Origin: Firmicutes bacterium ADurb.Bin146
Lineage (GTDB): Bacteria > Bacillota > Clostridia > DUPQ01
Direction: 5' to 3'
DNA: 64,000 nucleotides
Assembly (NCBI GenBank): GCA_002070475.1
Contig: MWDI01000028.1
Location: forward strand, 1-64,000
Shown here: in pieces, positions 1 to 64,000 of the stretch
How positions within the stretch are numbered: position 1 is the first letter of the stretch
Layout of the letters: every line of letters begins with the position of its first letter
Program-made: the position numbers and the translations under genes
Notes under the pieces: generated by a model
Told to the model about the DNA's origin: nothing
Database searches by the model: none
The model's input: only the letters and a program-made list of their open reading frames with translations

Positions 1-2
1 GC

Positions 3-79
3 GGCCTGGTAGTTCAGTTGGTTAGAATGCCAGCCTGTCACGCTGGAGGTCGTGGGTTCGAGCCCCATCCAGGTCGCCA
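3..79 (+). tRNA. tRNA-Asp (anticodon GTC)
   Basis: Cloverleaf is readable. The acceptor arm GGCCTGG (3-9) pairs with CCAGGTC (69-75) with one G-U pair. The anticodon GTC lies at 37-39, the T-loop reads GGTTCGAGCC, and CCA is encoded at 77-79. It is the first of two tandem tRNA genes; the cluster may continue upstream of the window. Confidence 0.97.
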
Positions 80-93
80 GTTTAAAACAGTAC

Positions 94-178
94 GGAGAGG
101 TTCCCGAGTGGCCAAAGGGGGCAGACTGTAAATCTGTTATCTACGATTTCGATGGTTCGAATCCATCTCTCTCCACCA
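94..178 (+). tRNA. tRNA-Tyr (anticodon GTA)
   Basis: A long-variable-arm tRNA of 85 nt beginning GGAGAGG, with the anticodon GTA at 128-130, a class II variable arm (about 137-151), the T-loop GGTTCGAATCC and encoded CCA at 176-178. It lies 14 nt after tRNA-Asp and is probably cotranscribed with it. Confidence 0.97.
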
Positions 179-180
179 GA

Positions 181-212
181 AAGACTGTTGATTTAATCAA
201 CAGTCTTTTTTA
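181..212 (+). terminator. Rho-independent terminator of the tRNA cluster
   Basis: The inverted repeat AAGACTGTTGAT / ATCAACAGTCTT is followed by a T run. It sits three bases after the encoded CCA of tRNA-Tyr. Confidence 0.92.
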
Positions 213-281
213 TTCTCATTGAAAAATATGCATGTGTGAGATACCATTGAGCAAAGACCATTTTGTGAAAGGATGATTATT

Positions 282-812
282 ATGCCAAAAGCAATGGAGG
301 TAATTGATATTTGCCCTGAATTACTGGAAACAGTTATAAATACTTTTAATACTGAAGAGGAAAAAGAAATAACTCAACAAATAGTAAAATCCTTTTTAGA
401 TAACGGTTTTCCTGTTAAGGTAAAACACTACAATCAGCTATGTATGAAAGGTATTTATCGTATCTTATGTTTTATTAAGAAAAATGCCGAAACCGTTATA
501 ATTAACAACAAGGGTATGGGACATGATGGTGTAAGTATTCAAGTGCGTATTGACGAAAGAAGTATCTTTGAAAGATTAGATAATTTTAGCGAAAATATTA
601 GAAAACAGATTTTAGAGGCTGCTAATTGCGGTTATTGTTCATCCAAGTGTGAGGGTAAGAAATATACTTTTACTTATCAAGGTAAAGAATATACAAAGTG
701 TCGGTTTATCTGTAACAATTTTAGTTTCCAAAACATAGAAACCAATGATATAAGCAATCTTATAGACATCATAAACAACGAGATCCTATACAATCAGACT
801 CACACAAAATAA
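282..812 (+). CDS. Hypothetical protein, cysteine-containing, 176 aa
   Basis: I do not recognise this family. The reading frame opens at 273, but the GAAAGGA ribosome binding site overlaps that ATG, so the ATG at 282 (about 8 nt after the site) is the better start. The protein is soluble, with no signal peptide or membrane segment. A C-terminal cysteine group (NCGYCSSKCEGK, then KCRFICNN about 25 residues later) could bind a metal or be redox active. It stands alone between the tRNA terminator and a second terminator at 859-885. Function is unknown. Confidence 0.75.
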   Translation: MPKAMEVIDICPELLETVINTFNTEEEKEITQQIVKSFLDNGFPVKVKHYNQLCMKGIYRILCFIKKNAETVIINNKGMGHDGVSIQVRIDERSIFERLDNFSENIRKQILEAANCGYCSSKCEGKKYTFTYQGKEYTKCRFICNNFSFQNIETNDISNLIDIINNEILYNQTHTK

Positions 813-858
813 TCACAAACTCGACTTAAACAAAGCATTTCTTCATTCAGTGTTACAT

Positions 859-885
859 AAGAACACCATAATGTGTTCTTTTTTT
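859..885 (+). terminator. Rho-independent terminator
   Basis: AAGAACAC / GTGTTCTT with a short loop, followed by seven Ts, 46 nt after the stop of the gene ending at 812. The upstream extension of the next reading frame begins inside this hairpin, which argues for that gene's later start at 939. Confidence 0.9.
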
Positions 886-938
886 CTTCCAGCATTTGTG
901 TTACTATTATCCCATATAACACTAGGACAGGTAATAAT

Positions 939-1577
939 ATGGGAATCTTAAGCAGGATCTTTGAAGCAGATATCGATTATGACAATATTAAATCTGTTAC
1001 TGTTTTGGAAATAACACAGCTTTACGGCACAAAATCCAACATTGGTTATTCATTAGGCTCAGAAAGAGATGAAGACAGAGCCATCACCATGCAGTCAACA
1101 GTACCGAAAGGCAGTGAATATACTTTCAGTATTAAATTTAAAAATGGTGGTACAAAAATCGCTAAAGCTGAGAGTGGAACCGCCAAATGCGATAAGTTAC
1201 TTCAGATAAGTAACGATTCTAAAATAGAAGAAAAACCCAAGAAGGAGAAAACACAAAAAGACTTTCAAAATTATAAGAACCAATTACCCGTACTTGGAAA
1301 AAACCAGCTGCCAAACGGTGTATATATTATTGGAAAAGACATTCCAGCAGGAACTTATGATTTTAAATGGGTATGGGGATCTGGAACACTTAGAAGAGTA
1401 GTTAAGCAAGAAACAGAGCAAAAATCTTCATTTTATTACGAGCATATGGGAATTGAAGAGAAATATCAAACCAGGTTATGTATAAATGTCAAATGCGATG
1501 AAGGAGATCGGATTCAAATAGAGGGTAACATAATAGTTGAGATATCCAAATCAAAACCTGTTGTTATTGATTTATAG
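939..1577 (+). CDS. Hypothetical protein, 212 aa, with a G-x-Y-x-x-G-x-D-I-P-A-G-T-Y motif
   Basis: Start chosen at 939 (MGILSRIF) because AGGACAGG lies just upstream and the 22 extra upstream codons run out of a terminator. The N-terminal half is a small beta-rich domain. Residues about 105-125 are a charged lysine-rich linker. The C-terminal part carries NGVYIIGKDIPAGTYDFKW, a motif found in small beta-sandwich modules of Gram-positive proteins of unknown role. No signal peptide or membrane segment is seen. It is convergent with the DUF4838-like gene, whose stop lies 11 nt away. No function is assigned. Confidence 0.75.
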   Translation: MGILSRIFEADIDYDNIKSVTVLEITQLYGTKSNIGYSLGSERDEDRAITMQSTVPKGSEYTFSIKFKNGGTKIAKAESGTAKCDKLLQISNDSKIEEKPKKEKTQKDFQNYKNQLPVLGKNQLPNGVYIIGKDIPAGTYDFKWVWGSGTLRRVVKQETEQKSSFYYEHMGIEEKYQTRLCINVKCDEGDRIQIEGNIIVEISKSKPVVIDL

Positions 1578-1588
1578 TATTCACTTTT

Positions 1589-2545
1589 TTACTTCTCTTT
1601 ATAACTATTAATAGAATTATAGAAAGGCGAGATATCCGGCTTGCCATGCAGTCTCATATATTCAGGTCCTAAATAGGATGCAAAACTGGATATATACTCA
1701 AATCCAAGCTTGTGATATTTATCTATATCCTCTCTTATCATAACTTCATCAGGCACGAATTTCTTTTCCGGCTTTTTCCAGCCTGAATACATTGAATTAT
1801 CCAGCCAGTACTCAAGCACCTTGGAATTCCTTTTTGAAAACATTGAAAACAGTTTTGGAATATTTAGAGTCTCATCGACACCGGTTCTTAATTGATCTTC
1901 AAGGTTTAATGTATATTTCTCCATAGGAGCATATTCAAAGAATACTCCATTAATAGGTTTAATCTTTTTTGGAGGCTCTATACAGTCAAAATATGCAAGA
2001 TATGCCATCTTGGCATTAGGATTACTTTTTTGTATTTGTTTTAATATAGCATTGACATATATCATCTGCTGATCCGACATGGAAAGCTCCTTACAGTTGT
2101 CACACAAACACCTCTTGTTTTTCACATCATCCATCCAAAAGTAATATCTGTCAGTGCTTTTATAAAGTTTTGATGCTAATTCAACTGCCGATTTGCTTAC
2201 AATTGAAAGTGCTTCAGCGTTTGATACACAGAAATTTTTGTCGTTGTTGCGCTTGCCTGTTTCGTCTATTCTAAAATACTCAGGATGAGCATCGAAAAGC
2301 TCTCTAGGCATAAGATATGTTGCAGCATGCATTTCATACTCGATTTTAACGTTATTAGTCAAAGCATAATCTATAAGTGCTGTAAACTTATGGTCATTAA
2401 ACTTTTCAAGCAGATCCTTCAAACTCATGCAAGCCCTGTAACCTCCGACAGGATGAATTCCTATCACATCGATACGATTTTCTTTTGCTTGTTTTATCCA
2501 ATCCTCTGACAACTCATCCGGATGAACTAATACCTGGGATTCCAT
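1589..2545 (-). CDS. DUF4838-like (glycoside-hydrolase-fold) protein, 318 aa
   Basis: The sequence resembles the catalytic-barrel part of DUF4838 proteins, which sit near GH20 and alpha-glucuronidase-like enzymes and occur in polysaccharide-use loci. Visible features are HAATYLMPRELF, the CLCDNCKELS cysteine pair, the WMDD segment and FFEYAP. There is no signal peptide, so the protein is probably cytoplasmic. The start at 2545 is preferred over 2560 because a GGAGGG site lies directly before it. It is divergent from the URO-D-like gene at 2627 with an 81-nt shared promoter region. At 318 residues it is shorter than typical multidomain members. The exact substrate is unknown. Confidence 0.65.
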   Translation of the reverse strand: MESQVLVHPDELSEDWIKQAKENRIDVIGIHPVGGYRACMSLKDLLEKFNDHKFTALIDYALTNNVKIEYEMHAATYLMPRELFDAHPEYFRIDETGKRNNDKNFCVSNAEALSIVSKSAVELASKLYKSTDRYYFWMDDVKNKRCLCDNCKELSMSDQQMIYVNAILKQIQKSNPNAKMAYLAYFDCIEPPKKIKPINGVFFEYAPMEKYTLNLEDQLRTGVDETLNIPKLFSMFSKRNSKVLEYWLDNSMYSGWKKPEKKFVPDEVMIREDIDKYHKLGFEYISSFASYLGPEYMRLHGKPDISPFYNSINSYKEK

Positions 2546-2626
2546 ATACCCTCCATGCATATATTCTACACAAAATATATACTTTTATCTTTATTTTTTA
2601 TAAAATGATGTTCAAGGAGACCAACT

Positions 2627-3703
2627 ATGACAAGTAAAGAACGAGTAATGAAGGCATTGAGACGGGAAAAATCAGACAGGCCTGCATGTGACTTAAGATG
2701 TACTCCTGAAGTTTGGGAAGCATTATTCAAATATTTCAATCTTGAAAAGGTTGAAGATGTTCTCGATAAGCTGGATATTGACATGAGATGGATTACTGCA
2801 GGTTCGTTGCCATATATCGGGCCGAAAGAACGTTCCGCTCCCACACTCGGAGGTGAAGGTGCCGATATTTTCGGGTGTGTGATGAAAGCATCAAGTAATA
2901 AATACAATACATATTATGAATTTACAAAACATCCGCTTGCTCACTGCAAGACAGTTGAGGAAATTTATGAATACGAATGGCCAAGTCTTGATTGGTATGA
3001 TTATTCAAAAGTTAAGGAAATAGTTAAATCCAACAAAAAGACAGATGATAGAGCGATAATGTTTTTTGCAGGCGGGACTTTCGAGACACCTTGGTATATG
3101 CGAGGTATGGAACAGTTTTTCATAGACTTGTATGATAATCCTGAAATAGTTAATGCGATATGCACAAAAGTTGGAGAGTACTTTTTTAAAAGAGCACTTA
3201 GGGTTCTTGAAGCTGCTGATAACGAAATTGACATTATCGGGTCTGGTGGAGATATTGGAGGACAGGAATGTCTGATGCTTAATCCGGATGTGTGGAGAGA
3301 ACAAATAAAGCCTCACACGGCTGGTCTTTTAAAACCTTTCAAACAGATGGGTCTTAGTACCTTCTATCATTCATGTGGTTCAGTAGCTCAAGTAATAAAT
3401 GACTTAGCTGATATAGGTATGGATATGCTTGATCCGATTCAAGTTACTGCAAAAAATATGACGCCTGAATACCTAGCTCATAATTTCGCTGACAGGATAT
3501 CTTTTCATGGAGCGATAGACGAAGTCGAGCTTCTGCCTCATGCTTCACCTTTGGAAGTTTATAACGAAACACAGAGGATTATATCAATCCTTGGTAAAAA
3601 TGGTGGATTTATTGTATCCCCTTCTCATCAGGTCCAAGGCGATACCTCTATAGAAAACATACTAGCATTATTTAAATCTGTTCATGATTTCAGATATGAT
3701 TGA
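2627..3703 (+). CDS. Uroporphyrinogen decarboxylase (URO-D)-like protein, MtaA/CmuA superfamily
   Basis: 358 aa with the N-terminal signature MTSKERVMKALRREKSDRP typical of the URO-D superfamily, which includes HemE and the corrinoid methyltransferases MtaA and CmuA. The central HSCGSVAQVINDLADIG segment matches the family's substrate- or metal-binding loop. No other heme-biosynthesis gene is nearby. Its neighbours are glycosidases, so a role in heme synthesis is unlikely. Many such paralogues sit in carbohydrate clusters with no known reaction. A strong AAGGAGA site precedes the start. It is the first gene of a likely four-gene operon with the GH31 gene 36 nt downstream. A second paralogue is at 44829. 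Confidence 0.8.
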   Translation: MTSKERVMKALRREKSDRPACDLRCTPEVWEALFKYFNLEKVEDVLDKLDIDMRWITAGSLPYIGPKERSAPTLGGEGADIFGCVMKASSNKYNTYYEFTKHPLAHCKTVEEIYEYEWPSLDWYDYSKVKEIVKSNKKTDDRAIMFFAGGTFETPWYMRGMEQFFIDLYDNPEIVNAICTKVGEYFFKRALRVLEAADNEIDIIGSGGDIGGQECLMLNPDVWREQIKPHTAGLLKPFKQMGLSTFYHSCGSVAQVINDLADIGMDMLDPIQVTAKNMTPEYLAHNFADRISFHGAIDEVELLPHASPLEVYNETQRIISILGKNGGFIVSPSHQVQGDTSIENILALFKSVHDFRYD

Positions 3704-3739
3704 TATGTGATATACTCTCAATAAAATAAGGAGGACTGC

Positions 3740-6115
3740 ATGAAAATAACAAAAGAAATTTTTCCTCAGTTTATCGAAGATGCAGACCAAAAAGCATCTG
3801 GTCCTGTCAGCATAAATTCATATGATAAGAACCTTGAGCACTTCTACTCATCAGATATGATACAGTTTCTAAAAGCTTCCTGTGTTATTTCATATAAGAA
3901 AACAAAAACTGGACTGAAGTATACCATTTCAGCTGACAAGTATATAAACAGAAAAGTAATGACCCATGAGACTGTCATGAACCAGCTTGTAAAACAGAAA
4001 AATGAAAAATCTGTAGAAATGCATGTTCAGATAGATTTCTGGTCTGAAGATACTGTAAGGGTAAGGTATGGCATCTTATCTACTGAAGAAGCAGAAATAA
4101 ACCTTCCCATAGAACAAAAGATGCTTACTAAAGAAGATGCCGATAAAACAAGTTTCACCATAACTGAAGATAGTCAAAATATAGAAATTAAAACAAAAAA
4201 ATTGATTTTTAAAATTAATAATAACACTGCAATTTTCAGCCTATACGATTCAAAAGAAAATTTCATCACTGAACAAGCACGTTATGGTATTATGCCTGCT
4301 GACTCGACTGATATGGCTATAGGTTTTGATGGTAAGACAACCGCAACATTCGAATCCTTTAAAATAGCATCAAAAGAACAGATTTATGGTCTTGGTGAAA
4401 GATTTGACCATGTAGCAAGAAAAGGGGCTGTTACTGATTTTTGGAATAAAGATGCAATAGGGACCTCTAGCAGACGAACATATGTGAATGTACCTTTTAT
4501 AGTATCTACAGCAAAATATGGTATATTTTTAAACAGTTCTGCTAAGACTCAGTGGGATATAGCCACTAAAGAAGCTTCGACATTATCCTTTAGCACAGCA
4601 GAACCTGTAATGGACTATTTTATCATCATTGGCAAAACCATGTCCGAAGTTATTTATAACTATTGCAAACTTACAGGCTTTTCCCCTGTTCCCCCTATCT
4701 GGAGTTTCGGATTATGGATGAGTCGCAACAGCTATATGAACTGGGATATTGTTTTTGATGTCGCTGATAATATACGAAAGAATAATATACCATGTGATGT
4801 ACTGCATTTGGATACGGCATGGTTCAAGGATGACTGGAACTGTGACTTAAGATTTTCCGAGGAGCGATTTCCAAATCCAAAAGAAAATATTTCAAAATTG
4901 AACAATATGGGATTCAAGATATCTGCATGGCAATACAACTTTATTCCACCGCGGGAAGATAATGTTAATTATTTAGAAGCAAAAGAAAAAGGATATTTAG
5001 CCCTCGATAAAGATAATAACGTGTTCAGACATAACAATGATTTACCTGGTTCATGGAAAAATGACTCTATCATTGACTTTTCCAACCCTGAAGCATGTAA
5101 ATGGTATGCTGATCAGATAAAGAACGTTATTAAAACAGGAATATCTGCAATAAAGACTGATTTCGGTGAAGGAATACCCGAAGATGCAAAGTATATGAAT
5201 ATTTCCGGAAGCAGATTCCATAATTTGTATTCACTTGCTTATAACAGCGTTATTTTTAACGCATGCAAAGATGTCACAGGTGACAATATCGTTTGGGCCC
5301 GTTCCGGAACTGCAGGAAGCCAAAGATATCCTATTCACTGGGGTGGAGACAGCCAGTGCACATTTGAAGGCATGCAAGGGACTCTTAGGGGTGCACTTTC
5401 TATAGGACTTAGCGGATTTACATTTTACTCTCACGACATTGGCGGATTTATTGGCAGGCCAACACCTGAGCTGTATATACGTTGGGCACAGATGGGACTG
5501 TTTTCCAGCCATTCAAGATGCCATGGAGGAGGAAATACCAACAGCAGGGAGCCCTGGTCATTTGGCGAGGAAGCGAATAGGATATTTAAGAAGTTTGCTG
5601 ATTTAAGGTACAGCCTGCTTCCATATATAGTCACGGAAGCTAACTACTGTGCAAAAAATGCAATTCCTATGATGAAAGCAATGGTACTGGAAGCTGAGGA
5701 TGATATAAATACATATTGCATCGAAGACCAGTATATGTTTGGAAGGTTTATATTGGTCGCTCCTGTACTTGAATCTATGGAAAAAACCAATAAAAGAAAA
5801 GTATATCTGCCAAAAGGAATCTGGTTTGATTACTGGACAAAGAAAAAAATAAAATCACAAGGCAGCTGGATTGAAACAGATGTCACCATTGAAACTATTC
5901 CGATTTTTATAAAAAACGGTTCGATACTGGTATACAAGAAAGAGAATGCAGTAAATACTGAAGAAAGCATTTATCCTATTGATAAAATCGAATCATATGG
6001 AAAAGACGCTGTATACACAGTTTCAGACAGTAATGTCGAAAAGAAAATCCAGGTTAAAAAAGGAGTATTAATATCTCCTGAAAACGGTAATATAACATAT
6101 ATACTTTTCAATTGA
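3740..6115 (+). CDS. Glycoside hydrolase family 31, alpha-xylosidase (YicI-type)
   Basis: 791 aa, the usual length for cytoplasmic YicI-type enzymes that release alpha-linked xylose from xyloglucan-derived oligosaccharides. The predicted nucleophile is Asp474 in KTDFGEGIP, and the acid/base is Asp537 in WGGDSQCTFEGM. The segment SFGLWMSRNSYMNW and SHSRCHGG are also GH31 hallmarks. KTDFGE (rather than the WxDMNE pattern of alpha-glucosidases) points to alpha-xylosidase. An N-terminal beta-sandwich (about 1-290), a barrel (about 310-640) and C-terminal beta domains are expected. No signal peptide is present, so imported oligosaccharides are the likely substrate. A perfect AAGGAGG site lies upstream. 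Confidence 0.92.
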   Translation: MKITKEIFPQFIEDADQKASGPVSINSYDKNLEHFYSSDMIQFLKASCVISYKKTKTGLKYTISADKYINRKVMTHETVMNQLVKQKNEKSVEMHVQIDFWSEDTVRVRYGILSTEEAEINLPIEQKMLTKEDADKTSFTITEDSQNIEIKTKKLIFKINNNTAIFSLYDSKENFITEQARYGIMPADSTDMAIGFDGKTTATFESFKIASKEQIYGLGERFDHVARKGAVTDFWNKDAIGTSSRRTYVNVPFIVSTAKYGIFLNSSAKTQWDIATKEASTLSFSTAEPVMDYFIIIGKTMSEVIYNYCKLTGFSPVPPIWSFGLWMSRNSYMNWDIVFDVADNIRKNNIPCDVLHLDTAWFKDDWNCDLRFSEERFPNPKENISKLNNMGFKISAWQYNFIPPREDNVNYLEAKEKGYLALDKDNNVFRHNNDLPGSWKNDSIIDFSNPEACKWYADQIKNVIKTGISAIKTDFGEGIPEDAKYMNISGSRFHNLYSLAYNSVIFNACKDVTGDNIVWARSGTAGSQRYPIHWGGDSQCTFEGMQGTLRGALSIGLSGFTFYSHDIGGFIGRPTPELYIRWAQMGLFSSHSRCHGGGNTNSREPWSFGEEANRIFKKFADLRYSLLPYIVTEANYCAKNAIPMMKAMVLEAEDDINTYCIEDQYMFGRFILVAPVLESMEKTNKRKVYLPKGIWFDYWTKKKIKSQGSWIETDVTIETIPIFIKNGSILVYKKENAVNTEESIYPIDKIESYGKDAVYTVSDSNVEKKIQVKKGVLISPENGNITYILFN

Positions 6116-6153
6116 TTATATGAAGTATAAAGGATAAAGTCTGAAGGATTAGC

Positions 6154-6705
6154 ATGGAAATAAAAGAGATAGATAAAAATAATACAGATACACTGGAACA
6201 GCTAAAAGCAATGCTCGTCTATGCATTCCCTCATGCATATGCAGATTGCGCTGATGAGGAAGTTGAAACTCTTATTTCTGATGATAGAATCCTGTTAGGC
6301 GCATTTGATAATGATATGCTGTTAGGCTTTATAGGCGCAATCCCACAGTATGATTTAACAGGCTGGGAGCTTCATCCCATTATTGTTAAAAAAGAGCAAA
6401 GATACTTAGGTATCGGAACAGCACTATTAAAAGCATTAGAAGATACAATTGCTAAAAAAGGCGGAATAACGATTTATCTTGGTACTGATGACGAATTTTA
6501 TAAGACTTCCCTATCAAATACAGATTTATATGAGGATTTGTATGACAAGATAAAAAATATAAAGAATATAGGAAAGCATCCATATGAGTTTTATGAAAAA
6601 AACGGATATAAGATAACAGGAGTAATCCCTGATGCTAATGGCTTGGGAAAACCTGATATTATAATGGCTAAAAGAATAAGAAAGCTGCAGGATGAGAATA
6701 AATAA
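6154..6705 (+). CDS. GNAT acetyltransferase resembling aminoglycoside 6'-N-acetyltransferase AAC(6')-Ii
   Basis: 183 aa. The sequence follows the chromosomal Enterococcus faecium AAC(6')-Ii enzyme closely from memory: FIGAIPQY, GWELHP, IGTALL (the acetyl-CoA pyrophosphate loop), GGITIYLGTDD, NTDLYEDLYDKI, HPYEFYEKNGYKI and KPDIIMAK. Members acetylate the 6'-amine of aminoglycosides with acetyl-CoA, but AAC(6')-Ii is also promiscuous and its native role is debated. Here it lies inside a glycosidase operon, 38 nt after GH31 and 2 nt before the next gene. The natural substrate could therefore be an amino sugar or another amine. The family is clear; a resistance phenotype is not established. Confidence 0.85.
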   Translation: MEIKEIDKNNTDTLEQLKAMLVYAFPHAYADCADEEVETLISDDRILLGAFDNDMLLGFIGAIPQYDLTGWELHPIIVKKEQRYLGIGTALLKALEDTIAKKGGITIYLGTDDEFYKTSLSNTDLYEDLYDKIKNIKNIGKHPYEFYEKNGYKITGVIPDANGLGKPDIIMAKRIRKLQDENK

Positions 6706-6707
6706 AT

Positions 6708-7913
6708 ATGGAAATACTGATGCCTTCAAATCAATTAATACAGGAAAAGAAACAACTTGTTCTTGACAGAATAAATACATATCATTTAAAAAGAATGGCA
6801 GGCTCCAAAGGTAACATCTTCCTTATATCAAACACATATCCAGGAGTATGGCTGGAACATGTTTATGATGCAGTCAGCTGGGTAAATTATGATAAATCTG
6901 ACCCTTCGGTCTCCATAAACCAAATAAATCTTTTTCTTGACAGACAGAAGCCTGACGGACAGTTACCCTGCTATATTATAGATCCAGATAAGAAAACCGG
7001 TTTTAAGAATCTTGTAGGATACAGCCAGACACAAGAATGCGTATCCTTTGCAAGGTTGTGCCTTGAGGCATGTCTACAAAACAATGATATGAATCTTCTT
7101 AAACAGTGTTATGAAAAATGTAAAAATTGGGATAATTGGCTTACCAAGTATAGGATGACAATGAAAACGGGCCTTATCGAGATGTTTTGCGGATTTGATA
7201 CAGGGCATGATAACAGCGGAAGATTTGAAAACATAAAATATAAGGGAAATTTTTCTGATGATGCAAAAGATTATCCCATCAACGATGAATATCTCCCTTT
7301 CATCACGCCTGACATGAATGCTGTTTTCTATGGTTCAAAAACAGCTCTTGCTGTAATGGCTGGAAAACTTGGATTGCAGGAAGAAGCACATATGTGGAAA
7401 CAGGCTGCACATGAAATAAAAAAGAAGATAATCGAAATATGTTATGATGAAGAAGATGATTTCTTTTATGATGTTGACAGATTTGGTAATAAGATAAAAT
7501 GCAAATCAATATCAATTACAAACCTTTTCTGCGAGAGCGTTCTTGATATGGATATGGCGGACAGGATTTTCAAAAAATATCTTGATAACCCCAATGAATT
7601 CAAAACGCCTTACCCATACCCTGCCGTGTCTGTTTCCGATCCTTTATGGATACAGAATCTGCCTGGTAATTCATGGGGTTTTTACTCTCAGGGATTAGTA
7701 TCATTAAGGACTCTGAGATGGATGGATAAGTACGGATTTTCTGCACAGCTTGAAGATAATATGAGAAGATGGATAAGCGCATGGTGTCTGACTGATAAGC
7801 TTAATTTTGGACAAGAGCTTCATCCTATAAGCGGTGAATCTTCAACATGCGGTAACTGGTATTCATCCACTATGCTTTATTTCTTGCATGCTATAAAAAG
7901 ATTGGGATTTTAA
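6708..7913 (+). CDS. (alpha/alpha)6-barrel glycosidase-like protein (MGH1-like), 401 aa
   Basis: The repeated helical pattern and segments such as YPGVWLEHVYDAVSW, DRQKPDGQLPCY, GSKTALAVMAGKLG and GNSWGFYSQGLVSLR are typical of six-hairpin glycosidases (mannosylglycerate-hydrolase-like, trehalase-like or GH63-like). No signal peptide is present. It begins 2 nt after the acetyltransferase stop, so translation is likely coupled, and it ends the operon that starts with the URO-D-like gene. With the alpha-xylosidase, it suggests intracellular breakdown of a branched oligosaccharide. The specific linkage cannot be deduced. Confidence 0.75.
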   Translation: MEILMPSNQLIQEKKQLVLDRINTYHLKRMAGSKGNIFLISNTYPGVWLEHVYDAVSWVNYDKSDPSVSINQINLFLDRQKPDGQLPCYIIDPDKKTGFKNLVGYSQTQECVSFARLCLEACLQNNDMNLLKQCYEKCKNWDNWLTKYRMTMKTGLIEMFCGFDTGHDNSGRFENIKYKGNFSDDAKDYPINDEYLPFITPDMNAVFYGSKTALAVMAGKLGLQEEAHMWKQAAHEIKKKIIEICYDEEDDFFYDVDRFGNKIKCKSISITNLFCESVLDMDMADRIFKKYLDNPNEFKTPYPYPAVSVSDPLWIQNLPGNSWGFYSQGLVSLRTLRWMDKYGFSAQLEDNMRRWISAWCLTDKLNFGQELHPISGESSTCGNWYSSTMLYFLHAIKRLGF

Positions 7914-7934
7914 GCAACAGTTTTCATATATTCA

Positions 7935-7963
7935 TTGACACTTATTTATTATAAAAGTATACT
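7935..7963 (+). promoter_or_regulatory. Sigma-A-type promoter of the DUF4234 gene
   Basis: TTGACA at 7935-7940 and TATACT at 7958-7963 with a 17-nt spacer, about 50 nt before the start codon at 8015. It separates this gene from the glycosidase operon. Confidence 0.8.
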
Positions 7964-8014
7964 CTAGATATTAAAGCAGGGGTTAAGTAAGATTATTCAA
8001 AGGGGGTAGATAAA

Positions 8015-8422
8015 ATGTACGGAACACCGCTAAAAACCAATAGAAGTCTCGGACGATTCATACTTTTCACATTAATTACTTTCGGAATATACAGCTTGGT
8101 ATATTTCTATTGTATCGGACGAGATCTAAACACAATTAATTCCAGGTATGATGGGAAGAAATCAATGAATTTTGTTCTTCTGACGTTAGTCGCTCCATTC
8201 ACTTTGGGTATAGCATCATTGGTATGGATGCACAGGATAAGTGACCGTATAGGTTGGGCTTTAGCTCATAGAAGCATAAATTATCAGTTCAACTCAAACA
8301 CATTCTGGTTGTGGGCTATTTTAGGATCACTTATCTTCGTTGGACCTTTCGTATATATCCATAAGCTTTCAATAGCTATGAATTATATATGCCAGGATTA
8401 TAACACCAGAGGATATCAATAA
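8015..8422 (+). CDS. DUF4234 family membrane protein, 135 aa
   Basis: Small membrane protein with hydrophobic segments at about 13-33, 52-72 and 98-118. The opening signature RSLGRFILFTLITFGIYSLVYFY and the WMHRISDRI region are typical of DUF4234. The family is common in Firmicutes next to zinc-ribbon proteins and has no established function. It has its own promoter at 7935 and a strong AAAGGGGG site. It is monocistronic: the next gene is on the opposite strand, with a palindromic mini-element between them. Confidence 0.85.
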   Translation: MYGTPLKTNRSLGRFILFTLITFGIYSLVYFYCIGRDLNTINSRYDGKKSMNFVLLTLVAPFTLGIASLVWMHRISDRIGWALAHRSINYQFNSNTFWLWAILGSLIFVGPFVYIHKLSIAMNYICQDYNTRGYQ

Positions 8423-8462
8423 CTTTATTAAATAGACTGATATTTCATAAGTATAATGTTTT

Positions 8463-8519
8463 TATATTATAGTGAACTACATCGGCAATTGAATTACCGA
8501 GGATTCCCGCTATAATATA
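8463..8519. repeat. 57-bp palindromic mini-element related to the IS605 ends at 36706-37750
   Basis: The core palindrome TCGGCAATTGAATTACCGA (8482-8500) is identical to the right-end hairpin of the IS605 remnant (36716-36734). The left flank GTGAACTACA matches the right end, and the right flank GGATTCCCGCT.TAATAT matches the left end (37734 onward). The unit is enclosed by a perfect 10-bp inverted repeat, TATATTATAG (8463-8472) / CTATAATATA (8510-8519). It looks like the two IS ends joined with everything between them deleted, as in IS200/IS605-derived palindrome-associated mini-elements. It lies between two convergent genes and might also aid termination. Confidence 0.75.
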
Positions 8520-8525
8520 CTAAAT

Positions 8526-9776
8526 TTATTCGAGAAATATTCCTCCGCTAGAGTTATAGAACATATCATTTAGCATGAAAATACCTTTGATCGGATGAGT
8601 AAAATAATTATCTTTTAAAGGATGTTTATCCATCATTAAATCCCAGTTAGTATAATTCTGCGCACCATTACTCTCAATTATCCCTATCTTCATTCCTTTT
8701 ATTGCAGGAAGCCTTGCAGCATAATTTTTGTTTATTTCTACCAGCATGGGTGTAACAGTCAGATCTGCACAAAAAACATTTATATTATTCTTTAAGGCAA
8801 TCTTTGCTACTCTGTTTGTTATTGTAATCGTTTTCGCAATAGGCTTAAGAGCAAAAGCTTTGTACCCGCGTTCAATTTTTCTTATCGCATCAACTTCATC
8901 GTGTACTGATTCATCTGCAGCTACTGTAAGCCCTATACCTGATACATCTATATCATTGGTTTCGTCAAAAGGCTCTTCTAAAAGCACTATCCTTTCATAA
9001 GCTCCTATTTTTTTAGCATAATCTAAAAGCTTATTTACTCTTTCTATGGTATCATATCTGCCATTTGCGTCGAGATAATATGCAACATAACCAGATTCAG
9101 TATGTACAGATTTATATTCTTTCAATATTTCATGAATCTGTAATAATCTTTTCATATCCTGATTAAGCATCTTGGACATATCGTTATCATTATCAGGATC
9201 AGCACCTATCTTTATCTTAAAAATGCATACGCCGCTATCTGCGAGATTCTTAATCTGTTCGAGAGAGGTATTATATGTTATCAGTGGTATTAAAGAAAGT
9301 TTATCTTGTTTAATATCAGTAATCCCATTAAATGATGCAAAATATTCAAATTCGTTTATCCTGTTTCTCTTGCAATAAAGCATCCTCAATGCGTTATCTA
9401 CTGGTACTAAAGCATTTAGTATAAAAGTCTTTCTTGGAGAAATTTTTAATACTGAATGAGCATAATGCATAGCTGATTCATACATAATGTCAAATAATTC
9501 CTCAGGATAAGTATACGACAATCCTTTAAGAAGCCTACATATATATGAAGTTATATCAAACATATATTGATTTGCTTTTTGTTCTTTAAGTGAAGAATAC
9601 AAGGGACCGTCAGACCACAATACTCCTTGAATAGAGCTGCCTGATGCTTTATGCTCTTCATTTGTCAAATCCACAACAACCGTCCATATACAGCTAGAAT
9701 ACCCTCCTTTGAAACCAAAAGGATGTTTCAGAGGTTGTATTTCATAATTGTATTCTGTTTTCTTTATCTTAATCAT
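8526..9776 (-). CDS. Enolase superfamily (mandelate racemase / muconate lactonizing-like) enzyme, 416 aa
   Basis: C-terminal barrel motifs are in the family order: KIKIG (the KxK base region, about 196-200), YLDANGRY and LLEEPFDE (metal ligands Asp and Glu), VAADES (third ligand) and KPIAKT (second catalytic lysine). These enzymes abstract a proton alpha to a carboxylate using Mg2+, giving racemases, epimerases, dehydratases or cycloisomerases. A substrate cannot be assigned, but the divergent AraC / nitrilase / Gfo-Idh operon suggests sugar acids or amide-linked compounds. AAGGAAAAGG precedes the start. It is convergent with DUF4234. Confidence 0.85.
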   Translation of the reverse strand: MIKIKKTEYNYEIQPLKHPFGFKGGYSSCIWTVVVDLTNEEHKASGSSIQGVLWSDGPLYSSLKEQKANQYMFDITSYICRLLKGLSYTYPEELFDIMYESAMHYAHSVLKISPRKTFILNALVPVDNALRMLYCKRNRINEFEYFASFNGITDIKQDKLSLIPLITYNTSLEQIKNLADSGVCIFKIKIGADPDNDNDMSKMLNQDMKRLLQIHEILKEYKSVHTESGYVAYYLDANGRYDTIERVNKLLDYAKKIGAYERIVLLEEPFDETNDIDVSGIGLTVAADESVHDEVDAIRKIERGYKAFALKPIAKTITITNRVAKIALKNNINVFCADLTVTPMLVEINKNYAARLPAIKGMKIGIIESNGAQNYTNWDLMMDKHPLKDNYFTHPIKGIFMLNDMFYNSSGGIFLE

Positions 9777-9899
9777 ATACCTTTTCCTTCTTGGTATTCA
9801 TATTATATCATTTACATGTTATTTTCTATACTGTAATTTGTTCTGAAGTTATATTATATTGTCTTTATTTTTATAATCCATTTATGATATTTTAAAATT

Positions 9900-9919
9900 T
9901 ATACGGTATTTACCGTATA
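9900..9919. promoter_or_regulatory. 20-bp palindrome, candidate operator
   Basis: TATACGGTA-TT-TACCGTATA is a perfect 9-bp inverted repeat. It lies in the 220-bp region between the divergent enolase-superfamily gene (start 9776) and the AraC-type regulator (start 9997), the usual place for a regulator binding site. AraC proteins usually bind direct repeats, so another regulator may use this symmetric site. Confidence 0.55.
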
Positions 9920-9996
9920 TTTCACATTTTTTTACTTATAATTTATTGTGTTGTAAATATTCATTTTTCTGATACACTTAACTTGAGAGGCATAGT

Positions 9997-10806
9997 ATGC
10001 AGAAAAGTTTGACTAATGACATAAATATATACTGGGTTGAAAAGTGCATTTATCCAGAAAATAATGCTATTGAGAATCATTCCCATGATTTTTTTCATTT
10101 TCTTTGCGTTATTTCTGGGCTAGGTGAAATAACATGTAATGATTCGGTTTATAAAATGCAGAATAACAAAGTTTTTATAGCTAGGCCTAATGATATTCAT
10201 GGTTTTAAAAATATTTCAAAGGAAGATTTGATAACATATGAAGTAAAGATGGATATAAATAATAATTCTTTAAAAACAAAACTTACTGAGCTTTCATTTT
10301 GTATAAATATAAATCAGCAAATTACTGATTTATTTTCAAGTATGTACAGCGAATCCAAAGGTAAAAAACCATTTAGTAACGAAATTACTACTGCATTTGC
10401 GGTACAGATGCTATATTCTATACTGCGTGGCAAATATGAGTTACTTACAGACAATGAAAAATATCCATCTATTGAGTTAAAAGACTCTTTTTCTAGAATT
10501 CTTTTATATCTTGACCGTAATATGTCTTACGATATAACTTTGGATGATATGGCTAAAGCCATGTATCTTGAAAAGGTATACTTTCTGAAGAAATTCAAGA
10601 AGCTGACAGATATGACTCCAATGAGGTACCTTAAGGCTATGCGAATGAAAAAAGCAAAGACTTTGCTGCAATATTCGGATATGTCAATAACATTAGTAGC
10701 AGAATCTGTAGGTTTTAAAAATATACAATACTTCAGCAAGGTATTTACTGAATATAATAAGATAAATCCAAGTTCTTACCGAAGCAAATTCATGACCGCA
10801 AGATAA
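9997..10806 (+). CDS. AraC/XylS family transcriptional regulator, 269 aa
   Basis: The N-terminal cupin-like sensor domain (about 1-150) begins with NHSHDFFHFLCVISG, an AraC-type ligand pocket pattern. The C-terminal double helix-turn-helix (about 165-268) contains ITLDDMAKAMYLEKVYFLKK and the second-motif signature VAESVGFKNIQYFSKVF. It probably activates its own operon (nitrilase and Gfo/Idh/MocA downstream) and the divergent enolase-superfamily gene in response to a small sugar or acid. GAGAGG lies 7 nt before the ATG. Confidence 0.92.
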   Translation: MQKSLTNDINIYWVEKCIYPENNAIENHSHDFFHFLCVISGLGEITCNDSVYKMQNNKVFIARPNDIHGFKNISKEDLITYEVKMDINNNSLKTKLTELSFCININQQITDLFSSMYSESKGKKPFSNEITTAFAVQMLYSILRGKYELLTDNEKYPSIELKDSFSRILLYLDRNMSYDITLDDMAKAMYLEKVYFLKKFKKLTDMTPMRYLKAMRMKKAKTLLQYSDMSITLVAESVGFKNIQYFSKVFTEYNKINPSSYRSKFMTAR

Positions 10807-10817
10807 GGAGCAAGTAC

Positions 10818-11759
10818 ATGGCTAATAGAAAAAGAATAAGCGTAATTTGTTCAAGAACTACTGATTCAAAAGGTATAAAAAGCATATCCGGATTAAAAGC
10901 TCTTAATACCGATTTCTGGAAAAGTAATATAGAAAAGGTGTTGGACTCAGCTCCGGACATCATTGTACTACCTGAATATTGCGATAGATTTGCTGATTAC
11001 AGCACCAACCAGTACATAGAATATATTGAAAATAAAGGATCAATAACAGAATTTTTTTCAAGTATTGCAAAAGAGCATAAACTCCAGATTACTTATCCAG
11101 GACTTAGAAAACTTGACTCTGACAAGCAGTATCCTTATAGAAACTGTATAAGGATGTTTGATGAAACTGGCGATATTTCTCACATATATGATAAGAATCA
11201 TGTCATTATTGAGGAGAATCTATCAAAAATCGGATATGGAACTAATGCGTCGGTATATGTTACGAAAGATATGAAAATTGTTTTTGGTATATGTTTCGAT
11301 TTAAATTTTGATAGCTTACTTGCAAAATACAAGATATTTGAACCTGATCTTTTTATATTCAGCTCCTACTATCATGGCGGATTAAAGCAAGATCAGTGGG
11401 CTTATACCCTTAGATGCCATATGGCAAGCGCTATATCAGGAAATACTGGAAGGATAATCAATCCTTTTGGCCAGATTATTGCCTCAACAACCAATTATTA
11501 TGATTATGTGACTGCAGAAGTCAATCTTGATTGTAAAGTAGTTCATTTAGATTACAATATGGAGAAAATACAACAAGCGAAAAGGAAATACAAGAAAAAA
11601 CTTACAGTACATGATCCAGGTAATGTCGGTACTGTATTACTTACATGTGAGTCAGAAGAAAAAAGCATTAATGAAATTATAAGAGAATTCGAAATTGAAA
11701 CATACGATGAATACTTAAAAAGATCAATTGAATACAGAAATAAACATATAAATGGATAA
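10818..11759 (+). CDS. Carbon-nitrogen hydrolase (nitrilase superfamily), 313 aa
   Basis: The Glu-Lys-Cys catalytic triad is visible: Glu in VLPEYCDRF, Lys in DKNHVIIEE and Cys in VFGICFDLNF. Members hydrolyse amides, carbamoyl groups or nitriles in the cytoplasm. It starts 11 nt after the AraC gene with an AAGGAG site and is followed 14 nt later by a Gfo/Idh/MocA dehydrogenase, forming a three-gene operon. The substrate is unknown but may be an amide released from a modified sugar. Confidence 0.88.
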   Translation: MANRKRISVICSRTTDSKGIKSISGLKALNTDFWKSNIEKVLDSAPDIIVLPEYCDRFADYSTNQYIEYIENKGSITEFFSSIAKEHKLQITYPGLRKLDSDKQYPYRNCIRMFDETGDISHIYDKNHVIIEENLSKIGYGTNASVYVTKDMKIVFGICFDLNFDSLLAKYKIFEPDLFIFSSYYHGGLKQDQWAYTLRCHMASAISGNTGRIINPFGQIIASTTNYYDYVTAEVNLDCKVVHLDYNMEKIQQAKRKYKKKLTVHDPGNVGTVLLTCESEEKSINEIIREFEIETYDEYLKRSIEYRNKHING

Positions 11760-11773
11760 ATAGGAGGTTTTTT

Positions 11774-12799
11774 ATGGGAAATCAAGTAAAAATAGCTGTT
11801 ATAGGAGCAGGCGGTATAGCTAATTCTGTGCATCTGCCAAGCTTAGCGGAAATTAAAGACTGTAAAATCGTCGCAGTATGCGATCTGGTCGAGGAAAAAG
11901 CGAAAAGAGCTGCAGATAAATACAATATCCCGAAAACATATGTTTTAATGAGCGAGATGCTTGAAAAAGAAGAAATCGACGGAGTATTCTGTCTGGTACA
12001 GCCAGACCTGCTTTACAGAGTAGCATATGACTGCCTTTTAGCTGGAAAAGACATATTTATGGAAAAGCCAGCAGGATTGAACTCTTACCAGGCAGAATCG
12101 CTTGCCAGACAATCTGCTTCAGTGAAAAAACTGATACAGGTGGGAATGAACAGGCGTTATGTACCTTTGGTGCAATACGTCTTTGAAAAAGTGAAAAAAA
12201 CAACTGTAATTAACCATGTTGATGGCTGTTTTATTAAGCATACGGATATAGCTTCCATATGGCATTATACAGATGCGTTTTCCTGCGATATAGTACATGC
12301 AGCAGATCTTGTCAGATATCTTGCAGGAGCTGAAGTGACTGATGCAGCAAGCGTTATTGCTAGAAACAACAGCCCAGTTGATAATTCATGGAGCTGCATT
12401 ATGAGATTTGAAAATGGAGTAACTGGAACATTAAGAGGCAATTATCAGACAGCAGCAAGAATACATAATTTTGAAATCCATGGAGCAGATGCAAGCGCAT
12501 ACATAAACCTTGGATTTCCTGGAACTAAAGGATGTGATGCTACAATTATTTATGCATCAGGCGTTAATATCTATTCACAAGCTGCTGCTGGAGCTTCTGT
12601 ATCCAATATCGAACACATAGATGGTATAGAGTTATGCAAAGGCAATGATTCATTATATTCTCACTATGGCTATAAGCAGGAAGACCAGGCATTTATTGAG
12701 TATCTTAAGAATGGCACAAAACCTATCTGTCTGATTAATGATGCTGCAAAATCCATGCGATTAGTAGAACTGCTTGTTGAAAACAGAATAAACGCTTAA
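11774..12799 (+). CDS. Gfo/Idh/MocA family NAD(P)-dependent oxidoreductase, 341 aa
   Basis: An N-terminal Rossmann fold begins KIAVIGAGGIANSVHLPSL (about 5-23). The EKPAGLN motif (about 96-102) carries the family's catalytic lysine region, followed by the C-terminal alpha/beta domain. Such enzymes oxidise or reduce sugars, inositols or their derivatives. AGGAGG precedes the ATG. It is the last gene of the AraC operon, with an intrinsic terminator at 12831. A related enzyme is encoded at 57910. Confidence 0.92.
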   Translation: MGNQVKIAVIGAGGIANSVHLPSLAEIKDCKIVAVCDLVEEKAKRAADKYNIPKTYVLMSEMLEKEEIDGVFCLVQPDLLYRVAYDCLLAGKDIFMEKPAGLNSYQAESLARQSASVKKLIQVGMNRRYVPLVQYVFEKVKKTTVINHVDGCFIKHTDIASIWHYTDAFSCDIVHAADLVRYLAGAEVTDAASVIARNNSPVDNSWSCIMRFENGVTGTLRGNYQTAARIHNFEIHGADASAYINLGFPGTKGCDATIIYASGVNIYSQAAAGASVSNIEHIDGIELCKGNDSLYSHYGYKQEDQAFIEYLKNGTKPICLINDAAKSMRLVELLVENRINA

Positions 12800-12830
12800 G
12801 GATCTGTCAACATAAAATATATTAAACAAT

Positions 12831-12856
12831 AAAGGGAGCAAAAGCTCCCTTTTTAT
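12831..12856 (+). terminator. Rho-independent terminator of the AraC-nitrilase-Gfo operon
   Basis: AAAGGGAGC-AAAA-GCTCCCTTT plus Ts, 32 nt after the stop at 12799. The inverted repeat could also serve the SDR gene, which ends at 12892 on the minus strand. Confidence 0.9.
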
Positions 12857-12891
12857 GTGTAACAAACACAAGGTACTATTTTTTATTCCCA

Positions 12892-13635
12892 TTATGGCAT
12901 TAATATACCTCCATTAGGGGAAATTGTCTGTCCTGTAACATATTTCGCATTGATAAGATATTCCATGCAGTCAGCTATATCTTCTACTTCACCAATTTGG
13001 CCAAGAGGAATTGCAGTTTTTAAAACTTCAACCGCTTTCTGGTCTGCTTGTCTAAGCATATCTGTCCAAATCATTCCAGGAGCAATACAATTGACTCTGA
13101 TATTCTTAGGTCCGAACTCAACTGCCAGTCCTCTAGTAAATCCAATAACACCGCTTTTTGCCGCACAGTAGTCAGCTTGTTCAGCAACCCCCATCATACC
13201 GCCTATAGACGCTATATTAATAATATTACCTTCATTTTTATCCACCATATATGGTAAAGTCACATGCGTCATATGAAGATAACTCATTAAATTAACATTA
13301 ACTAATTTTGTATATTCTGCTGGCGTAATTTTTAAAAAGCTTTTGTTATTATCAATACCGGCATTATTTACGAGCACATCAATCTTGCTTCCAAAAGTTT
13401 TGACTGTTTCTTCGATAAGTCTTTTACATGTATCATAATCAGACACATCTCCTTGTATAGCTAATCCTTTTACTTTATAGTTTTTCTCAATCTCATCAAT
13501 AAGAGCTAAAGTCCCTTCCCTGCTTCTGTCACTAACAAAGTTAACCACAATGTTATACCCCATTGAAGCAAGTTTCTTAACCATTGCTTTTCCTAACCCT
13601 CTTGAACCTCCTGTTACTATTGCTGTCTTGTTCAT
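12892..13635 (-). CDS. Short-chain dehydrogenase/reductase, FabG-like, 247 aa
   Basis: Classical SDR: the TGGSRGLGKAM cofactor loop (about 8-18), NNAGIDN, the catalytic Ser in NIASIGG, YCAAK (Tyr and Lys), and a C-terminal NGGILMP. The ATG at 13635 is preferred over a TTG at 13647 because it gives the family's standard 247 residues. Neighbours give no fatty-acid synthesis context, so a sugar- or alcohol-oxidising role in the surrounding catabolic region is as likely as 3-oxoacyl-ACP reduction. It is transcribed alone. Confidence 0.9.
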   Translation of the reverse strand: MNKTAIVTGGSRGLGKAMVKKLASMGYNIVVNFVSDRSREGTLALIDEIEKNYKVKGLAIQGDVSDYDTCKRLIEETVKTFGSKIDVLVNNAGIDNNKSFLKITPAEYTKLVNVNLMSYLHMTHVTLPYMVDKNEGNIINIASIGGMMGVAEQADYCAAKSGVIGFTRGLAVEFGPKNIRVNCIAPGMIWTDMLRQADQKAVEVLKTAIPLGQIGEVEDIADCMEYLINAKYVTGQTISPNGGILMP

Positions 13636-13883
13636 ATTATTTACCAACCTTTCATATATTTCATTAAATCATATAATATGAAAAGAGTATAACCTCTTTT
13701 CTGGGTTTAGTCTGTTGCAATTGCAACATTATTATGAATAAATTATGAACTTTTTGAATATAGAAATATGAATATATAAACTATATAATTAATGGTATTT
13801 CTATATGTGCTAATTTATCAATGAACATACAACAACATATTGTATAAATTAAAAAAATGAAATATTTTTCATATGTTCCATAT
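13636..13883. other. AT-rich intergenic region with three inverted repeats
   Basis: No gene is seen between the SDR and the permease promoter. It contains an 8-bp-arm hairpin GAAAAGAG / CTCTTTTC (13680-13701), a perfect 16-bp palindrome TGTTGCAATTGCAACA (13713-13728) resembling a regulator site, and 11-bp arms ATATAGAAATA (13758-13768) / TATTTCTATAT (13796-13806). Nothing matches a purine riboswitch. Confidence 0.5.
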
Positions 13884-13911
13884 TGACAATTTATCACCTT
13901 GTAATATACTA
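13884..13911 (+). promoter_or_regulatory. Sigma-A-type promoter of the purine permease gene
   Basis: TTGACA at 13884-13889, a 16-nt spacer and TATACT at 13906-13911. Only about 30 nt separate it from the start codon at 13945, leaving no room for a riboswitch. Confidence 0.85.
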
Positions 13912-13944
13912 ACAGTATATTAAATTCAAAAGGGGGATTTAAAA

Positions 13945-15291
13945 ATGTTCAAGCTAAAAGAAAATGGCACAAAAGTGTCAACAGAAATTTTAGCAGGCCT
14001 GACAACATTCGTTACAATGGCCTACATTATCGCTGTAAACCCGGGAATATTATCGCAAGCAGGTATGGAATGGGGAGCTGTTTTCCTAGCAACCATTATT
14101 GCAGCTATAATCGGTACTTTGATAATGGGTCTCGTTGCCAATGTTCCATATGCTCAGGCTCCTGGAATGGGATTAAATGCTTTATTCGTATTTACAGTTG
14201 TATTTACTTATGGGTTTTCATGGCAGCATGCATTATCCATGGTTTTCATCTGCGGACTGATAAACATACTCATTACAGTAACTAAAATTCGTAAACACAT
14301 AATTAAAGCCATACCAAAAAGTCTTCAGAATGCTATAGGTGGAGGCATAGGAATATTCATAGCTTATGTCGGACTGCTCAATATCGGCGTCATTAATTTT
14401 GGTGCTGGAGTACCTTCTATGTCAGTAATAAATACAAGCGGATTATATGTATTCTTCATAGGATTAGTTCTTACGATTATACTTCTTCTGCTGAAGGTAA
14501 AAGGCGCGATCCTTATCGGTATAATAGCATCAACTCTTATAGGAATACCTATGGGTGTTACAACTGCTGCAAATCCAGTAAGTTTCTCTGATGCAATCAG
14601 TGTGTTACCGACTACATTCGGAGTCATATTTACAAAAGCAGGCTTAGGCTCATTGTTTGCTGATGTTACAAGGCTGCCAATAGTTCTTCTTACAATTTTC
14701 GCATTCAGCTTATCTGACACATTCGATACAATAGGCACATTCATTGGAACAGGTCGTCAGACAGGAATATTCAGCGAAGAAGATGAAAAAGCAATGGAAT
14801 CCAGTTCAGGATTTAAATCAAAAATGGACAAAGCTCTTTTCGCAGACGCTACTGCAACATCAATCGGTGCAATATTCGGAACATCTAATACTACAACTTA
14901 TGTAGAAAGCGCAGCTGGTATAGCTGTAGGCGGACGTACAGGGCTTGTAAGCGTAGTAGTTGCAATATGCTTTGCTATAAGCGCATTCTTTGCATCATTT
15001 ATAAGCGCGATACCGTCAGCAGCTACAGCTCCTGCTCTTGTCATTGTAGGAATAATGATGCTTTCATCCTTTAAGGAAATTAATTGGGCTGATCTTGAAG
15101 AAGCAATCCCAGCTTTCTTTACCGGAATATTCATGGCTCTTGTATATTCTATTACTTCAGGTATTGCTATGGGTTTCATATTCTACCTTATAGTCAAAAT
15201 ATGCAAGAAACAAGCTAAAGATGTCTCCCCTGTTTTATGGGTAGCGACAGCTCTGTTTATTCTGAACTTTGTATTTCAAGCAATAATCTAA
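13945..15291 (+). CDS. NCS2 / AzgA-family nucleobase (guanine/hypoxanthine) permease, 448 aa
   Basis: A polytopic membrane protein with about 12 hydrophobic segments. It opens with the family signature EILAGLTTFVTMAYIIAVNPGIL and contains PGMGLNALF and the DTFDTIGT and SSNTTTY-like (FGTSNTTTYVES) motifs of the AzgA/PbuG group, which imports guanine, hypoxanthine or adenine with protons. It is monocistronic, with its own promoter at 13884, an AAGGGGG site and a terminator at 15309. The exact base cannot be told from sequence. Confidence 0.92.
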   Translation: MFKLKENGTKVSTEILAGLTTFVTMAYIIAVNPGILSQAGMEWGAVFLATIIAAIIGTLIMGLVANVPYAQAPGMGLNALFVFTVVFTYGFSWQHALSMVFICGLINILITVTKIRKHIIKAIPKSLQNAIGGGIGIFIAYVGLLNIGVINFGAGVPSMSVINTSGLYVFFIGLVLTIILLLLKVKGAILIGIIASTLIGIPMGVTTAANPVSFSDAISVLPTTFGVIFTKAGLGSLFADVTRLPIVLLTIFAFSLSDTFDTIGTFIGTGRQTGIFSEEDEKAMESSSGFKSKMDKALFADATATSIGAIFGTSNTTTYVESAAGIAVGGRTGLVSVVVAICFAISAFFASFISAIPSAATAPALVIVGIMMLSSFKEINWADLEEAIPAFFTGIFMALVYSITSGIAMGFIFYLIVKICKKQAKDVSPVLWVATALFILNFVFQAII

Positions 15292-15308
15292 AAAAATTAT
15301 CTGACAGA

Positions 15309-15340
15309 AAGAACCGTTTAACAGAACGGTTCTTTTTTTA
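15309..15340 (+). terminator. Rho-independent terminator of the permease gene
   Basis: AAGAACCGTT-TAACAG-AACGGTTCTT followed by a long T run, 18 nt after the stop codon. Confidence 0.95.
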
Positions 15341-15375
15341 TTCATTAAAATATAGTTTTATGTTAGACTAATTTA

Positions 15376-16998
15376 ATGAATACTATAAGGATTAGTAATT
15401 TAAAAATAAACCTAATAAATCATGCAAGTATAGATGTTAAAACAGAATTAATTTCTCTTGTATCCAAAAGACTGGACATACCGCTGTCAAAAATCCTTAG
15501 CATAAAAATTATTAAAAAAGCCATTGATGATAAGGATTCTGATAATATATGTTTCAGGTACACTGTGGATGCGACACTTGCCACAGATGTTTCGTACAAT
15601 ATTAAACACAAAGATAAAGACATCACCTTACCTGATAAATCACTTTATTCTCCAGTTGTCATTAAAGCAAGAAAAAAATGTGTAAGACCTGTAGTAGTCG
15701 GTTCTGGTCCAGCCGGCTTATTTTGCGCGTTAACACTTGCTGAGGCAGGATTATGTCCCATTATAATAGAAAAAGGAATGGAAATTGAAAAAAGAGACTT
15801 CTATGTAAAACATTTTTTTGAGAATGGGATATTAAACGAAAACACAAATATACAGTTCGGAGAAGGTGGAGCAGGAACATATTCAGATGGGAAACTTAAA
15901 GTAGGGATGATGAATCCAATAAAATTCAAGGTACTCAGCGAGTTTGTAAAATCCGGAGCCGAACCAGAGATTTTATATCTCGAAAAACCACATATTGGTA
16001 CGGATAAATTGAAATTAATATTATTAAGATTAAGAAGATATATTGAGTCATTAGGCGGTGAATACAGGTTTAGTACTCGAATGGATAAGCTGTTATTTAT
16101 GAATGATCGCATTGAAGGCATTATGGTCGAAAACAAAAATGACTTTTATGAAATACTCACTGATACTGTCATTCTTGCAACTGGACACAGCGCAAGAGAC
16201 ACATTCAGCTATCTTCATTCAATAGGAATCCCTATGAAAAGCAAATCCTTCGGTATAGGACTCAGGATAGAACATCCACAGGAATATATTAATAAGATAA
16301 GATTCAAAAAACATAGTAATAATCATGAAATTACTCCAGCTGATTATCATCTTGTTACTCATCTGAACACAAAAAGAAGCGTTTATTCCTTTTGCATGTG
16401 TCCAGGAGGTTATGTAATATCTGCAACATCAGAAGAAGAATGTGTTGTTACAAATGGAATGAGTTTAAATTCCAGAAATGGTGATAATGCAAATTCAGCA
16501 CTACTGGTATCTGTAACAGAATCCGATTTCAAATCACAGCATCCTCTGGCAGGGATGGAATATCAAAAAAGTATAGAAAAACTAGCATATGAAGCGGCTG
16601 GAAAAAATTATTCTGCTGGCATACAAAAACTTGAGGATTTCATGTGCAATAGAAATAGTAATTCTTTATCGGGTACACTTCCAACATATAAACCTTCTAC
16701 TGTTTTTCTGAAATGTGATGATTACCTTCCTGATTACATAACAAATTCTATACGGCTTGCTATTTATGATATGGACAATTGGCTAAATGGATTTTATTAT
16801 CCTGATGCTCTTCTTACAGGACCAGAAACACGTTCTACTTCTCCTGTTAGGATGTTACGTGATGATTATATGCAGTGCGTATCAAAAAAAGGACTTTTTT
16901 TCTGTGGCGAAGGTTCAGGATATACTGGTGGAATACTTAGTTCTGCTACTGATGGTATTAATTGCGCTAACAGTATACTCAAACTTACATACAATTGA
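15376..16998 (+). CDS. FAD-dependent dehydrogenase, COG2509 family, 540 aa
   Basis: An N-terminal alpha/beta cap of about 95 residues precedes the FAD-binding dinucleotide fold VVGSGPAGLFCALTLAEAG (about 111-129). The COG2509 hallmark NIQFGEGGAGTYSDGKL follows, and the C-terminal flavin contact is GEGSGYTGGILSSATDG. Family members are cytoplasmic flavoproteins widespread in anaerobes with no settled substrate. The start at 15376 has no clear ribosome binding site, so it is less certain than others. It is transcribed separately from the trk genes, which have their own promoter. Confidence 0.87.
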   Translation: MNTIRISNLKINLINHASIDVKTELISLVSKRLDIPLSKILSIKIIKKAIDDKDSDNICFRYTVDATLATDVSYNIKHKDKDITLPDKSLYSPVVIKARKKCVRPVVVGSGPAGLFCALTLAEAGLCPIIIEKGMEIEKRDFYVKHFFENGILNENTNIQFGEGGAGTYSDGKLKVGMMNPIKFKVLSEFVKSGAEPEILYLEKPHIGTDKLKLILLRLRRYIESLGGEYRFSTRMDKLLFMNDRIEGIMVENKNDFYEILTDTVILATGHSARDTFSYLHSIGIPMKSKSFGIGLRIEHPQEYINKIRFKKHSNNHEITPADYHLVTHLNTKRSVYSFCMCPGGYVISATSEEECVVTNGMSLNSRNGDNANSALLVSVTESDFKSQHPLAGMEYQKSIEKLAYEAAGKNYSAGIQKLEDFMCNRNSNSLSGTLPTYKPSTVFLKCDDYLPDYITNSIRLAIYDMDNWLNGFYYPDALLTGPETRSTSPVRMLRDDYMQCVSKKGLFFCGEGSGYTGGILSSATDGINCANSILKLTYN

Positions 16999-17042
16999 GC
17001 TAATATCTCATGAATAAACATACAGCGCTTTAATGTATATTG

Positions 17043-17070
17043 TTGATTTTAGTTTGTATTGTAGTAAAAT
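17043..17070 (+). promoter_or_regulatory. Probable promoter of trkA-trkH
   Basis: TTGATT (17043-17048), a 16-nt spacer and TAAAAT (17065-17070), 46 nt before the trkA start. Both boxes differ somewhat from consensus. Confidence 0.6.
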
Positions 17071-17115
17071 GAGATTGGTACTTGCATTAACAGCGAGTAT
17101 AGTGAGGAGTATGAT

Positions 17116-18477
17116 TTGAGGATAATTGTAATAGGAGACGGAAAAGTCGGAAGCACACTGATTGAACGTTTATCCAAAGAAGATCATGATATAGTAGTTG
17201 TAGACACTAATCCTAAAGTAATAGAAAATGCAGTAAATTCATATGATGTAATGGGTGTAGTAGGCAATGGAGCCAGTTATACCATTTTAAAAGAAGCCGA
17301 AGCAGATAAGGCAGATATTATTATTGCTGCAACAAATTCAGACGAACTGAATATACTTGCATGCCTAGTTGCAAAGAAAATCGGAGCAAAACATACAATT
17401 GCGAGAGTAAGAAGCCCTGAATATTCAAAACAACTTTTGTTTTTAAAAAATGAATTAGGTTTATCTATGGTAATAAATCCTGAATATGAGACTGCAGCGG
17501 AAATTTACAGGATATTGCGTTTCCCTTCAGCTATAAAACTTGATGTATTCTGCAAGGGTAAAGTCGAGATGGCTGAAGTACAGATAGGCGATAACAGCAT
17601 TCTGGATAATGTAAGGCTAATTGATCTTTATGATAAAATAAAGGTCAAGGTAATAATCGGAGCTGTTCAAAGGGGAGAAGACGTATTTATACCAAAGGGG
17701 AATTTCGTAATTAAGAATAACGACATCATTCATATCACCGCTTCCCACAGGGATTTATCAGAATTCTTAAAAGTTTTAGGTATATATAAAGAAAAGCTTA
17801 AGAATATAATGATTATAGGTGGAGGTAAAATCGCATATTATCTTGCCACCATGCTTTCTGAAACAAATATGAATGTTGCAATCGTTGAAATAGATGAAAA
17901 GCGTTGCATAGAACTTTCTGAAACACTTCCCAAGGCACGAATCGTATATGGTAACGGTACAGATCAAATGCTTTTGGCTGAGGAAGGAATATATGATGCT
18001 GATGCTGTTATTCCTCTTATGGGAATTGATGAAGAAAATATTATCCTCTCGCTATATGCAAATAAACAGAATGTACCGAAGACAATTACAAAAATTAATA
18101 ATTCATCCCTGGTCGAACTTCTAGGGACAATTAATACAGGAAGCATTGTTTCTCCAAGAAAAGTAACAGCAGACAGAATTGTAAGGTATGCAAGAGCCTT
18201 GCAAAACTCTGAAGGGAGCATGGTAAATACTCTTTACAGAATCGTAAATAATAGAGCAGAAGCTTTAGAATTTTTAATAACAGATAACAGTCTGCCTGTA
18301 CTTCATACTCCTCTTAAGGATTTGAAATTCAAACAGAATATCCTAGTAGCCTGCATAATACGCAATAACAAACTTATATATCCTGTTGGTAAAGATACAA
18401 TAGAAGTAGGCGATAATGTTATTATAATATCGCCAGCTGAACAGTACATTAAAGAATTCCAGGATATAATGGAGTAA
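17116..18477 (+). CDS. trkA: Trk system potassium uptake protein TrkA
   Basis: 453 aa with two RCK units. Each has a Rossmann NAD-binding fold (IVIGDGKVGSTLIERL at about 3-18; IIGGGKIAYYLATML at about 233-247) followed by a TrkA-C domain. TrkA is the cytoplasmic gating subunit that binds NAD(H) and nucleotides and controls the TrkH channel. The start is TTG at 17116: the ATG five bases earlier is followed at once by an in-frame stop, and GAGGAG is well placed. trkH follows after 7 nt, a standard pair. Confidence 0.96.
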   Translation: MRIIVIGDGKVGSTLIERLSKEDHDIVVVDTNPKVIENAVNSYDVMGVVGNGASYTILKEAEADKADIIIAATNSDELNILACLVAKKIGAKHTIARVRSPEYSKQLLFLKNELGLSMVINPEYETAAEIYRILRFPSAIKLDVFCKGKVEMAEVQIGDNSILDNVRLIDLYDKIKVKVIIGAVQRGEDVFIPKGNFVIKNNDIIHITASHRDLSEFLKVLGIYKEKLKNIMIIGGGKIAYYLATMLSETNMNVAIVEIDEKRCIELSETLPKARIVYGNGTDQMLLAEEGIYDADAVIPLMGIDEENIILSLYANKQNVPKTITKINNSSLVELLGTINTGSIVSPRKVTADRIVRYARALQNSEGSMVNTLYRIVNNRAEALEFLITDNSLPVLHTPLKDLKFKQNILVACIIRNNKLIYPVGKDTIEVGDNVIIISPAEQYIKEFQDIME

Positions 18478-18484
18478 ATGGCTT

Positions 18485-19930
18485 ATGAATTTTAAAATGG
18501 TTTTCCACATACTGGGAAAGGTATTATATATCACAGCCATACTGATGTTATTACCTTTGATTGTAGCATTTATATATGGAGAAAAAGACACTTATATAGG
18601 ATTTGTAATTCCTATATTAATTTTATTTGCTGCTGGTATACCGCTTGAGATATTCAAACCTAAAAATACTTTGATTTTTGCAAAAGAAGGTTTGATAACT
18701 GTGGCATTAGCATGGATTGTGACCAGTTTGATTGGTGCGCTTCCCTTCTATATATCCGGTTATATACCTTCCTTTTTGGACAGCCTCTTCGAAACTGTGT
18801 CCGGTTTTACAACTACAGGAGCTTCTATTCTTGCAAATGTCGAAATAATGCCTTATTCATTATTGTTTTGGAGAAGTTTCACTCACTGGATTGGAGGCAT
18901 GGGGGTATTAGTATTCATACTGGCTGTCATTCCGAAAACAGATATGAGCATGATGCATCTTTTAAGAGCTGAAGCACCTGGACCTGTTATAGGAAAGCTA
19001 GTTGCAAAAATGAGGCTTTCTGCAAGGATTCTATATGGCATTTATATATTGATGACTATATTATTGATTATATTCCTTGTCGCAGGGAGAATGCCATTCT
19101 TTGACAGCATCGTGACAAGTTTCGCAACTGCAGGTACCGGGGGATTTGGTATTAAGAATAATAGCATAGCTTTCTATAACAGCGCATACATTGATATTGT
19201 ACTTAGTGTATTTATGATTCTGTTTGGAGTAAATTTCAACATATACTATCTTATACTATTGAAAAATTTCAAACGAGCTTTTAGCAATGAAGAATTGAAA
19301 TGGTACTTAGGGATTATTGCTATAGCTTGTATCACTATGGCGATTAATATCAGCTCATTATATCCGAATTTTTTAGAATCTCTAAGGTATAGCTTTTTCC
19401 AAGTCTCATCGATTATAACAACAACTGGATTCTCGACTGCAGATTTTAATTTATGGCCTAGTTTTTCAAAAACCTTGATGCTGTTACTTATGGTCATAGG
19501 TGCAAGCGCTGGTTCTACCGGTGGTGGTATAAAAGTAAGCAGAGTAATTATACTGTTCAAGAGCGTTAAAAATTCAATAAAAAGTATGATAAATCCACGT
19601 TCAGTAACTTCTATAAACCTAAGCGGTGAAATAATTGATTCCAAGACTGAGAAAGGAGTTTTAAATTACTTTTCTCTATACATGCTAATTGCTGTTACAT
19701 CTGTTGTAATACTATCATTTGACCAATATGATGGGATAACCAACATATCAGCTGTGCTTGCTACATTGAACAATGTAGGCCCAGGATTAAGAGCAGCAGG
19801 TCCTTTAAATAATTATTCAGGATTTTCAGAAATATCTAAAATCACACTTATCCTCAATATGTTAATAGGTAGATTAGAAATCTATCCGATACTTGTGCTC
19901 TTCTCTCCATTTACCTGGAAACGAAGATGA
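18485..19930 (+). CDS. trkH: Trk system potassium uptake protein TrkH
   Basis: 481 aa integral membrane potassium translocator. The four pore-loop filter segments of the superfamily are visible: SGFTTTGASI, ATAGTGGFGI, TTTGFSTADF and LNNVGPGL. GASAGSTGGGIKVSR is the conserved intramembrane-loop region. It is cotranscribed with trkA, so the two give a complete Trk/Ktr-type K+ uptake system at one locus. Confidence 0.96.
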   Translation: MNFKMVFHILGKVLYITAILMLLPLIVAFIYGEKDTYIGFVIPILILFAAGIPLEIFKPKNTLIFAKEGLITVALAWIVTSLIGALPFYISGYIPSFLDSLFETVSGFTTTGASILANVEIMPYSLLFWRSFTHWIGGMGVLVFILAVIPKTDMSMMHLLRAEAPGPVIGKLVAKMRLSARILYGIYILMTILLIIFLVAGRMPFFDSIVTSFATAGTGGFGIKNNSIAFYNSAYIDIVLSVFMILFGVNFNIYYLILLKNFKRAFSNEELKWYLGIIAIACITMAINISSLYPNFLESLRYSFFQVSSIITTTGFSTADFNLWPSFSKTLMLLLMVIGASAGSTGGGIKVSRVIILFKSVKNSIKSMINPRSVTSINLSGEIIDSKTEKGVLNYFSLYMLIAVTSVVILSFDQYDGITNISAVLATLNNVGPGLRAAGPLNNYSGFSEISKITLILNMLIGRLEIYPILVLFSPFTWKRR

Positions 19931-19946
19931 ATAATGTTATATTTTA

Positions 19947-19974
19947 TTGAATTCTATTATAAATCTGTTAAAAT
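19947..19974 (+). promoter_or_regulatory. Probable promoter of the zinc-ribbon / radical SAM cluster
   Basis: TTGAAT (19947-19952), a 16-nt spacer and TAAAAT (19969-19974), 44 nt before the start at 20019. It is the only promoter-like sequence I found ahead of the closely packed genes 20019-25437. Confidence 0.6.
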
Positions 19975-20018
19975 AAAAATATGTTAGGATAATTTACATG
20001 TGATAACGGGGGTATCTT

Positions 20019-20450
20019 ATGAATTGTTCAAAATGTGGTTCACTACTTAAAGAAAATGCTAAATTTTGCCCAGGTTGCGGTTCACCAGTTTCGATGACAC
20101 AAGGCAATTCCAGCACTTGCGCAAGTTGCGGTACAACACTTATACCAGGTGCGAAATTCTGCCCAAGCTGTGGAAAACCAATTACACCAAAGCAATCAAA
20201 TATATGTTCAAAATGCAATAATTTGCTGATTCCAGGAGCAAAGTTCTGCGCATTCTGCGGTACTTTTTCAGCACCTGCTTCAAATAATTGTCCAAGATGC
20301 AACAATGTGATCAAAGAAGGTATGAAATTCTGTGGGGTATGTGGAGCATCATTAAACTCGCAAGTTAATGTATGCAGACAATGCGGGCAGCCATTAAGCC
20401 CTAACACAAAATTTTGCGGCAAGTGCGGTACGCCTGTTAATATGCCATAA
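20019..20450 (+). CDS. Protein made of five double-zinc-ribbon repeats, 143 aa
   Basis: The whole chain consists of five tandem units of the form CxxC...(N/G)xKFCxxCG, each about 25-30 residues and each with four cysteines able to bind one Zn2+. There is no other domain and no membrane segment. Such proteins may bind nucleic acid or act as protein-interaction scaffolds; no specific role is known. The gene is followed directly by a second zinc-ribbon gene, whose ribosome binding site lies just after this stop codon. Confidence 0.85.
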   Translation: MNCSKCGSLLKENAKFCPGCGSPVSMTQGNSSTCASCGTTLIPGAKFCPSCGKPITPKQSNICSKCNNLLIPGAKFCAFCGTFSAPASNNCPRCNNVIKEGMKFCGVCGASLNSQVNVCRQCGQPLSPNTKFCGKCGTPVNMP

Positions 20451-20468
20451 ATGAAAAGGAGAATAGAA

Positions 20469-21371
20469 ATGAATTGTAAAAACTGTGGTGCACCATTAAC
20501 AAATCAGGATAGATTCTGCCAGAATTGCGGAGCACAGTTAACCTCTCAACAGCAGATGCCTCCTGCATTCAACAATCAGGCATATGCTCAGATGCCTATG
20601 CAACCAAAAAAGAAAAGGACAGGACTTAAAGTTTTTTTAGTTTTATTACTTGTCATTGCTTTAGGGGTAACAGCTATAATAATTTTTAAGCCTAATATTA
20701 ATTTTAAATTGTTTGGTCCTAAAAATCTTGGCGTGAAATATACACAAGCAGATTATCAAAGCGCTGTAGCTAAAACTGGTATAGATATTAATTTCAACGG
20801 CATGACTGTTCAGCAGCTTGAAGAATTTAAAGACGATAATAAGAATCAGGATTTAAGCATAGCAGATTACAACTGGGAATTTTCAAATTACGAACAACGC
20901 ACTTTTACACTGACACCCTCGGAAGCAACTGCACTGCTCAATGAAATCGCTCCAAACTTTTTCTGGTTTGAAGATATCCAGGTAAAGGTAAACCCTGATG
21001 GAACAATGGAAGGCTCCAGCACTCTTAAAGTTGACAAGATTCTAGATGAGTTATTCTATGACCTTAAAGACCAGATACCTTCAGAAATATCCTCTTTACT
21101 GCCTGGTAATGTAAATATCTACAGTTCTGGAACTGTTAATATTACGAATAATCAGTTGAGCGGAAATCCTGAGGTATTTAAAGTAGGACCTGTCAATCTT
21201 CCACAGCAGTACATGAATGATGAAAGTATAGATGTTATGAACAGTGTTTTTTCCAGAATATATACAGTTATACCTGGATTTGAGATATACTCGTTAGGAA
21301 GCGACTCAAATGGAAATTTCGTATTTGATGGACTAATACCGCAGACAGTCAATGTGACACCAAAATACTGA
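20469..21371 (+). CDS. Zinc-ribbon protein with one membrane segment and an extracytoplasmic domain, 300 aa
   Basis: One zinc ribbon (CKNCGAPLTNQDRFCQNCG, residues 3-21), a Gln/Pro-rich linker, a lysine-flanked membrane helix at about 55-77 (VFLVLLLVIALGVTAIII), then an extracytoplasmic part of about 220 residues with no family I recognise. The start at 20469 fits the AAAGGAG site; an ATG at 20451 abuts the previous stop and lacks a site. Its stop overlaps the ATG of the radical SAM gene by one base. That implies coupled translation and possibly a shared function. Confidence 0.82.
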   Translation: MNCKNCGAPLTNQDRFCQNCGAQLTSQQQMPPAFNNQAYAQMPMQPKKKRTGLKVFLVLLLVIALGVTAIIIFKPNINFKLFGPKNLGVKYTQADYQSAVAKTGIDINFNGMTVQQLEEFKDDNKNQDLSIADYNWEFSNYEQRTFTLTPSEATALLNEIAPNFFWFEDIQVKVNPDGTMEGSSTLKVDKILDELFYDLKDQIPSEISSLLPGNVNIYSSGTVNITNNQLSGNPEVFKVGPVNLPQQYMNDESIDVMNSVFSRIYTVIPGFEIYSLGSDSNGNFVFDGLIPQTVNVTPKY

Positions 21372-22657
21372 TGAGATATATGATTATAAATGGGGAAAAG
21401 AAAAAAATTCCTCCTTTTCCCCATCATAAGTACTATGTGTATTGCTCAAGAAAATTCTTTTTAGCCAGAAGTATTCTTGACCATATGACAATGAATCGTT
21501 TCATAACAATAAAGGAATTGATAAACGGATGGAGATACAAGACTTTCATACCAAGGGTGTTGTTAATTGATCCTACTTCTTCGTGTAATTTGAAATGCAA
21601 AGGATGCTGGGCATCTGATTATAGCAAACAGGATCATCTTTCATATGAAAAACTAGATGATATAGTAACTCAAGCTAGAAAAATCGGAATTGGGGATATC
21701 CTCATGACTGGCGGAGAACCGCTAATGAGAAAAAAAGATATAATAAGACTTTGCGAAAAACACAGAAAAACTACATTTGCAGCATTTACCAATGCCACAA
21801 TGATTGATGAAGAGTTTGCAGATGAAATGGTCCGTCTTGGTAATTTAAATATGTTTTTGAGTATTGAAGGGACAAAAGAAGAGACTGATTTCAGAAGAGG
21901 ACCAGGTGTTTATGATAAGGTTATTAATGCAATGGATATCCTTAAAAGCAGAGATATAGGATTCGCATTTTCAACTTGTTATCACAGCAAGAATTATCAG
22001 ACTATAGCATCTGATGAGTTTCTTGATTATATGAGAGAGAAAGGATGCTGGTTCGGTTGGTTATTTAATTATGTCCCTGTTGGCAGCGATGCAGATCTTG
22101 AACTTGCTTGCAGTGCTGACCAAAGAGCATATGTGCAACAAAAAATTTCTGAATACTGCAGAAAACACCAATATACAATTGTGGATTTCTGGAACAACGG
22201 GCATCTTGCATTCGGTTGTCTTGCAGCAGGAAATGGATTTATACATATAAACTCTAAGGGTGATGTCGAACCTTGCGCTTTTTGTCACTATTCAGATTCT
22301 AATATTCATGAAACTTCACTTTTAGATGCATTAAAATCCCCTTTCTTTACTGCTTTTCGTAAAGCTCAACCTTTCTCATCTAATCCTTTGAGAGCTTGCC
22401 CTATGGTTGATGTACCTGAAAAAATCATAAAAGTCGTAAAAGAAGGAAATGCTCATTCCACACATTACAATTGTCCTGAATCTGCACAAACACTTGCCGA
22501 TAAAAATATGTATAGAGCTGAACAATGGAAAATAAAAGCGGACGAATTATTTAAAAAAATGCCTTTATACAACCAAAAGAATTTTCCAATATTCTTGAAA
22601 TATCATAGTTTCAAAAAAAGATTATCCGATGAAAGAAGAAATCAAAGGGATGTTTGA
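21371..22657 (+). CDS. Radical SAM protein with SPASM-like C-terminus, 428 aa
   Basis: The [4Fe-4S] motif CNLKCKGC gives Cys72, Cys76 and Cys79, binding the cluster that cleaves S-adenosylmethionine. TGGEPLMRK and FLSIEG are the usual SAM-contact segments. The C-terminal region has extra cysteines in a SPASM-like order (GCLAAG, PCAFC, RACPMV), which often hold an auxiliary cluster for peptide or protein modification. The N-terminal 60 residues are an extra segment. It is coupled to the upstream zinc-ribbon membrane protein (1-base overlap) and the downstream hydrolase (29-base overlap). No precursor peptide was recognised nearby. Substrate unknown. Confidence 0.88.
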   Translation: MRYMIINGEKKKIPPFPHHKYYVYCSRKFFLARSILDHMTMNRFITIKELINGWRYKTFIPRVLLIDPTSSCNLKCKGCWASDYSKQDHLSYEKLDDIVTQARKIGIGDILMTGGEPLMRKKDIIRLCEKHRKTTFAAFTNATMIDEEFADEMVRLGNLNMFLSIEGTKEETDFRRGPGVYDKVINAMDILKSRDIGFAFSTCYHSKNYQTIASDEFLDYMREKGCWFGWLFNYVPVGSDADLELACSADQRAYVQQKISEYCRKHQYTIVDFWNNGHLAFGCLAAGNGFIHINSKGDVEPCAFCHYSDSNIHETSLLDALKSPFFTAFRKAQPFSSNPLRACPMVDVPEKIIKVVKEGNAHSTHYNCPESAQTLADKNMYRAEQWKIKADELFKKMPLYNQKNFPIFLKYHSFKKRLSDERRNQRDV

Positions 22658-23447
22658 TTATTCAAAAATCATAAATAACAGTAACTATCCATGGGTTATT
22701 TTTATTCATGGTTTCGGAGGAAGCAGTGTCACTTGGAAAGGACAGATTGATGCATATTCTAAATATTTTAACCTGCTTCTTTTAAATCTTCATAGTGATT
22801 CAACAAAAACATATGTGCTAGATATAAAATCCATTTGTGAAAATATTCATGCTTCATTGGAGAATGAGAAAATAAAAGAAGCCTTCTTCGTGAGCATGTC
22901 TTCTGGTTCTTTAGTTGCTCTTGCTTATGCGTCATATTATCCTGAAACTGTTAAAGCGATGATAATGGCAGGTGGAATGATACAATTTAATTCATTTACA
23001 AGAACATTGCTTTTCTTTGCGAGAAAATTAAAAAAAGTAATTCCATATCTCACATTATATAAATTTTTTGCCCATATAATTATGCCTGGCAAGAATCATA
23101 AAAAATCTAGAGAGATTTTTGTTCGTGAATCTGACAAGCTTGGTCATGTGGAATTTGCAAAATGGGTTGATTTACTCCCTTTGCTCATTGACAATCAAGA
23201 AGTTTTAGAAAAAATCAATACACAAAAAATCCCTATTCCTTTTGTGTATATTATGGGCATCCAGGATCATCTTTTTAAGAACCCTATACTGAAGGATGTA
23301 TCATTGCTGAAAGATGCGAAAGTCATCCTAATTAAAGACTGCGGCCATGTCTGCACCATTGAAAAAGCTGAAGAATTTAATAAATTATCAACTGAGTACT
23401 TGTTAGACTATTTGAAGATGAATTTCGAAATTAAGAAACAACAATAA
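22629..23447 (+). CDS. Alpha/beta hydrolase, 272 aa
   Basis: HGFGGSSVTW is the oxyanion-hole segment and SMSSGSLVALAYA carries the nucleophile serine in an altered elbow (S-M-S-S-G rather than G-x-S-x-G). GIQDHLF and GHVCTIEKAEEF hold the likely Asp and His. It overlaps the radical SAM gene by 29 nt. A later ATG at 22650 exists, but an AAAGGG stretch abuts it too closely to be a site. It is probably a cytoplasmic esterase or lipase-like enzyme acting with the cluster; substrate unknown. Confidence 0.85.
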   Translation: MKEEIKGMFDYSKIINNSNYPWVIFIHGFGGSSVTWKGQIDAYSKYFNLLLLNLHSDSTKTYVLDIKSICENIHASLENEKIKEAFFVSMSSGSLVALAYASYYPETVKAMIMAGGMIQFNSFTRTLLFFARKLKKVIPYLTLYKFFAHIIMPGKNHKKSREIFVRESDKLGHVEFAKWVDLLPLLIDNQEVLEKINTQKIPIPFVYIMGIQDHLFKNPILKDVSLLKDAKVILIKDCGHVCTIEKAEEFNKLSTEYLLDYLKMNFEIKKQQ

Positions 23448-23466
23448 AATATAAGGAGAATACAGG

Positions 23467-25437
23467 ATGAATAACTTGATATTCTGCACTAAAAAAAACA
23501 ATGATCTGATAAAAGCCTTAAAATACAGCGGATATAATCCTGTTATTTGCAGGAATATTTCAGAAGCTTTTAACAAAGCAGAAGACGAGTCAGCAATCCT
23601 TTTTTTTTCTGACAGTTACCCTTCAGCTTCTTTTAAACTGACACCATCAATAATCAAAGAAATTAAAAGAAGAAAACTCAAGGCCTATATTGAATATCCT
23701 TTATCTATTAATGATAAATTAACAGAGGATCCAAAAACTATAAAGTATGAAAGAGCAATTATCCAGAATGATTTTTTTAACAACAATCCTGCAAAGTACA
23801 GCATATGCTATATTAACGGATGCTGGTACAGGTCCTTCGAAGGTTTGTCTGATGCTTGTATTAGCATTGCTAAAGTTGCAGGATATGATTCATTAGCTTA
23901 TAACATGCCCAAAGATGCAATACCCATATTGGGTTATCTCAATGGTGACATGGACCTGCTTGTCTGCTCTACCTGCCTGTCATGTTTTATAAAAGGCAGA
24001 TACTCTCCATATTTAAGATGGAAAGGCATTTGGGAAGGCATATTAATGCATTTAGGATTAAAAATTAATTTAGCTTGGAAACCGGACATTACACTTATGC
24101 ATGAAAAAGATGCGCATGTTACTAAAAATGATTATTTATCAGCATTTAAAAAAAATTGCATATGGTCTTACAGTAATATGGTTACTAAAACAGATACCAA
24201 TGCATTCATACTTGAGGGTTTCCAGTCAGATATATCTTATGACGGCAGACAATTCTTAAGATTATCCAACAGAGGCGACTGTAATCTAGAAAGTGCTATG
24301 CAGTTAGGATTATATGCTGATTACATAAAAAATCCAGAGATATTAAAAACAGCTAAAAATATAGCTACAAATATATTTACGCATCCTTATTTTACAAATA
24401 CTGATCCAGAGTCTATGTTTTATGGTCTTACAAACTGGTACGAGAAAGGTAAAGTATTTTACGGAGACGACAATGCAAGAGTACTGCTGTCAGCAATGGT
24501 ACTGAGAAATACCCTAAACTGTAAAGATTGGGATGACTATATTCTAAAGTGTGTTTTCGGAAATCTCAGAACAGCAGGCAAACTTGGATTCAGAAGAATG
24601 CGTCTTGATGACGGGAAATCAGAGAAAAATACATGGCAAGATTATTATAATGAGGATTTTATACATCTTTCACCTCATTATCAATCCTATCTGTGGGCCA
24701 TATACTTATGGGTATATATGATGACAGGAGTGGAAGAGCTTTATACAAAGTCAGTCACAGCAATCAAGATAACTATGAATGATTTTCCTAATAAATTGAT
24801 ATGGACAAACAGCCTTACTGCAGAAATATCCAGGATGATACTGCCTTTAAGCATTTTATATAAAATTACAAAGAAGCAAGAACATCGTAAATGGCTGGAA
24901 GAAGCAGTATGTGGAATTCTCGAATACCAGCAAGAATGTGGTGCAATACGTGATGGATTCAAGGATATAAGCAAAGGCAGGTATCCTCCTCCAAAAACCA
25001 ATGAAGACTACGGAACAAATGAAGCTTCGCTTATACAGAATGATTCCGATCCGGCTACAGATCTTTTATACACAACAAATTGGGCTTTTTTAGGGTTACA
25101 TGAAGCTTCTTTAGTCCTTAATGATAAAAAAGTAAATAAAGCATGTGAACTTTTGGCTTCCTTTTTGACAAAAATACAGGTCAAGACAAATAAACAACCT
25201 TATCTTAACGGAGTTTGGATGAGAGGTTTTGATTACTCAAAATGGGAATATTACAGTTCAGCTGCGGATATTGGATGGGGCGCAGCCTGTGTGGAGAGCG
25301 GATGGTGTAATGCATGGATATCTACAGTCCTTTACTTAAGAGCATTGAAAAAACCTGTTTTCACAGGCTTTTTTGACAAAGATTTTTCTGATAAAGCAAA
25401 AGCAATTTACAAACAAATGATAACAGATAGACTGTAA
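23467..25437 (+). CDS. Uncharacterised 656-aa protein with a helical six-hairpin-like C-terminal region
   Basis: The N-terminal part (about 1-230) is alpha/beta and resembles a Rossmann or amidotransferase-like fold: YINGCWYRSFEGLSD, and YLNGDMDLLVCSTCLSCF. From about 240 onward, repeated helical pairs with aromatic-rich loops (FYGLTNWYEKGKVFYGDDNAR, GFRRMRLDDGK, SYLWAIYLWVYMMTG, DLLYTTNWAFLGLHEAS) look like an (alpha/alpha)6 barrel of the glycosidase or epimerase type. AAGGAG precedes the ATG. It ends the zinc-ribbon / radical SAM cluster and faces leuB only 7 nt away. I cannot assign a reaction. Confidence 0.7.
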   Translation: MNNLIFCTKKNNDLIKALKYSGYNPVICRNISEAFNKAEDESAILFFSDSYPSASFKLTPSIIKEIKRRKLKAYIEYPLSINDKLTEDPKTIKYERAIIQNDFFNNNPAKYSICYINGCWYRSFEGLSDACISIAKVAGYDSLAYNMPKDAIPILGYLNGDMDLLVCSTCLSCFIKGRYSPYLRWKGIWEGILMHLGLKINLAWKPDITLMHEKDAHVTKNDYLSAFKKNCIWSYSNMVTKTDTNAFILEGFQSDISYDGRQFLRLSNRGDCNLESAMQLGLYADYIKNPEILKTAKNIATNIFTHPYFTNTDPESMFYGLTNWYEKGKVFYGDDNARVLLSAMVLRNTLNCKDWDDYILKCVFGNLRTAGKLGFRRMRLDDGKSEKNTWQDYYNEDFIHLSPHYQSYLWAIYLWVYMMTGVEELYTKSVTAIKITMNDFPNKLIWTNSLTAEISRMILPLSILYKITKKQEHRKWLEEAVCGILEYQQECGAIRDGFKDISKGRYPPPKTNEDYGTNEASLIQNDSDPATDLLYTTNWAFLGLHEASLVLNDKKVNKACELLASFLTKIQVKTNKQPYLNGVWMRGFDYSKWEYYSSAADIGWGAACVESGWCNAWISTVLYLRALKKPVFTGFFDKDFSDKAKAIYKQMITDRL

Positions 25438-25444
25438 ATAAGAC

Positions 25445-26494
25445 TTACAAGTAATTTAGTATTCGTTCTGTAATCTCATTTGTCGTCAAATCACCGCCGA
25501 TATCTTTTGTAAGATATCGATTATTAAGTGTTTTTTCCACCGCAAAATCAATTTTTTCCGCTACATCATCGAGTTTGAATGAATACGATAACATCATGGA
25601 TACTGAAAGAATTGTAGCTATAGGATTAGCTAGATTCTTACCAGCGATATCTGGAGCAGAACCATGAATAGGTTCATATAATCCTCTTTTTGCAATACCT
25701 AATGAAGCAGATGGAAGCATACCTATAGAGCCTGTAAGCTGTGATGCTTCATCTGATAATATATCGCCAAACATATTTGAAGCAACAATCACATCAAACT
25801 GTTTAGGGTTTCTTATAAGCTGCATAGCAGCATTATCTACAAGCATATCGTTGTATTCAACCAACGGAAACTGCATAGATAGGTTATGCATTACCTCCCT
25901 CCATAGCCTAGAACTTTCTAAAACATTGGCTTTATCTATACTGGTAACCTTTCTTCTTCTTTTCATAGCATATTCAAACGCAACTCGCCCTATTCTCTCT
26001 ATTTCCATCTCATTATATGTTTCTGTATCGAAAGCTTCTATACCATATTCTGTCTGATTTCTTCCCCTCTTCCCGAAATATATACCTCCGGTCAGTTCAC
26101 GAACAATCACAATATCAATTTTATCTGCATCTTTTAAAAGACATCTATCTTTTAGCGCTTCGTACATTCTGACCGGGCGTATATTAGCAAAAAGCTCTAA
26201 TTCTTTTCTCAGACCAAGTAATGCTCTCTCAGGTCTTAGGTGTCCTGGCAAATTATCCCACTTGGGCCCCCCTACAGCTCCTAAAAGAATGCTGTCACAT
26301 TCAAGAGCGTTTTTTACAGTGTCATCAGGAAGGGGTACCCCATATTTATCTATTGCAACACCTCCTGCACATAAATCCTCATATTCTGCAAAATAACCGC
26401 TGTTATATAAAGCTTTATTCAAAACATTCACAGCACATTCCACTATCTCAGGACCAATACCATCACCTTTTACTAAACCTATCTTAAGTTTCAT
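25445..26494 (-). CDS. leuB: 3-isopropylmalate dehydrogenase
   Basis: 349 aa, full length. It oxidises and decarboxylates (2R,3S)-3-isopropylmalate with NAD+ in leucine synthesis, and can do the same for 3-methylmalate in the citramalate route. Motifs: GDGIGPEIV near the N-terminus, the substrate-site arginines around LRPERALLGLRKELELFANIRP, ASNMFGDILSDEASQLTGS (metal-binding Asp pair) and EPIHGSAPDIAGKNLANPIA. It is the last gene of the ilv-leu operon. No terminator is seen before the convergent gene that ends at 25437. Confidence 0.97.
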   Translation of the reverse strand: MKLKIGLVKGDGIGPEIVECAVNVLNKALYNSGYFAEYEDLCAGGVAIDKYGVPLPDDTVKNALECDSILLGAVGGPKWDNLPGHLRPERALLGLRKELELFANIRPVRMYEALKDRCLLKDADKIDIVIVRELTGGIYFGKRGRNQTEYGIEAFDTETYNEMEIERIGRVAFEYAMKRRRKVTSIDKANVLESSRLWREVMHNLSMQFPLVEYNDMLVDNAAMQLIRNPKQFDVIVASNMFGDILSDEASQLTGSIGMLPSASLGIAKRGLYEPIHGSAPDIAGKNLANPIATILSVSMMLSYSFKLDDVAEKIDFAVEKTLNNRYLTKDIGGDLTTNEITERILNYL

Positions 26495-26535
26495 ATCTAT
26501 CCTCTTTCTGAATACTATAAAATTTATTTTTTTTA

Positions 26536-27033
26536 TCAGTCACCAAGCATACCTTTGTTAACTGCTTCTATCAATCCGCCTGCTTCAATAATTTGTCTTA
26601 TAAAATCTGGAAATAGCTGTATTTTGTATTCTTTATCCTGTGTATGATTGTATATGACTCCTTTTTCAAAGTCAGCTTCCACATCATCTGCTTCTTTAAT
26701 ATCTTCTGCAGCCTCCGCACACTCAATAATCGGCAGTCCGATATTAATTGCATTCCGATAAAATATCCTAGCAAAATCTTTAGCAATAACCAGTGCAATG
26801 CCGCTTTCCTTTATTGCTATAGGAGCATGCTCTCTTGAAGATCCGCATCCGAAATTTTTACCTGCAACCATAATATCACCTTTTTTTACGCGGCTAGCGA
26901 ATGTCTTGTCGAGATCCTCCATGCAATGGGATGCTAGCTGTTGCCTATCTGTAGTGTTAAGATATCTAGCCGGTATTATTACATCTGTATCAACATTATT
27001 TCCATACTTAATAACTTTTCCTCTTGCTGACAT
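26536..27033 (-). CDS. leuD: 3-isopropylmalate dehydratase, small subunit
   Basis: 165 aa, the short archaeal/clostridial-type small subunit that completes the isomerase active site with LeuC. The swivelling-domain signature [18 protein letters not shown] is present, as are [11 protein letters not shown] near the N-terminus and NIGLPIIEC. It starts 2 nt after leuC's stop with a GAGGAG site, so translation is coupled. In the citramalate pathway the same complex isomerises citramalate. Confidence 0.97.
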
Positions 27034-27035
27034 TT

Positions 27036-28310
27036 CTATTCTCCTCTCATTAAATCATATGGATGAGCTATTTTGCCTGATATAGCACTTGCTGCTGCAA
27101 CCTGAGGACTTGCCAGATATACCTCAGATTCAGGATGTCCCATCCTGCCGACGAAGTTTCTGTTTGTTGTTGCTACTGCTTTTTCACCTTTTGCTAAAAT
27201 CCCCATGTGTCCTCCAAGACACGGTCCACATGTTGGAGTAGAAACTGCGCACCCTGCATTTATGAATATTTTCAAAAGACCTAATTCCATTGCTTCCAAA
27301 TATATCTTCTGGGTCGCAGGTATTATAATTGCTCTTACTCCTTTTGCAACTTTCCTGTCTTTCATTATATCCGCTGCTACAATCAAGTCTGACAACCTTC
27401 CATTAGTACAAGAGCCTATTACAACCTGATCAATCTTAATATCCGGCATATTATCAAATGTTCTTGCATTTTCCGGCAAATGAGGAAAAGCTACTGTAGA
27501 TTTAATAGCGCTTAAGTCTATTTCATAGTATTCATCATACTTTGCATGTTCATCCGCTTTATATATGACAGGCTTACCAGCACCGGCTTTTGCTAGATAT
27601 TCCATTGTAATAGCATCAACTTCAAATATGCCATTTTTTGCACCTGCCTCAATAGCCATATTTGCCATACAGAGCCTATCATCAATAGTAAGGTTTTTTA
27701 GTCCAGGGCCTTTGAATTCCATTGATTTATACAAAGCTCCTGATACGCCTATCATTCCGATTATATGAAGTATGACATCCTTGCCTGAGACATACTCATT
27801 AAGCTTGCCTGTAAGGTTGAAGCTTATAGCAGAAGGCACTTTGAACCATGCTTTTCCTGAAGCCATAGCGCATGCCATATCTGTTGAACCCACTCCTGTG
27901 GAAAATGCTCCTAATGCTCCATACGTGCATGTGTGAGAATCTGCTCCGATAATGACATCACCTGATGTAACAAGTCCTTTTTCGGGAAGCAGTGCATGCT
28001 CGACTCCCATATCTCCAGTGTCATAAAAATTACTTATCTGGTTTTCTTCTGCAAAAGTCCTGCACAATTTACATTGCTGTGCAGCCTGAATATCTTTATT
28101 TGGTGCAAAATGATCCATTACAAGAGCAATTTTCTCCTTATCAAAAACATTTTTACTCTTTATTTTTCTAAACTCATTTATTGCTACCGGTGCAGTAATA
28201 TCATTACCTAAAACCATATCTACTTTAGAAAGTATAAGCTGGCTTGGGTACACATATTCCAACCCTGCATGTACCGCTAGAATTTTCTGCGTCATTGTCA
28301 TTGCTTTCAT
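27036..28310 (-). CDS. leuC: 3-isopropylmalate dehydratase, large subunit
   Basis: 424 aa aconitase-family subunit that binds a [4Fe-4S] cluster through the cysteines in VIGSCTNGR and [29 protein letters not shown] is the other active-site segment. It isomerises 2-isopropylmalate to 3-isopropylmalate with LeuD. An AGGCGGA site precedes the first ATG at 28310. The length matches the short clostridial/archaeal class rather than the roughly 466-aa enteric class. Confidence 0.97.
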
Positions 28311-28323
28311 TTATCCGCCTCCA

Positions 28324-29892
28324 CTATTCATTCATCGCAAGCTTATATTCAATGGAATCTACTAAAGCTATAAGGCTTGCTTCTATTATATCGTTTGATA
28401 CCCCAATTGTTGACCAGCTTCGTTTTTCGTCTGCTGTCTCTATAAGGACCCTGACCTTTGCTGCAGTAGTACTATTCTCTTCAAGAACACGGACTTTGTA
28501 ATCTGTAAGTTGTATATCCTTTATAGCCGGATAAAATACTGTAAGAGATTTTCTTAATGCAAGGTCCAGTGCATTGACAGGTCCATTTCCCATAACTGCA
28601 GTTATCTCTTCTTTTCCTTCAACTTCAACTTTTATAGTTGCTGAAGCAGGCATCCCGCCTACAGGAACAGGAAACTCACCCATAGTCTTATATAGCACAA
28701 GATTAAAATGTGGCTTATAAATCCCCATAATCCTCTTTACCAGCAGTTCAAACGATGCATCTGCCGCTTCGAAATGATACCCGTAATGCTCCATTTCCTT
28801 CAGTTTTTCCAGTATAAGAGCTACTTCTTTTGAGTCTTTTGTCAAATTAGGAACTATCGAAGAAACTTTAGCTATAAGCGTGCTTCTGCCGGCAACCTCG
28901 CTCATTAAAAATTTCCTTTTATTTCCTACAGATTCAGGATCGATATGCTCAAAACTGCTGTGAACCTTAAGTACTCCGTCAATATGCATACCGCCTTTGT
29001 GTGCAAATGCGGATTTGCCTACATAGGGTTTGTTATTGTCTATCTGAGTATTGGATATATCTGCAATTCTTCTGGTTACTGAATACAACTGCGTAATATC
29101 ACCGTTACAGTCATAACCCATCTTTAGTTTGAGATTCGGTAAAATAATTGAAAGATCAGCATTCCCACATCTTTCTCCTATTCCAATAAAAGTGCCTTGT
29201 ACCTGTACAGCGCCTGCATCTACAGAAATCATGCTGTTAGCAACAGCACATCCAGAATCGTTATGACAGTGTATTGCAACTTTTGCTTCTGAAAATGATG
29301 ACACAACTGTTTTTGTCAGTGCTTCAACCTCATTAGGCATGCTGCCACCATTTGTATCGCACAAAGTCAGCACATCCGCTCCACCTTTAATTGCATGCTT
29401 CAAAACATTCATCGCATATGAAGCGTCTGACTTATAACCGTCGAAAAAATGTTCTGCATCAAAAATAACATATTTACCTAAGGATTTCAGATAAGATATA
29501 GTCTTTTCAACAATTATTAAATTTTCCTCTAAAGTTATATTTAATACCTTCTTTACATGCAAATCCCATGTTTTCCCAAATATCACAAGAGTATCTACTC
29601 CTGAATCAACAAGTGCTTTTACATTCCTGTCATCTTTTGGATGAACTCCATTTCTGCATGTGCTTCCGAATGCACATAATTTTGAGTGTTTTAAATCCAG
29701 CATTGTGGCTTTTTGAAAGAATTCCATATCTTTCGGATTAGATCCTGGATTTCCCGCTTCTATATAGTCTATTCCAAAAGAATCCAATGCCTTTACAATA
29801 TTTAATTTATCGCTTACAGAAAAAGATATGCCTTCTCCTTGAGCACCGTCCCTTAAAGTGGAATCTAAAATCTCTATTCTTCTTCTAGACAT
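28324..29892 (-). CDS. cimA: (R)-citramalate synthase
   Basis: 522 aa enzyme of the alpha-isopropylmalate synthase family. The N-terminal LDSTLRDGAQGEGISFSVSDKL pattern (shown in part: STLRDGAQGEGISFSV) and the C-terminal regulatory domain fit the Geobacter-type citramalate synthase, which condenses pyruvate and acetyl-CoA to start a threonine-independent isoleucine pathway. The metal-binding HCHNDSG is present. The start at 29892 is chosen because GGAGGA lies 7 nt before it. A second ATG at 29907 overlaps the leuA stop, but the Shine-Dalgarno lies after it. It differs clearly from the leuA product next to it. Confidence 0.92.
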   Translation of the reverse strand: MSRRRIEILDSTLRDGAQGEGISFSVSDKLNIVKALDSFGIDYIEAGNPGSNPKDMEFFQKATMLDLKHSKLCAFGSTCRNGVHPKDDRNVKALVDSGVDTLVIFGKTWDLHVKKVLNITLEENLIIVEKTISYLKSLGKYVIFDAEHFFDGYKSDASYAMNVLKHAIKGGADVLTLCDTNGGSMPNEVEALTKTVVSSFSEAKVAIHCHNDSGCAVANSMISVDAGAVQVQGTFIGIGERCGNADLSIILPNLKLKMGYDCNGDITQLYSVTRRIADISNTQIDNNKPYVGKSAFAHKGGMHIDGVLKVHSSFEHIDPESVGNKRKFLMSEVAGRSTLIAKVSSIVPNLTKDSKEVALILEKLKEMEHYGYHFEAADASFELLVKRIMGIYKPHFNLVLYKTMGEFPVPVGGMPASATIKVEVEGKEEITAVMGNGPVNALDLALRKSLTVFYPAIKDIQLTDYKVRVLEENSTTAAKVRVLIETADEKRSWSTIGVSNDIIEASLIALVDSIEYKLAMNE

Positions 29893-29906
29893 AAAAAAGT
29901 CCTCCA

Positions 29907-31415
29907 TTATCTCGTCTCCAGTATTTTATTGATACCATTTATGTAAGCCATTATGCTTGATTCAATTATATTTGTTGATAAACCCCTGCCTGTAACAATA
30001 ACATCCTTAGATTGCAGTTTTACGGTTACTTCTCCTAATGCGTCATTTCCATCAGATACTGAATGTATCGAGTAATTTATCAGCTTCTCGCAAATATTTC
30101 CTGTAAGGTTATTTATTGCATTGTACGCAGCATTTATAGGGCCATCACCTAAAGATACTCCTTCGATAATGTTATTTTCTTTGGATAATTTAATTATGCA
30201 AGCAGAAGTTGAGTTTTTTGCCGTATGGATATCGAAATGTTCTAATTTATATGTCCCTACAAATCTTTCCTTATTATTTATTATTGCCTCAAGGTCACTG
30301 TCAGTAATGTTTTTCTTTTTATCTGAAAGCTCCTTGACCTTGTCATAGTAATGAGCAAGCTCATCTGCATTGAAATCATATCCCATATTCATAAGTCTGT
30401 CCGCAATTGCATGTTTACCCGAGTGCCTACCAATAACAAGCTTGTTCTCCATTATTCCAAGATCCTCTGCTTTCATTATTTCATATGTTTCCCTTGCAGA
30501 AAGAACGCCATGCTGATGTATCCCTGATTCATGAGCAAAGGCATTAGCTCCCACAATAGGTTTGTTTATTGGCGCAGTCTGACCTATTATGTTATACACT
30601 AATTTGCTTGTTCTGCTTATCTGTTTAGTATCTATATTAGTATATGCCCCAAACAAGGCTCTTCTAGTCCTTAAAGCCATAACTATTTCTTCAAGCGCAG
30701 CATTACCTGCTCTTTCGCCAAGGCCATTTATTGTACATTCAACCTGTAAAGCTCCTGCCTTCACGCCCGCTAGCGAATTTGCTACAGCCATGCCAAGATC
30801 ATTATGACAGTGCACTGATACTATTACATCCTCTATTCTGTCTACATTGTTAAACAGATATCTGATTGTTTCATTCATTTCCTCAGGTACCACATATCCA
30901 ACCGTATCAGGCACATTTATTACTGTTGCACCTGCTTTAATAGCTGTATTAAATGCTTTTACCAAGAATTCTTTTTCACTTCTCATTGCATCCTCTGCCG
31001 AAAATTCCACATCAGAACAATATTTTTTAGCATATCTGACTGCGTAATCTATATTCATAAGCACTTTATCTGGAGACATCTTCAGTTTATGTTCCATATG
31101 AATAGGCGAAGTCGCTAAAAAAGTATGTATTCTAGGACTTACAGCATCCTTTATTGAATACCATGCTGCATCAATATCTTTTTCAACCGCCCTGCAAAGT
31201 GCTGCGACTTGTGACTCCTTTATAGTCTTTGCAATTTTTTCCACAGCCGCAAAAGCTCCTTCAGAACTTATAGGGAATCCTGCCTCAATACAGTCGACTC
31301 CCATTAATTCGAGTTGTTTTGCAATTTCAATCTTTTCTTCTGTATTCATACTACACTGGGGAGCTTGCTCTCCATCACGCAGTGTTGTATCAAATATCCT
31401 TATATGTTTTTCCAT
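29907..31415 (-). CDS. leuA: 2-isopropylmalate synthase
   Basis: 502 aa. It condenses 2-oxoisovalerate with acetyl-CoA, the committed step to leucine. The DTTLRDGEQAPQCSM start, the VHCHNDLGMAVANSLAG metal site and a C-terminal LeuA regulatory domain (about 390-502), which normally carries leucine feedback inhibition, are all present. AGAGGA precedes the ATG. It lies 11 nt downstream of ilvD, within the operon. Confidence 0.97.
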   Translation of the reverse strand: MEKHIRIFDTTLRDGEQAPQCSMNTEEKIEIAKQLELMGVDCIEAGFPISSEGAFAAVEKIAKTIKESQVAALCRAVEKDIDAAWYSIKDAVSPRIHTFLATSPIHMEHKLKMSPDKVLMNIDYAVRYAKKYCSDVEFSAEDAMRSEKEFLVKAFNTAIKAGATVINVPDTVGYVVPEEMNETIRYLFNNVDRIEDVIVSVHCHNDLGMAVANSLAGVKAGALQVECTINGLGERAGNAALEEIVMALRTRRALFGAYTNIDTKQISRTSKLVYNIIGQTAPINKPIVGANAFAHESGIHQHGVLSARETYEIMKAEDLGIMENKLVIGRHSGKHAIADRLMNMGYDFNADELAHYYDKVKELSDKKKNITDSDLEAIINNKERFVGTYKLEHFDIHTAKNSTSACIIKLSKENNIIEGVSLGDGPINAAYNAINNLTGNICEKLINYSIHSVSDGNDALGEVTVKLQSKDVIVTGRGLSTNIIESSIMAYINGINKILETR

Positions 31416-31426
31416 AATATCCTCTC

Positions 31427-33094
31427 TTAACGGATTATTGCACCTTTATCTGCTGATGAGACGCTTTTTGCATATCTTGCGATATATCCTTTAAGATTAT
31501 CTTTTCTTTTTATTGTCATTGTTTTCTTTCTTTGTTCCATTACATCTGTTGCAACTTCCAGATCCAATCTATTATTTGGTATGTCGATTGATATATAGTC
31601 ACCATTTATCACATATGCTATAGGCCCTTTGCTCGCTGCTTCCTCTGAAACATGCCCTATAGCAGCACCTCTAGTAGCACCGGAAAAACGGCCATCGGTT
31701 ATAAGAGCGACATGCTTATCCAACCCCATACCTGCAATTGCTGAAGTAGGATTCAACATCTCCCTCATACCTGGCCCTCCCGCAGGACCTTCATACCTAA
31801 TAACAACCACATCACCTTTTTCAATCTTACCGCTGTATATCGCTTCACATGCATCTTCTTCACAATCATAAACCTTAGCAGGACCTCTGTGTTTCATCAT
31901 TTCCGAAGCTACTGCACTTCTTTTAACAACCGCACCGCACGGAGCCAAAGAACCGAAAAGTACTGCAATACCGCCTTTATCTGAATAGGGTTCATCTATT
32001 GGACGTATTACCTCAGCAGTGGTGATGTATGGGCGATATTCCATAAGATTCTCTTTCATTTTTTTAGTAGTGCATGTCATAACATCTGTATTTATAAGTC
32101 CTTTTTTATTCAACTCGGACATTATCTTATACACTCCCCCAGCAGCATCCAAATCCTGCATATGATAAGGTCCAGCAGGTACTAGCTTGCATAAATTTGG
32201 AGTCTTTTCACTTATTTTATTTACGATGCTTAAATCAAGACATACTTCAGCTTCATTTGCAATTGCCATAAGATGCAGAATCGAATTCGTCGAACATCCC
32301 AGTGCCATATCGACAGTCAGAGCATTTATGAAAGCTTTTTCAGTCATAATATCCCTTGGTCGGATATTTTTATGAAGAATATGCATTATCATCTCACCTG
32401 CTGTTTTTGCTAACACCAGCCGTTTTGAATATACAGCAGGTACAGTGCCATTACCAGCTAATGCCATACCTAATGCCTCACATAAACAGTTCATAGAGTT
32501 AGCAGTGAACATTCCCGAACATGAACCGCATGTCGGACAACAGCACTGTTCTATTCTAAGCAGTTCTTCTTCATTAATAGTTTTGTTCATATATGCTCCG
32601 ACAGCTTCAAATGCACTATTGAGATCCAGGTTTGTGCTACCATCATTAAAAGAAAGCATAGGTCCTCCTGAAATGAAGATGCTAGGTACATTTATCCTTG
32701 CCGCTGCCATAAGCATTGCAGGGACTATCTTGTCGCAATTAGGTATGAAAACTAGTGCATCAAAAGCATGTGCCATTGCCATACATTCAATGGAGTCTGC
32801 AATTACTTCACGTGATGACAGCGAATATTTCATACCAACATGTCCCATAGCAAGCCCATCACAGACTCCTATTACATTAAATTCCATAGGAGTACCCTGA
32901 GCTGATAAAACCCCATCCTTTACTGCCCTGGCAATATCTTTAAGATGAATATGACCTGGCACTACTTCGTTATATGAATTTACAATACCTATCAATGGTT
33001 TAGCAATTTGGCTGTCTGTATATCCCATTGCTTTTAGAAGAGATCTTTTTGGACTGGCTTCAGTTCCTTTTTTTATTTTATCGCTGTTCATCAT
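31427..33094 (-). CDS. ilvD: Dihydroxy-acid dehydratase
   Basis: 555 aa, the normal length. It dehydrates 2,3-dihydroxy-isovalerate and -methylvalerate to the 2-oxo acids. Iron-sulfur-binding cysteines are visible in IPNCDKIVP and [18 protein letters not shown], with [19 protein letters not shown] near the C-terminus. Two consecutive ATGs follow a GCAGGAAG site. Oxygen-sensitive Fe-S chemistry suits an anaerobe. Confidence 0.97.
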
Positions 33095-33106
33095 TTCTTC
33101 CTGCCT

Positions 33107-34623
<1,517 letters not shown>

Positions 34624-34643
34624 CTTAATCTTATGCTCCTCGT

Positions 34644-36305
34644 TTATCTTGTTATTATATTGTCTATTGATCCTCCTGGAGGTATCATAGGCAGTACTTT
34701 CTCATCTTTGCTTATTGAACAGTCTATCACCACAGGGCCTTGTGCTTTAAAAGCCTCATCTAGTGCCTCTTTTAGCATTTTTATATCCATAACCCTATAT
34801 CCTGTCGCACCAAAAGCTTCAGCTATTTTTACAAAATCAGTTTTTCTGTTAAGTGTTGTCTGTGAGTATCTTTGGTCATAAAATGTATTCTGCCACTGAC
34901 GTACCATGCCAAGTACTCCATTATTAAAAATTATTATGACTAAAGGCAGATTGTTTGTTACCGCTGTCGCCATCTCATTCAGATTCATACCAAAGGAACC
35001 ATCTCCAGTAAAAAGTACTGTTTTTTTACACCCAGATGCAAAACATCCTCCTATAGCAGCTCCCATTCCGAATCCCATTGTGCCTAATCCACCGGATGTA
35101 AGATATGTACGTGGTTTTTTGAATTTATAATACTGAGCTACCCACATCTGATGCTGGCCGACATCTGTCGCTACTACAGTATCTGCATTAGTGTATTCCA
35201 TTACTTTTTCAATAATATCCTTTGGATGCATTACTCCATCTTTTACAAAATGTATACCTTCTTGTATCCTCATTTGCTGTATCTTATCCATCCACTGGGT
35301 ATGAGTCTGTTTTTCCAGTTTAGCTAAAAGCAATGTAAGAACTGATTTAATATCCCCGATAAGACCAAAATATGCCGAGATGTTTTTATCTATCTCGGCA
35401 GGGTCAATGTCTATATGAATAACTTTTGCATTTTGAGTATATCTAGACTTATTGCCTGTAGCACGATCAGAAAAACGTACTCCTGCTGCAATTATGAGAT
35501 CGGCTTCAGAATTAGCTTTTGTAGACGCATATCTCCCATGCATACCTGTCATTCCAAGCCAATATGGATTATCAGCTGAAACTGCTGACAGTCCCATCAT
35601 AGAAAAACCAATAGGGGAATCTATTTTTTCAGCTAGTTTTGCTATTTCTTCACCGGCTTGTGATATAACAACTCCTCCTCCGCAGTAAATATACGGACGT
35701 TCTGCTTCTAAAATTAATCTAGCCACCTGTTCAATCTGCTTATCTGTAACAGAACACTGCCTGCTGTTTTTTTGAACTTTTTTGCTTTCAAACTCACATA
35801 CAGCAGTTTGTACATCTTTTGGGACATCAATTAGAACTGGTCCTGGTCTTCCTGATTGAGCAATCATAAATGCTTCCCTTATAACATCAGCAAGCTCATT
35901 TACATCCTTGACGATATAGTTATGCTTTGTTATCGGCATTGTTATTCCTGTAATATCCACTTCCTGAAAACTGTCTTTACCTAATAAAGGTAAAGCGACA
36001 TTTCCAGTTATCGCAATAAGAGGCGAAGAATCAAGATAAGCATTAGCAATACCGGTTACTAGATTTGTTGCTCCTGGACCGGAAGTTGCTATTACTACAC
36101 CTGCTTTTCCTGTAACTCTTGCATATGCATCAGCAGCATGAGCCGCACCTTGTTCATGAGCGCTTATTATATGTCTTATCCTGCTTGAATTCTTGTAAAG
36201 CTCATCGTAGATATTTAATACTGCTCCTCCGGGATATCCGAATACAGTATCACATCCTTGCTCTATAAGCGTTTCGATAATTACTTTAGTTCCTGTCGCT
36301 TTCAT
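34644..36305 (-). CDS. ilvB: Acetolactate synthase, large (catalytic) subunit
   Basis: 553 aa thiamine-diphosphate enzyme, first common step of branched-chain amino acid synthesis. The catalytic glutamate is Glu51 in SAHEQGAAHAADAYAR. The TPP/Mg2+-binding motif is GDGSFGMNLNEMATAVTNN. An FAD-binding middle domain is expected. AGGAGG lies 6 nt before the ATG. It is the first structural gene of the nine-gene operon, directly behind the attenuator-like terminator at 36322-36358. Confidence 0.97.
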   Translation of the reverse strand: MKATGTKVIIETLIEQGCDTVFGYPGGAVLNIYDELYKNSSRIRHIISAHEQGAAHAADAYARVTGKAGVVIATSGPGATNLVTGIANAYLDSSPLIAITGNVALPLLGKDSFQEVDITGITMPITKHNYIVKDVNELADVIREAFMIAQSGRPGPVLIDVPKDVQTAVCEFESKKVQKNSRQCSVTDKQIEQVARLILEAERPYIYCGGGVVISQAGEEIAKLAEKIDSPIGFSMMGLSAVSADNPYWLGMTGMHGRYASTKANSEADLIIAAGVRFSDRATGNKSRYTQNAKVIHIDIDPAEIDKNISAYFGLIGDIKSVLTLLLAKLEKQTHTQWMDKIQQMRIQEGIHFVKDGVMHPKDIIEKVMEYTNADTVVATDVGQHQMWVAQYYKFKKPRTYLTSGGLGTMGFGMGAAIGGCFASGCKKTVLFTGDGSFGMNLNEMATAVTNNLPLVIIIFNNGVLGMVRQWQNTFYDQRYSQTTLNRKTDFVKIAEAFGATGYRVMDIKMLKEALDEAFKAQGPVVIDCSISKDEKVLPMIPPGGSIDNIITR

Positions 36306-36321
36306 TACTACCTCCTGATTG

Positions 36322-36358
36322 TAAAAAAAATCCTACAGTTTTTTTATTCTGTAGGATT
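36322..36358 (-). terminator. Intrinsic terminator (attenuator) between the leader peptide and ilvB
   Basis: Read on the minus strand, AATCCTACAG (36358-36349) and CTGTAGGATT (36338-36329) form a perfect 10-bp stem followed by eight Ts. It lies 23 nt after the leader-peptide stop and ahead of ilvB. Its 5' arm CCTACAG can pair instead with CTGTAGG at 36428-36422 inside the leader reading frame, giving an alternative antiterminator. Confidence 0.9.
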
Positions 36359-36381
36359 GTCATTTTTGCTTTTATTTCCGG

Positions 36382-36525
36382 TTATGCGGTTTGTCTTATC
36401 CGATTAAGCTTATATGATCCACCTACAGTATTACGTATAATAAGTACTATGACGATGCCTAGCAGTGCTACGACTGTTAGTGCTAATACTAGGTTGTTAA
36501 TGATGATTACGGATAAATCCGACAT
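36382..36525 (-). CDS. Branched-chain amino acid leader peptide (47 aa), predicted attenuator peptide
   Basis: The ATG at 36525 follows AAGGAG by 6 nt. The peptide runs MSDLSVIIINNLVLALTVVA and then LLGIVIVLIIRNTVGG; within residues 4-34 (L4 to V34) about two thirds are Ile, Val or Leu. Several Leu codons are CTA, a codon often rare in low-GC genomes. It is placed like the enteric ilv and leu leader peptides: after a promoter, before an intrinsic terminator and the ilvB gene. The alternative reading is a small single-pass membrane protein, because the stretch is also hydrophobic enough for that. Terminator placement and the alternative pairing favour the attenuator role. Confidence 0.8.
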   Translation of the reverse strand: MSDLSVIIINNLVLALTVVALLGIVIVLIIRNTVGGSYKLNRIRQTA

Positions 36526-36553
36526 GCACAGCTCCTTGAATTTATTTTTACCA

Positions 36554-36582
36554 ACTTTACCATGCATAAATCTATATGTCAA
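36554..36582 (-). promoter_or_regulatory. Promoter of the ilv-leu operon
   Basis: On the minus strand TTGACA (36582-36577), a 17-nt spacer and TAAAGT (36559-36554). Transcription would start about 20 nt before the leader-peptide ATG at 36525, giving a short leader and no room for a T-box. Confidence 0.8.
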
Positions 36583-36705
36583 TATTTTTTTTAAAATTTG
36601 CATAAAATATTTTTTTAATTTCATAATTTACTGCTATTACACGTTATTAACGCCTCTTTTTGGCTTATAGAATGAAATTTTTTATTTTCAATCTTTCATT
36701 TTGCT

Positions 36706-36809
36706 GTGAACTACATCGGCAATTGAATTACCGAGCATCAAGTGCGCGCGGCTTATGCCGCGTAGGTCTTGTGGTGCGTCCATGACACCCTTACTGCTAT
36801 CCTTTCGGA
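36706..36809 (-). ncRNA. Right-end region of the IS605 element, possible omega RNA remnant
   Basis: This 104-nt stretch follows the tnpB remnant and ends in the right-end hairpin. It is GC-rich, with the stem CGCGGC-ATAA-GCCGCG (36762-36747) as well as the terminal palindrome. In intact IS605 elements this position encodes the guide (omega) RNA used by TnpB. No intact TnpB is present here to use it. The assignment is by position and structure only. Confidence 0.45.
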
Positions 36810-37442
36810 TTACACAGCTACTTTTATCATTGTTACTTTTTTAAATCCAGAAACAGGCATATCCACACTGTTGCCTGAAATAGCGGCATCTGCGGCCTCA
36901 TAGACAACGATAACCCTTGCTTCTCCGTCTGCCGGCAGATACACATGGATCTGCTTTATGGCGTCAATATCTTGAAAAATCCTGTTTTTCAAGTAAAGAT
37001 AGCTGCTACTGATACCATACGCGGACAGCATATATTCCTTAAGGGATTTTGGAAGCGAGAGGCGTATCAGATCTGTCCCCTGCTTATGCATGATCCCATT
37101 CTGCATATACGAGATACGGATGCCTGTCTTCTTGTATCTTGGCGGTTGCGGATTATCTATCCCTCCTTTCTTTTGAAGCATATAGACTGATTTCCATGAT
37201 TTGTCCAGAAGCTTGCAGATCTCCTGTGCTGTCTGTGAAGGCAGCGACTTATACCATATGTCATCTTTGTGTGCGGCTTTTTGATAATACCAGTCAGGAT
37301 ACTTGCAAAACCCCAGTTCCTTGTAGTTATGCCTCTCATAGTTGCAGACATTCCAGAGTTTGGATGCAGCATAGCACATATGGCCAATAATGTTCGACGA
37401 AGCATCATCAATTCTTAATGAGGTCTCATGTGACAACAGCAT
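36810..37442 (-). pseudogene. tnpB: tnpB (IS605 OrfB) remnant, RuvC region deleted
   Basis: The frame encodes about 210 aa from the ATG at 37442, which has GGAGG 7 nt upstream. Residues such as ASKLWNVCNYERHNYKELGF, WYKSLPSQTAQEICKLLDKSW and PPRYKK are the N-terminal helix-turn-helix and recognition region of IS605 TnpB. Typical TnpB is about 370-400 aa. The chain ends shortly after VVYE, just where the first RuvC strand (GIDLG) should begin, and continues with about 30 unrelated or C-terminal residues. The nuclease is therefore inactive. This looks like an in-frame internal deletion rather than a frameshift. Confidence 0.8.
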
Positions 37443-37620
37443 AAGTGTGCCTCCTGTTAGTATGATCACCTTCCCCAATGTCTCTGGTATGCCGTGTAGG
37501 TTCTTCTAGAAATGCCTCAATCTCAGCTGATAAAACCTTCCTTTGATACTTGGCAGGCCATACCACATGGCAGTTAATGTTGTAGACGCAGGTCCTTGTG
37601 TGAATAAGATTTTCTTTCAT
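37426..37620 (-). pseudogene. tnpA: tnpA (IS200/IS605 Y1 transposase) N-terminal fragment
   Basis: About 64 aa. The opening TRTCVYNINCHVVWPAKYQRKVLSAEIEAFLEE (shown in part: YNINCHVVWPAKYQRKVL) is the recognisable N-terminus of IS200/IS605 TnpA. The HUH histidine pair and the catalytic tyrosine are missing: after residue about 48 the sequence jumps to the tnpB upstream region. It cannot be active, so the element could move only if a related TnpA acts in trans. Confidence 0.8.
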
Positions 37621-37790
37621 ATATGTAGTATAACAGAAAGCAGTATACAATTCAATACAATAACGAACATTTATTCGATTTATTGTTTACCATATAAATC
37701 ACAGCGCTTTCATCTCGGCAATTGAATAACCGAGGATTCCCGCTTTAATATCCTAAATATTGATTATATCAAGAATTCCCTTTACAAAAA

Positions 37791-38885
37791 TTATATTTGA
37801 AAGCTGTAACTATTGCTTCGTATATCAACCTTTATGTATTCATTATCGGTATTATCATTTTGTTCAAAGTAAAGCCTGCTCGTAAGATTCGCAGTCGCAC
37901 ACGAATGATTCGGTATTATCTGTACTATATCTCCTATTCTAAACTCCTCTTGTTTTGCATGTATTATCCCGACTTCTTCACTTAATGAAGTGATAATGGC
38001 TTTAGGATGCTTTTTGACATATCCATAACCACTTATAGCTGCATTTCCATGTGCTCCTTTATCCAGACCCAGACATTTTGCTCCTGCATCAATGATGAAT
38101 ATACCTTTTTCCGGATTGGATATAACACAAGCAGATACATATAACGCGCATTCTTCTTCACTAGCTGAACCTAATATCATCTGTATATAATCATTAAAAA
38201 CATAGTTACCAGGATGAAATACATTAATTAAATCGCTTTCAACAGATAATTTTACGGTAGGCGTACTTCCACTAGTGATATATACAGATTCAATTCCATA
38301 TTTTCGAACTTCCATTTCTGCTTTTTTGAGGCTTTCGCATTCATCATTAGCAACTTCAGCAACCTGATCTTTAGTCTTCTGGTAGACATGTCCAGGATGT
38401 GTTGAGAACCCTAGAAAACGTATATTTGACTTCTTTGTTATATACTCAGCTAATTTGGCAGCTTTATATGGATCAAGTCCGAATCTGTGTAATCCGCTGT
38501 CTACAATTACTGTCATACCAAAACATATCCCGCTTTTTCTTGCAAGATCCTGAGTAATATCTACGCATTCATATGAATCTGATCTTAGAATCATATTACA
38601 GTGCTGTGCAATTTTGCTTAGAATTTTGATATTATCGATATTGATTACTGGGTATGCATACATAATGTTCTTTGTATTGATGGTATATGCGGCAATGCAT
38701 TCTTCAATAGTTCCACACAAAAAACCGAAACATCCTGTGTTTAGCTGTATTTTAGCGATTTCTGTACTCTTGTGTGTCTTCATCATGGGCATCAACAGCT
38801 TCGAGTTCTTATTCATAAGAGCCTGCATAGATGATATGTTGTTAGTAAGCACAGTCTTGTTAATTAATGTTACTGGAGTATTCAT
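37791..38885 (-). CDS. PLP-dependent fold-III D-amino-acid lyase (D-threonine aldolase / D-serine dehydratase family), 364 aa
   Basis: An alanine-racemase-like barrel with the PLP lysine in MMKTHKS (about 33-39) and the metal-site motif IPNHSCATANLT near the C-terminus (His and Cys zinc or Mn ligands of the DSD1/D-TA family). Members cleave D-threonine to glycine and acetaldehyde or deaminate D-serine. Which one applies cannot be read from sequence. AGAGGA precedes the ATG. It is transcribed alone, from a promoter region upstream of 38885, and ends beside the IS605 left end. Confidence 0.85.
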   Translation of the reverse strand: MNTPVTLINKTVLTNNISSMQALMNKNSKLLMPMMKTHKSTEIAKIQLNTGCFGFLCGTIEECIAAYTINTKNIMYAYPVINIDNIKILSKIAQHCNMILRSDSYECVDITQDLARKSGICFGMTVIVDSGLHRFGLDPYKAAKLAEYITKKSNIRFLGFSTHPGHVYQKTKDQVAEVANDECESLKKAEMEVRKYGIESVYITSGSTPTVKLSVESDLINVFHPGNYVFNDYIQMILGSASEEECALYVSACVISNPEKGIFIIDAGAKCLGLDKGAHGNAAISGYGYVKKHPKAIITSLSEEVGIIHAKQEEFRIGDIVQIIPNHSCATANLTSRLYFEQNDNTDNEYIKVDIRSNSYSFQI

Positions 38886-39004
38886 ATATAAGTTCCTCTT
38901 AAAACAATTAAAGTAATTCTAGCATAAAATTTTATAATATAAATCTAATTCAGTTAAAAGTATGAATTATTTCAATATATTTCTATTAGAACTGCATAAA
39001 ACAA

Positions 39005-39034
39005 CAAAAGGATGGAAAAACCTATCCTTTTATC
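39005..39034 (-). terminator. Probable terminator of the zinc-ribbon gene at 39075
   Basis: AAAAGGATAGG-TTTTT-CCATCCTTTT on the minus strand, with one bulged base, 41 nt after the stop codon. It ends in a short T run. Confidence 0.6.
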
Positions 39035-39074
39035 ATTTAATCTGAGTTACTTTACAGTATGTTGAGAAAACTTA

Positions 39075-39836
39075 TTATTTAAGCAGTCTGAATTTTCCAA
39101 TTACAGGCAGCTCTCTTGCTCTTCCCTTTGCGGCGTTTACTATACCAACTACCATAAGGTATATGACTACTACTGAACCGGCAAATGCTATTATTCCTAA
39201 AAGTATAAGGAAGAAAAGCATTCTTCCAAGAAGAAGATTCAGTATGCCCATAATTATGTAGAAGGCTACTTCGATTATTGCAAGTATCAAGCCTTGATTT
39301 GAATGATACCTAGTAAACTTAGACTTTGGGAAACAAAGAATAGGAATAAGAACTAAAAGCCCCAAATATGCGACAATTGAAATACGTTTAAACATCGCTA
39401 TATCTTCAGGATCAAATTCGCTTGTAGTATCTGGAGTCTTATTCAATTTTTCAAAAGTCTCCTTCGCTCCAGGTTGAGGCCCTACATTTGGCATAGCTGC
39501 AAAAGGCGCAGGGTTTACTCCTGGTGCCGAAGCTGATGCCGGCGTTCCGCATGTTGGACAGAATTTAACACCAGGTTCAACCTTTGTCCCACAATTTTTA
39601 CAAATAACAGCTTGCGGTACGGTTGTTGCTCCGCATGTCGGGCAGAATTTCGCTCCTTCTTCTAAAGAAGCTCCGCAATTTTTGCAGTTATTTACGTTTT
39701 TAGCAGGCTGTTCAACAGTTTTTTCCGGTTCAACTGCTTCATTAACAACTGGTTTGACTTCCTCAACTGCTGTACCGCAACCTGCACAGAATTTCGCATT
39801 GTCTTCCAGTTCATTGCCACAATTTATACATTTCAT
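39075..39836 (-). CDS. Triple zinc-ribbon membrane protein, DUF4870-like C-terminus, 253 aa
   Basis: Three double-CxxC zinc ribbons (about 3-22, 51-69 and 75-95) are followed by a Pro/Ala linker and a membrane domain with three or four hydrophobic segments (about 155-240). The layout FKRISIVAYLGLLVLIPI ... YHSNQGLILAIIEV resembles the DUF4870 / YHSNQGL-type membrane proteins. The function of such fusions is unknown. GAGGGG precedes the ATG. It shares its zinc-ribbon style with genes at 20019, 20469 and 39949. Confidence 0.85.
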   Translation of the reverse strand: MKCINCGNELEDNAKFCAGCGTAVEEVKPVVNEAVEPEKTVEQPAKNVNNCKNCGASLEEGAKFCPTCGATTVPQAVICKNCGTKVEPGVKFCPTCGTPASASAPGVNPAPFAAMPNVGPQPGAKETFEKLNKTPDTTSEFDPEDIAMFKRISIVAYLGLLVLIPILCFPKSKFTRYHSNQGLILAIIEVAFYIIMGILNLLLGRMLFFLILLGIIAFAGSVVVIYLMVVGIVNAAKGRARELPVIGKFRLLK

Positions 39837-39948
39837 AATGTGCTACCCCTCTCTATATATGTATTGTATACCATAATATAATATCACAAAATAATATTTA
39901 TACGCAATAATCTGTATAAATAAATAAAAAAATGATTTTACATAAAAA

Positions 39949-40599
39949 TTAGCGAATAGGGTGTAAAATAGCATCATAATCAGGGTAAATATACCATTTC
40001 CCATATATTTTCAACATATCAACTGCCATGGTATAGGATTGTTCCTGCCCGGATCCTCTAAGCACTACATGCAGATTTACTGTTATTATATCTTTTACTG
40101 AGGATTTTGGTATTCGCCATATATCATATAATTGTTTCTTGTGTAAATTGATTTCTTCTTTTGACCAGTATTCCTTAACTTTTATAGTATATCTTACACG
40201 AAACCGTTCTCCATATCGGTCATAGTTATATGCGTAATCTTCATCAAATTTTGTTTTGAAATCTTCGTATCTAATATCGTCAATAATGCTTTTTTCAGTA
40301 AATAACCTCTCTACCTGTGGAGGAAATGCTGACATGAAATCTTCAGTAATATTCTTCTGCACGCCTCTAAAGTATAAATCAAGTGATTGCTCAATACTGC
40401 CAAAAGAACTTATTATGACAATCAGTAAACAAATTAATGTTATTATTGAAAATAAGGTTATTATCGCATTCTTATTAACCTGAATAGGTTTCTTAATGAC
40501 AGGAACTTCAAGCTTAACTTCTAGCTTTTGACCGCATTCCTCACAATATCTAGAACCAAAACTATTCTTCATCCCGCAACTTTTACATAAACGAGCCAT
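39949..40599 (-). CDS. Zinc-ribbon protein with one membrane helix and an extracytoplasmic domain, 216 aa
   Basis: The start at 40599 (MARLCKSCG) is chosen because GGAGG lies 4 nt upstream; a longer frame from 40641 lacks one. The zinc ribbon at about 5-26 (CKSCGMKNSFGSRYCEECG) is followed by a membrane helix at about 45-65 (ITLFSIITLICLLIVIIS) and a C-terminal domain of about 150 residues with a YTIKVKEYWSKEEI region that looks NTF2-like, though weakly. Function unknown. It is next to another zinc-ribbon membrane protein but separately expressed. Confidence 0.8.
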   Translation of the reverse strand: MARLCKSCGMKNSFGSRYCEECGQKLEVKLEVPVIKKPIQVNKNAIITLFSIITLICLLIVIISSFGSIEQSLDLYFRGVQKNITEDFMSAFPPQVERLFTEKSIIDDIRYEDFKTKFDEDYAYNYDRYGERFRVRYTIKVKEYWSKEEINLHKKQLYDIWRIPKSSVKDIITVNLHVVLRGSGQEQSYTMAVDMLKIYGKWYIYPDYDAILHPIR

Positions 40600-40692
40600 T
40601 TTACCTCCAGCACAATTACATCTATATTCTATATGCATCAAAAATTAATATCAATATCTGAGTGAATATACTGTGTTTTTACCAGTTGCTTA

Positions 40693-40722
40693 TTGACAGA
40701 AAAGCTATTTGCGATGTAAAAT
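40693..40722 (+). promoter_or_regulatory. Promoter of pyrG
   Basis: TTGACA (40693-40698), an 18-nt spacer and TAAAAT (40717-40722), 24 nt before the start codon at 40747. No terminator or G-rich initial transcript is seen, so the reiterative-transcription control known for Bacillus pyrG is not evident. Confidence 0.75.
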
Positions 40723-40746
40723 AAAAAAAACCGTATGGGGTGAAGA

Positions 40747-42345
40747 ATGGCAATAAAACACATATTTGTAACTGGCGGCGTCGTATCCGGATTAGGTAAG
40801 GGGATAACAGCCGCTTCTTTAGGTAGGCTCCTTAAGACAATGGGATATAAGGTAGCACTTCAAAAATTTGATCCTTATATTAACGTAGATCCTGGTATTA
40901 TGAGCCCATATCAGCATGGGGAGGTTTATCTTACTGAAGACGGAATAGATACAGATTTGGATTTAGGCCATTATGAAAGATTTATTGATGAAGACCTTGA
41001 TTATCTTAGCAGTTTTACTGCTGGAAAGATATATGACACCATTCGAAAAAGAGAATATTCAGGTGCCTATGGCGGTGGAACAATACAGGTAATCCCTCAT
41101 ATCACAAATGAAATTAAAAGCCTTATATATAAAAATGCCGAGCAAAAAGGAGTGCAAGTCGCCATTACGGAAATTGGTGGGACTGTGGGTGATATAGAAT
41201 CACAACCATTTTTAGAAGCCATACGGCAGGTAGGACTGGAAAAAGGTCACGAAAATGTTTTATATGTCCATGTAACTCTTCTTCCCTATCTAAAAGTATC
41301 AGATGAACTGAAAACAAAACCTACACAACATTCAGTAAAAGAGCTTAGAAGTTTAGGCATACAACCGGATATTATCGTATGCAGGTCTGAAAGGCATGTT
41401 ACAAAACAGATAAAAGACAAAATCGCTCTTTTTTGTGATGTTGACCCAGCTTGTGTAATTGAGAATATAGATGCTTCAAGCATATATGAAATTCCTGTTC
41501 TTCTTGCAAACGAGGGGTTTGCTGACATTGCAGTGAAAAAATTAAATCTTAAAAAACGCAATCTTGACTTATCAGAATGGAATAAGATAATTTATGAGCT
41601 TAATAATCCTCAAAAAAATGTACGGATAGCTCTTGTCGGACAATATGTAGCTTTTCATGAAGCATACTTATCTGTCTGTGAAGCATTAAAGCATGGCGGT
41701 TTCTATAACCATTCATCAATAGATATAAAGTGGATAGACCCTTCTTTAATTAATGATAATAATATTAATGAATTTTTTGAAGGAATTAATGGAGTACTGG
41801 TGCCTGCAGGTTTTGGAGACAAAGGAATAGAAGGTATGATAAAATCTGCAGAATATGCTAGATTGAACAATATCCCATATGTAGGTTTATGCTTGGGCAT
41901 GCAGACTGCTATTATTGAATTTGCAAGAAATGTGTGCGGAATTACTTATGCGCATAGCCAGGAATTTATAACAGATACAAAACAAAATGTAGTAATGTTA
42001 AGTAAAGGTGAGGGACGTGTTGGCGGTTATCTTTGCGAACCAGTCAAAAATTCCAAATTAAGTGAGATATATGGCAGTTCAAAACCATTTTCTGAAAGAC
42101 ATAAGCATAAATACGAGATTAATAACAATTTTACAGATATAATGGAACAGAAAGGCCTGAAAGTTAGCGGCATGCATAAAGATTTAATTGATGTTATGGA
42201 GCTTGAAGGACATCCCTTCTATATACTAGCTCAGTATCAACCGGAATTTAAGTCACGTCCAACAAACCCACATCCTCTAATGAAAGCTTTCGTAGCTGCA
42301 GCCATTAATTTTATGGAAAAGGAAAATAATGAATACGGACAGTAA
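40747..42345 (+). CDS. pyrG: CTP synthase
   Basis: 532 aa, full length. It aminates UTP to CTP using ATP and glutamine. The N-terminal synthetase domain has the P-loop TGGVVSGLGKGITAASLG (about 9-26). The C-terminal class I glutamine amidotransferase has the nucleophile cysteine in GLCLGMQ and the C-terminal His/Glu pair in HPFYILAQYQPEF. GGGGTGA precedes the ATG. The downstream TPR gene overlaps its end by 17 nt. Confidence 0.97.
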   Translation: MAIKHIFVTGGVVSGLGKGITAASLGRLLKTMGYKVALQKFDPYINVDPGIMSPYQHGEVYLTEDGIDTDLDLGHYERFIDEDLDYLSSFTAGKIYDTIRKREYSGAYGGGTIQVIPHITNEIKSLIYKNAEQKGVQVAITEIGGTVGDIESQPFLEAIRQVGLEKGHENVLYVHVTLLPYLKVSDELKTKPTQHSVKELRSLGIQPDIIVCRSERHVTKQIKDKIALFCDVDPACVIENIDASSIYEIPVLLANEGFADIAVKKLNLKKRNLDLSEWNKIIYELNNPQKNVRIALVGQYVAFHEAYLSVCEALKHGGFYNHSSIDIKWIDPSLINDNNINEFFEGINGVLVPAGFGDKGIEGMIKSAEYARLNNIPYVGLCLGMQTAIIEFARNVCGITYAHSQEFITDTKQNVVMLSKGEGRVGGYLCEPVKNSKLSEIYGSSKPFSERHKHKYEINNNFTDIMEQKGLKVSGMHKDLIDVMELEGHPFYILAQYQPEFKSRPTNPHPLMKAFVAAAINFMEKENNEYGQ

Positions 42346-43195
42346 TATAGAAAAAAAACTAAAAAACAAAAAGCTGCTAACCAATATAATACTATTTGCT
42401 GCTTTCCCATTAATCTGCTTAATATTCGCGCTGATCGGAAAGTGGTTGATTTTTGGTATTGTTCTTGCAGTATACTTAGTAATCTTCATATATATTAAAC
42501 TTGAAAATATACGTCTTATACAGACAGGATATTATGATAAAAAAGGTGAGTTTCAAAAAGCTTTACTGCCTGCTTATAAAGCATATAAAATGAAGCACTC
42601 TACTGTTGATACAGCTAACATTTTTATTTATATGCTCCTTAAAGCGGGTAAATATGAAAAAGCTATAGAGATTACCAATGAAAATCGGAATCGCTATATG
42701 AGTGAGGATCAGTTAATTGCCTTTTCCTCAAATGAAGCATTAGCCTTGTGGAAACTAGGAAAGATAAATGAGTCGATTGGAATTTTTGAGAAAATAACTG
42801 AAAAATTTGAATCTACAAATATTTACGTATCATATGGGACTGTACTGACTTTCTCAAACGATCTGAATAAAGCTCTCGAATTAAATAAAAAAGCTTATCA
42901 GTACAATTCCAGCAGTAAAGGAATAAAGGATAATCTAGCATATACATATTATTTGATAGGTGATATTGACAGAGCAAAAAGAATGTATGATGAACTTCTT
43001 GATGAACCTTTGAATTTCCCTGAAGCTTATTACAATGCTGCTCTGGTTTCCAATTCGCAAGGTCAGTATGATGAAGCAGTAAGGCTTTTCAAGCAGGCTT
43101 TATCAAAACAATTTACCGGATTGACTGCTGTTACAAAAGAAGAAATAAATAACAAAATAAATTATCTAAATAGAGGCCAGGGCGGAATGCTATAA
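42329..43195 (+). CDS. Tetratricopeptide-repeat membrane protein, 288 aa
   Basis: Two adjacent hydrophobic helices at about 15-55 (LLTNIILFAAFPLICLIFALI and FGIVLAVYLVIFIYI) are followed by TPR-like helical pairs, for example ALALWKLGKINESIGIFEKI, NLAYTYYLIGDIDRAKRMYDELL and AALVSNSQGQYDEAVRLFKQAL. It probably faces the cytoplasm as a protein-interaction scaffold. AAGGAAAA lies inside the pyrG 3' end. Its 3' end overlaps the convergent pseudouridine synthase gene by 34 nt. No specific partner is known. Confidence 0.82.
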   Translation: MNTDSNIEKKLKNKKLLTNIILFAAFPLICLIFALIGKWLIFGIVLAVYLVIFIYIKLENIRLIQTGYYDKKGEFQKALLPAYKAYKMKHSTVDTANIFIYMLLKAGKYEKAIEITNENRNRYMSEDQLIAFSSNEALALWKLGKINESIGIFEKITEKFESTNIYVSYGTVLTFSNDLNKALELNKKAYQYNSSSKGIKDNLAYTYYLIGDIDRAKRMYDELLDEPLNFPEAYYNAALVSNSQGQYDEAVRLFKQALSKQFTGLTAVTKEEINNKINYLNRGQGGML

Positions 43196-43833
43196 TCAGG
43201 TTCACAAGAGAATTTCATAATCTCTCTTGTCACAGGGTGAGTAAATTCAAGATAATATGCGAACAATGCAATATGCCCTTTAGGTCCATTTCCATATTTC
43301 ATATCACCATAAATAGGATTACCGGTGTTGGATAGCTGTACCCTTATCTGGTGGTGACGTCCTGTATGAAGATCAATATCCAGTAATGAATATCCACCGG
43401 ATGTCTTCAATACTGTATAGCTTAATTTTGCATACTTTGCATCTGAATTCCTTTTATCTGTTATATATGAAGTCTTCTTCCCTTCATCCTTATACATCCA
43501 GTGTTCCAATATGCCTGCCGTACTACTCATCCTGCCAAGTACAACAGCCCGATATTTTTTAATTATTTTATTATTCCTTATTTCCTCGCTCAGTCTAGAT
43601 GCTGCCTTAGATGTTTTGGCAAACACCATAACACCACCTACCGGCCTGTCTAGTCTGTGCACAAGCCCGACATAAACATTCCCAGGCTTATCATATTTTA
43701 TTTTTATATAATCTTTGACTTGAGTAAGAAGGTCATAATCATTAGATGCATCCTTCATTACAGGCTGATCAGCTTTTTTTTCCACTACAATTATATGATT
43801 ATCCTCAAATAGAATGTTCAAATACTCTCCCAT
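43162..43833 (-). CDS. RluA-family pseudouridine synthase
   Basis: About 223 aa with the catalytic-aspartate motif GLVHRLDRPVGGVMVFAKT and the C-terminal LHTGRHHQIRVQLSNTG. It isomerises uridine in rRNA or tRNA. There is no N-terminal S4 domain, as in the short YlyB/RluA-like members. Start choice is uncertain: the frame opens with TTG at 43851, has an ATG at 43833 (used here), and GGGAGAG precedes a TTG at 43821. It overlaps the methyltransferase gene by 16 nt, so the two RNA-modification genes are coupled. Confidence 0.87.
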   Translation of the reverse strand: MGEYLNILFEDNHIIVVEKKADQPVMKDASNDYDLLTQVKDYIKIKYDKPGNVYVGLVHRLDRPVGGVMVFAKTSKAASRLSEEIRNNKIIKKYRAVVLGRMSSTAGILEHWMYKDEGKKTSYITDKRNSDAKYAKLSYTVLKTSGGYSLLDIDLHTGRHHQIRVQLSNTGNPIYGDMKYGNGPKGHIALFAYYLEFTHPVTREIMKFSCEPDYSIPPWPLFR

Positions 43834-44693
43834 CTTGCAGTATATCCGCAAGGTAATATAATAGCGTTATCCGACTGTTTTAAGCCTAGTTCATAAGACA
43901 TTGTTTTTCCTGGAAATTTCTTCTCAATAGTAAGTTTTAAAATATTCTCTACTGATGTCATAGATATATCAGATGCATAAGAATTTATCATAAAAGCTAT
44001 TGGTTTGTCACTTAAGACATTGGTACATAAATCAGCAAGAAAATACAAGCTGTCTTCAACTTGCCACATTTCCCCTTTTGGCCCTCTTCCATATGAAGGC
44101 GGATCCATTATGACTATGTCGTATTTATTATTCCTATTTATTTCCCTTTTAACAAATTTCACTACATCATCCACTATATATCTTATCTTTGTATCAGATA
44201 GTCCTGATAAATGAGCGTTTTCTTTTGCTCTTGAGACCATGCCTTTAGATGCGTCTACATGGCATACTGAAGCGCCTGCATACGAGCATGCGACAGTTGC
44301 TCCTCCTGTATACGCAAAAAGATTTAAGACATTCACCTGCCCGTTTCTCTTTATATTTTCTTTTTGTATCTTATCTATAAGGAAATCCCAGTTATATGCT
44401 TGTTCAGGGAAAAGGCCGGTATGTTTAAACCCAGTAGGCTCTACATAAAATTTTAATTTTTTGTAACTGATCTGCCATCTGTGGGGAACAGGCTTTTTCC
44501 ATTGCCAGCTTCCTCCTCCAGTATTGGAACGGTTGTAAATGCCGTCAGGATTAACTTTGCTTATTTTTGGATATGGCCAAATGCACTGAGGATCAGGTCT
44601 TCTTAATATATATGTTCCCCATCTTTCTGTTTTATCGCCATTACCTGTCTCTATTAATTCATAATCTTTCCATTCATCTGATATACAAATCAT
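43818..44693 (-). CDS. Class I SAM-dependent RNA methyltransferase (COG1092/RlmI-like), 291 aa
   Basis: NLFAYTGGATVACSYAGA is the SAM-binding loop and IVIMDPPSYGRGPKGE is the (D/N)PPx catalytic motif of 23S rRNA cytosine methyltransferases of the RlmI/RlmK type. The usual N-terminal PUA domain is replaced by a different region of about 100 residues (KVNPDGIYNRSNTGGGSW). AGAGGT precedes the ATG. It is paired with a pseudouridine synthase directly downstream, which supports an RNA target. The specific base is unknown. Confidence 0.85.
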   Translation of the reverse strand: MICISDEWKDYELIETGNGDKTERWGTYILRRPDPQCIWPYPKISKVNPDGIYNRSNTGGGSWQWKKPVPHRWQISYKKLKFYVEPTGFKHTGLFPEQAYNWDFLIDKIQKENIKRNGQVNVLNLFAYTGGATVACSYAGASVCHVDASKGMVSRAKENAHLSGLSDTKIRYIVDDVVKFVKREINRNNKYDIVIMDPPSYGRGPKGEMWQVEDSLYFLADLCTNVLSDKPIAFMINSYASDISMTSVENILKLTIEKKFPGKTMSYELGLKQSDNAIILPCGYTARWESI

Positions 44694-44828
44694 TTGATTA
44701 CCTCTATCTGTTTATTTTATATTAACTGCTTTGTTATGTAAAGTTTTGAAAATAATCCTTAAAAATTATCACTTATACTTCATATAATATATTTTTATGT
44801 TATACTCATGTTTGTTTGGAGGTTTCAT

Positions 44829-45845
44829 ATGGATTCACGTACACGAGTGATAAATGTTCTTAAGCATAAGAGTATAGACAGGTTCCCACGGACACTTTGG
44901 TTATTACCGAATGTAAAGGTTTTTAGAAAAGAACAGCATGATGAATTATTTAGAAATATGGATTTCGATATCGCTAATCCTGATTTAGGATTTTCAAAAA
45001 GCCGATATGAAAAAGGCATCCAATACATGATGCCAGAATACACAGATGAGTTCGGATGTACTTTCGAGGTAGCTGAACAAGGAGTCGTCGGTGAAGTTAA
45101 AAAAGCTATATTTTCTGATATTAACAATATAGACAGATATATCATGCCATATGAAATACTGGAAAGTTTCAATAAGGATTATGTTAATCGTCAGTGTGCT
45201 GTATCAGACAAATTCATGCTTGCTAACACCCATATACGCCCATTTGAACGAGCCCAATTTATGAGAGGTACTGAAGAACTTTTCATAGATTTGGCAACAG
45301 AAGAACCTAAGATAAAGAAGCTGCTTTCCAGACTTCATCATTTTTATATGAAAGAACTAGAAATGGTTACAAGAACTGATGTTGATGGTTTTTCTTTTAT
45401 GGATGATTGGGGTACACAGATCTCCCTTCTAATAAATCCGGAAATCTGGAGGGAATGGTTTAAACCGATGTATAAGGATTATTGTGATCTTGCTCACTCA
45501 AGAGGCAAATATGTATTCTTCCATTCTGATGGTTTTATTGAACAGATTTATCCTGATCTTATTGAGATTGGCGTTGATGCTATTAACTCACAGCTATTTT
45601 GTATGGATATCGAGAAACTTGTAGATTTATATGGTGACAAGATCTGTTTCTGGGGAGAAATCGACAGACAATACATATTGCCTTTCGGCACTACTGAGGA
45701 TGTAAAAAAAGCTGTTGACAGGGTTGCTGATGCAATTATCAGAAAAAACAAAAAAAGAACCGGTGCATTTGCACAGTGCGAGTGGAATGCATTTGATCCT
45801 TATGATAATATGATAACCGTTTTCAAACATTGGGATACTAAATAA
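44829..45845 (+). CDS. URO-D-like protein (MtaA/CmuA superfamily), 338 aa
   Basis: MDSRTRVINVLKHKSIDRFPR is the superfamily opening (as MTSKERVMKALRREKSDRP in the paralogue at 2627). The mid-protein motif is FFHSDGFIEQIYPDLIEIG. The start at 44829 has GGAGG 6 nt upstream, unlike the ATG at 44808. The product is unlikely to be heme-biosynthetic HemE, because the HSDG loop and lack of heme genes differ. It abuts, with no gap and opposite orientation, the cob(I)alamin adenosyltransferase gene. Corrinoid-dependent methyl transfer is one possible role, unproven. Confidence 0.8.
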   Translation: MDSRTRVINVLKHKSIDRFPRTLWLLPNVKVFRKEQHDELFRNMDFDIANPDLGFSKSRYEKGIQYMMPEYTDEFGCTFEVAEQGVVGEVKKAIFSDINNIDRYIMPYEILESFNKDYVNRQCAVSDKFMLANTHIRPFERAQFMRGTEELFIDLATEEPKIKKLLSRLHHFYMKELEMVTRTDVDGFSFMDDWGTQISLLINPEIWREWFKPMYKDYCDLAHSRGKYVFFHSDGFIEQIYPDLIEIGVDAINSQLFCMDIEKLVDLYGDKICFWGEIDRQYILPFGTTEDVKKAVDRVADAIIRKNKKRTGAFAQCEWNAFDPYDNMITVFKHWDTK

Positions 45846-46376
45846 TCAGTATTCAATACCTTTTCTAGCTGCAATGCTGTGTTCAAAAGGATGTTTTATA
45901 CACTTAATTTCAGATACATAGTCTGCTATTTCAATAATTTTATTTGAAGCATTTCTCCCGCTTAGGAGTATTTCCATATGAAGAGGTTTAGATTTTAGAA
46001 AATCTATAAGAGTATCCTCTTCAATCACACCTAAAGATACTGCTCCAATTATTTCATCCAAAATCAGCATGTCATAATCCAATGGTTCTTTCATTACCAT
46101 TTCCTTAACAGAATTAAAAGCCTGTTTATGTTCTTTTGAATATAGCGATTTTTCTTCATCATCCATGTTATAATAAAATTTCCTGAAACTGCATATCCTG
46201 TTTACATTTATGTTACCGATTTTCCTTAAAACATTAAGTTCTCCGCTCTCATAACCTTTTTGAAACTGAACAAAATATACCTTCATACCCTGCCCTGCAG
46301 CTCTTATAGCAGCGCCTACGCATGCTGTTGTCTTTCCTTTTCCGTCTCCTGTATAAACCTGTATAAGACCTTTCAT
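45846..46376 (-). CDS. cobO: Cob(I)alamin / cob(I)yrinic acid a,c-diamide adenosyltransferase (CobA/BtuR type)
   Basis: 176 aa with the P-loop GDGKGKTTACVGAAIRAAGQG (about 9-29, shown in part) and the LILDEIIGAVSLGV motif of the CobA/CobO/BtuR family. It adenosylates reduced corrinoids with ATP to give adenosylcobalamin. GGAGG precedes the ATG. It is the last gene of the long minus-strand train asnS to cobO, 9 nt after PBP2. No cobalamin riboswitch is seen. Confidence 0.93.
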   Translation of the reverse strand: MKGLIQVYTGDGKGKTTACVGAAIRAAGQGMKVYFVQFQKGYESGELNVLRKIGNINVNRICSFRKFYYNMDDEEKSLYSKEHKQAFNSVKEMVMKEPLDYDMLILDEIIGAVSLGVIEEDTLIDFLKSKPLHMEILLSGRNASNKIIEIADYVSEIKCIKHPFEHSIAARKGIEY

Positions 46377-46385
46377 GCTTTCCTC

Positions 46386-48482
46386 CTACTGCTCATTTGT
46401 AACCAGAGTATCATCTACTATCTCTTCTTCAAGTTCTATATCAAAGTATTCGTTAAATATCCTCATTATTGCAGGAACCGTGTAGGATCCCCATACTCCT
46501 TTTTCAATTATTACACATGCAGCAATTTCAGGTACATCTGCAGGTGCATATGCAATGGAAAGACCGTTTGAAGAGGAATCAATTTCATAACCAGTTTCTG
46601 CGGTTCCAGTTTTTGCCGCTACTTGCATTGGATATTTCGCAAATATCCTGCTTGCAGTACCTTCTTTTGCAACTAGTTTCATGGCTTCTCGTACTGTAAT
46701 ATCAGTCTGTTGCGATAGACCTATATCTGTATATGATTTATCGCCCTCATAAAGAGTATTTCCTTCTGCATCTACGATCTTCAATATCACATGAGGATTA
46801 TATTTTTTTCCCGATGTTGCAAGAGTTGCGGTGTAGCTTGCTATCTGTATAGGTGTGAAATTATTGTATAACTGGCCTATAGCAGATTGGGCTGTATCAG
46901 CAATCCACCAAGATTCATTGAATGTCTGCATCTTGTATTCCTTGCTGCTTATAATACCTCTGCTTTCATTGGGAAGATCAATTCCTGTCTTCACTCCAAG
47001 TCCGAATGCCCTTGCCCATGTGTCAATCGTATCTATTCCCGTTTCCACTCCTAAAAGATTGAAGAAAATATTGCAGGACTGTTCAATTGCCTTAATGACC
47101 CCTATTTTCCCATGCCAGTTTAAACATGTAAAATTATGCCCTCCGATATCAGTCTTCATCTTACACTCTATTAAAGTATCCTTAGTAATAGCACCGCTTT
47201 CAAGTCCAGCAATTGCAACTATCGGCTTAAATATGGAACCTGGAGTGTATAATGCCTGAATCGCTCTGTTAAACATAGGTGTATTAACTTCATCAGTAAT
47301 AGCTTCAAGCCTTTTATTAACTGATTCCTCATCATTATTAATAAACCATGAAGGATCAAAATATTTGTTATTTGCACATACCAGTAATTCGCCTGAGTCA
47401 ACATCAATCACTATTGCCACAGCAGCATTTGCATCTCCGAAATTTTTCGTACCATCTGCTTTTGATATTATCTCCTCAATTGTGACATCAAGAGCATCAA
47501 GTGATGCTTTCTGTAATTTAATATCAATAGTCAGATATATATCATTTCCATTTACAGGTTTTTTACCTTCAATAACAGACAGAACTTTTCCTGACACATC
47601 TGTTTCTACTATTGCATATCCATCCTCTCCTCGCAAATAATCCTCACAGTACTGCTCTATACCCATTTTTCCAATCATAGAGTCCACTTTGAGAGTCTCG
47701 TCCTGTGACATTTCATTATCAGATACCAATCCGACATATCCTACTATATGCGCTGCAAAAACCGCATCTTCTGTATAAGCTCTCAGATAACTCTTCCTTA
47801 CATTCACACCTCCGAGCTTGTGACTGTTTTCTGTAATATATGCAACAGTGTCTAAAGATACATCGGTTGCTATTTCTATATATCCTGAAATATAATCCGG
47901 CCTCATTTTTAATATCTCATATCTAAAGGTTATAATCTTATAAGCGTCAAGATCAGAATATTTATTGTCTAGGTAAAAATACTTTCGAAGATATTTGAAA
48001 AATTCATTTGCATCATATTGGACGGCTGTTTCAGAACGAGCAAAAAGATCATTTCTAGTCTGCCAATTCAGAAGGTCCTGTTTTGTCCAATTTTTATTAA
48101 AAACAAATGTCTCGTATTCTTGATTATACTCCAATACTGATGTTAAGCTTTTTAAAAAATTCTCATTATTAGATGTTAAAAGATCATAAAGACAGAGTAA
48201 AGCAGGATTAAGGTTTTCACTTGCTGTAAATGCTTTAGTAAGATATACATTTTGGCATTCACGATTATATGCAAGAAGCACTCCATTTCGATCATAAATA
48301 TTACCTCTTGATGCTTTTATCTCATATCTTCTTTCTATGCGTATTACAGATTGACTGATATAAAGTTTACCATCTATTATTTGAAGCTTGTAGAGTTTTC
48401 CTAAGAAAAGTATCATGATTAGGAGCATGATTAATGCTAAAATGAAATATCTATTCTTAAGAAATTTTGTTATTCCGTCCAT
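46386..48482 (-). CDS. mrdA: Penicillin-binding protein 2 (elongasome transpeptidase)
   Basis: 698 aa, class B PBP. N-terminal membrane anchor at about 11-30, a PBP dimerisation domain, then the transpeptidase with Ser416 in the S-x-x-K motif (TPGSIFKP), SCN in EQSCNIFF and KTGTAETG. It cross-links peptidoglycan during sidewall growth together with MreBCD and a SEDS protein; no rodA is in the window. It begins 26 nt inside mreD, so the two are translationally coupled. Confidence 0.95.
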   Translation of the reverse strand: MDGITKFLKNRYFILALIMLLIMILFLGKLYKLQIIDGKLYISQSVIRIERRYEIKASRGNIYDRNGVLLAYNRECQNVYLTKAFTASENLNPALLCLYDLLTSNNENFLKSLTSVLEYNQEYETFVFNKNWTKQDLLNWQTRNDLFARSETAVQYDANEFFKYLRKYFYLDNKYSDLDAYKIITFRYEILKMRPDYISGYIEIATDVSLDTVAYITENSHKLGGVNVRKSYLRAYTEDAVFAAHIVGYVGLVSDNEMSQDETLKVDSMIGKMGIEQYCEDYLRGEDGYAIVETDVSGKVLSVIEGKKPVNGNDIYLTIDIKLQKASLDALDVTIEEIISKADGTKNFGDANAAVAIVIDVDSGELLVCANNKYFDPSWFINNDEESVNKRLEAITDEVNTPMFNRAIQALYTPGSIFKPIVAIAGLESGAITKDTLIECKMKTDIGGHNFTCLNWHGKIGVIKAIEQSCNIFFNLLGVETGIDTIDTWARAFGLGVKTGIDLPNESRGIISSKEYKMQTFNESWWIADTAQSAIGQLYNNFTPIQIASYTATLATSGKKYNPHVILKIVDAEGNTLYEGDKSYTDIGLSQQTDITVREAMKLVAKEGTASRIFAKYPMQVAAKTGTAETGYEIDSSSNGLSIAYAPADVPEIAACVIIEKGVWGSYTVPAIMRIFNEYFDIELEEEIVDDTLVTNEQ

Positions 48483-48990
48483 ATAACAACCTATTACTCC
48501 TTTTTCCGTACGAATTAAATATTAAAAACATTATTGTAGTAATCAATCCTATTATCAATGCAGTATAAACAGAAGAAAACCCTATATCTATGATAAAAAT
48601 CTTGAATCCTCTGAAAAAATCTTTTACGCCTACAGACAGCATTATAGTATACATTCTAGAGATAAATGATGTGACAAATCCTGTTATGGTGAGTATTAAT
48701 ACATTCTCCTTTTTGAACCTTCTGCCGACAGCTATTGAAAGCAATCCTCTCAGAAAAAGCAGAATTGTCATAGGTCCAAGAAATCTGCAATATAGCATGT
48801 CATATATAAAGCCAGTTGCAGCTGATACTATCATTATCTGATTATCTTTTTTCCCCATGGAAAGCATAAGCATAAGGATTAAAAGAATATCAGGGTAAGC
48901 CATGCCTATTGAAAACCATTTTGATATAAATGGTTCAAGTATAAGATTAGCTAAGATTAAAAGATATGCATACCATTTATAGTTGTACAT
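48457..48990 (-). CDS. mreD: Rod shape-determining protein MreD
   Basis: 177 aa polytopic membrane protein with about five hydrophobic segments, the expected size and position between mreC and the PBP2 gene. Typical MreD features include the opening YLLILANLILEPF and GLLSIAVGRRFKKENV. It forms the membrane part of the elongasome with MreB and MreC. Confidence 0.93.
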   Translation of the reverse strand: MYNYKWYAYLLILANLILEPFISKWFSIGMAYPDILLILMLMLSMGKKDNQIMIVSAATGFIYDMLYCRFLGPMTILLFLRGLLSIAVGRRFKKENVLILTITGFVTSFISRMYTIMLSVGVKDFFRGFKIFIIDIGFSSVYTALIIGLITTIMFLIFNSYGKRSNRLLYGRNNKIS

Positions 48991-48991
48991 C

Positions 48992-49825
48992 TTATTCCAG
49001 TTTCTCCATCATAATGAATACTGTATTTATAGAATTAAAATCCACATAAGGTTCTAAAACACCATATCTTTCATTGGTAATTTCATCATAAAAAATCTGT
49101 GTTATAACACCAACTAGTATACCCTTAGGATATATTCCACCTAAACCGCTTGTTTCTACGACATCACCTACAACAAGCTCTACATTGTCTGAAACATTCT
49201 CAATAAGGCACAATCCTTTTTCCTTATATCTTATGTCACCTTTTATGTTGACATGCCCACCATTGTCTTTTGATATCCAACCGCTTATTCCTGCATTCTC
49301 ATCAATTATTGGGATAATGACTGAAGTAGTATAAGTAACTGAATATACTCTGCCGTAAAGAGCATTGTTTGCTGCTACAACTGGCATATCCAATGTTACC
49401 TTGTCCCTAGTACCTATGTCTATCTTATACCTGTAAACGAAATTTCCAGGATCAGAACCCATTATATTACTTCCTATAATATCATAACCGTCAAAAATTT
49501 CCTTTAGATGCAGTGCTTCTCTTAAAAGTTGATTTTCATCCTTAAGAAAAGACAAACCTGCGTTTTGTTCACGAAGGTCTTCATTTTCAGCCTTTAGTAT
49601 TTCATTTTCTTCCAATAAATCTTGATATTGCTTTTTTGTAAATCTTTTCTCCGTGAAGTAATCGTCCGCCTTTTTAATTCCTTTTTGAACCCAGGTTATT
49701 GGTATTGTAACAATATTCCTTATAATATTCACGCCGCTGAATCGATTTATTGATAGTACAGCTACTACAATAAATACCGCGATTATCAGTATTATCTGGA
49801 ATTTTCTGTTTTTCAGAAGTTTCAA
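48992..49825 (-). CDS. mreC: Rod shape-determining protein MreC
   Basis: 277 aa with an N-terminal membrane anchor (about 9-28), a coiled coil at about 65-105 (the region LLEENEILKAENEDLREQ and following), and a beta-rich periplasmic-facing domain with the GLGGIYPKGILVGVI motif. The start is TTG at 49825, with AAGGAG 6 nt before it. mreB is 10 nt upstream and mreD 1 nt downstream. Confidence 0.94.
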   Translation of the reverse strand: MKLLKNRKFQIILIIAVFIVVAVLSINRFSGVNIIRNIVTIPITWVQKGIKKADDYFTEKRFTKKQYQDLLEENEILKAENEDLREQNAGLSFLKDENQLLREALHLKEIFDGYDIIGSNIMGSDPGNFVYRYKIDIGTRDKVTLDMPVVAANNALYGRVYSVTYTTSVIIPIIDENAGISGWISKDNGGHVNIKGDIRYKEKGLCLIENVSDNVELVVGDVVETSGLGGIYPKGILVGVITQIFYDEITNERYGVLEPYVDFNSINTVFIMMEKLE

Positions 49826-49835
49826 GCCTCACTCC

Positions 49836-50846
49836 TTATACCTTGGTTATACCTTTAAAAAAGTCTAATTTGTCCAGCATCTTACCAGCTCCCAATGCTA
49901 CACATTCAAGCGGTTTATCTGCAACTCTTACAGGTATATTGCCAGTCTTTTCACTTAAATATCTGTCTAAACCAGATATCAGGGCTCCGCCTCCGCTCAA
50001 TACTATACCGTTTGCCATTACATCCGCAGCAAGTTCAGGCGGTGTCAGCTCTAGCGTCGCTCTTATGGCTTCAAGTATCTCTATTATTACCGGATGCATA
50101 GCTTCAGCAATTTCATCAGAACTCACAGTAAGATTTACAGGCAGGCCTTGGTCAGCATTACGTCCTCTTATCACCATTGTCTTTGGCTCATCGAAAGGCA
50201 CTACATTACCGATATTTATCTTTAAATCCTCCGCAGTTCTTGCACCTATAATTACCCTGTATTTCTTTTTTATATACTGTGTTATAAGCTCATCAAATGT
50301 ATCACCAGCAGAACGTAGAGTTCTGCTGTTAACAATATTACCCATTGATATTACTGCAACTTCTGTTGTTCCGCCCCCGATGTCTATTATCATGTTGCCA
50401 GTCGGTTCAAAAACCGGAAGCCCTGCTCCTACAGCAGCCATAAGGCTTTCTTCTGGGTCAAAAATTTCTTTTGCTCCAGCTTCAAGACCTGCTTCTATAA
50501 CGGCTTTCCTTTCAACTTTGGTTACTCCTGCAGGAACACAAATTATCATTGAAGGCTTTGATAGTAATGCCCGTCCAATTGCTTTTTTTATAAATTCCTT
50601 AAGCATTCCAAGTGTCCCCTGATAATCCGCAATAACACCATCCTTTAATGGCTTAACTGTAATAATATTCTGGGGAGTCCTTCCTAACATGGCTCTTGCA
50701 TCATTGCCTACTGCAACAACCTTTCTTGTTTTGGATTCCATAGCGACAACAGATGGCTCCCGTAATATAATTCCTTTGTTTCTTTCATATATCAAAGTAT
50801 TAGCTGTACCCAAGTCAATACCTATATCTCTGCCGAATAATGACAT
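49836..50846 (-). CDS. mreB: Rod shape-determining protein MreB
   Basis: 336 aa bacterial actin. Nucleotide-binding segments DLGTANTLIY (about 9-18) and DIGGGTTEVAVIS, and the VLSGGGALISGLDRYL region. It polymerises under the membrane and guides sidewall synthesis, implying a rod-shaped cell. AAAGGAAG precedes the ATG, 27 nt after radC. Confidence 0.97.
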   Translation of the reverse strand: MSLFGRDIGIDLGTANTLIYERNKGIILREPSVVAMESKTRKVVAVGNDARAMLGRTPQNIITVKPLKDGVIADYQGTLGMLKEFIKKAIGRALLSKPSMIICVPAGVTKVERKAVIEAGLEAGAKEIFDPEESLMAAVGAGLPVFEPTGNMIIDIGGGTTEVAVISMGNIVNSRTLRSAGDTFDELITQYIKKKYRVIIGARTAEDLKINIGNVVPFDEPKTMVIRGRNADQGLPVNLTVSSDEIAEAMHPVIIEILEAIRATLELTPPELAADVMANGIVLSGGGALISGLDRYLSEKTGNIPVRVADKPLECVALGAGKMLDKLDFFKGITKV

Positions 50847-50873
50847 ATTATCTCTTCCTTTCCATTTAGTACA

Positions 50874-51563
50874 TTATAGCATGCTTTTACTTAGAAAACT
50901 AAAATAATTTAGATCGGATATTATGAGATGATCTCTTAATTCCATACCAAGCAGGATGCCTGCCTTTTTTAATCTTTTGGTGAGCAGAATATCATTTTCG
51001 CTAGGACTTACATCACCAGATGGGTGATTATGCACAACAATAAAGCTATGAGAACAGGACTTGATGACTTCAGTGAATATATCTCTTGGATGCACAATAG
51101 AACTGTCAAGAGTTCCTATGGATATTATAGATTCACTTATAAGGTTCATCCTGACATCAAAACATAATATCCAACATTTTTCTTTATTCAGGCCGTTTGC
51201 TTTTGGCATCATATATTTTGCAACCTGTTCTGGATGGATAAGCTTTAATTTGATATCTTTTACTGAATTAAGTCTGTTAGCTAGTTCCAGACTGGCTTTA
51301 ATTTGAATAGCTTTTACTCTCCCGATACCCTTATGCTTCATTATCTGTTGAATCCCTGCTGTAGATAGTCCTTTAAGCCCTCCACCTAATTTTTTGTCGT
51401 TAAGCAGATTTCTAGCTAAATCTATAGCATTTTTACCGCAAGATCCGCTTTTTATAATTATTGCTAAAAGTTCGGTGTCTGAAAGAGCTTCTGCTCCTTT
51501 TGACATAAGACGTTCATAAGGACGCTCATCATAAGGCAGCTCCTTCATTATAAAATCACTCAT
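50874..51563 (-). CDS. radC: DNA repair protein RadC family (JAMM/MPN+ domain)
   Basis: 229 aa. The N-terminal helix-hairpin-helix-like region has HKGIGRVKAIQIKASLELA. The C-terminal JAMM domain carries HNHPSGDVSPSEND with the metal-binding His pair and Asp. Despite its name, a repair role is doubtful for this family. It overlaps maf by 4 nt. The maf-radC-mreB order is common in Firmicutes. Confidence 0.95.
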   Translation of the reverse strand: MSDFIMKELPYDERPYERLMSKGAEALSDTELLAIIIKSGSCGKNAIDLARNLLNDKKLGGGLKGLSTAGIQQIMKHKGIGRVKAIQIKASLELANRLNSVKDIKLKLIHPEQVAKYMMPKANGLNKEKCWILCFDVRMNLISESIISIGTLDSSIVHPRDIFTEVIKSCSHSFIVVHNHPSGDVSPSENDILLTKRLKKAGILLGMELRDHLIISDLNYFSFLSKSML

Positions 51564-52123
51564 ATCATTTTTTTTATGACGCTGTACACTGCCGACAATG
51601 GAAGCCCCATTACATTATAATAACACCCATTTATGCTTTTTATGAATTTTGATGCAAGCCCCTGAACAGCATATCCCCCTGCTTTATCATACGGTTCATC
51701 GCTTGCTATATACTCTGTAATTTCATTTTCATCAAGCATATTAAACTCCACGTCAGTCTCTACTGTAAAAGTCTTTTCAAAGCCATTTTTGCTCACAAGG
51801 CAAACACCTGATATGACAGTATGATGCTTTTTGCTGAGCAATTGCATCATTTGCTTTGCCTCTTTCTGATTTAAAGGTTTTCCGAGTATCTTACCATCAA
51901 TAAGTACAATCGTATCCACTCCAAGAACTAAATCATCAAAACCTGCTTTATTTTGCACGCTTAAAGCTTTATTTTTGGCAAGCTCCATAACTATTAACTT
52001 CGGGTTATCACTATAAAAAACAGATTCATCTGTGTCAGGCTGTATAATTTTGAATGGTATACCAGCTTTTTCTAAAATTTCTTTTCTTCTTGGTGAAGTC
52101 GAAGCCAATATCAGTTGCGTCAT
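51560..52123 (-). CDS. maf: Maf-family nucleoside triphosphate pyrophosphatase (house-cleaning dTTP/UTP type)
   Basis: 187 aa. The N-terminal LILASTSPRRKEILEKAGIPF, GVDTIVLIDGKILGKP and the YDKAGGYAVQG motif are family hallmarks. It hydrolyses non-canonical or canonical NTPs to limit misincorporation. The start is moved to 52123, where GGAGG lies 6 nt upstream; the frame extends to 52171 without a site. Confidence 0.95.
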   Translation of the reverse strand: MTQLILASTSPRRKEILEKAGIPFKIIQPDTDESVFYSDNPKLIVMELAKNKALSVQNKAGFDDLVLGVDTIVLIDGKILGKPLNQKEAKQMMQLLSKKHHTVISGVCLVSKNGFEKTFTVETDVEFNMLDENEITEYIASDEPYDKAGGYAVQGLASKFIKSINGCYYNVMGLPLSAVYSVIKKMI

Positions 52124-52171
52124 ATATAACCTCCATAATGACATTTTATACCATATATTTGCAAAAAGCAA

Positions 52172-53233
52172 TCATATCATACTGTCTGCCTGGCTCATCA
52201 TTTCCTTTGCTTTTATTTTCCTACCATCTGATCCTTTTATTTTAAGAGCAAACATGAAACTGATACCGCCAAAAAGAATTTTTGAGTAGTATGTTAAAAG
52301 TCTCCATATCAAAATAACAGGCAAAGCCGGAGAGTAAACAAAAAAAGGTGCAATAAGTAAAATAGCAAATCCTTCCGCGCCTCCTGCAGTTCCAGGAGTA
52401 GGCACATAAGACATGATTATTAGGCAGATACATGTGCAAACAAGTAAAGGCAATGCATTCGCATAAGTTCCTTCAATAGCTCTTAACATAAAAACAGGAA
52501 CCATATAAATACATAATAATTCAATCATTTGAAAGATTATTGCAAATACCCAAAACCATGGCCTTGTCTTAAAAATTCTGACACCTTCTTTAAAACTTGC
52601 TAGCGATTCGTATACTGTCTTCTCGATTTTTTCGTGTTTCTTTGGAAAAAAACGTTTTATTAAAGACATAATTAACTGTACAGTCTTATTTGCAAGCTTT
52701 CCTTTGCCCAAGAATGCCAGATATACTCCTACTATAGAAGAACATATAATTACTGCAGGTATAAATATCGCATAGAAATGCGGAACATGCACCAAAAGAT
52801 AATTTCTCAACAATAAAAAGCCTATTATGGATAGGAATAATTCTGAAATCTGATATATGAACGAGCGTATTATAGCTAGTGATGCAGCAGTCCCAGCATC
52901 GAGCCCTTTTTTAGTGAGGACATAAACAAGAGCCGGTTGTCCTCCTGAGGAAAAAGGTGTTACTGCACTAATAAACTCGTGAGACATTAGAGCCAAAAGA
53001 TTACCTCCTGGATCTTTTTGCCTTCCTATCATTCCTTTTTTTATTACTCTCATTGCAAAAGAACCTATCAGCCACATTGCGACAACACATAAGAATGCTA
53101 TAAGTATGTATTCATATTCAATAGATTTCAATATTTTTATAGCTTCATCTGATGATTGATTTGTAAACATAATGGCAGCTAATATACCGCCTACAGCTAA
53201 TGCAATAAGAAGATTAATTATTACTTTCTTCAT
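52172..53233 (-). CDS. Lysylphosphatidylglycerol synthase-type / flippase-like integral membrane protein (UPF0104), 353 aa
   Basis: About eight hydrophobic segments and the family motifs EFISAVTPFSSGGQPALVY, FLSIIGFLLL and YVPTPGTAGGAEGFAILL. Related domains occur in MprF and AglD-like proteins that move or modify lipids. The catalytic C-terminal domain of MprF is absent, so this is probably a lipid or glycolipid flippase-like protein. Its start overlaps the Asp23 gene by 4 nt. Confidence 0.87.
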   Translation of the reverse strand: MKKVIINLLIALAVGGILAAIMFTNQSSDEAIKILKSIEYEYILIAFLCVVAMWLIGSFAMRVIKKGMIGRQKDPGGNLLALMSHEFISAVTPFSSGGQPALVYVLTKKGLDAGTAASLAIIRSFIYQISELFLSIIGFLLLRNYLLVHVPHFYAIFIPAVIICSSIVGVYLAFLGKGKLANKTVQLIMSLIKRFFPKKHEKIEKTVYESLASFKEGVRIFKTRPWFWVFAIIFQMIELLCIYMVPVFMLRAIEGTYANALPLLVCTCICLIIMSYVPTPGTAGGAEGFAILLIAPFFVYSPALPVILIWRLLTYYSKILFGGISFMFALKIKGSDGRKIKAKEMMSQADSMI

Positions 53234-53535
53234 CTAGTCTCCAACTTGTCGATATTTACACCTTCAACCGTCACATCGATAGAATCCACAACAATATCCA
53301 GTTCTCTTTCTAGTACAGAAGCAATAGCCTTCTGTATTTCTGATGCTATTTGAGGAATAACGATGTTATAGTTAATATCAATAGAAATTTCAACTGATTT
53401 CAATTTTCCGGTATCAGTTATCTTAATAGCTTTTTTCTTCTTTGTTAGTCTCACAGTATCAAAAAGAGCTACCGCTTGAGCAATTTTTACAATAATTACG
53501 CTTTCCGCTATATCAGTACCGGAATTATTTATCAT
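53230..53535 (-). CDS. Asp23/Gls24 family (alkaline-shock-like) protein, 101 aa
   Basis: The Asp23 pattern is VEISIDINYNIVIPQIASEIQKAIASVLER followed by a beta strand VDSIDVTVEGV (quoted in part). Members are small cytoplasmic or membrane-associated proteins linked to envelope stress and the cell envelope. Here it is placed between asnS and a flippase-like protein. GGAG lies inside the asnS 3' end. Confidence 0.85.
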   Translation of the reverse strand: MINNSGTDIAESVIIVKIAQAVALFDTVRLTKKKKAIKITDTGKLKSVEISIDINYNIVIPQIASEIQKAIASVLERELDIVVDSIDVTVEGVNIDKLETR

Positions 53536-53537
53536 CT

Positions 53538-54926
53538 TTAGAACTCCGCATGCTTCGGGACTCTCGGGAACGGTATGACATCCCTTATATTACCCATTCC
53601 GGTCATATACATAATCATCCTTTCAAATCCTAAACCAAATCCGGCATGCTTTACGGTTCCATATTTTCTTGTATCAAGATACCACCAATAATCTTCTTCT
53701 TTAAGGCCCATTTCCCTCATCCTGTTAACAAGGACATCATATCTTTCTTCTCTTTGGCTGCCACCAATTATCTCACCAACTCCCGGTACTAAAAGATCCA
53801 TCGCTCTAACAGTCTTGTTGTCTTCATTTACCTTCATATAGAAAGCTTTTATGTCTTTAGGATAGTCAGTAACAAAAACAGGCTTTTTAAAATACTGTTC
53901 CGTAAGATATCTTTCGTGCTCAGTTTGCAGGTCGCAACCCCATTCTACTATATTGTCAAATTTTACATTGCTATCTTTTAAAACTTTAATAGCTTCAGTA
54001 TATGTGACATGAGCGAATTTTGAATCTGTAACAATCTTGAGTTTATCAAACAAACCTGGTTCAATAAATTTCTCAAAGAATTCCATTTCATATGGGCATC
54101 TTTCCATAACATAATTTATTATGTATTTTATCATCTGTTCAGCAGTTTCCATGTCATCATTAAGATCTGCAAAGGCCATTTCTGGCTCAATCATCCAAAA
54201 CTCTGACGCATGCCTTGCAGTATTAGAATTTTCTGCTCTGAATGTCGGACCAAATGTATATACATTTTTAAATGCCATGCAGTATGTTTCAACAGACAGC
54301 TGACCGCTTACTGTAAGATTAGTCTGTTTTCCGAAAAAATCTTTAGAATAATCTACTTCGCATCCCGACTTGGCAATCCGGTCAAGATCAAGAGTAGTTA
54401 CCTGGAACATTTCTCCTGCTCCTTCACAGTCGGATGAAGTAATTATAGGAGTGTGGACATATATGAACCCTCTGTCCTGGAAGAAAGTGTGTATAGCTTG
54501 AGCAAGGACGGAACGCACTTTGAACACAGCAAAGAAAGTATTGCTTCTAGGACGAAGATGAGCGACAGTACGAAGATACTCGAATGAATGTCTTTTCTTC
54601 TGTAAAGGGTAATCAGGAGAGCTTACTCCGCATATATCTATATTTCCTGCTTTTACCTCAAAAGGCTGTTTAGAGCCGGGTGTCAGTATAAGCTTGCCTT
54701 GAACTGAAATACTTGAAGCTATAGGGAGTTTCTCAACATCAGAAAAATTATTTATAATTCCATTTTCGAACACTATCTGAATATTTTTAAAACAGGTACC
54801 ATCATTAAGTTCTATAAAACCGAAATCCTTTGAACTCCTGATAGTTCTGACCCATCCTTCTATTGTAATACCCTTACCCTCATAATCCAGAGGATTGTCA
54901 TATAGCTTCTGTACACTTGTTTTCAT
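53538..54926 (-). CDS. asnS: Asparaginyl-tRNA synthetase
   Basis: 462 aa class IIb synthetase. The N-terminal OB fold (about 15-105) binds the anticodon. The catalytic domain shows motif 2 [20 protein letters not shown] and motif 3 [12 protein letters not shown]. Residues typical of AsnRS rather than AspRS are present. AGGAAGGG precedes the ATG. No T-box element with its GGTGG-type motif is seen in the 122 nt upstream, so regulation differs from many Firmicute synthetase genes. It is first in the gene train to cobO. Confidence 0.96.
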
Positions 54927-55048
54927 TTTTTAATCCCTTCCTGTAACCATTTAAAAATCATTATACCAAACGCATAATGTATTTAAAATATAAACAAGCA
55001 ATAAAAGTAGAACAGGCTTAAAAAGCCATGGTGAACTCTATAGCCTTA

Positions 55049-55273
55049 TTAATCCAAATTCAATCCGTTTAGATAATCCCTTAACTTTATTACTTCCTCT
55101 TTTGTAAGAGTAATGCCTTTTCCTGCTTTTTCTCTTTCAGGAGCCCAGTCTCTAATATCAAGTTTTGGTTCTCTGTTGTTCCAGCTTATCATATTAACCT
55201 GTCTTGTCCAACCTGTTTGAGCTTCAGAGATAACTCCTATTTCTTCTTTAACTTCATAAGTAATATCTGGCAT
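55049..55273 (-). CDS. YdbC-type PC4-like ssDNA-binding protein, 74 aa
   Basis: Small PC4-like (Pfam YdbC) protein with QVNMISWNNREPKLDIRDWAP and GKGITLTKEEVIKLRDYL. Members bind single-stranded DNA as dimers and are linked to transcription or DNA repair. AAAGGAG precedes the ATG. It is monocistronic, with a promoter region shared with the divergent cyclophilin gene. Confidence 0.9.
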   Translation of the reverse strand: MPDITYEVKEEIGVISEAQTGWTRQVNMISWNNREPKLDIRDWAPEREKAGKGITLTKEEVIKLRDYLNGLNLD

Positions 55274-55398
55274 TTCTATTCTCCTTTGCGATATTTACGT
55301 TAATTGTATCAGCACGAAGCTGTTTTTTCAATAAAAGATTGTTTATATAGAGTTTTATGATAGAATTCATCTATTGTACTTATGAAAGGAAGATTAAC

Positions 55399-55884
55399 AT
55401 GATTAAAGCTATAATTACAATGGAAAATGAAAAGAGTATGACTTTGGAGCTTTATCCAAAAAACGCTCCGATTACAGTGAATAATTTTATAAGCCTTGCT
55501 AAAAAAGGATTTTACGACGGCCTTATTTTCCACAGGGTAATTAATGGATTCATGATACAGGGAGGAGATCCGACAGGTTCAGGGACAGGAGGTCCTGGAT
55601 ATAATATAAAAGGCGAGTTTTCAGCAAATAAAGTGCCAAATCCGACCGTGCATGAAAGGGGTGTTATATCTATGGCAAGGTCATCAGATTATAATTCTGC
55701 CGGTTCACAGTTCTTTATAATGCACAAAGACGCTCCTCATCTTGACGGGCAGTATGCCGCATTTGGAAAAATAATTGAAGGAATAGAGACTGTTGATGAT
55801 ATAGCCTCACAAAGGACTAACTATAATGATAAACCCATTATTAATCAGAAAATCAAGAAAATAGAAATAATAGAGCAGTTATAA
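55399..55884 (+). CDS. Peptidyl-prolyl cis-trans isomerase (cyclophilin type), 161 aa
   Basis: Cytoplasmic cyclophilin with FHRVINGFMIQGGDPTGSGTGGPGY and SQFFIMHKDAPHLDGQYAAFGKI (quoted in parts; FHRV arginine, QGGD, FFI and LDGQYAAFG are the active-site and binding segments). It speeds proline isomerisation in protein folding. The start at 55399 follows AAAGGA. There is no signal peptide. Its stop overlaps nagA's by 6 nt in convergent orientation. Confidence 0.95.
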   Translation: MIKAIITMENEKSMTLELYPKNAPITVNNFISLAKKGFYDGLIFHRVINGFMIQGGDPTGSGTGGPGYNIKGEFSANKVPNPTVHERGVISMARSSDYNSAGSQFFIMHKDAPHLDGQYAAFGKIIEGIETVDDIASQRTNYNDKPIINQKIKKIEIIEQL

Positions 55885-57048
55885 TATACGTTTCCCTTTA
55901 ACATAGACAGCATGCATATTGATGTCTTCATCAAAAACAATTACATCGGCTTCCTTGCCCTTATCAAGTGAGCCGGTCTGTTTATCTATACCCATAATTC
56001 TTGCTGGGGTTATTGATGACATTTTGATTATATCAACTAATGGTAATCCTGCTTTTAGTGATGTTCTGATTAGCATGTCAAAAGTAGCAATTGAACCTCC
56101 AAATGCTGACCGGTCTGTAAGCTTTGCCACTCCGTCTTCAATCATAATATCTTCACGAAGAAGTGTTCCGTTTGGAGCATTTATACCTGCAAATCCCAGA
56201 CAGTCGGTTATGATGGCGGTTTTATCCGGGCCTTTAAATTTATAAACCATCTGTATAAGCCCTTCAGGAAGATGATGGCCATCACAGATTATCTCCACAT
56301 CCATATCTTCAATTAGATAAGCAGCTTCAATAACTCCTAAAATACGGTACCCTTTATCTCTTTTGATTGATGAACAGCAGGAATAAAGATGTGTTATGAG
56401 GGAAAATCCCCATTCATATGCTTTCTTAACCTGTTCATAATTAGCGTCACTATGTCCTACTGCTGCCAAAATACCCTTCTTCTTTAATTCTAGAGCAAAT
56501 TGCTCTGTTCCTTCAAGTTCGCATGCTGAAGACCATCTTCTGATATCATCTGTCATGTTGAGAATCTTAATATACTCTTTTGCTACAGGTATTCTAAGAT
56601 GCTTCTTTTGTTGAGCACCTTTTTGCGCATCAGAAAAATATGGGCCTTCAAAGTGCAGCCCTCTCATTGTCGCACCTTTGTAACTTTTTTGGATTGCTTT
56701 TCTATATAATATAATTGCATTTTCCATTATTTCGAATGTAGAGGAGGAAATTGTCGGGTATAAGCTGGTCGTGCCATGAAGAGCATGTGTTTCACATGGT
56801 ATAATAAAGGAATCCTCGTTACCTATTCCAAAATCATATCCTCCTCCACCATGATTATGTATGTCTATAAATCCAGGTGAAATATACTTGCCATTAGCAT
56901 CAAAAACGCTATCAGCATTTAAAAGAATTTCTTTTTTGGGATTCTTTACAGAAATCTGAGAAATAATTCCGTCATTGATTTCTACAAACCCTTCCTCAGT
57001 TATGTTATCTTTCAGTATCAGTTTCCCATTCCAAATTACAGTCCGCAT
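55879..57048 (-). CDS. nagA: N-acetylglucosamine-6-phosphate deacetylase
   Basis: 389 aa amidohydrolase. Metal-binding FIDIHNHGGGGYDF, HGTTSLYPTISS and GLHFEGPYF, plus the catalytic TDCLGFAG aspartate region and GKEADVIVFDED at the C-terminus. It removes acetyl from GlcNAc-6-P for amino-sugar use or wall recycling. No nagB is adjacent. It is single, with a promoter region shared with the divergent sugar isomerase operon. Confidence 0.94.
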   Translation of the reverse strand: MRTVIWNGKLILKDNITEEGFVEINDGIISQISVKNPKKEILLNADSVFDANGKYISPGFIDIHNHGGGGYDFGIGNEDSFIIPCETHALHGTTSLYPTISSSTFEIMENAIILYRKAIQKSYKGATMRGLHFEGPYFSDAQKGAQQKKHLRIPVAKEYIKILNMTDDIRRWSSACELEGTEQFALELKKKGILAAVGHSDANYEQVKKAYEWGFSLITHLYSCCSSIKRDKGYRILGVIEAAYLIEDMDVEIICDGHHLPEGLIQMVYKFKGPDKTAIITDCLGFAGINAPNGTLLREDIMIEDGVAKLTDRSAFGGSIATFDMLIRTSLKAGLPLVDIIKMSSITPARIMGIDKQTGSLDKGKEADVIVFDEDINMHAVYVKGKRIL

Positions 57049-57085
57049 AAAATCACCATCCTTTGTTTATTATATTATTTAACCG

Positions 57086-57113
57086 TTGAATAAACAACCT
57101 CATAAGGTATAAT
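57086..57113 (+). promoter_or_regulatory. Promoter of the sugar isomerase / Gfo-Idh operon
   Basis: TTGAAT (57086-57091), a 16-nt spacer and TATAAT (57108-57113), 28 nt before the start codon at 57142. Confidence 0.8.
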
Positions 57114-57141
57114 TAAATAAGATATAAGGAAGGAACATGAT

Positions 57142-57900
57142 ATGAAATCTGCAGCACAATTATATACCTTAAGAGAATTTACCCAGAATGAATCAGATTA
57201 TTACCAGACATGCGTTAAAGTAAAAAACATAGGATATTCCTCTGTACAGTTATCGGGAGCAGGCCCCATGGCACCGGAAACAGTAAGAAGCATAAGTGAA
57301 GATCTGGATCTTTATGTTACAGCTACCCATATCCCTCACTCCATGTTTATTAATGAACTAGATAAGGTCATTAGCAATCATCATATCATGGGATGTAAAT
57401 ATGTAGGATTAGGCGCAATGCCTAAAGAGTATCTTGAAAGCGTAAAAAAGCTTAATGAATTTATAATGACTTATTCTGACATTTCTGAAAAACTAAAAAA
57501 GGAAGGTCTGCAATTCATATATCACAACCATAATTTTGAATTCTATAAATTTGATGGTAAAACAATTATGGATATACTGTTTGAAAATACGCCTTCATGT
57601 TTCTTTTTCGAGCTTGACACATACTGGATACAAGCAGGCGGTGCAAATCCTGAAGACTGGATAAGAAAAGTAAAAGACAGATGCGAGTACATTCACTTTA
57701 AGGACATGGGAATAAACAGCGAGTTTAAAACCGCCTTTACCCCTATTGGTAAAGGTAATCTGAGTTGGAAATCAATAATAGAAGCTTGCAGGTATTCTAA
57801 TGTTATGTATGCCGCCGTAGAGCAGGATACATGTGAGGGTTCTCCATTTGATGCTTTAAAAGCTTCATACGAATATCTTGCATCAATAGGAGTCAGATAA
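57142..57900 (+). CDS. Sugar phosphate isomerase/epimerase (xylose-isomerase-like TIM barrel), 252 aa
   Basis: An AP-endonuclease-2-type TIM barrel. Segments YHNHNFEFYKFDGK, FFELDTYWIQAGGANPEDWI and HFKDMG supply the metal-binding Glu, Asp and His seen in this family. It is commonly paired with a Gfo/Idh/MocA dehydrogenase, as here 9 nt downstream, in the breakdown of inositol-like compounds or glucosides. AAGGAAGG precedes the start. Substrate unknown. Confidence 0.9.
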   Translation: MKSAAQLYTLREFTQNESDYYQTCVKVKNIGYSSVQLSGAGPMAPETVRSISEDLDLYVTATHIPHSMFINELDKVISNHHIMGCKYVGLGAMPKEYLESVKKLNEFIMTYSDISEKLKKEGLQFIYHNHNFEFYKFDGKTIMDILFENTPSCFFFELDTYWIQAGGANPEDWIRKVKDRCEYIHFKDMGINSEFKTAFTPIGKGNLSWKSIIEACRYSNVMYAAVEQDTCEGSPFDALKASYEYLASIGVR

Positions 57901-57909
57901 GAGGATTAT

Positions 57910-59073
57910 ATGGAAAAAGTAAGATTTGGGATAATTGGATATGGAAATATAGCAAACACGCACTTAGGATTTTTCGATAAAAATGAGATACCCAATGCTG
58001 TTGTGACAGCTATTTTTGACACAGATAAAGCTAAAACTGATAAAGCAAGAGATAAGTATAAAGATAGTATAGAAATATTCGATAATGAGGATTTATTCTT
58101 TGCATCCAAACTTTTCGATGCGATTCTTATATGCACTCCTCACTACTATCACCCATATTATGCTATAAAGGGATTTGAAAATAATCTTCATGTTCTGTGC
58201 GAAAAACCTGCAGGAGTGTATACTAAACAGGTACGCGAAATGAATATAGCTTATAAAAAACATGAAAACTTGGTATTCTCCATGATGTATAACCAAAGGA
58301 CAAACCCTTTATATAAAAAACTTCGTGAAATAATACAAAGTGGTGAATATGGCCATATCACCCGGTGCGTGTGGATAATAACCAACTGGTTCCGGTCTCA
58401 AAGATATTATGACTCCGGCGGCTGGAGGGCGACATGGGCTCATGAAGGTGGAGGAGTTCTTTTAAACCAGGATCCACATCAGCTGGATTTGTGGCAATGG
58501 ATCTGCGGTATGCCTAAAAGAGTAAGAGCTTTTCTTGCTTTCGGGAAATATCATGATATCGAAGTTGAAGACGATGTAACAGCATATGTGGAATATGAAA
58601 ATGGCGCGACTGGTGTATTTATAACAACTACAGGAGAAGCTCCTGGGACGAATCGTTTTGAAATTTCACTAGATAAAGGCAAGATTGTTGTAGAAGATGA
58701 TAAAATAAAAGCTTACAAACTTAAAGAAAGTCTAAGTCGATACATAAAAGAATCTGATAAACCTTTTACTGCACCTGAATACGATGTTATCAATTACCAA
58801 ATAGATGAACCTAATTTGCAACATAAAGGCATATTGATTAATTTTGTTAATGCAATACTGTATAATGAGCCTCTAATTGCTCCAGGATTGGAAGGGATAT
58901 ATGGGTTAACCATATCAAATGCTATGCACTTATCTGCGTGGACCGATGCATGGGTAGATATCCCATTCGATGAGGAATTGTTCCTTACATATCTTAACAA
59001 AAGAATATCCGAATCAGGAAATGTGAAAAAAGAAACTAAAACAATAGAAGCGGATATGTCAAAATCCTTTTAG
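57910..59073 (+). CDS. Gfo/Idh/MocA family NAD(P)-dependent oxidoreductase, 387 aa
   Basis: The N-terminal Rossmann segment RFGIIGYGNIANTHLGFF, the family motif CEKPAG and the catalytic region GGVLLNQDPHQLDLWQWICG are visible. It is longer than the paralogue at 11774, with a C-terminal extension ending KKETKTIEADMSKSF. It forms an operon with the sugar isomerase and probably oxidises a sugar or its glycoside. Its stop overlaps the convergent MATE gene by 4 nt. Confidence 0.92.
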   Translation: MEKVRFGIIGYGNIANTHLGFFDKNEIPNAVVTAIFDTDKAKTDKARDKYKDSIEIFDNEDLFFASKLFDAILICTPHYYHPYYAIKGFENNLHVLCEKPAGVYTKQVREMNIAYKKHENLVFSMMYNQRTNPLYKKLREIIQSGEYGHITRCVWIITNWFRSQRYYDSGGWRATWAHEGGGVLLNQDPHQLDLWQWICGMPKRVRAFLAFGKYHDIEVEDDVTAYVEYENGATGVFITTTGEAPGTNRFEISLDKGKIVVEDDKIKAYKLKESLSRYIKESDKPFTAPEYDVINYQIDEPNLQHKGILINFVNAILYNEPLIAPGLEGIYGLTISNAMHLSAWTDAWVDIPFDEELFLTYLNKRISESGNVKKETKTIEADMSKSF

Positions 59074-60449
59074 TTTAGCTTTTTAATCCATGTATATCTG
59101 TTAATTTTAATTGCAGCTACAATACATTTTAGTATCTGGTCACTTTTTAAAAACATAAAAACAATTAATGGAGATGCTTTAAAATAAAATGCAGCAATTA
59201 ATGAGGATGGAATTACGAAAAGCCACATAAAAATTATATCATTCTTAAGAACAAACGCGGTATCGCCTCCTCCTCGTACTATTCCGGTCAGTCCTGCCAT
59301 CTCATATGATGTGCCGATAACCGTTACAGAAAGTATAGTTAAAAATCCCAATGCCAGATACTTAGCTTGTGGGGATATAACATACCATCCCACTACCACA
59401 TCCTTAACAAGGAATAGGGTAAATCCAGTAATTATACCGATTAATATGTATATCAGCTGTAAAGTAACAGTATATGGTTTTATACTTTCAGTCCTTCGTT
59501 CTCCAATAATCTTTGAGATTATAACTGCAGAAGCATTAGCGCTTCCATATGAAATAACTGAAAGTATCTGGAATAGAGTTGTCGCAATACTGTTTGCAGT
59601 TATAGCAGATTGCCCCATATGGCCTAATATTGCCGTTTGCGCAGCCATTGCAATACCCCATATGCCATTTGATAAGAATACAGGAAGACCCTTCTTTATA
59701 AATGCTTCCAAAAGCGGGAAATCAGTATATAAAAAATCACTTATTTTTAATCGGATAGTCTCATCATAAAAAAATATAAATATGATCACGAATATCATTT
59801 CTGCTGCCCTTGATATAAGTGTCGCATATGCCGCTCCCTTTATTCCCATTGGTTTGAATCCTGCTTTCCCGAATATCATCATATAATTAAGCGTAATATT
59901 AGTGAAAAGCGTAAAAATCGAAACATAGAAACCAATTTTAGCTTTTTCTACACTCCTTAAGGCTATTAGAAGCGTTGTCGTTATTGCGAACATAGGATAT
60001 GAAAAACAAATTATCTTTATATATTCCACACCATTAGCAACAACATGAGATTCATTAGAAAGTATTCCCAATATCTGATATGGAAAAACAAACACGGCTA
60101 TCCCCAGTACAAAAGAAATTAAAAGAGCAGATTTTAAGGATATGGAGCTAATTTTTCTTACTGTATCCATATCCTTGCCTCCCCATGCTCTTGAACCGAA
60201 AACAAGAGCTCCGTCTGCTATTCCCACTACCAACATCTGAAGCAGAAATTGTATCTGGTTTACTAATGCTACTGCTGATAGCGCATCTTCAGAAAATCTG
60301 CCTAGCATGACACTGTCCGCCATATTCACTGAAAATATGATAAGGTTCTGAAGAGCCAGTATCGTTGTCAGGCTGAAAAATGATTTATAGAATGATTTGT
60401 CTTTAACAATTAAATTGCTTTTTAACATATGTATATTATTATACTTCAT
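59070..60449 (-). CDS. MATE family multidrug / toxin efflux transporter, 459 aa
   Basis: 12 hydrophobic segments in two homologous halves. SVNMADSVMLGRFSEDALSAVAL and the second-half QTAILGHMGQSAITANSIATT are the repeated MATE signatures. It exports cationic compounds or toxins using a Na+ or H+ gradient. The start at 60449 lacks a clear ribosome binding site; a second ATG at 60428 is also possible. The XRE regulator at 60546 is divergent and 96 nt away, so it may regulate this gene. Confidence 0.93.
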   Translation of the reverse strand: MKYNNIHMLKSNLIVKDKSFYKSFFSLTTILALQNLIIFSVNMADSVMLGRFSEDALSAVALVNQIQFLLQMLVVGIADGALVFGSRAWGGKDMDTVRKISSISLKSALLISFVLGIAVFVFPYQILGILSNESHVVANGVEYIKIICFSYPMFAITTTLLIALRSVEKAKIGFYVSIFTLFTNITLNYMMIFGKAGFKPMGIKGAAYATLISRAAEMIFVIIFIFFYDETIRLKISDFLYTDFPLLEAFIKKGLPVFLSNGIWGIAMAAQTAILGHMGQSAITANSIATTLFQILSVISYGSANASAVIISKIIGERRTESIKPYTVTLQLIYILIGIITGFTLFLVKDVVVGWYVISPQAKYLALGFLTILSVTVIGTSYEMAGLTGIVRGGGDTAFVLKNDIIFMWLFVIPSSLIAAFYFKASPLIVFMFLKSDQILKCIVAAIKINRYTWIKKLN

Positions 60450-60545
60450 AAGAATTCTAAAAAAACAATTTTGTCACTTCATTAATACAAAACTGAAATG
60501 TATCATATTAAATAGTATTAAATATATAGAAAAAGAGGGAACAAA

Positions 60546-60875
60546 ATGATTGATTACAAGTACATTGGAAAAAGAATAAAAGAGAAAAGGAAATCACTTA
60601 ATCTCACACAACTTGAACTATCAGAAATCTCGCAGATATCTCCAGCATATATAAGCAGGATTGAAGCTGGACTGCAAAATGTAACACTGGATACTCTTGA
60701 AAAAGTCGCATTATCGATAGGTGAAGATCCTATTTATTTGATTACAGGTATAAAGTATGATGAAGATAATTGTATAAAACATATATTCAACAATGCTTCT
60801 TCTGAGTTTATATATCTTTTTGAATTGGCTTTATTGGAACTGAAACGACAAGGAATTCTAAATATCCAGTCTTGA
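60546..60875 (+). CDS. XRE-family helix-turn-helix regulator, 109 aa
   Basis: N-terminal HTH_3 domain (about 5-62): IGKRIKEKRKSLNLTQLELSEISQISPAYISRIE contains the two DNA-binding helices (quoted only to identify them; key helix SPAYISRIEAG). The C-terminal 45 residues are helical and hydrophobic enough for dimerisation. The GAGGGAAC site lies before the ATG. It is divergent from the MATE gene, and its 3' end overlaps that of hflX by 18 nt. Confidence 0.9.
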   Translation: MIDYKYIGKRIKEKRKSLNLTQLELSEISQISPAYISRIEAGLQNVTLDTLEKVALSIGEDPIYLITGIKYDEDNCIKHIFNNASSEFIYLFELALLELKRQGILNIQS

Positions 60876-62594
60876 AACAAGTTCTGCGGGTATTTCAATT
60901 TCCATCTCAATACTATCCTCGGTATCGGTTTTTGAAAGAATCTTTGCATTGGAATACAAAAATGATAGAAGCTTGCCATTCGTATAATCCACTTTAAGTT
61001 TCAAGCAGACATTCTTGTTTTTAGCTGCATCATCCATAAGGTCTAGTAAAGATTCGATGCCTTCATTTGTAAGACAGGAAATATACGCTCTTGGATATGA
61101 AGTCATATTAAGAAATGGTTCTTTTTCCGATTCTATTTTATCCATTTTATTAACTACTTCAATAACCGGGATATGACCTGCACCTATACTTTTCAAAATA
61201 GAATATACTTCATTCATCTGCATGTTTGCATCCTTACTGGAACCGTCTATTACATGCAGTATGCAATCAGCAAATCTTATCTCATCAAGAGTAGATTTGA
61301 ATGCTTCTACTAGTTTGACAGGAAGTTTAGATATAAATCCTACTGTATCAATAAGCATAGCGCTGACATTTGATTTGAGTTTCAAGCTTCTTGCTGAAGG
61401 ATCCAAAGTGGCAAAGAGCATATCTTCAACAATTACACTGCTTTGCGTGAGTGTATTAAGAAGAGTGGATTTGCCTGCATTAGTATATCCCGCAATTGCA
61501 AATGTAAAATAACTTTTCCTGGATTTATTTTCACGAAGAAGACTCCTTCTTTTATCAACTTTATCCAACTGCTCTTTAAGATAACTCATTCTTCGTCTAA
61601 TATGTCTTCTGTCTGTTTCAAGTTTGCTCTCTCCTGGGCCTCTAGTACCTATACCTCCGCCAAGTCTTGAGAGCATCTGACCTTTTCCAGTTAATCTTGG
61701 ATATAGATACCCAAGCATAGCCAATTCAACTTGCAGCTTACCTTCAATAGTAAAAGCTCTTTTTGCAAATATATCAAGAATCACTGATGTCCTGTCTAGT
61801 ACTTTGACATTGAGTTCTGCTTCTATATTGCTTTGTTGTGAATATGTTAGTTCATCATCAAAAACTACTGCATCCGCTTGATATTGCGAACATGCATGCA
61901 ACAGTTCAGTAATCTTACCTTTTCCGATATAGTACGCAGAATCAGGTTCATCCTTGTTTTGAACAAATGAAGCAACACAAATGCCTCCTGCAGCGGATAT
62001 TAAAGATGCCAGTTCCTCCATGAGAGGTTTTGAATAACCAGAATTAAGCCCTACTGCGATTATTCTCTCCTGTTTTTGTTCGGTCATATTAGGTTCATCA
62101 TTTTTTATTGCATATGAATCCTTAAGAAGCCTCATAAATGCCATTGTTAAGGTGAGTGTTTTGTATGGCCCGAATATAAGAGGATTATGTTCATTATCCA
62201 AACAAGCACAATACATCATATTCATTTTACCATCTTCTTTAATGCTAACTGCGGCTATAGCACAAATCGAGGATTTATTTAAAGATTCAATATCGACAGA
62301 TGAAAGGATTGCACTGCCTGAAGGATGCGTATGTATGAGTCTCATTCCTTTTACAGGTTCATAGTCAGTTTTTACCAGTGTTGAATCTCCTATTGCCACC
62401 ATAGTAACCTTATCTCTTTTATCTATGTATACTGCAATCTCTCTTTTTGAATGCAAGGAGACATAACACATTTTATCCAGAGTCTCTTGTGAACAATAAC
62501 AACCTGAATCATCGTAATCATCATATATGCTTAAAAGCATATCAAGCATGCTTTTTTTTAAGCCTTCGGTATTTCCTGTTACCTTTTTTTCCAT
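60858..62594 (-). CDS. hflX: GTPase HflX with an N-terminal JAMM-like domain, 578 aa
   Basis: The C-terminal two-thirds is HflX: the subfamily motif GGGIGTRGPGESKLETDRR, G1 GYTNAGKSTLLN, G3 DTVGFI and G4 NKMD. HflX splits stalled or heat-stressed ribosomes. The extra N-terminal region of about 170 residues carries RLIHTHPSGSAILSSVD with His88, His90, Ser98 and Asp101 in the JAMM spacing H-x-H-x7-S-x2-D. It may be a metal-dependent isopeptidase-like or inactive MPN domain. It begins inside the tldE stop (TAATG), so the two are coupled. Confidence 0.92.
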   Translation of the reverse strand: MEKKVTGNTEGLKKSMLDMLLSIYDDYDDSGCYCSQETLDKMCYVSLHSKREIAVYIDKRDKVTMVAIGDSTLVKTDYEPVKGMRLIHTHPSGSAILSSVDIESLNKSSICAIAAVSIKEDGKMNMMYCACLDNEHNPLIFGPYKTLTLTMAFMRLLKDSYAIKNDEPNMTEQKQERIIAVGLNSGYSKPLMEELASLISAAGGICVASFVQNKDEPDSAYYIGKGKITELLHACSQYQADAVVFDDELTYSQQSNIEAELNVKVLDRTSVILDIFAKRAFTIEGKLQVELAMLGYLYPRLTGKGQMLSRLGGGIGTRGPGESKLETDRRHIRRRMSYLKEQLDKVDKRRSLLRENKSRKSYFTFAIAGYTNAGKSTLLNTLTQSSVIVEDMLFATLDPSARSLKLKSNVSAMLIDTVGFISKLPVKLVEAFKSTLDEIRFADCILHVIDGSSKDANMQMNEVYSILKSIGAGHIPVIEVVNKMDKIESEKEPFLNMTSYPRAYISCLTNEGIESLLDLMDDAAKNKNVCLKLKVDYTNGKLLSFLYSNAKILSKTDTEDSIEMEIEIPAELVSRLDI

Positions 62595-63931
62595 TATTCT
62601 CCCGCTACGCTTATTTTAGAAATATACAAAGATGGCGAACCTATATTTCCATTGGTACCGAATGTAAGATCGTCTCCTGTCATTAATACATCATTCAGAA
62701 GTTCAAAATAATTACCTGATACAGTCACCTGCCTGAAATATTTCTCTTTTGTTCCGTTTTTAACTGTATACCCTTTTGCAGGAAGTGAAAAGTCTCCGCT
62801 TATATCATTAAACCCCGAATGCAGAGCTGAAACTTCTGTTATAACAATTCCATCACCCATCTGATTCAAAAGCTCGTTAAATGATTTGTCTCCTTTTGTA
62901 AAATACAGATTTGTAGGCGCTACACCAATATTGCTTTTGTATGAACGGCTGGCATTTCCGGTACTTTCTGTATTATCTATCTTTGCTGTCTTCATATTGT
63001 GTAGATAGGTTTTAAGAACCCCTTCTTTAATTACTTCTTTATATCTGGTTGCAACGCCTTCCCCGTCAAAGGATGATGTTCCGGATTGTCCAGGCAAGAA
63101 AGGATCGTCAACTATTGTAACTGCTTGTGAAGCGACTTTTTTACCTAGCTTTCCTTTTAAAAATGACATTCCTTTCTGAACCGCTCTTGCTGAGAAGCAA
63201 GAGTTGACTGCTGATAGTATATCAGAAGATACTGTATTGAGTATTATAGTTTTATATGTGCCTGATGCAATAGGTTTTGCTCCCATATACGAAATAGCTT
63301 TCTCTACAGCTTCCTTAGCCAGATTTTCAGGCTTGAAATCAGAAAAATTATTCTCAAAGCAAAAAGAAAATCCATCACTTAAGTCTTCACCGTCCTGCGC
63401 AAGGGCTTCCATGTAGCAGTATATGGAATTTCCTTTATCAGTAAGTTCCAGTCCTTTGGTATTAACTAGTGCTGATTTACCTGAAGAAGATCCGAAAAAG
63501 CAGTATGGGCAGGATTTTATTCTGCTGTCCATTGATTTAGCAATACTCTCCATATCCTTTGCAAACTGAATTTTTTCTTCTACTGTCACTTTATCCAGTT
63601 CAGGGAAGTAATTATTAGTTTTTACATATTCTTTTGATCCTTCAAATATCTTATCTTGATCAGGGTTATCATTAATCATTGCATTCTGCATTGCTTCCCT
63701 TAACAGTATCTCTATTGAATCATCAGCAAGTTTTTCGGTATATGAATATCCCATTTTGTTTTCATATACTCCTCTGAACCCCATACCTTTGCTGTCAGTA
63801 ACCTTATAACTGTCTATTTGCTGTTCATATATTTTTACTTCAAAGCTTTCATTCTCATTTGTAAGGATTTCCATATCTGTAAATCCCATTTTTTTCCCTT
63901 GTTCGAAAAGTTTGGAAATTAGATGTTTCAT
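62594..63931 (-). CDS. TldE/PmbA family metalloprotease subunit
   Basis: 445 aa. The PmbA/TldE character is seen in the N-terminal KKMGFTDMEILTNENESFEV, FDGEGVATRYKEVIKEGVLKTYLHNM and the C-terminal GSPSLYISKISVAGE. It lacks the HExxxH zinc motif, as expected for the partner of TldD. TldD/TldE act together as a peptidase that trims peptides, for example in microcin maturation. Its GGAGG site lies within the end of the upstream tldD reading frame, so translation is coupled. Confidence 0.92.
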   Translation of the reverse strand: MKHLISKLFEQGKKMGFTDMEILTNENESFEVKIYEQQIDSYKVTDSKGMGFRGVYENKMGYSYTEKLADDSIEILLREAMQNAMINDNPDQDKIFEGSKEYVKTNNYFPELDKVTVEEKIQFAKDMESIAKSMDSRIKSCPYCFFGSSSGKSALVNTKGLELTDKGNSIYCYMEALAQDGEDLSDGFSFCFENNFSDFKPENLAKEAVEKAISYMGAKPIASGTYKTIILNTVSSDILSAVNSCFSARAVQKGMSFLKGKLGKKVASQAVTIVDDPFLPGQSGTSSFDGEGVATRYKEVIKEGVLKTYLHNMKTAKIDNTESTGNASRSYKSNIGVAPTNLYFTKGDKSFNELLNQMGDGIVITEVSALHSGFNDISGDFSLPAKGYTVKNGTKEKYFRQVTVSGNYFELLNDVLMTGDDLTFGTNGNIGSPSLYISKISVAGE

Positions 63932-63935
63932 AATA

Positions 63936-64000
63936 TTATCTTCCTCCTACTGTTATTTTTGAAACTCTTAATGCAGGTTGACCGACATTCGTAGGTATGG
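63936..64000 (-). CDS. tldD: TldD-like protease, C-terminal end only (cut by the window edge)
   Basis: The last 21 or so codons read P-T-N-V-G-Q-P-A-L-R-V-S-K-I-T-V-G-G-R then TAA. The GQPALRVSKITVGG ending matches the TldD/TldE family C-terminus and the neighbouring tldE product's own tail (GSPSLYISKISVAG). The stop is 5 nt before the tldE ATG. The rest, including the expected HExxxH motif, lies outside the window, so only the family and position are supported. Confidence 0.75.
   Translation of the reverse strand, partial: IPTNVGQPALRVSKITVGGR

Follow-up and report, generated by a model that had tools for sequence, protein, structure and literature searches.

A probable leader-peptide attenuator upstream of the ilv-leu operon in a member of the Clostridia

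The single ilv-leu operon of Firmicutes bacterium ADurb.Bin146 is very probably controlled by a classic ribosome-mediated transcription attenuator, a mechanism that we infer from the sequence and from folding models. Positions refer to the window, i.e., the whole 64,000-nucleotide stretch of contig MWDI01000028.1 that was analyzed, and the features of the leader region lie on its minus strand. Attenuation had been proposed in an earlier note on this DNA, and that reading is supported by the conservation of the region, by a terminator 5' arm shared with a competing hairpin, by the start of this antiterminator just after the control codons and by the lack of both a T-box and CodY. All parts of the system, their conservation in three genomes, the relative stabilities of the two hairpins and their geometry are shown here.

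Layout and conservation of the leader region

The order of elements described in the earlier note proved exact at each of its minus-strand positions. A -35 element, TTGACA (36577..36582), is followed after a 17-nt spacer by the -10 element TAAAGT (36554..36559), which was also detected in a promoter scan and is extended by a TG one base upstream. The Shine-Dalgarno sequence AAGGAG (36532..36537) then precedes a leader gene of 47 codons plus TAA (36382..36525, with its ATG at 36525), a terminator and ilvB. Transcription would start about 22 nt before the leader gene. We compared the region with those of two same-genus relatives, G003 (IlvB 93% identical) and G002 (IlvB 80% identical), and found promoter, Shine-Dalgarno sequence, reading frame and terminator kept in both. 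The -35 element is identical in all three genomes, AAATTCAAGGAG at the Shine-Dalgarno position is kept in all three, and both relatives carry TACAGT at the -10 position.

The intrinsic terminator (36329..36358) consists of a perfect 10-bp stem, as the note had claimed, with a 10-nt loop, and begins 23 nt past the leader stop codon. Its arms are AATCCTACAG (36358-36349) and CTGTAGGATT (36338-36329), its U-tract comprises eight T (36323..36330), and its stem is identical in G003 and G002. A standard promoter and terminator scan detected the promoter and missed this hairpin, because the loop limit of the scan is 8 nt.

The first structural gene is ilvB (34644..36305, minus strand; acetolactate synthase large subunit, NCBIfam TIGR00118), of which the genome shows no second copy at E<=1e-100. 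It is followed, in the order given by NCBIfam, by ilvN, ilvC, ilvD, leuA, cimA, leuC, leuD and leuB (25445..34623, also on the minus strand). The products of the operon are exactly Ile, Val and Leu, the amino acids specified by the control codons of the leader. Since the operon includes cimA, encoding citramalate synthase (28324-29907, minus strand), the cell could form isoleucine independently of threonine deaminase. Immediately upstream of the attenuator promoter lies a 222-aa fragment of a TnpB-type RNA-guided nuclease (36810-37478, minus strand; NF040570, E 1e-12, below the cut-off); it is absent from this place in G003, where an alanine-racemase-like gene abuts instead.

The control codons form a 27-residue run at leader residues 4-30. 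Over residues 4-34, where the note had put the share of Ile, Val and Leu at about two thirds, we counted 21 of 31 (68%), compared to a mean of 24% in the genes of the window. Such a frame is far beyond chance: its run scores 15.1, whereas none of 1,000 dinucleotide shuffles of these 300 bases scored above 6.5. Runs of at least 8 behind a Shine-Dalgarno sequence were found in 6 of 110 ilvB upstream regions and in none on the reverse strand, with 0.03 expected from shuffles. Rarity of the control codons was rejected as a feature, any shift toward rare codons being slight at most (p 0.07).

We then considered whether the product of the 47-aa frame functions as a small membrane protein and merely happens to lie before a terminator that is constitutive or otherwise regulated. 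Residues 4-30 would be hydrophobic enough for one membrane helix. However, the leaders of the two relatives differ from that of the window at few silent sites, with dS values of 0.16 (G003) and 0.38 (G002) versus 1.15 and 3.57 in ilvB (Fisher p 2e-7 and 6e-7), and their dN values of 0.08 and 0.35 compare with 0.05 and 0.13 in ilvB, the excess being significant for G002. The resulting dN/dS is about 0.5 and 0.9 in the leader versus 0.04 in ilvB, so that purifying selection stronger on amino acids than on silent sites, the mark of a small membrane protein, was not detected in the leader. Replacements among the same-genus genomes fall mostly inside the Ile/Val/Leu class, and G002 has lost six codons through an 18-nt in-frame deletion. 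No Pfam family matched the peptide (best match, DUF1072, E 0.74), and other lineages hold unrelated Ile/Val/Leu-rich peptides at the same place. Silent-site constraint and the in-frame loss of six codons led us to reject a stable peptide, and we regard the membrane protein as very unlikely. The earlier note had weighed a stable conserved membrane protein with no terminator next to it in relatives; instead, the peptide drifts and the terminator is kept in G003 and G002. With silent sites constrained and amino acids drifting, the leader appears to evolve as an RNA with a codon-class requirement rather than as a stable protein.

Antiterminator and proposed switch

The note had placed an antiterminator in the pairing of CTGTAGG (36428-36422) with CCTACAG (36355-36349). 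Both motifs are exact, and the pairing does share the 5' arm of the terminator. It is not a 7-bp helix alone, though, but the outer helix of a composite hairpin (36349..36428) supported by folding and by the consensus of three genomes. Its inner helices pair TCAT (36417-36414) with ATGA (36363-36360), GCT (36409-36407) with AGC (36370-36368) and TCGG (36403-36400) with CCGG (36381-36378). The best-conserved stretches of the second half of the region, GTAGGTGRATCATAYAAGC within the leader gene and AAAAGCAAAARTGACAATCCTACAG beyond its stop codon, form both strands of this one hairpin. In G002, a C.A mismatch in the outer helix is offset by a TTGTAT:ATACAA extension.

The comparison of folding energies that the note had suggested gave the antiterminator a lower energy than the terminator in each of the three genomes (-16.6, -18.9 and -19.6 versus -11.6, -12.6 and -11.6 kcal/mol, with the window first). 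The three-genome consensus fold of the antiterminator reached -13.4, versus -2.9 +/- 1.95 for column shuffles (z -5.4; 0 of 1,000). Sliding the partner strands by 1 to 3 columns lowered the paired cells from 92% to 23-33%. The inner helices by themselves were matched by 135 of 1,000 shuffles and are not significant. Covariation, also suggested in the note, is thin since only three genomes carry the homologous version: a single pair has both of its bases changed, and shuffling the 3' letters gives equally good scores. Against a null of synonymous codon swaps, the terminator arm showed no unusual pairing probability (p 0.16, 0.09 and 0.33).

We modeled the pairing of the antiterminator as a function of ribosome position and obtained 0.71 with the ribosome at codons 1-29, 0.48 at codon 31 and 0.03 at codon 33. 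The Ile/Val/Leu run ends at codon 30, and the modeled antiterminator is thus lost within three codons of its end. The leader stop codon (36384-36382) adjoins the 3' strand of an inner helix (36381-36378), which would put a terminating ribosome midway into the antiterminator. The full-length transcript still favors the terminator at equilibrium (0.79-0.96), indicating that the switch depends on co-transcriptional order.

This geometry bears on whether the terminator merely sets a fixed low level of expression, with a leader that couples translation and senses no amino acid. A precedent comes from Streptomyces coelicolor, where changing the candidate control codons of comparable leaders before ilvB and leuA gave no classic response (PMC1262725). 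Yet such a model leaves 68% Ile/Val/Leu over 31 residues without purpose, and likewise the coincidence of the run end with the antiterminator; we consider it most improbable.

In the attenuation mechanism that we favor, leader translation, ribosome stalling and a change in read-through are the inferred steps. With ample charged tRNA-Ile, tRNA-Val and tRNA-Leu, the ribosome would clear the control codons, cover the 5' strand of the antiterminator and then reach the stop codon beside the inner helices. The terminator would then form, and transcription would end before ilvB. If any one of the three charged tRNAs were short, the ribosome would stall in codons 4-30, and the antiterminator could fold before the 3' arm of the terminator exists. 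By sequestering the 5' arm of the terminator, it would allow RNA polymerase to read into ilvB.

The terminator could alternatively be run by a tRNA- or metabolite-sensing riboswitch, either a degenerate T-box or a new class, with the frame being incidental. Many of the ilvB genes in the IlvB tree do have a T-box upstream, and the genome uses T-boxes elsewhere. At the leader region, however, neither the T-box sequence TGGNACCGCG nor a match to Rfam RF00230 was found. In agreement with the note, the Rfam search returned no T-box at the gathering score and none at E up to 10, and a T-box or other Rfam family was rejected as a candidate here. Moreover, the stretch from promoter to terminator is almost entirely coding frame, and the structure includes the 3' end of the frame, right after the control codons. 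A riboswitch is thus highly unlikely. CodY regulation of the operon was also rejected, as no PF06018 match was found in the genome (assembly 98% complete), whereas the B. subtilis and L. lactis controls were positive.

Genome-wide, we detected eight T-box matches, six of them above the gathering score. They precede ileS, alaS, valS, aspS, a methionyl-tRNA synthetase gene, a tryptophan transporter gene, pheS and thrS. The transporter, which follows the T-box at G000 C59:24192-24437 (L006), is a TrpX-like tryptophan ABC transporter. None of the eight precedes leuS, although ileS and valS each have one. With ileS and valS under T-boxes, ilv-leu under a leader peptide and no CodY, one cell would sense shortage of branched-chain amino acids (BCAA) in two ways.

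Leaders upstream of other ilvB genes

The search of other Clostridia that the note had recommended was made on 230 ilvB upstream regions, chosen by similarity to this IlvB and thus not a random sample. A T-box motif was found in 28 of the 230, and about 17 have a credible leader with a terminator. About 14 further ilvB genes from Clostridia and Lentisphaerota, in the same IlvB clade or near relatives, therefore have a comparable leader, each followed by a terminator of its own. Besides the three genomes of this genus, credible leaders occur in Oligosphaera ethanolica (L039), another member of the Lentisphaerota (L046) and Oribacterium sinus (L049), as well as at L040, L041, L118, L121, L122, L127, L131, L209 and L221; L118 and L131 have the same peptide and identical IlvB. 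Two Ruminococcus leaders (L054 and L088) are weaker. The layout is the same but the sequences are unrelated, the terminators and antiterminators of other lineages differing from those of the window. For L209/L221 and for L054/L088, the consensus fold beat 500 of 500 shuffles; for the L118/L127/L122 group, it beat 481 of 500.

The Ile/Val/Leu-rich leaders and terminators of the two Lentisphaerota lie at about 2298-2500 (L039) and about 2259-2500 (L046), and the O. ethanolica leader starts with GTG. In the cultured anaerobe O. sinus, a 31-codon leader (about 2336-2478) carries near its end GCGTAACGC, which exactly complements GCGTTACGC in the terminator arm and loop and forms a 9-bp antiterminator candidate. 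Tested as a duplex with the arm and a portion of the loop, this pairing did not reach significance (p 0.58).

All 15 leader-bearing rows of the IlvB tree fall into one clade of 58 with a support of 99, and the distribution of leaders versus T-boxes requires at least three changes. The IlvB proteins of five relatives from the same family as the window (G004, G005, G007, G009 and G010) lie outside that clade. One tentative explanation, to which we give somewhat less than even weight, is that the attenuators of this leader-bearing clade, which Clostridia and Lentisphaerota share, moved by horizontal transfer of ilv operons, were repeatedly swapped with T-boxes and had their antiterminators rebuilt from new sequence in each lineage. 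Joint transfer of operon and attenuator is a natural reading, but old paralogues lost differentially would leave the same picture. Related ilvB genes are preceded by T-boxes in some lineages and by leader peptides in others, which makes the evolution of amino acid sensors testable.

Relation to known attenuators

Attenuation by ilv leader peptides is classic in enterobacteria. The kind of system is thus not new; what is new is the lineage, together with the alternation of leader peptides and T-boxes before related ilvB genes. This case adds to the Clostridia a BCAA leader-peptide attenuator with good support. In the literature searched, which included a minority of subscription papers, we found no paper on BCAA leaders in Clostridia or Lentisphaerota.

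The earlier note had stressed that Firmicutes usually use T-boxes. None is present here, but the surprise was overstated, since BCAA leaders are used by Listeria (PMC5864092) and Staphylococcus aureus (PMC5794164) and are predicted for Lactococcus and Streptococcus (PMC6123439), and His leader-peptide attenuators were predicted in 2022 for Eubacteriales such as Clostridioides (PMC9413887). The latter also represent classic attenuation in Clostridia, but of the histidine operon. Leader peptides in place of T-boxes in Firmicutes were noted in 2010 (PMC2965389).

The supported Firmicute precedents are Listeria monocytogenes Rli60 and the S. aureus ilv-leu leader. Rli60, backed experimentally by start-codon, Shine-Dalgarno and terminator mutants, likewise combines an ilv-leu operon, a promoter, a BCAA-rich leader gene and a terminator with a competing antiterminator. 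It differs in having a 13-aa leader before ilvD, plus CodY (PMC5864092), compared to a 47-aa leader before ilvB in a genome without CodY here. The experimentally supported S. aureus attenuator also has a BCAA leader peptide in place of the B. subtilis T-box, with a 26-aa Leu/Ile peptide before ilvD, plus CodY, and 52 nt from stop codon to terminator (PMC5794164) versus 23 nt here. Among Actinobacteria, Corynebacterium, Mycobacterium and Streptomyces share a BCAA-rich frame and a terminator before ilvB, but their leader frames are reported to overlap the terminator hairpins (PMC1262725, PMC10272879). The E. coli ilvGMEDA and ilvBN attenuators similarly have multivalent Ile/Val/Leu control codons, a leader peptide, a terminator and an antiterminator; the likeness is one of layout. 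Their peptides have 32 aa (PMC6123439), and ours is longer, with its 27-residue control run. Finally, the B. subtilis ilv-leu T-box controls the same operon, also by antitermination, but senses uncharged tRNA directly; the operon described here lacks a T-box.
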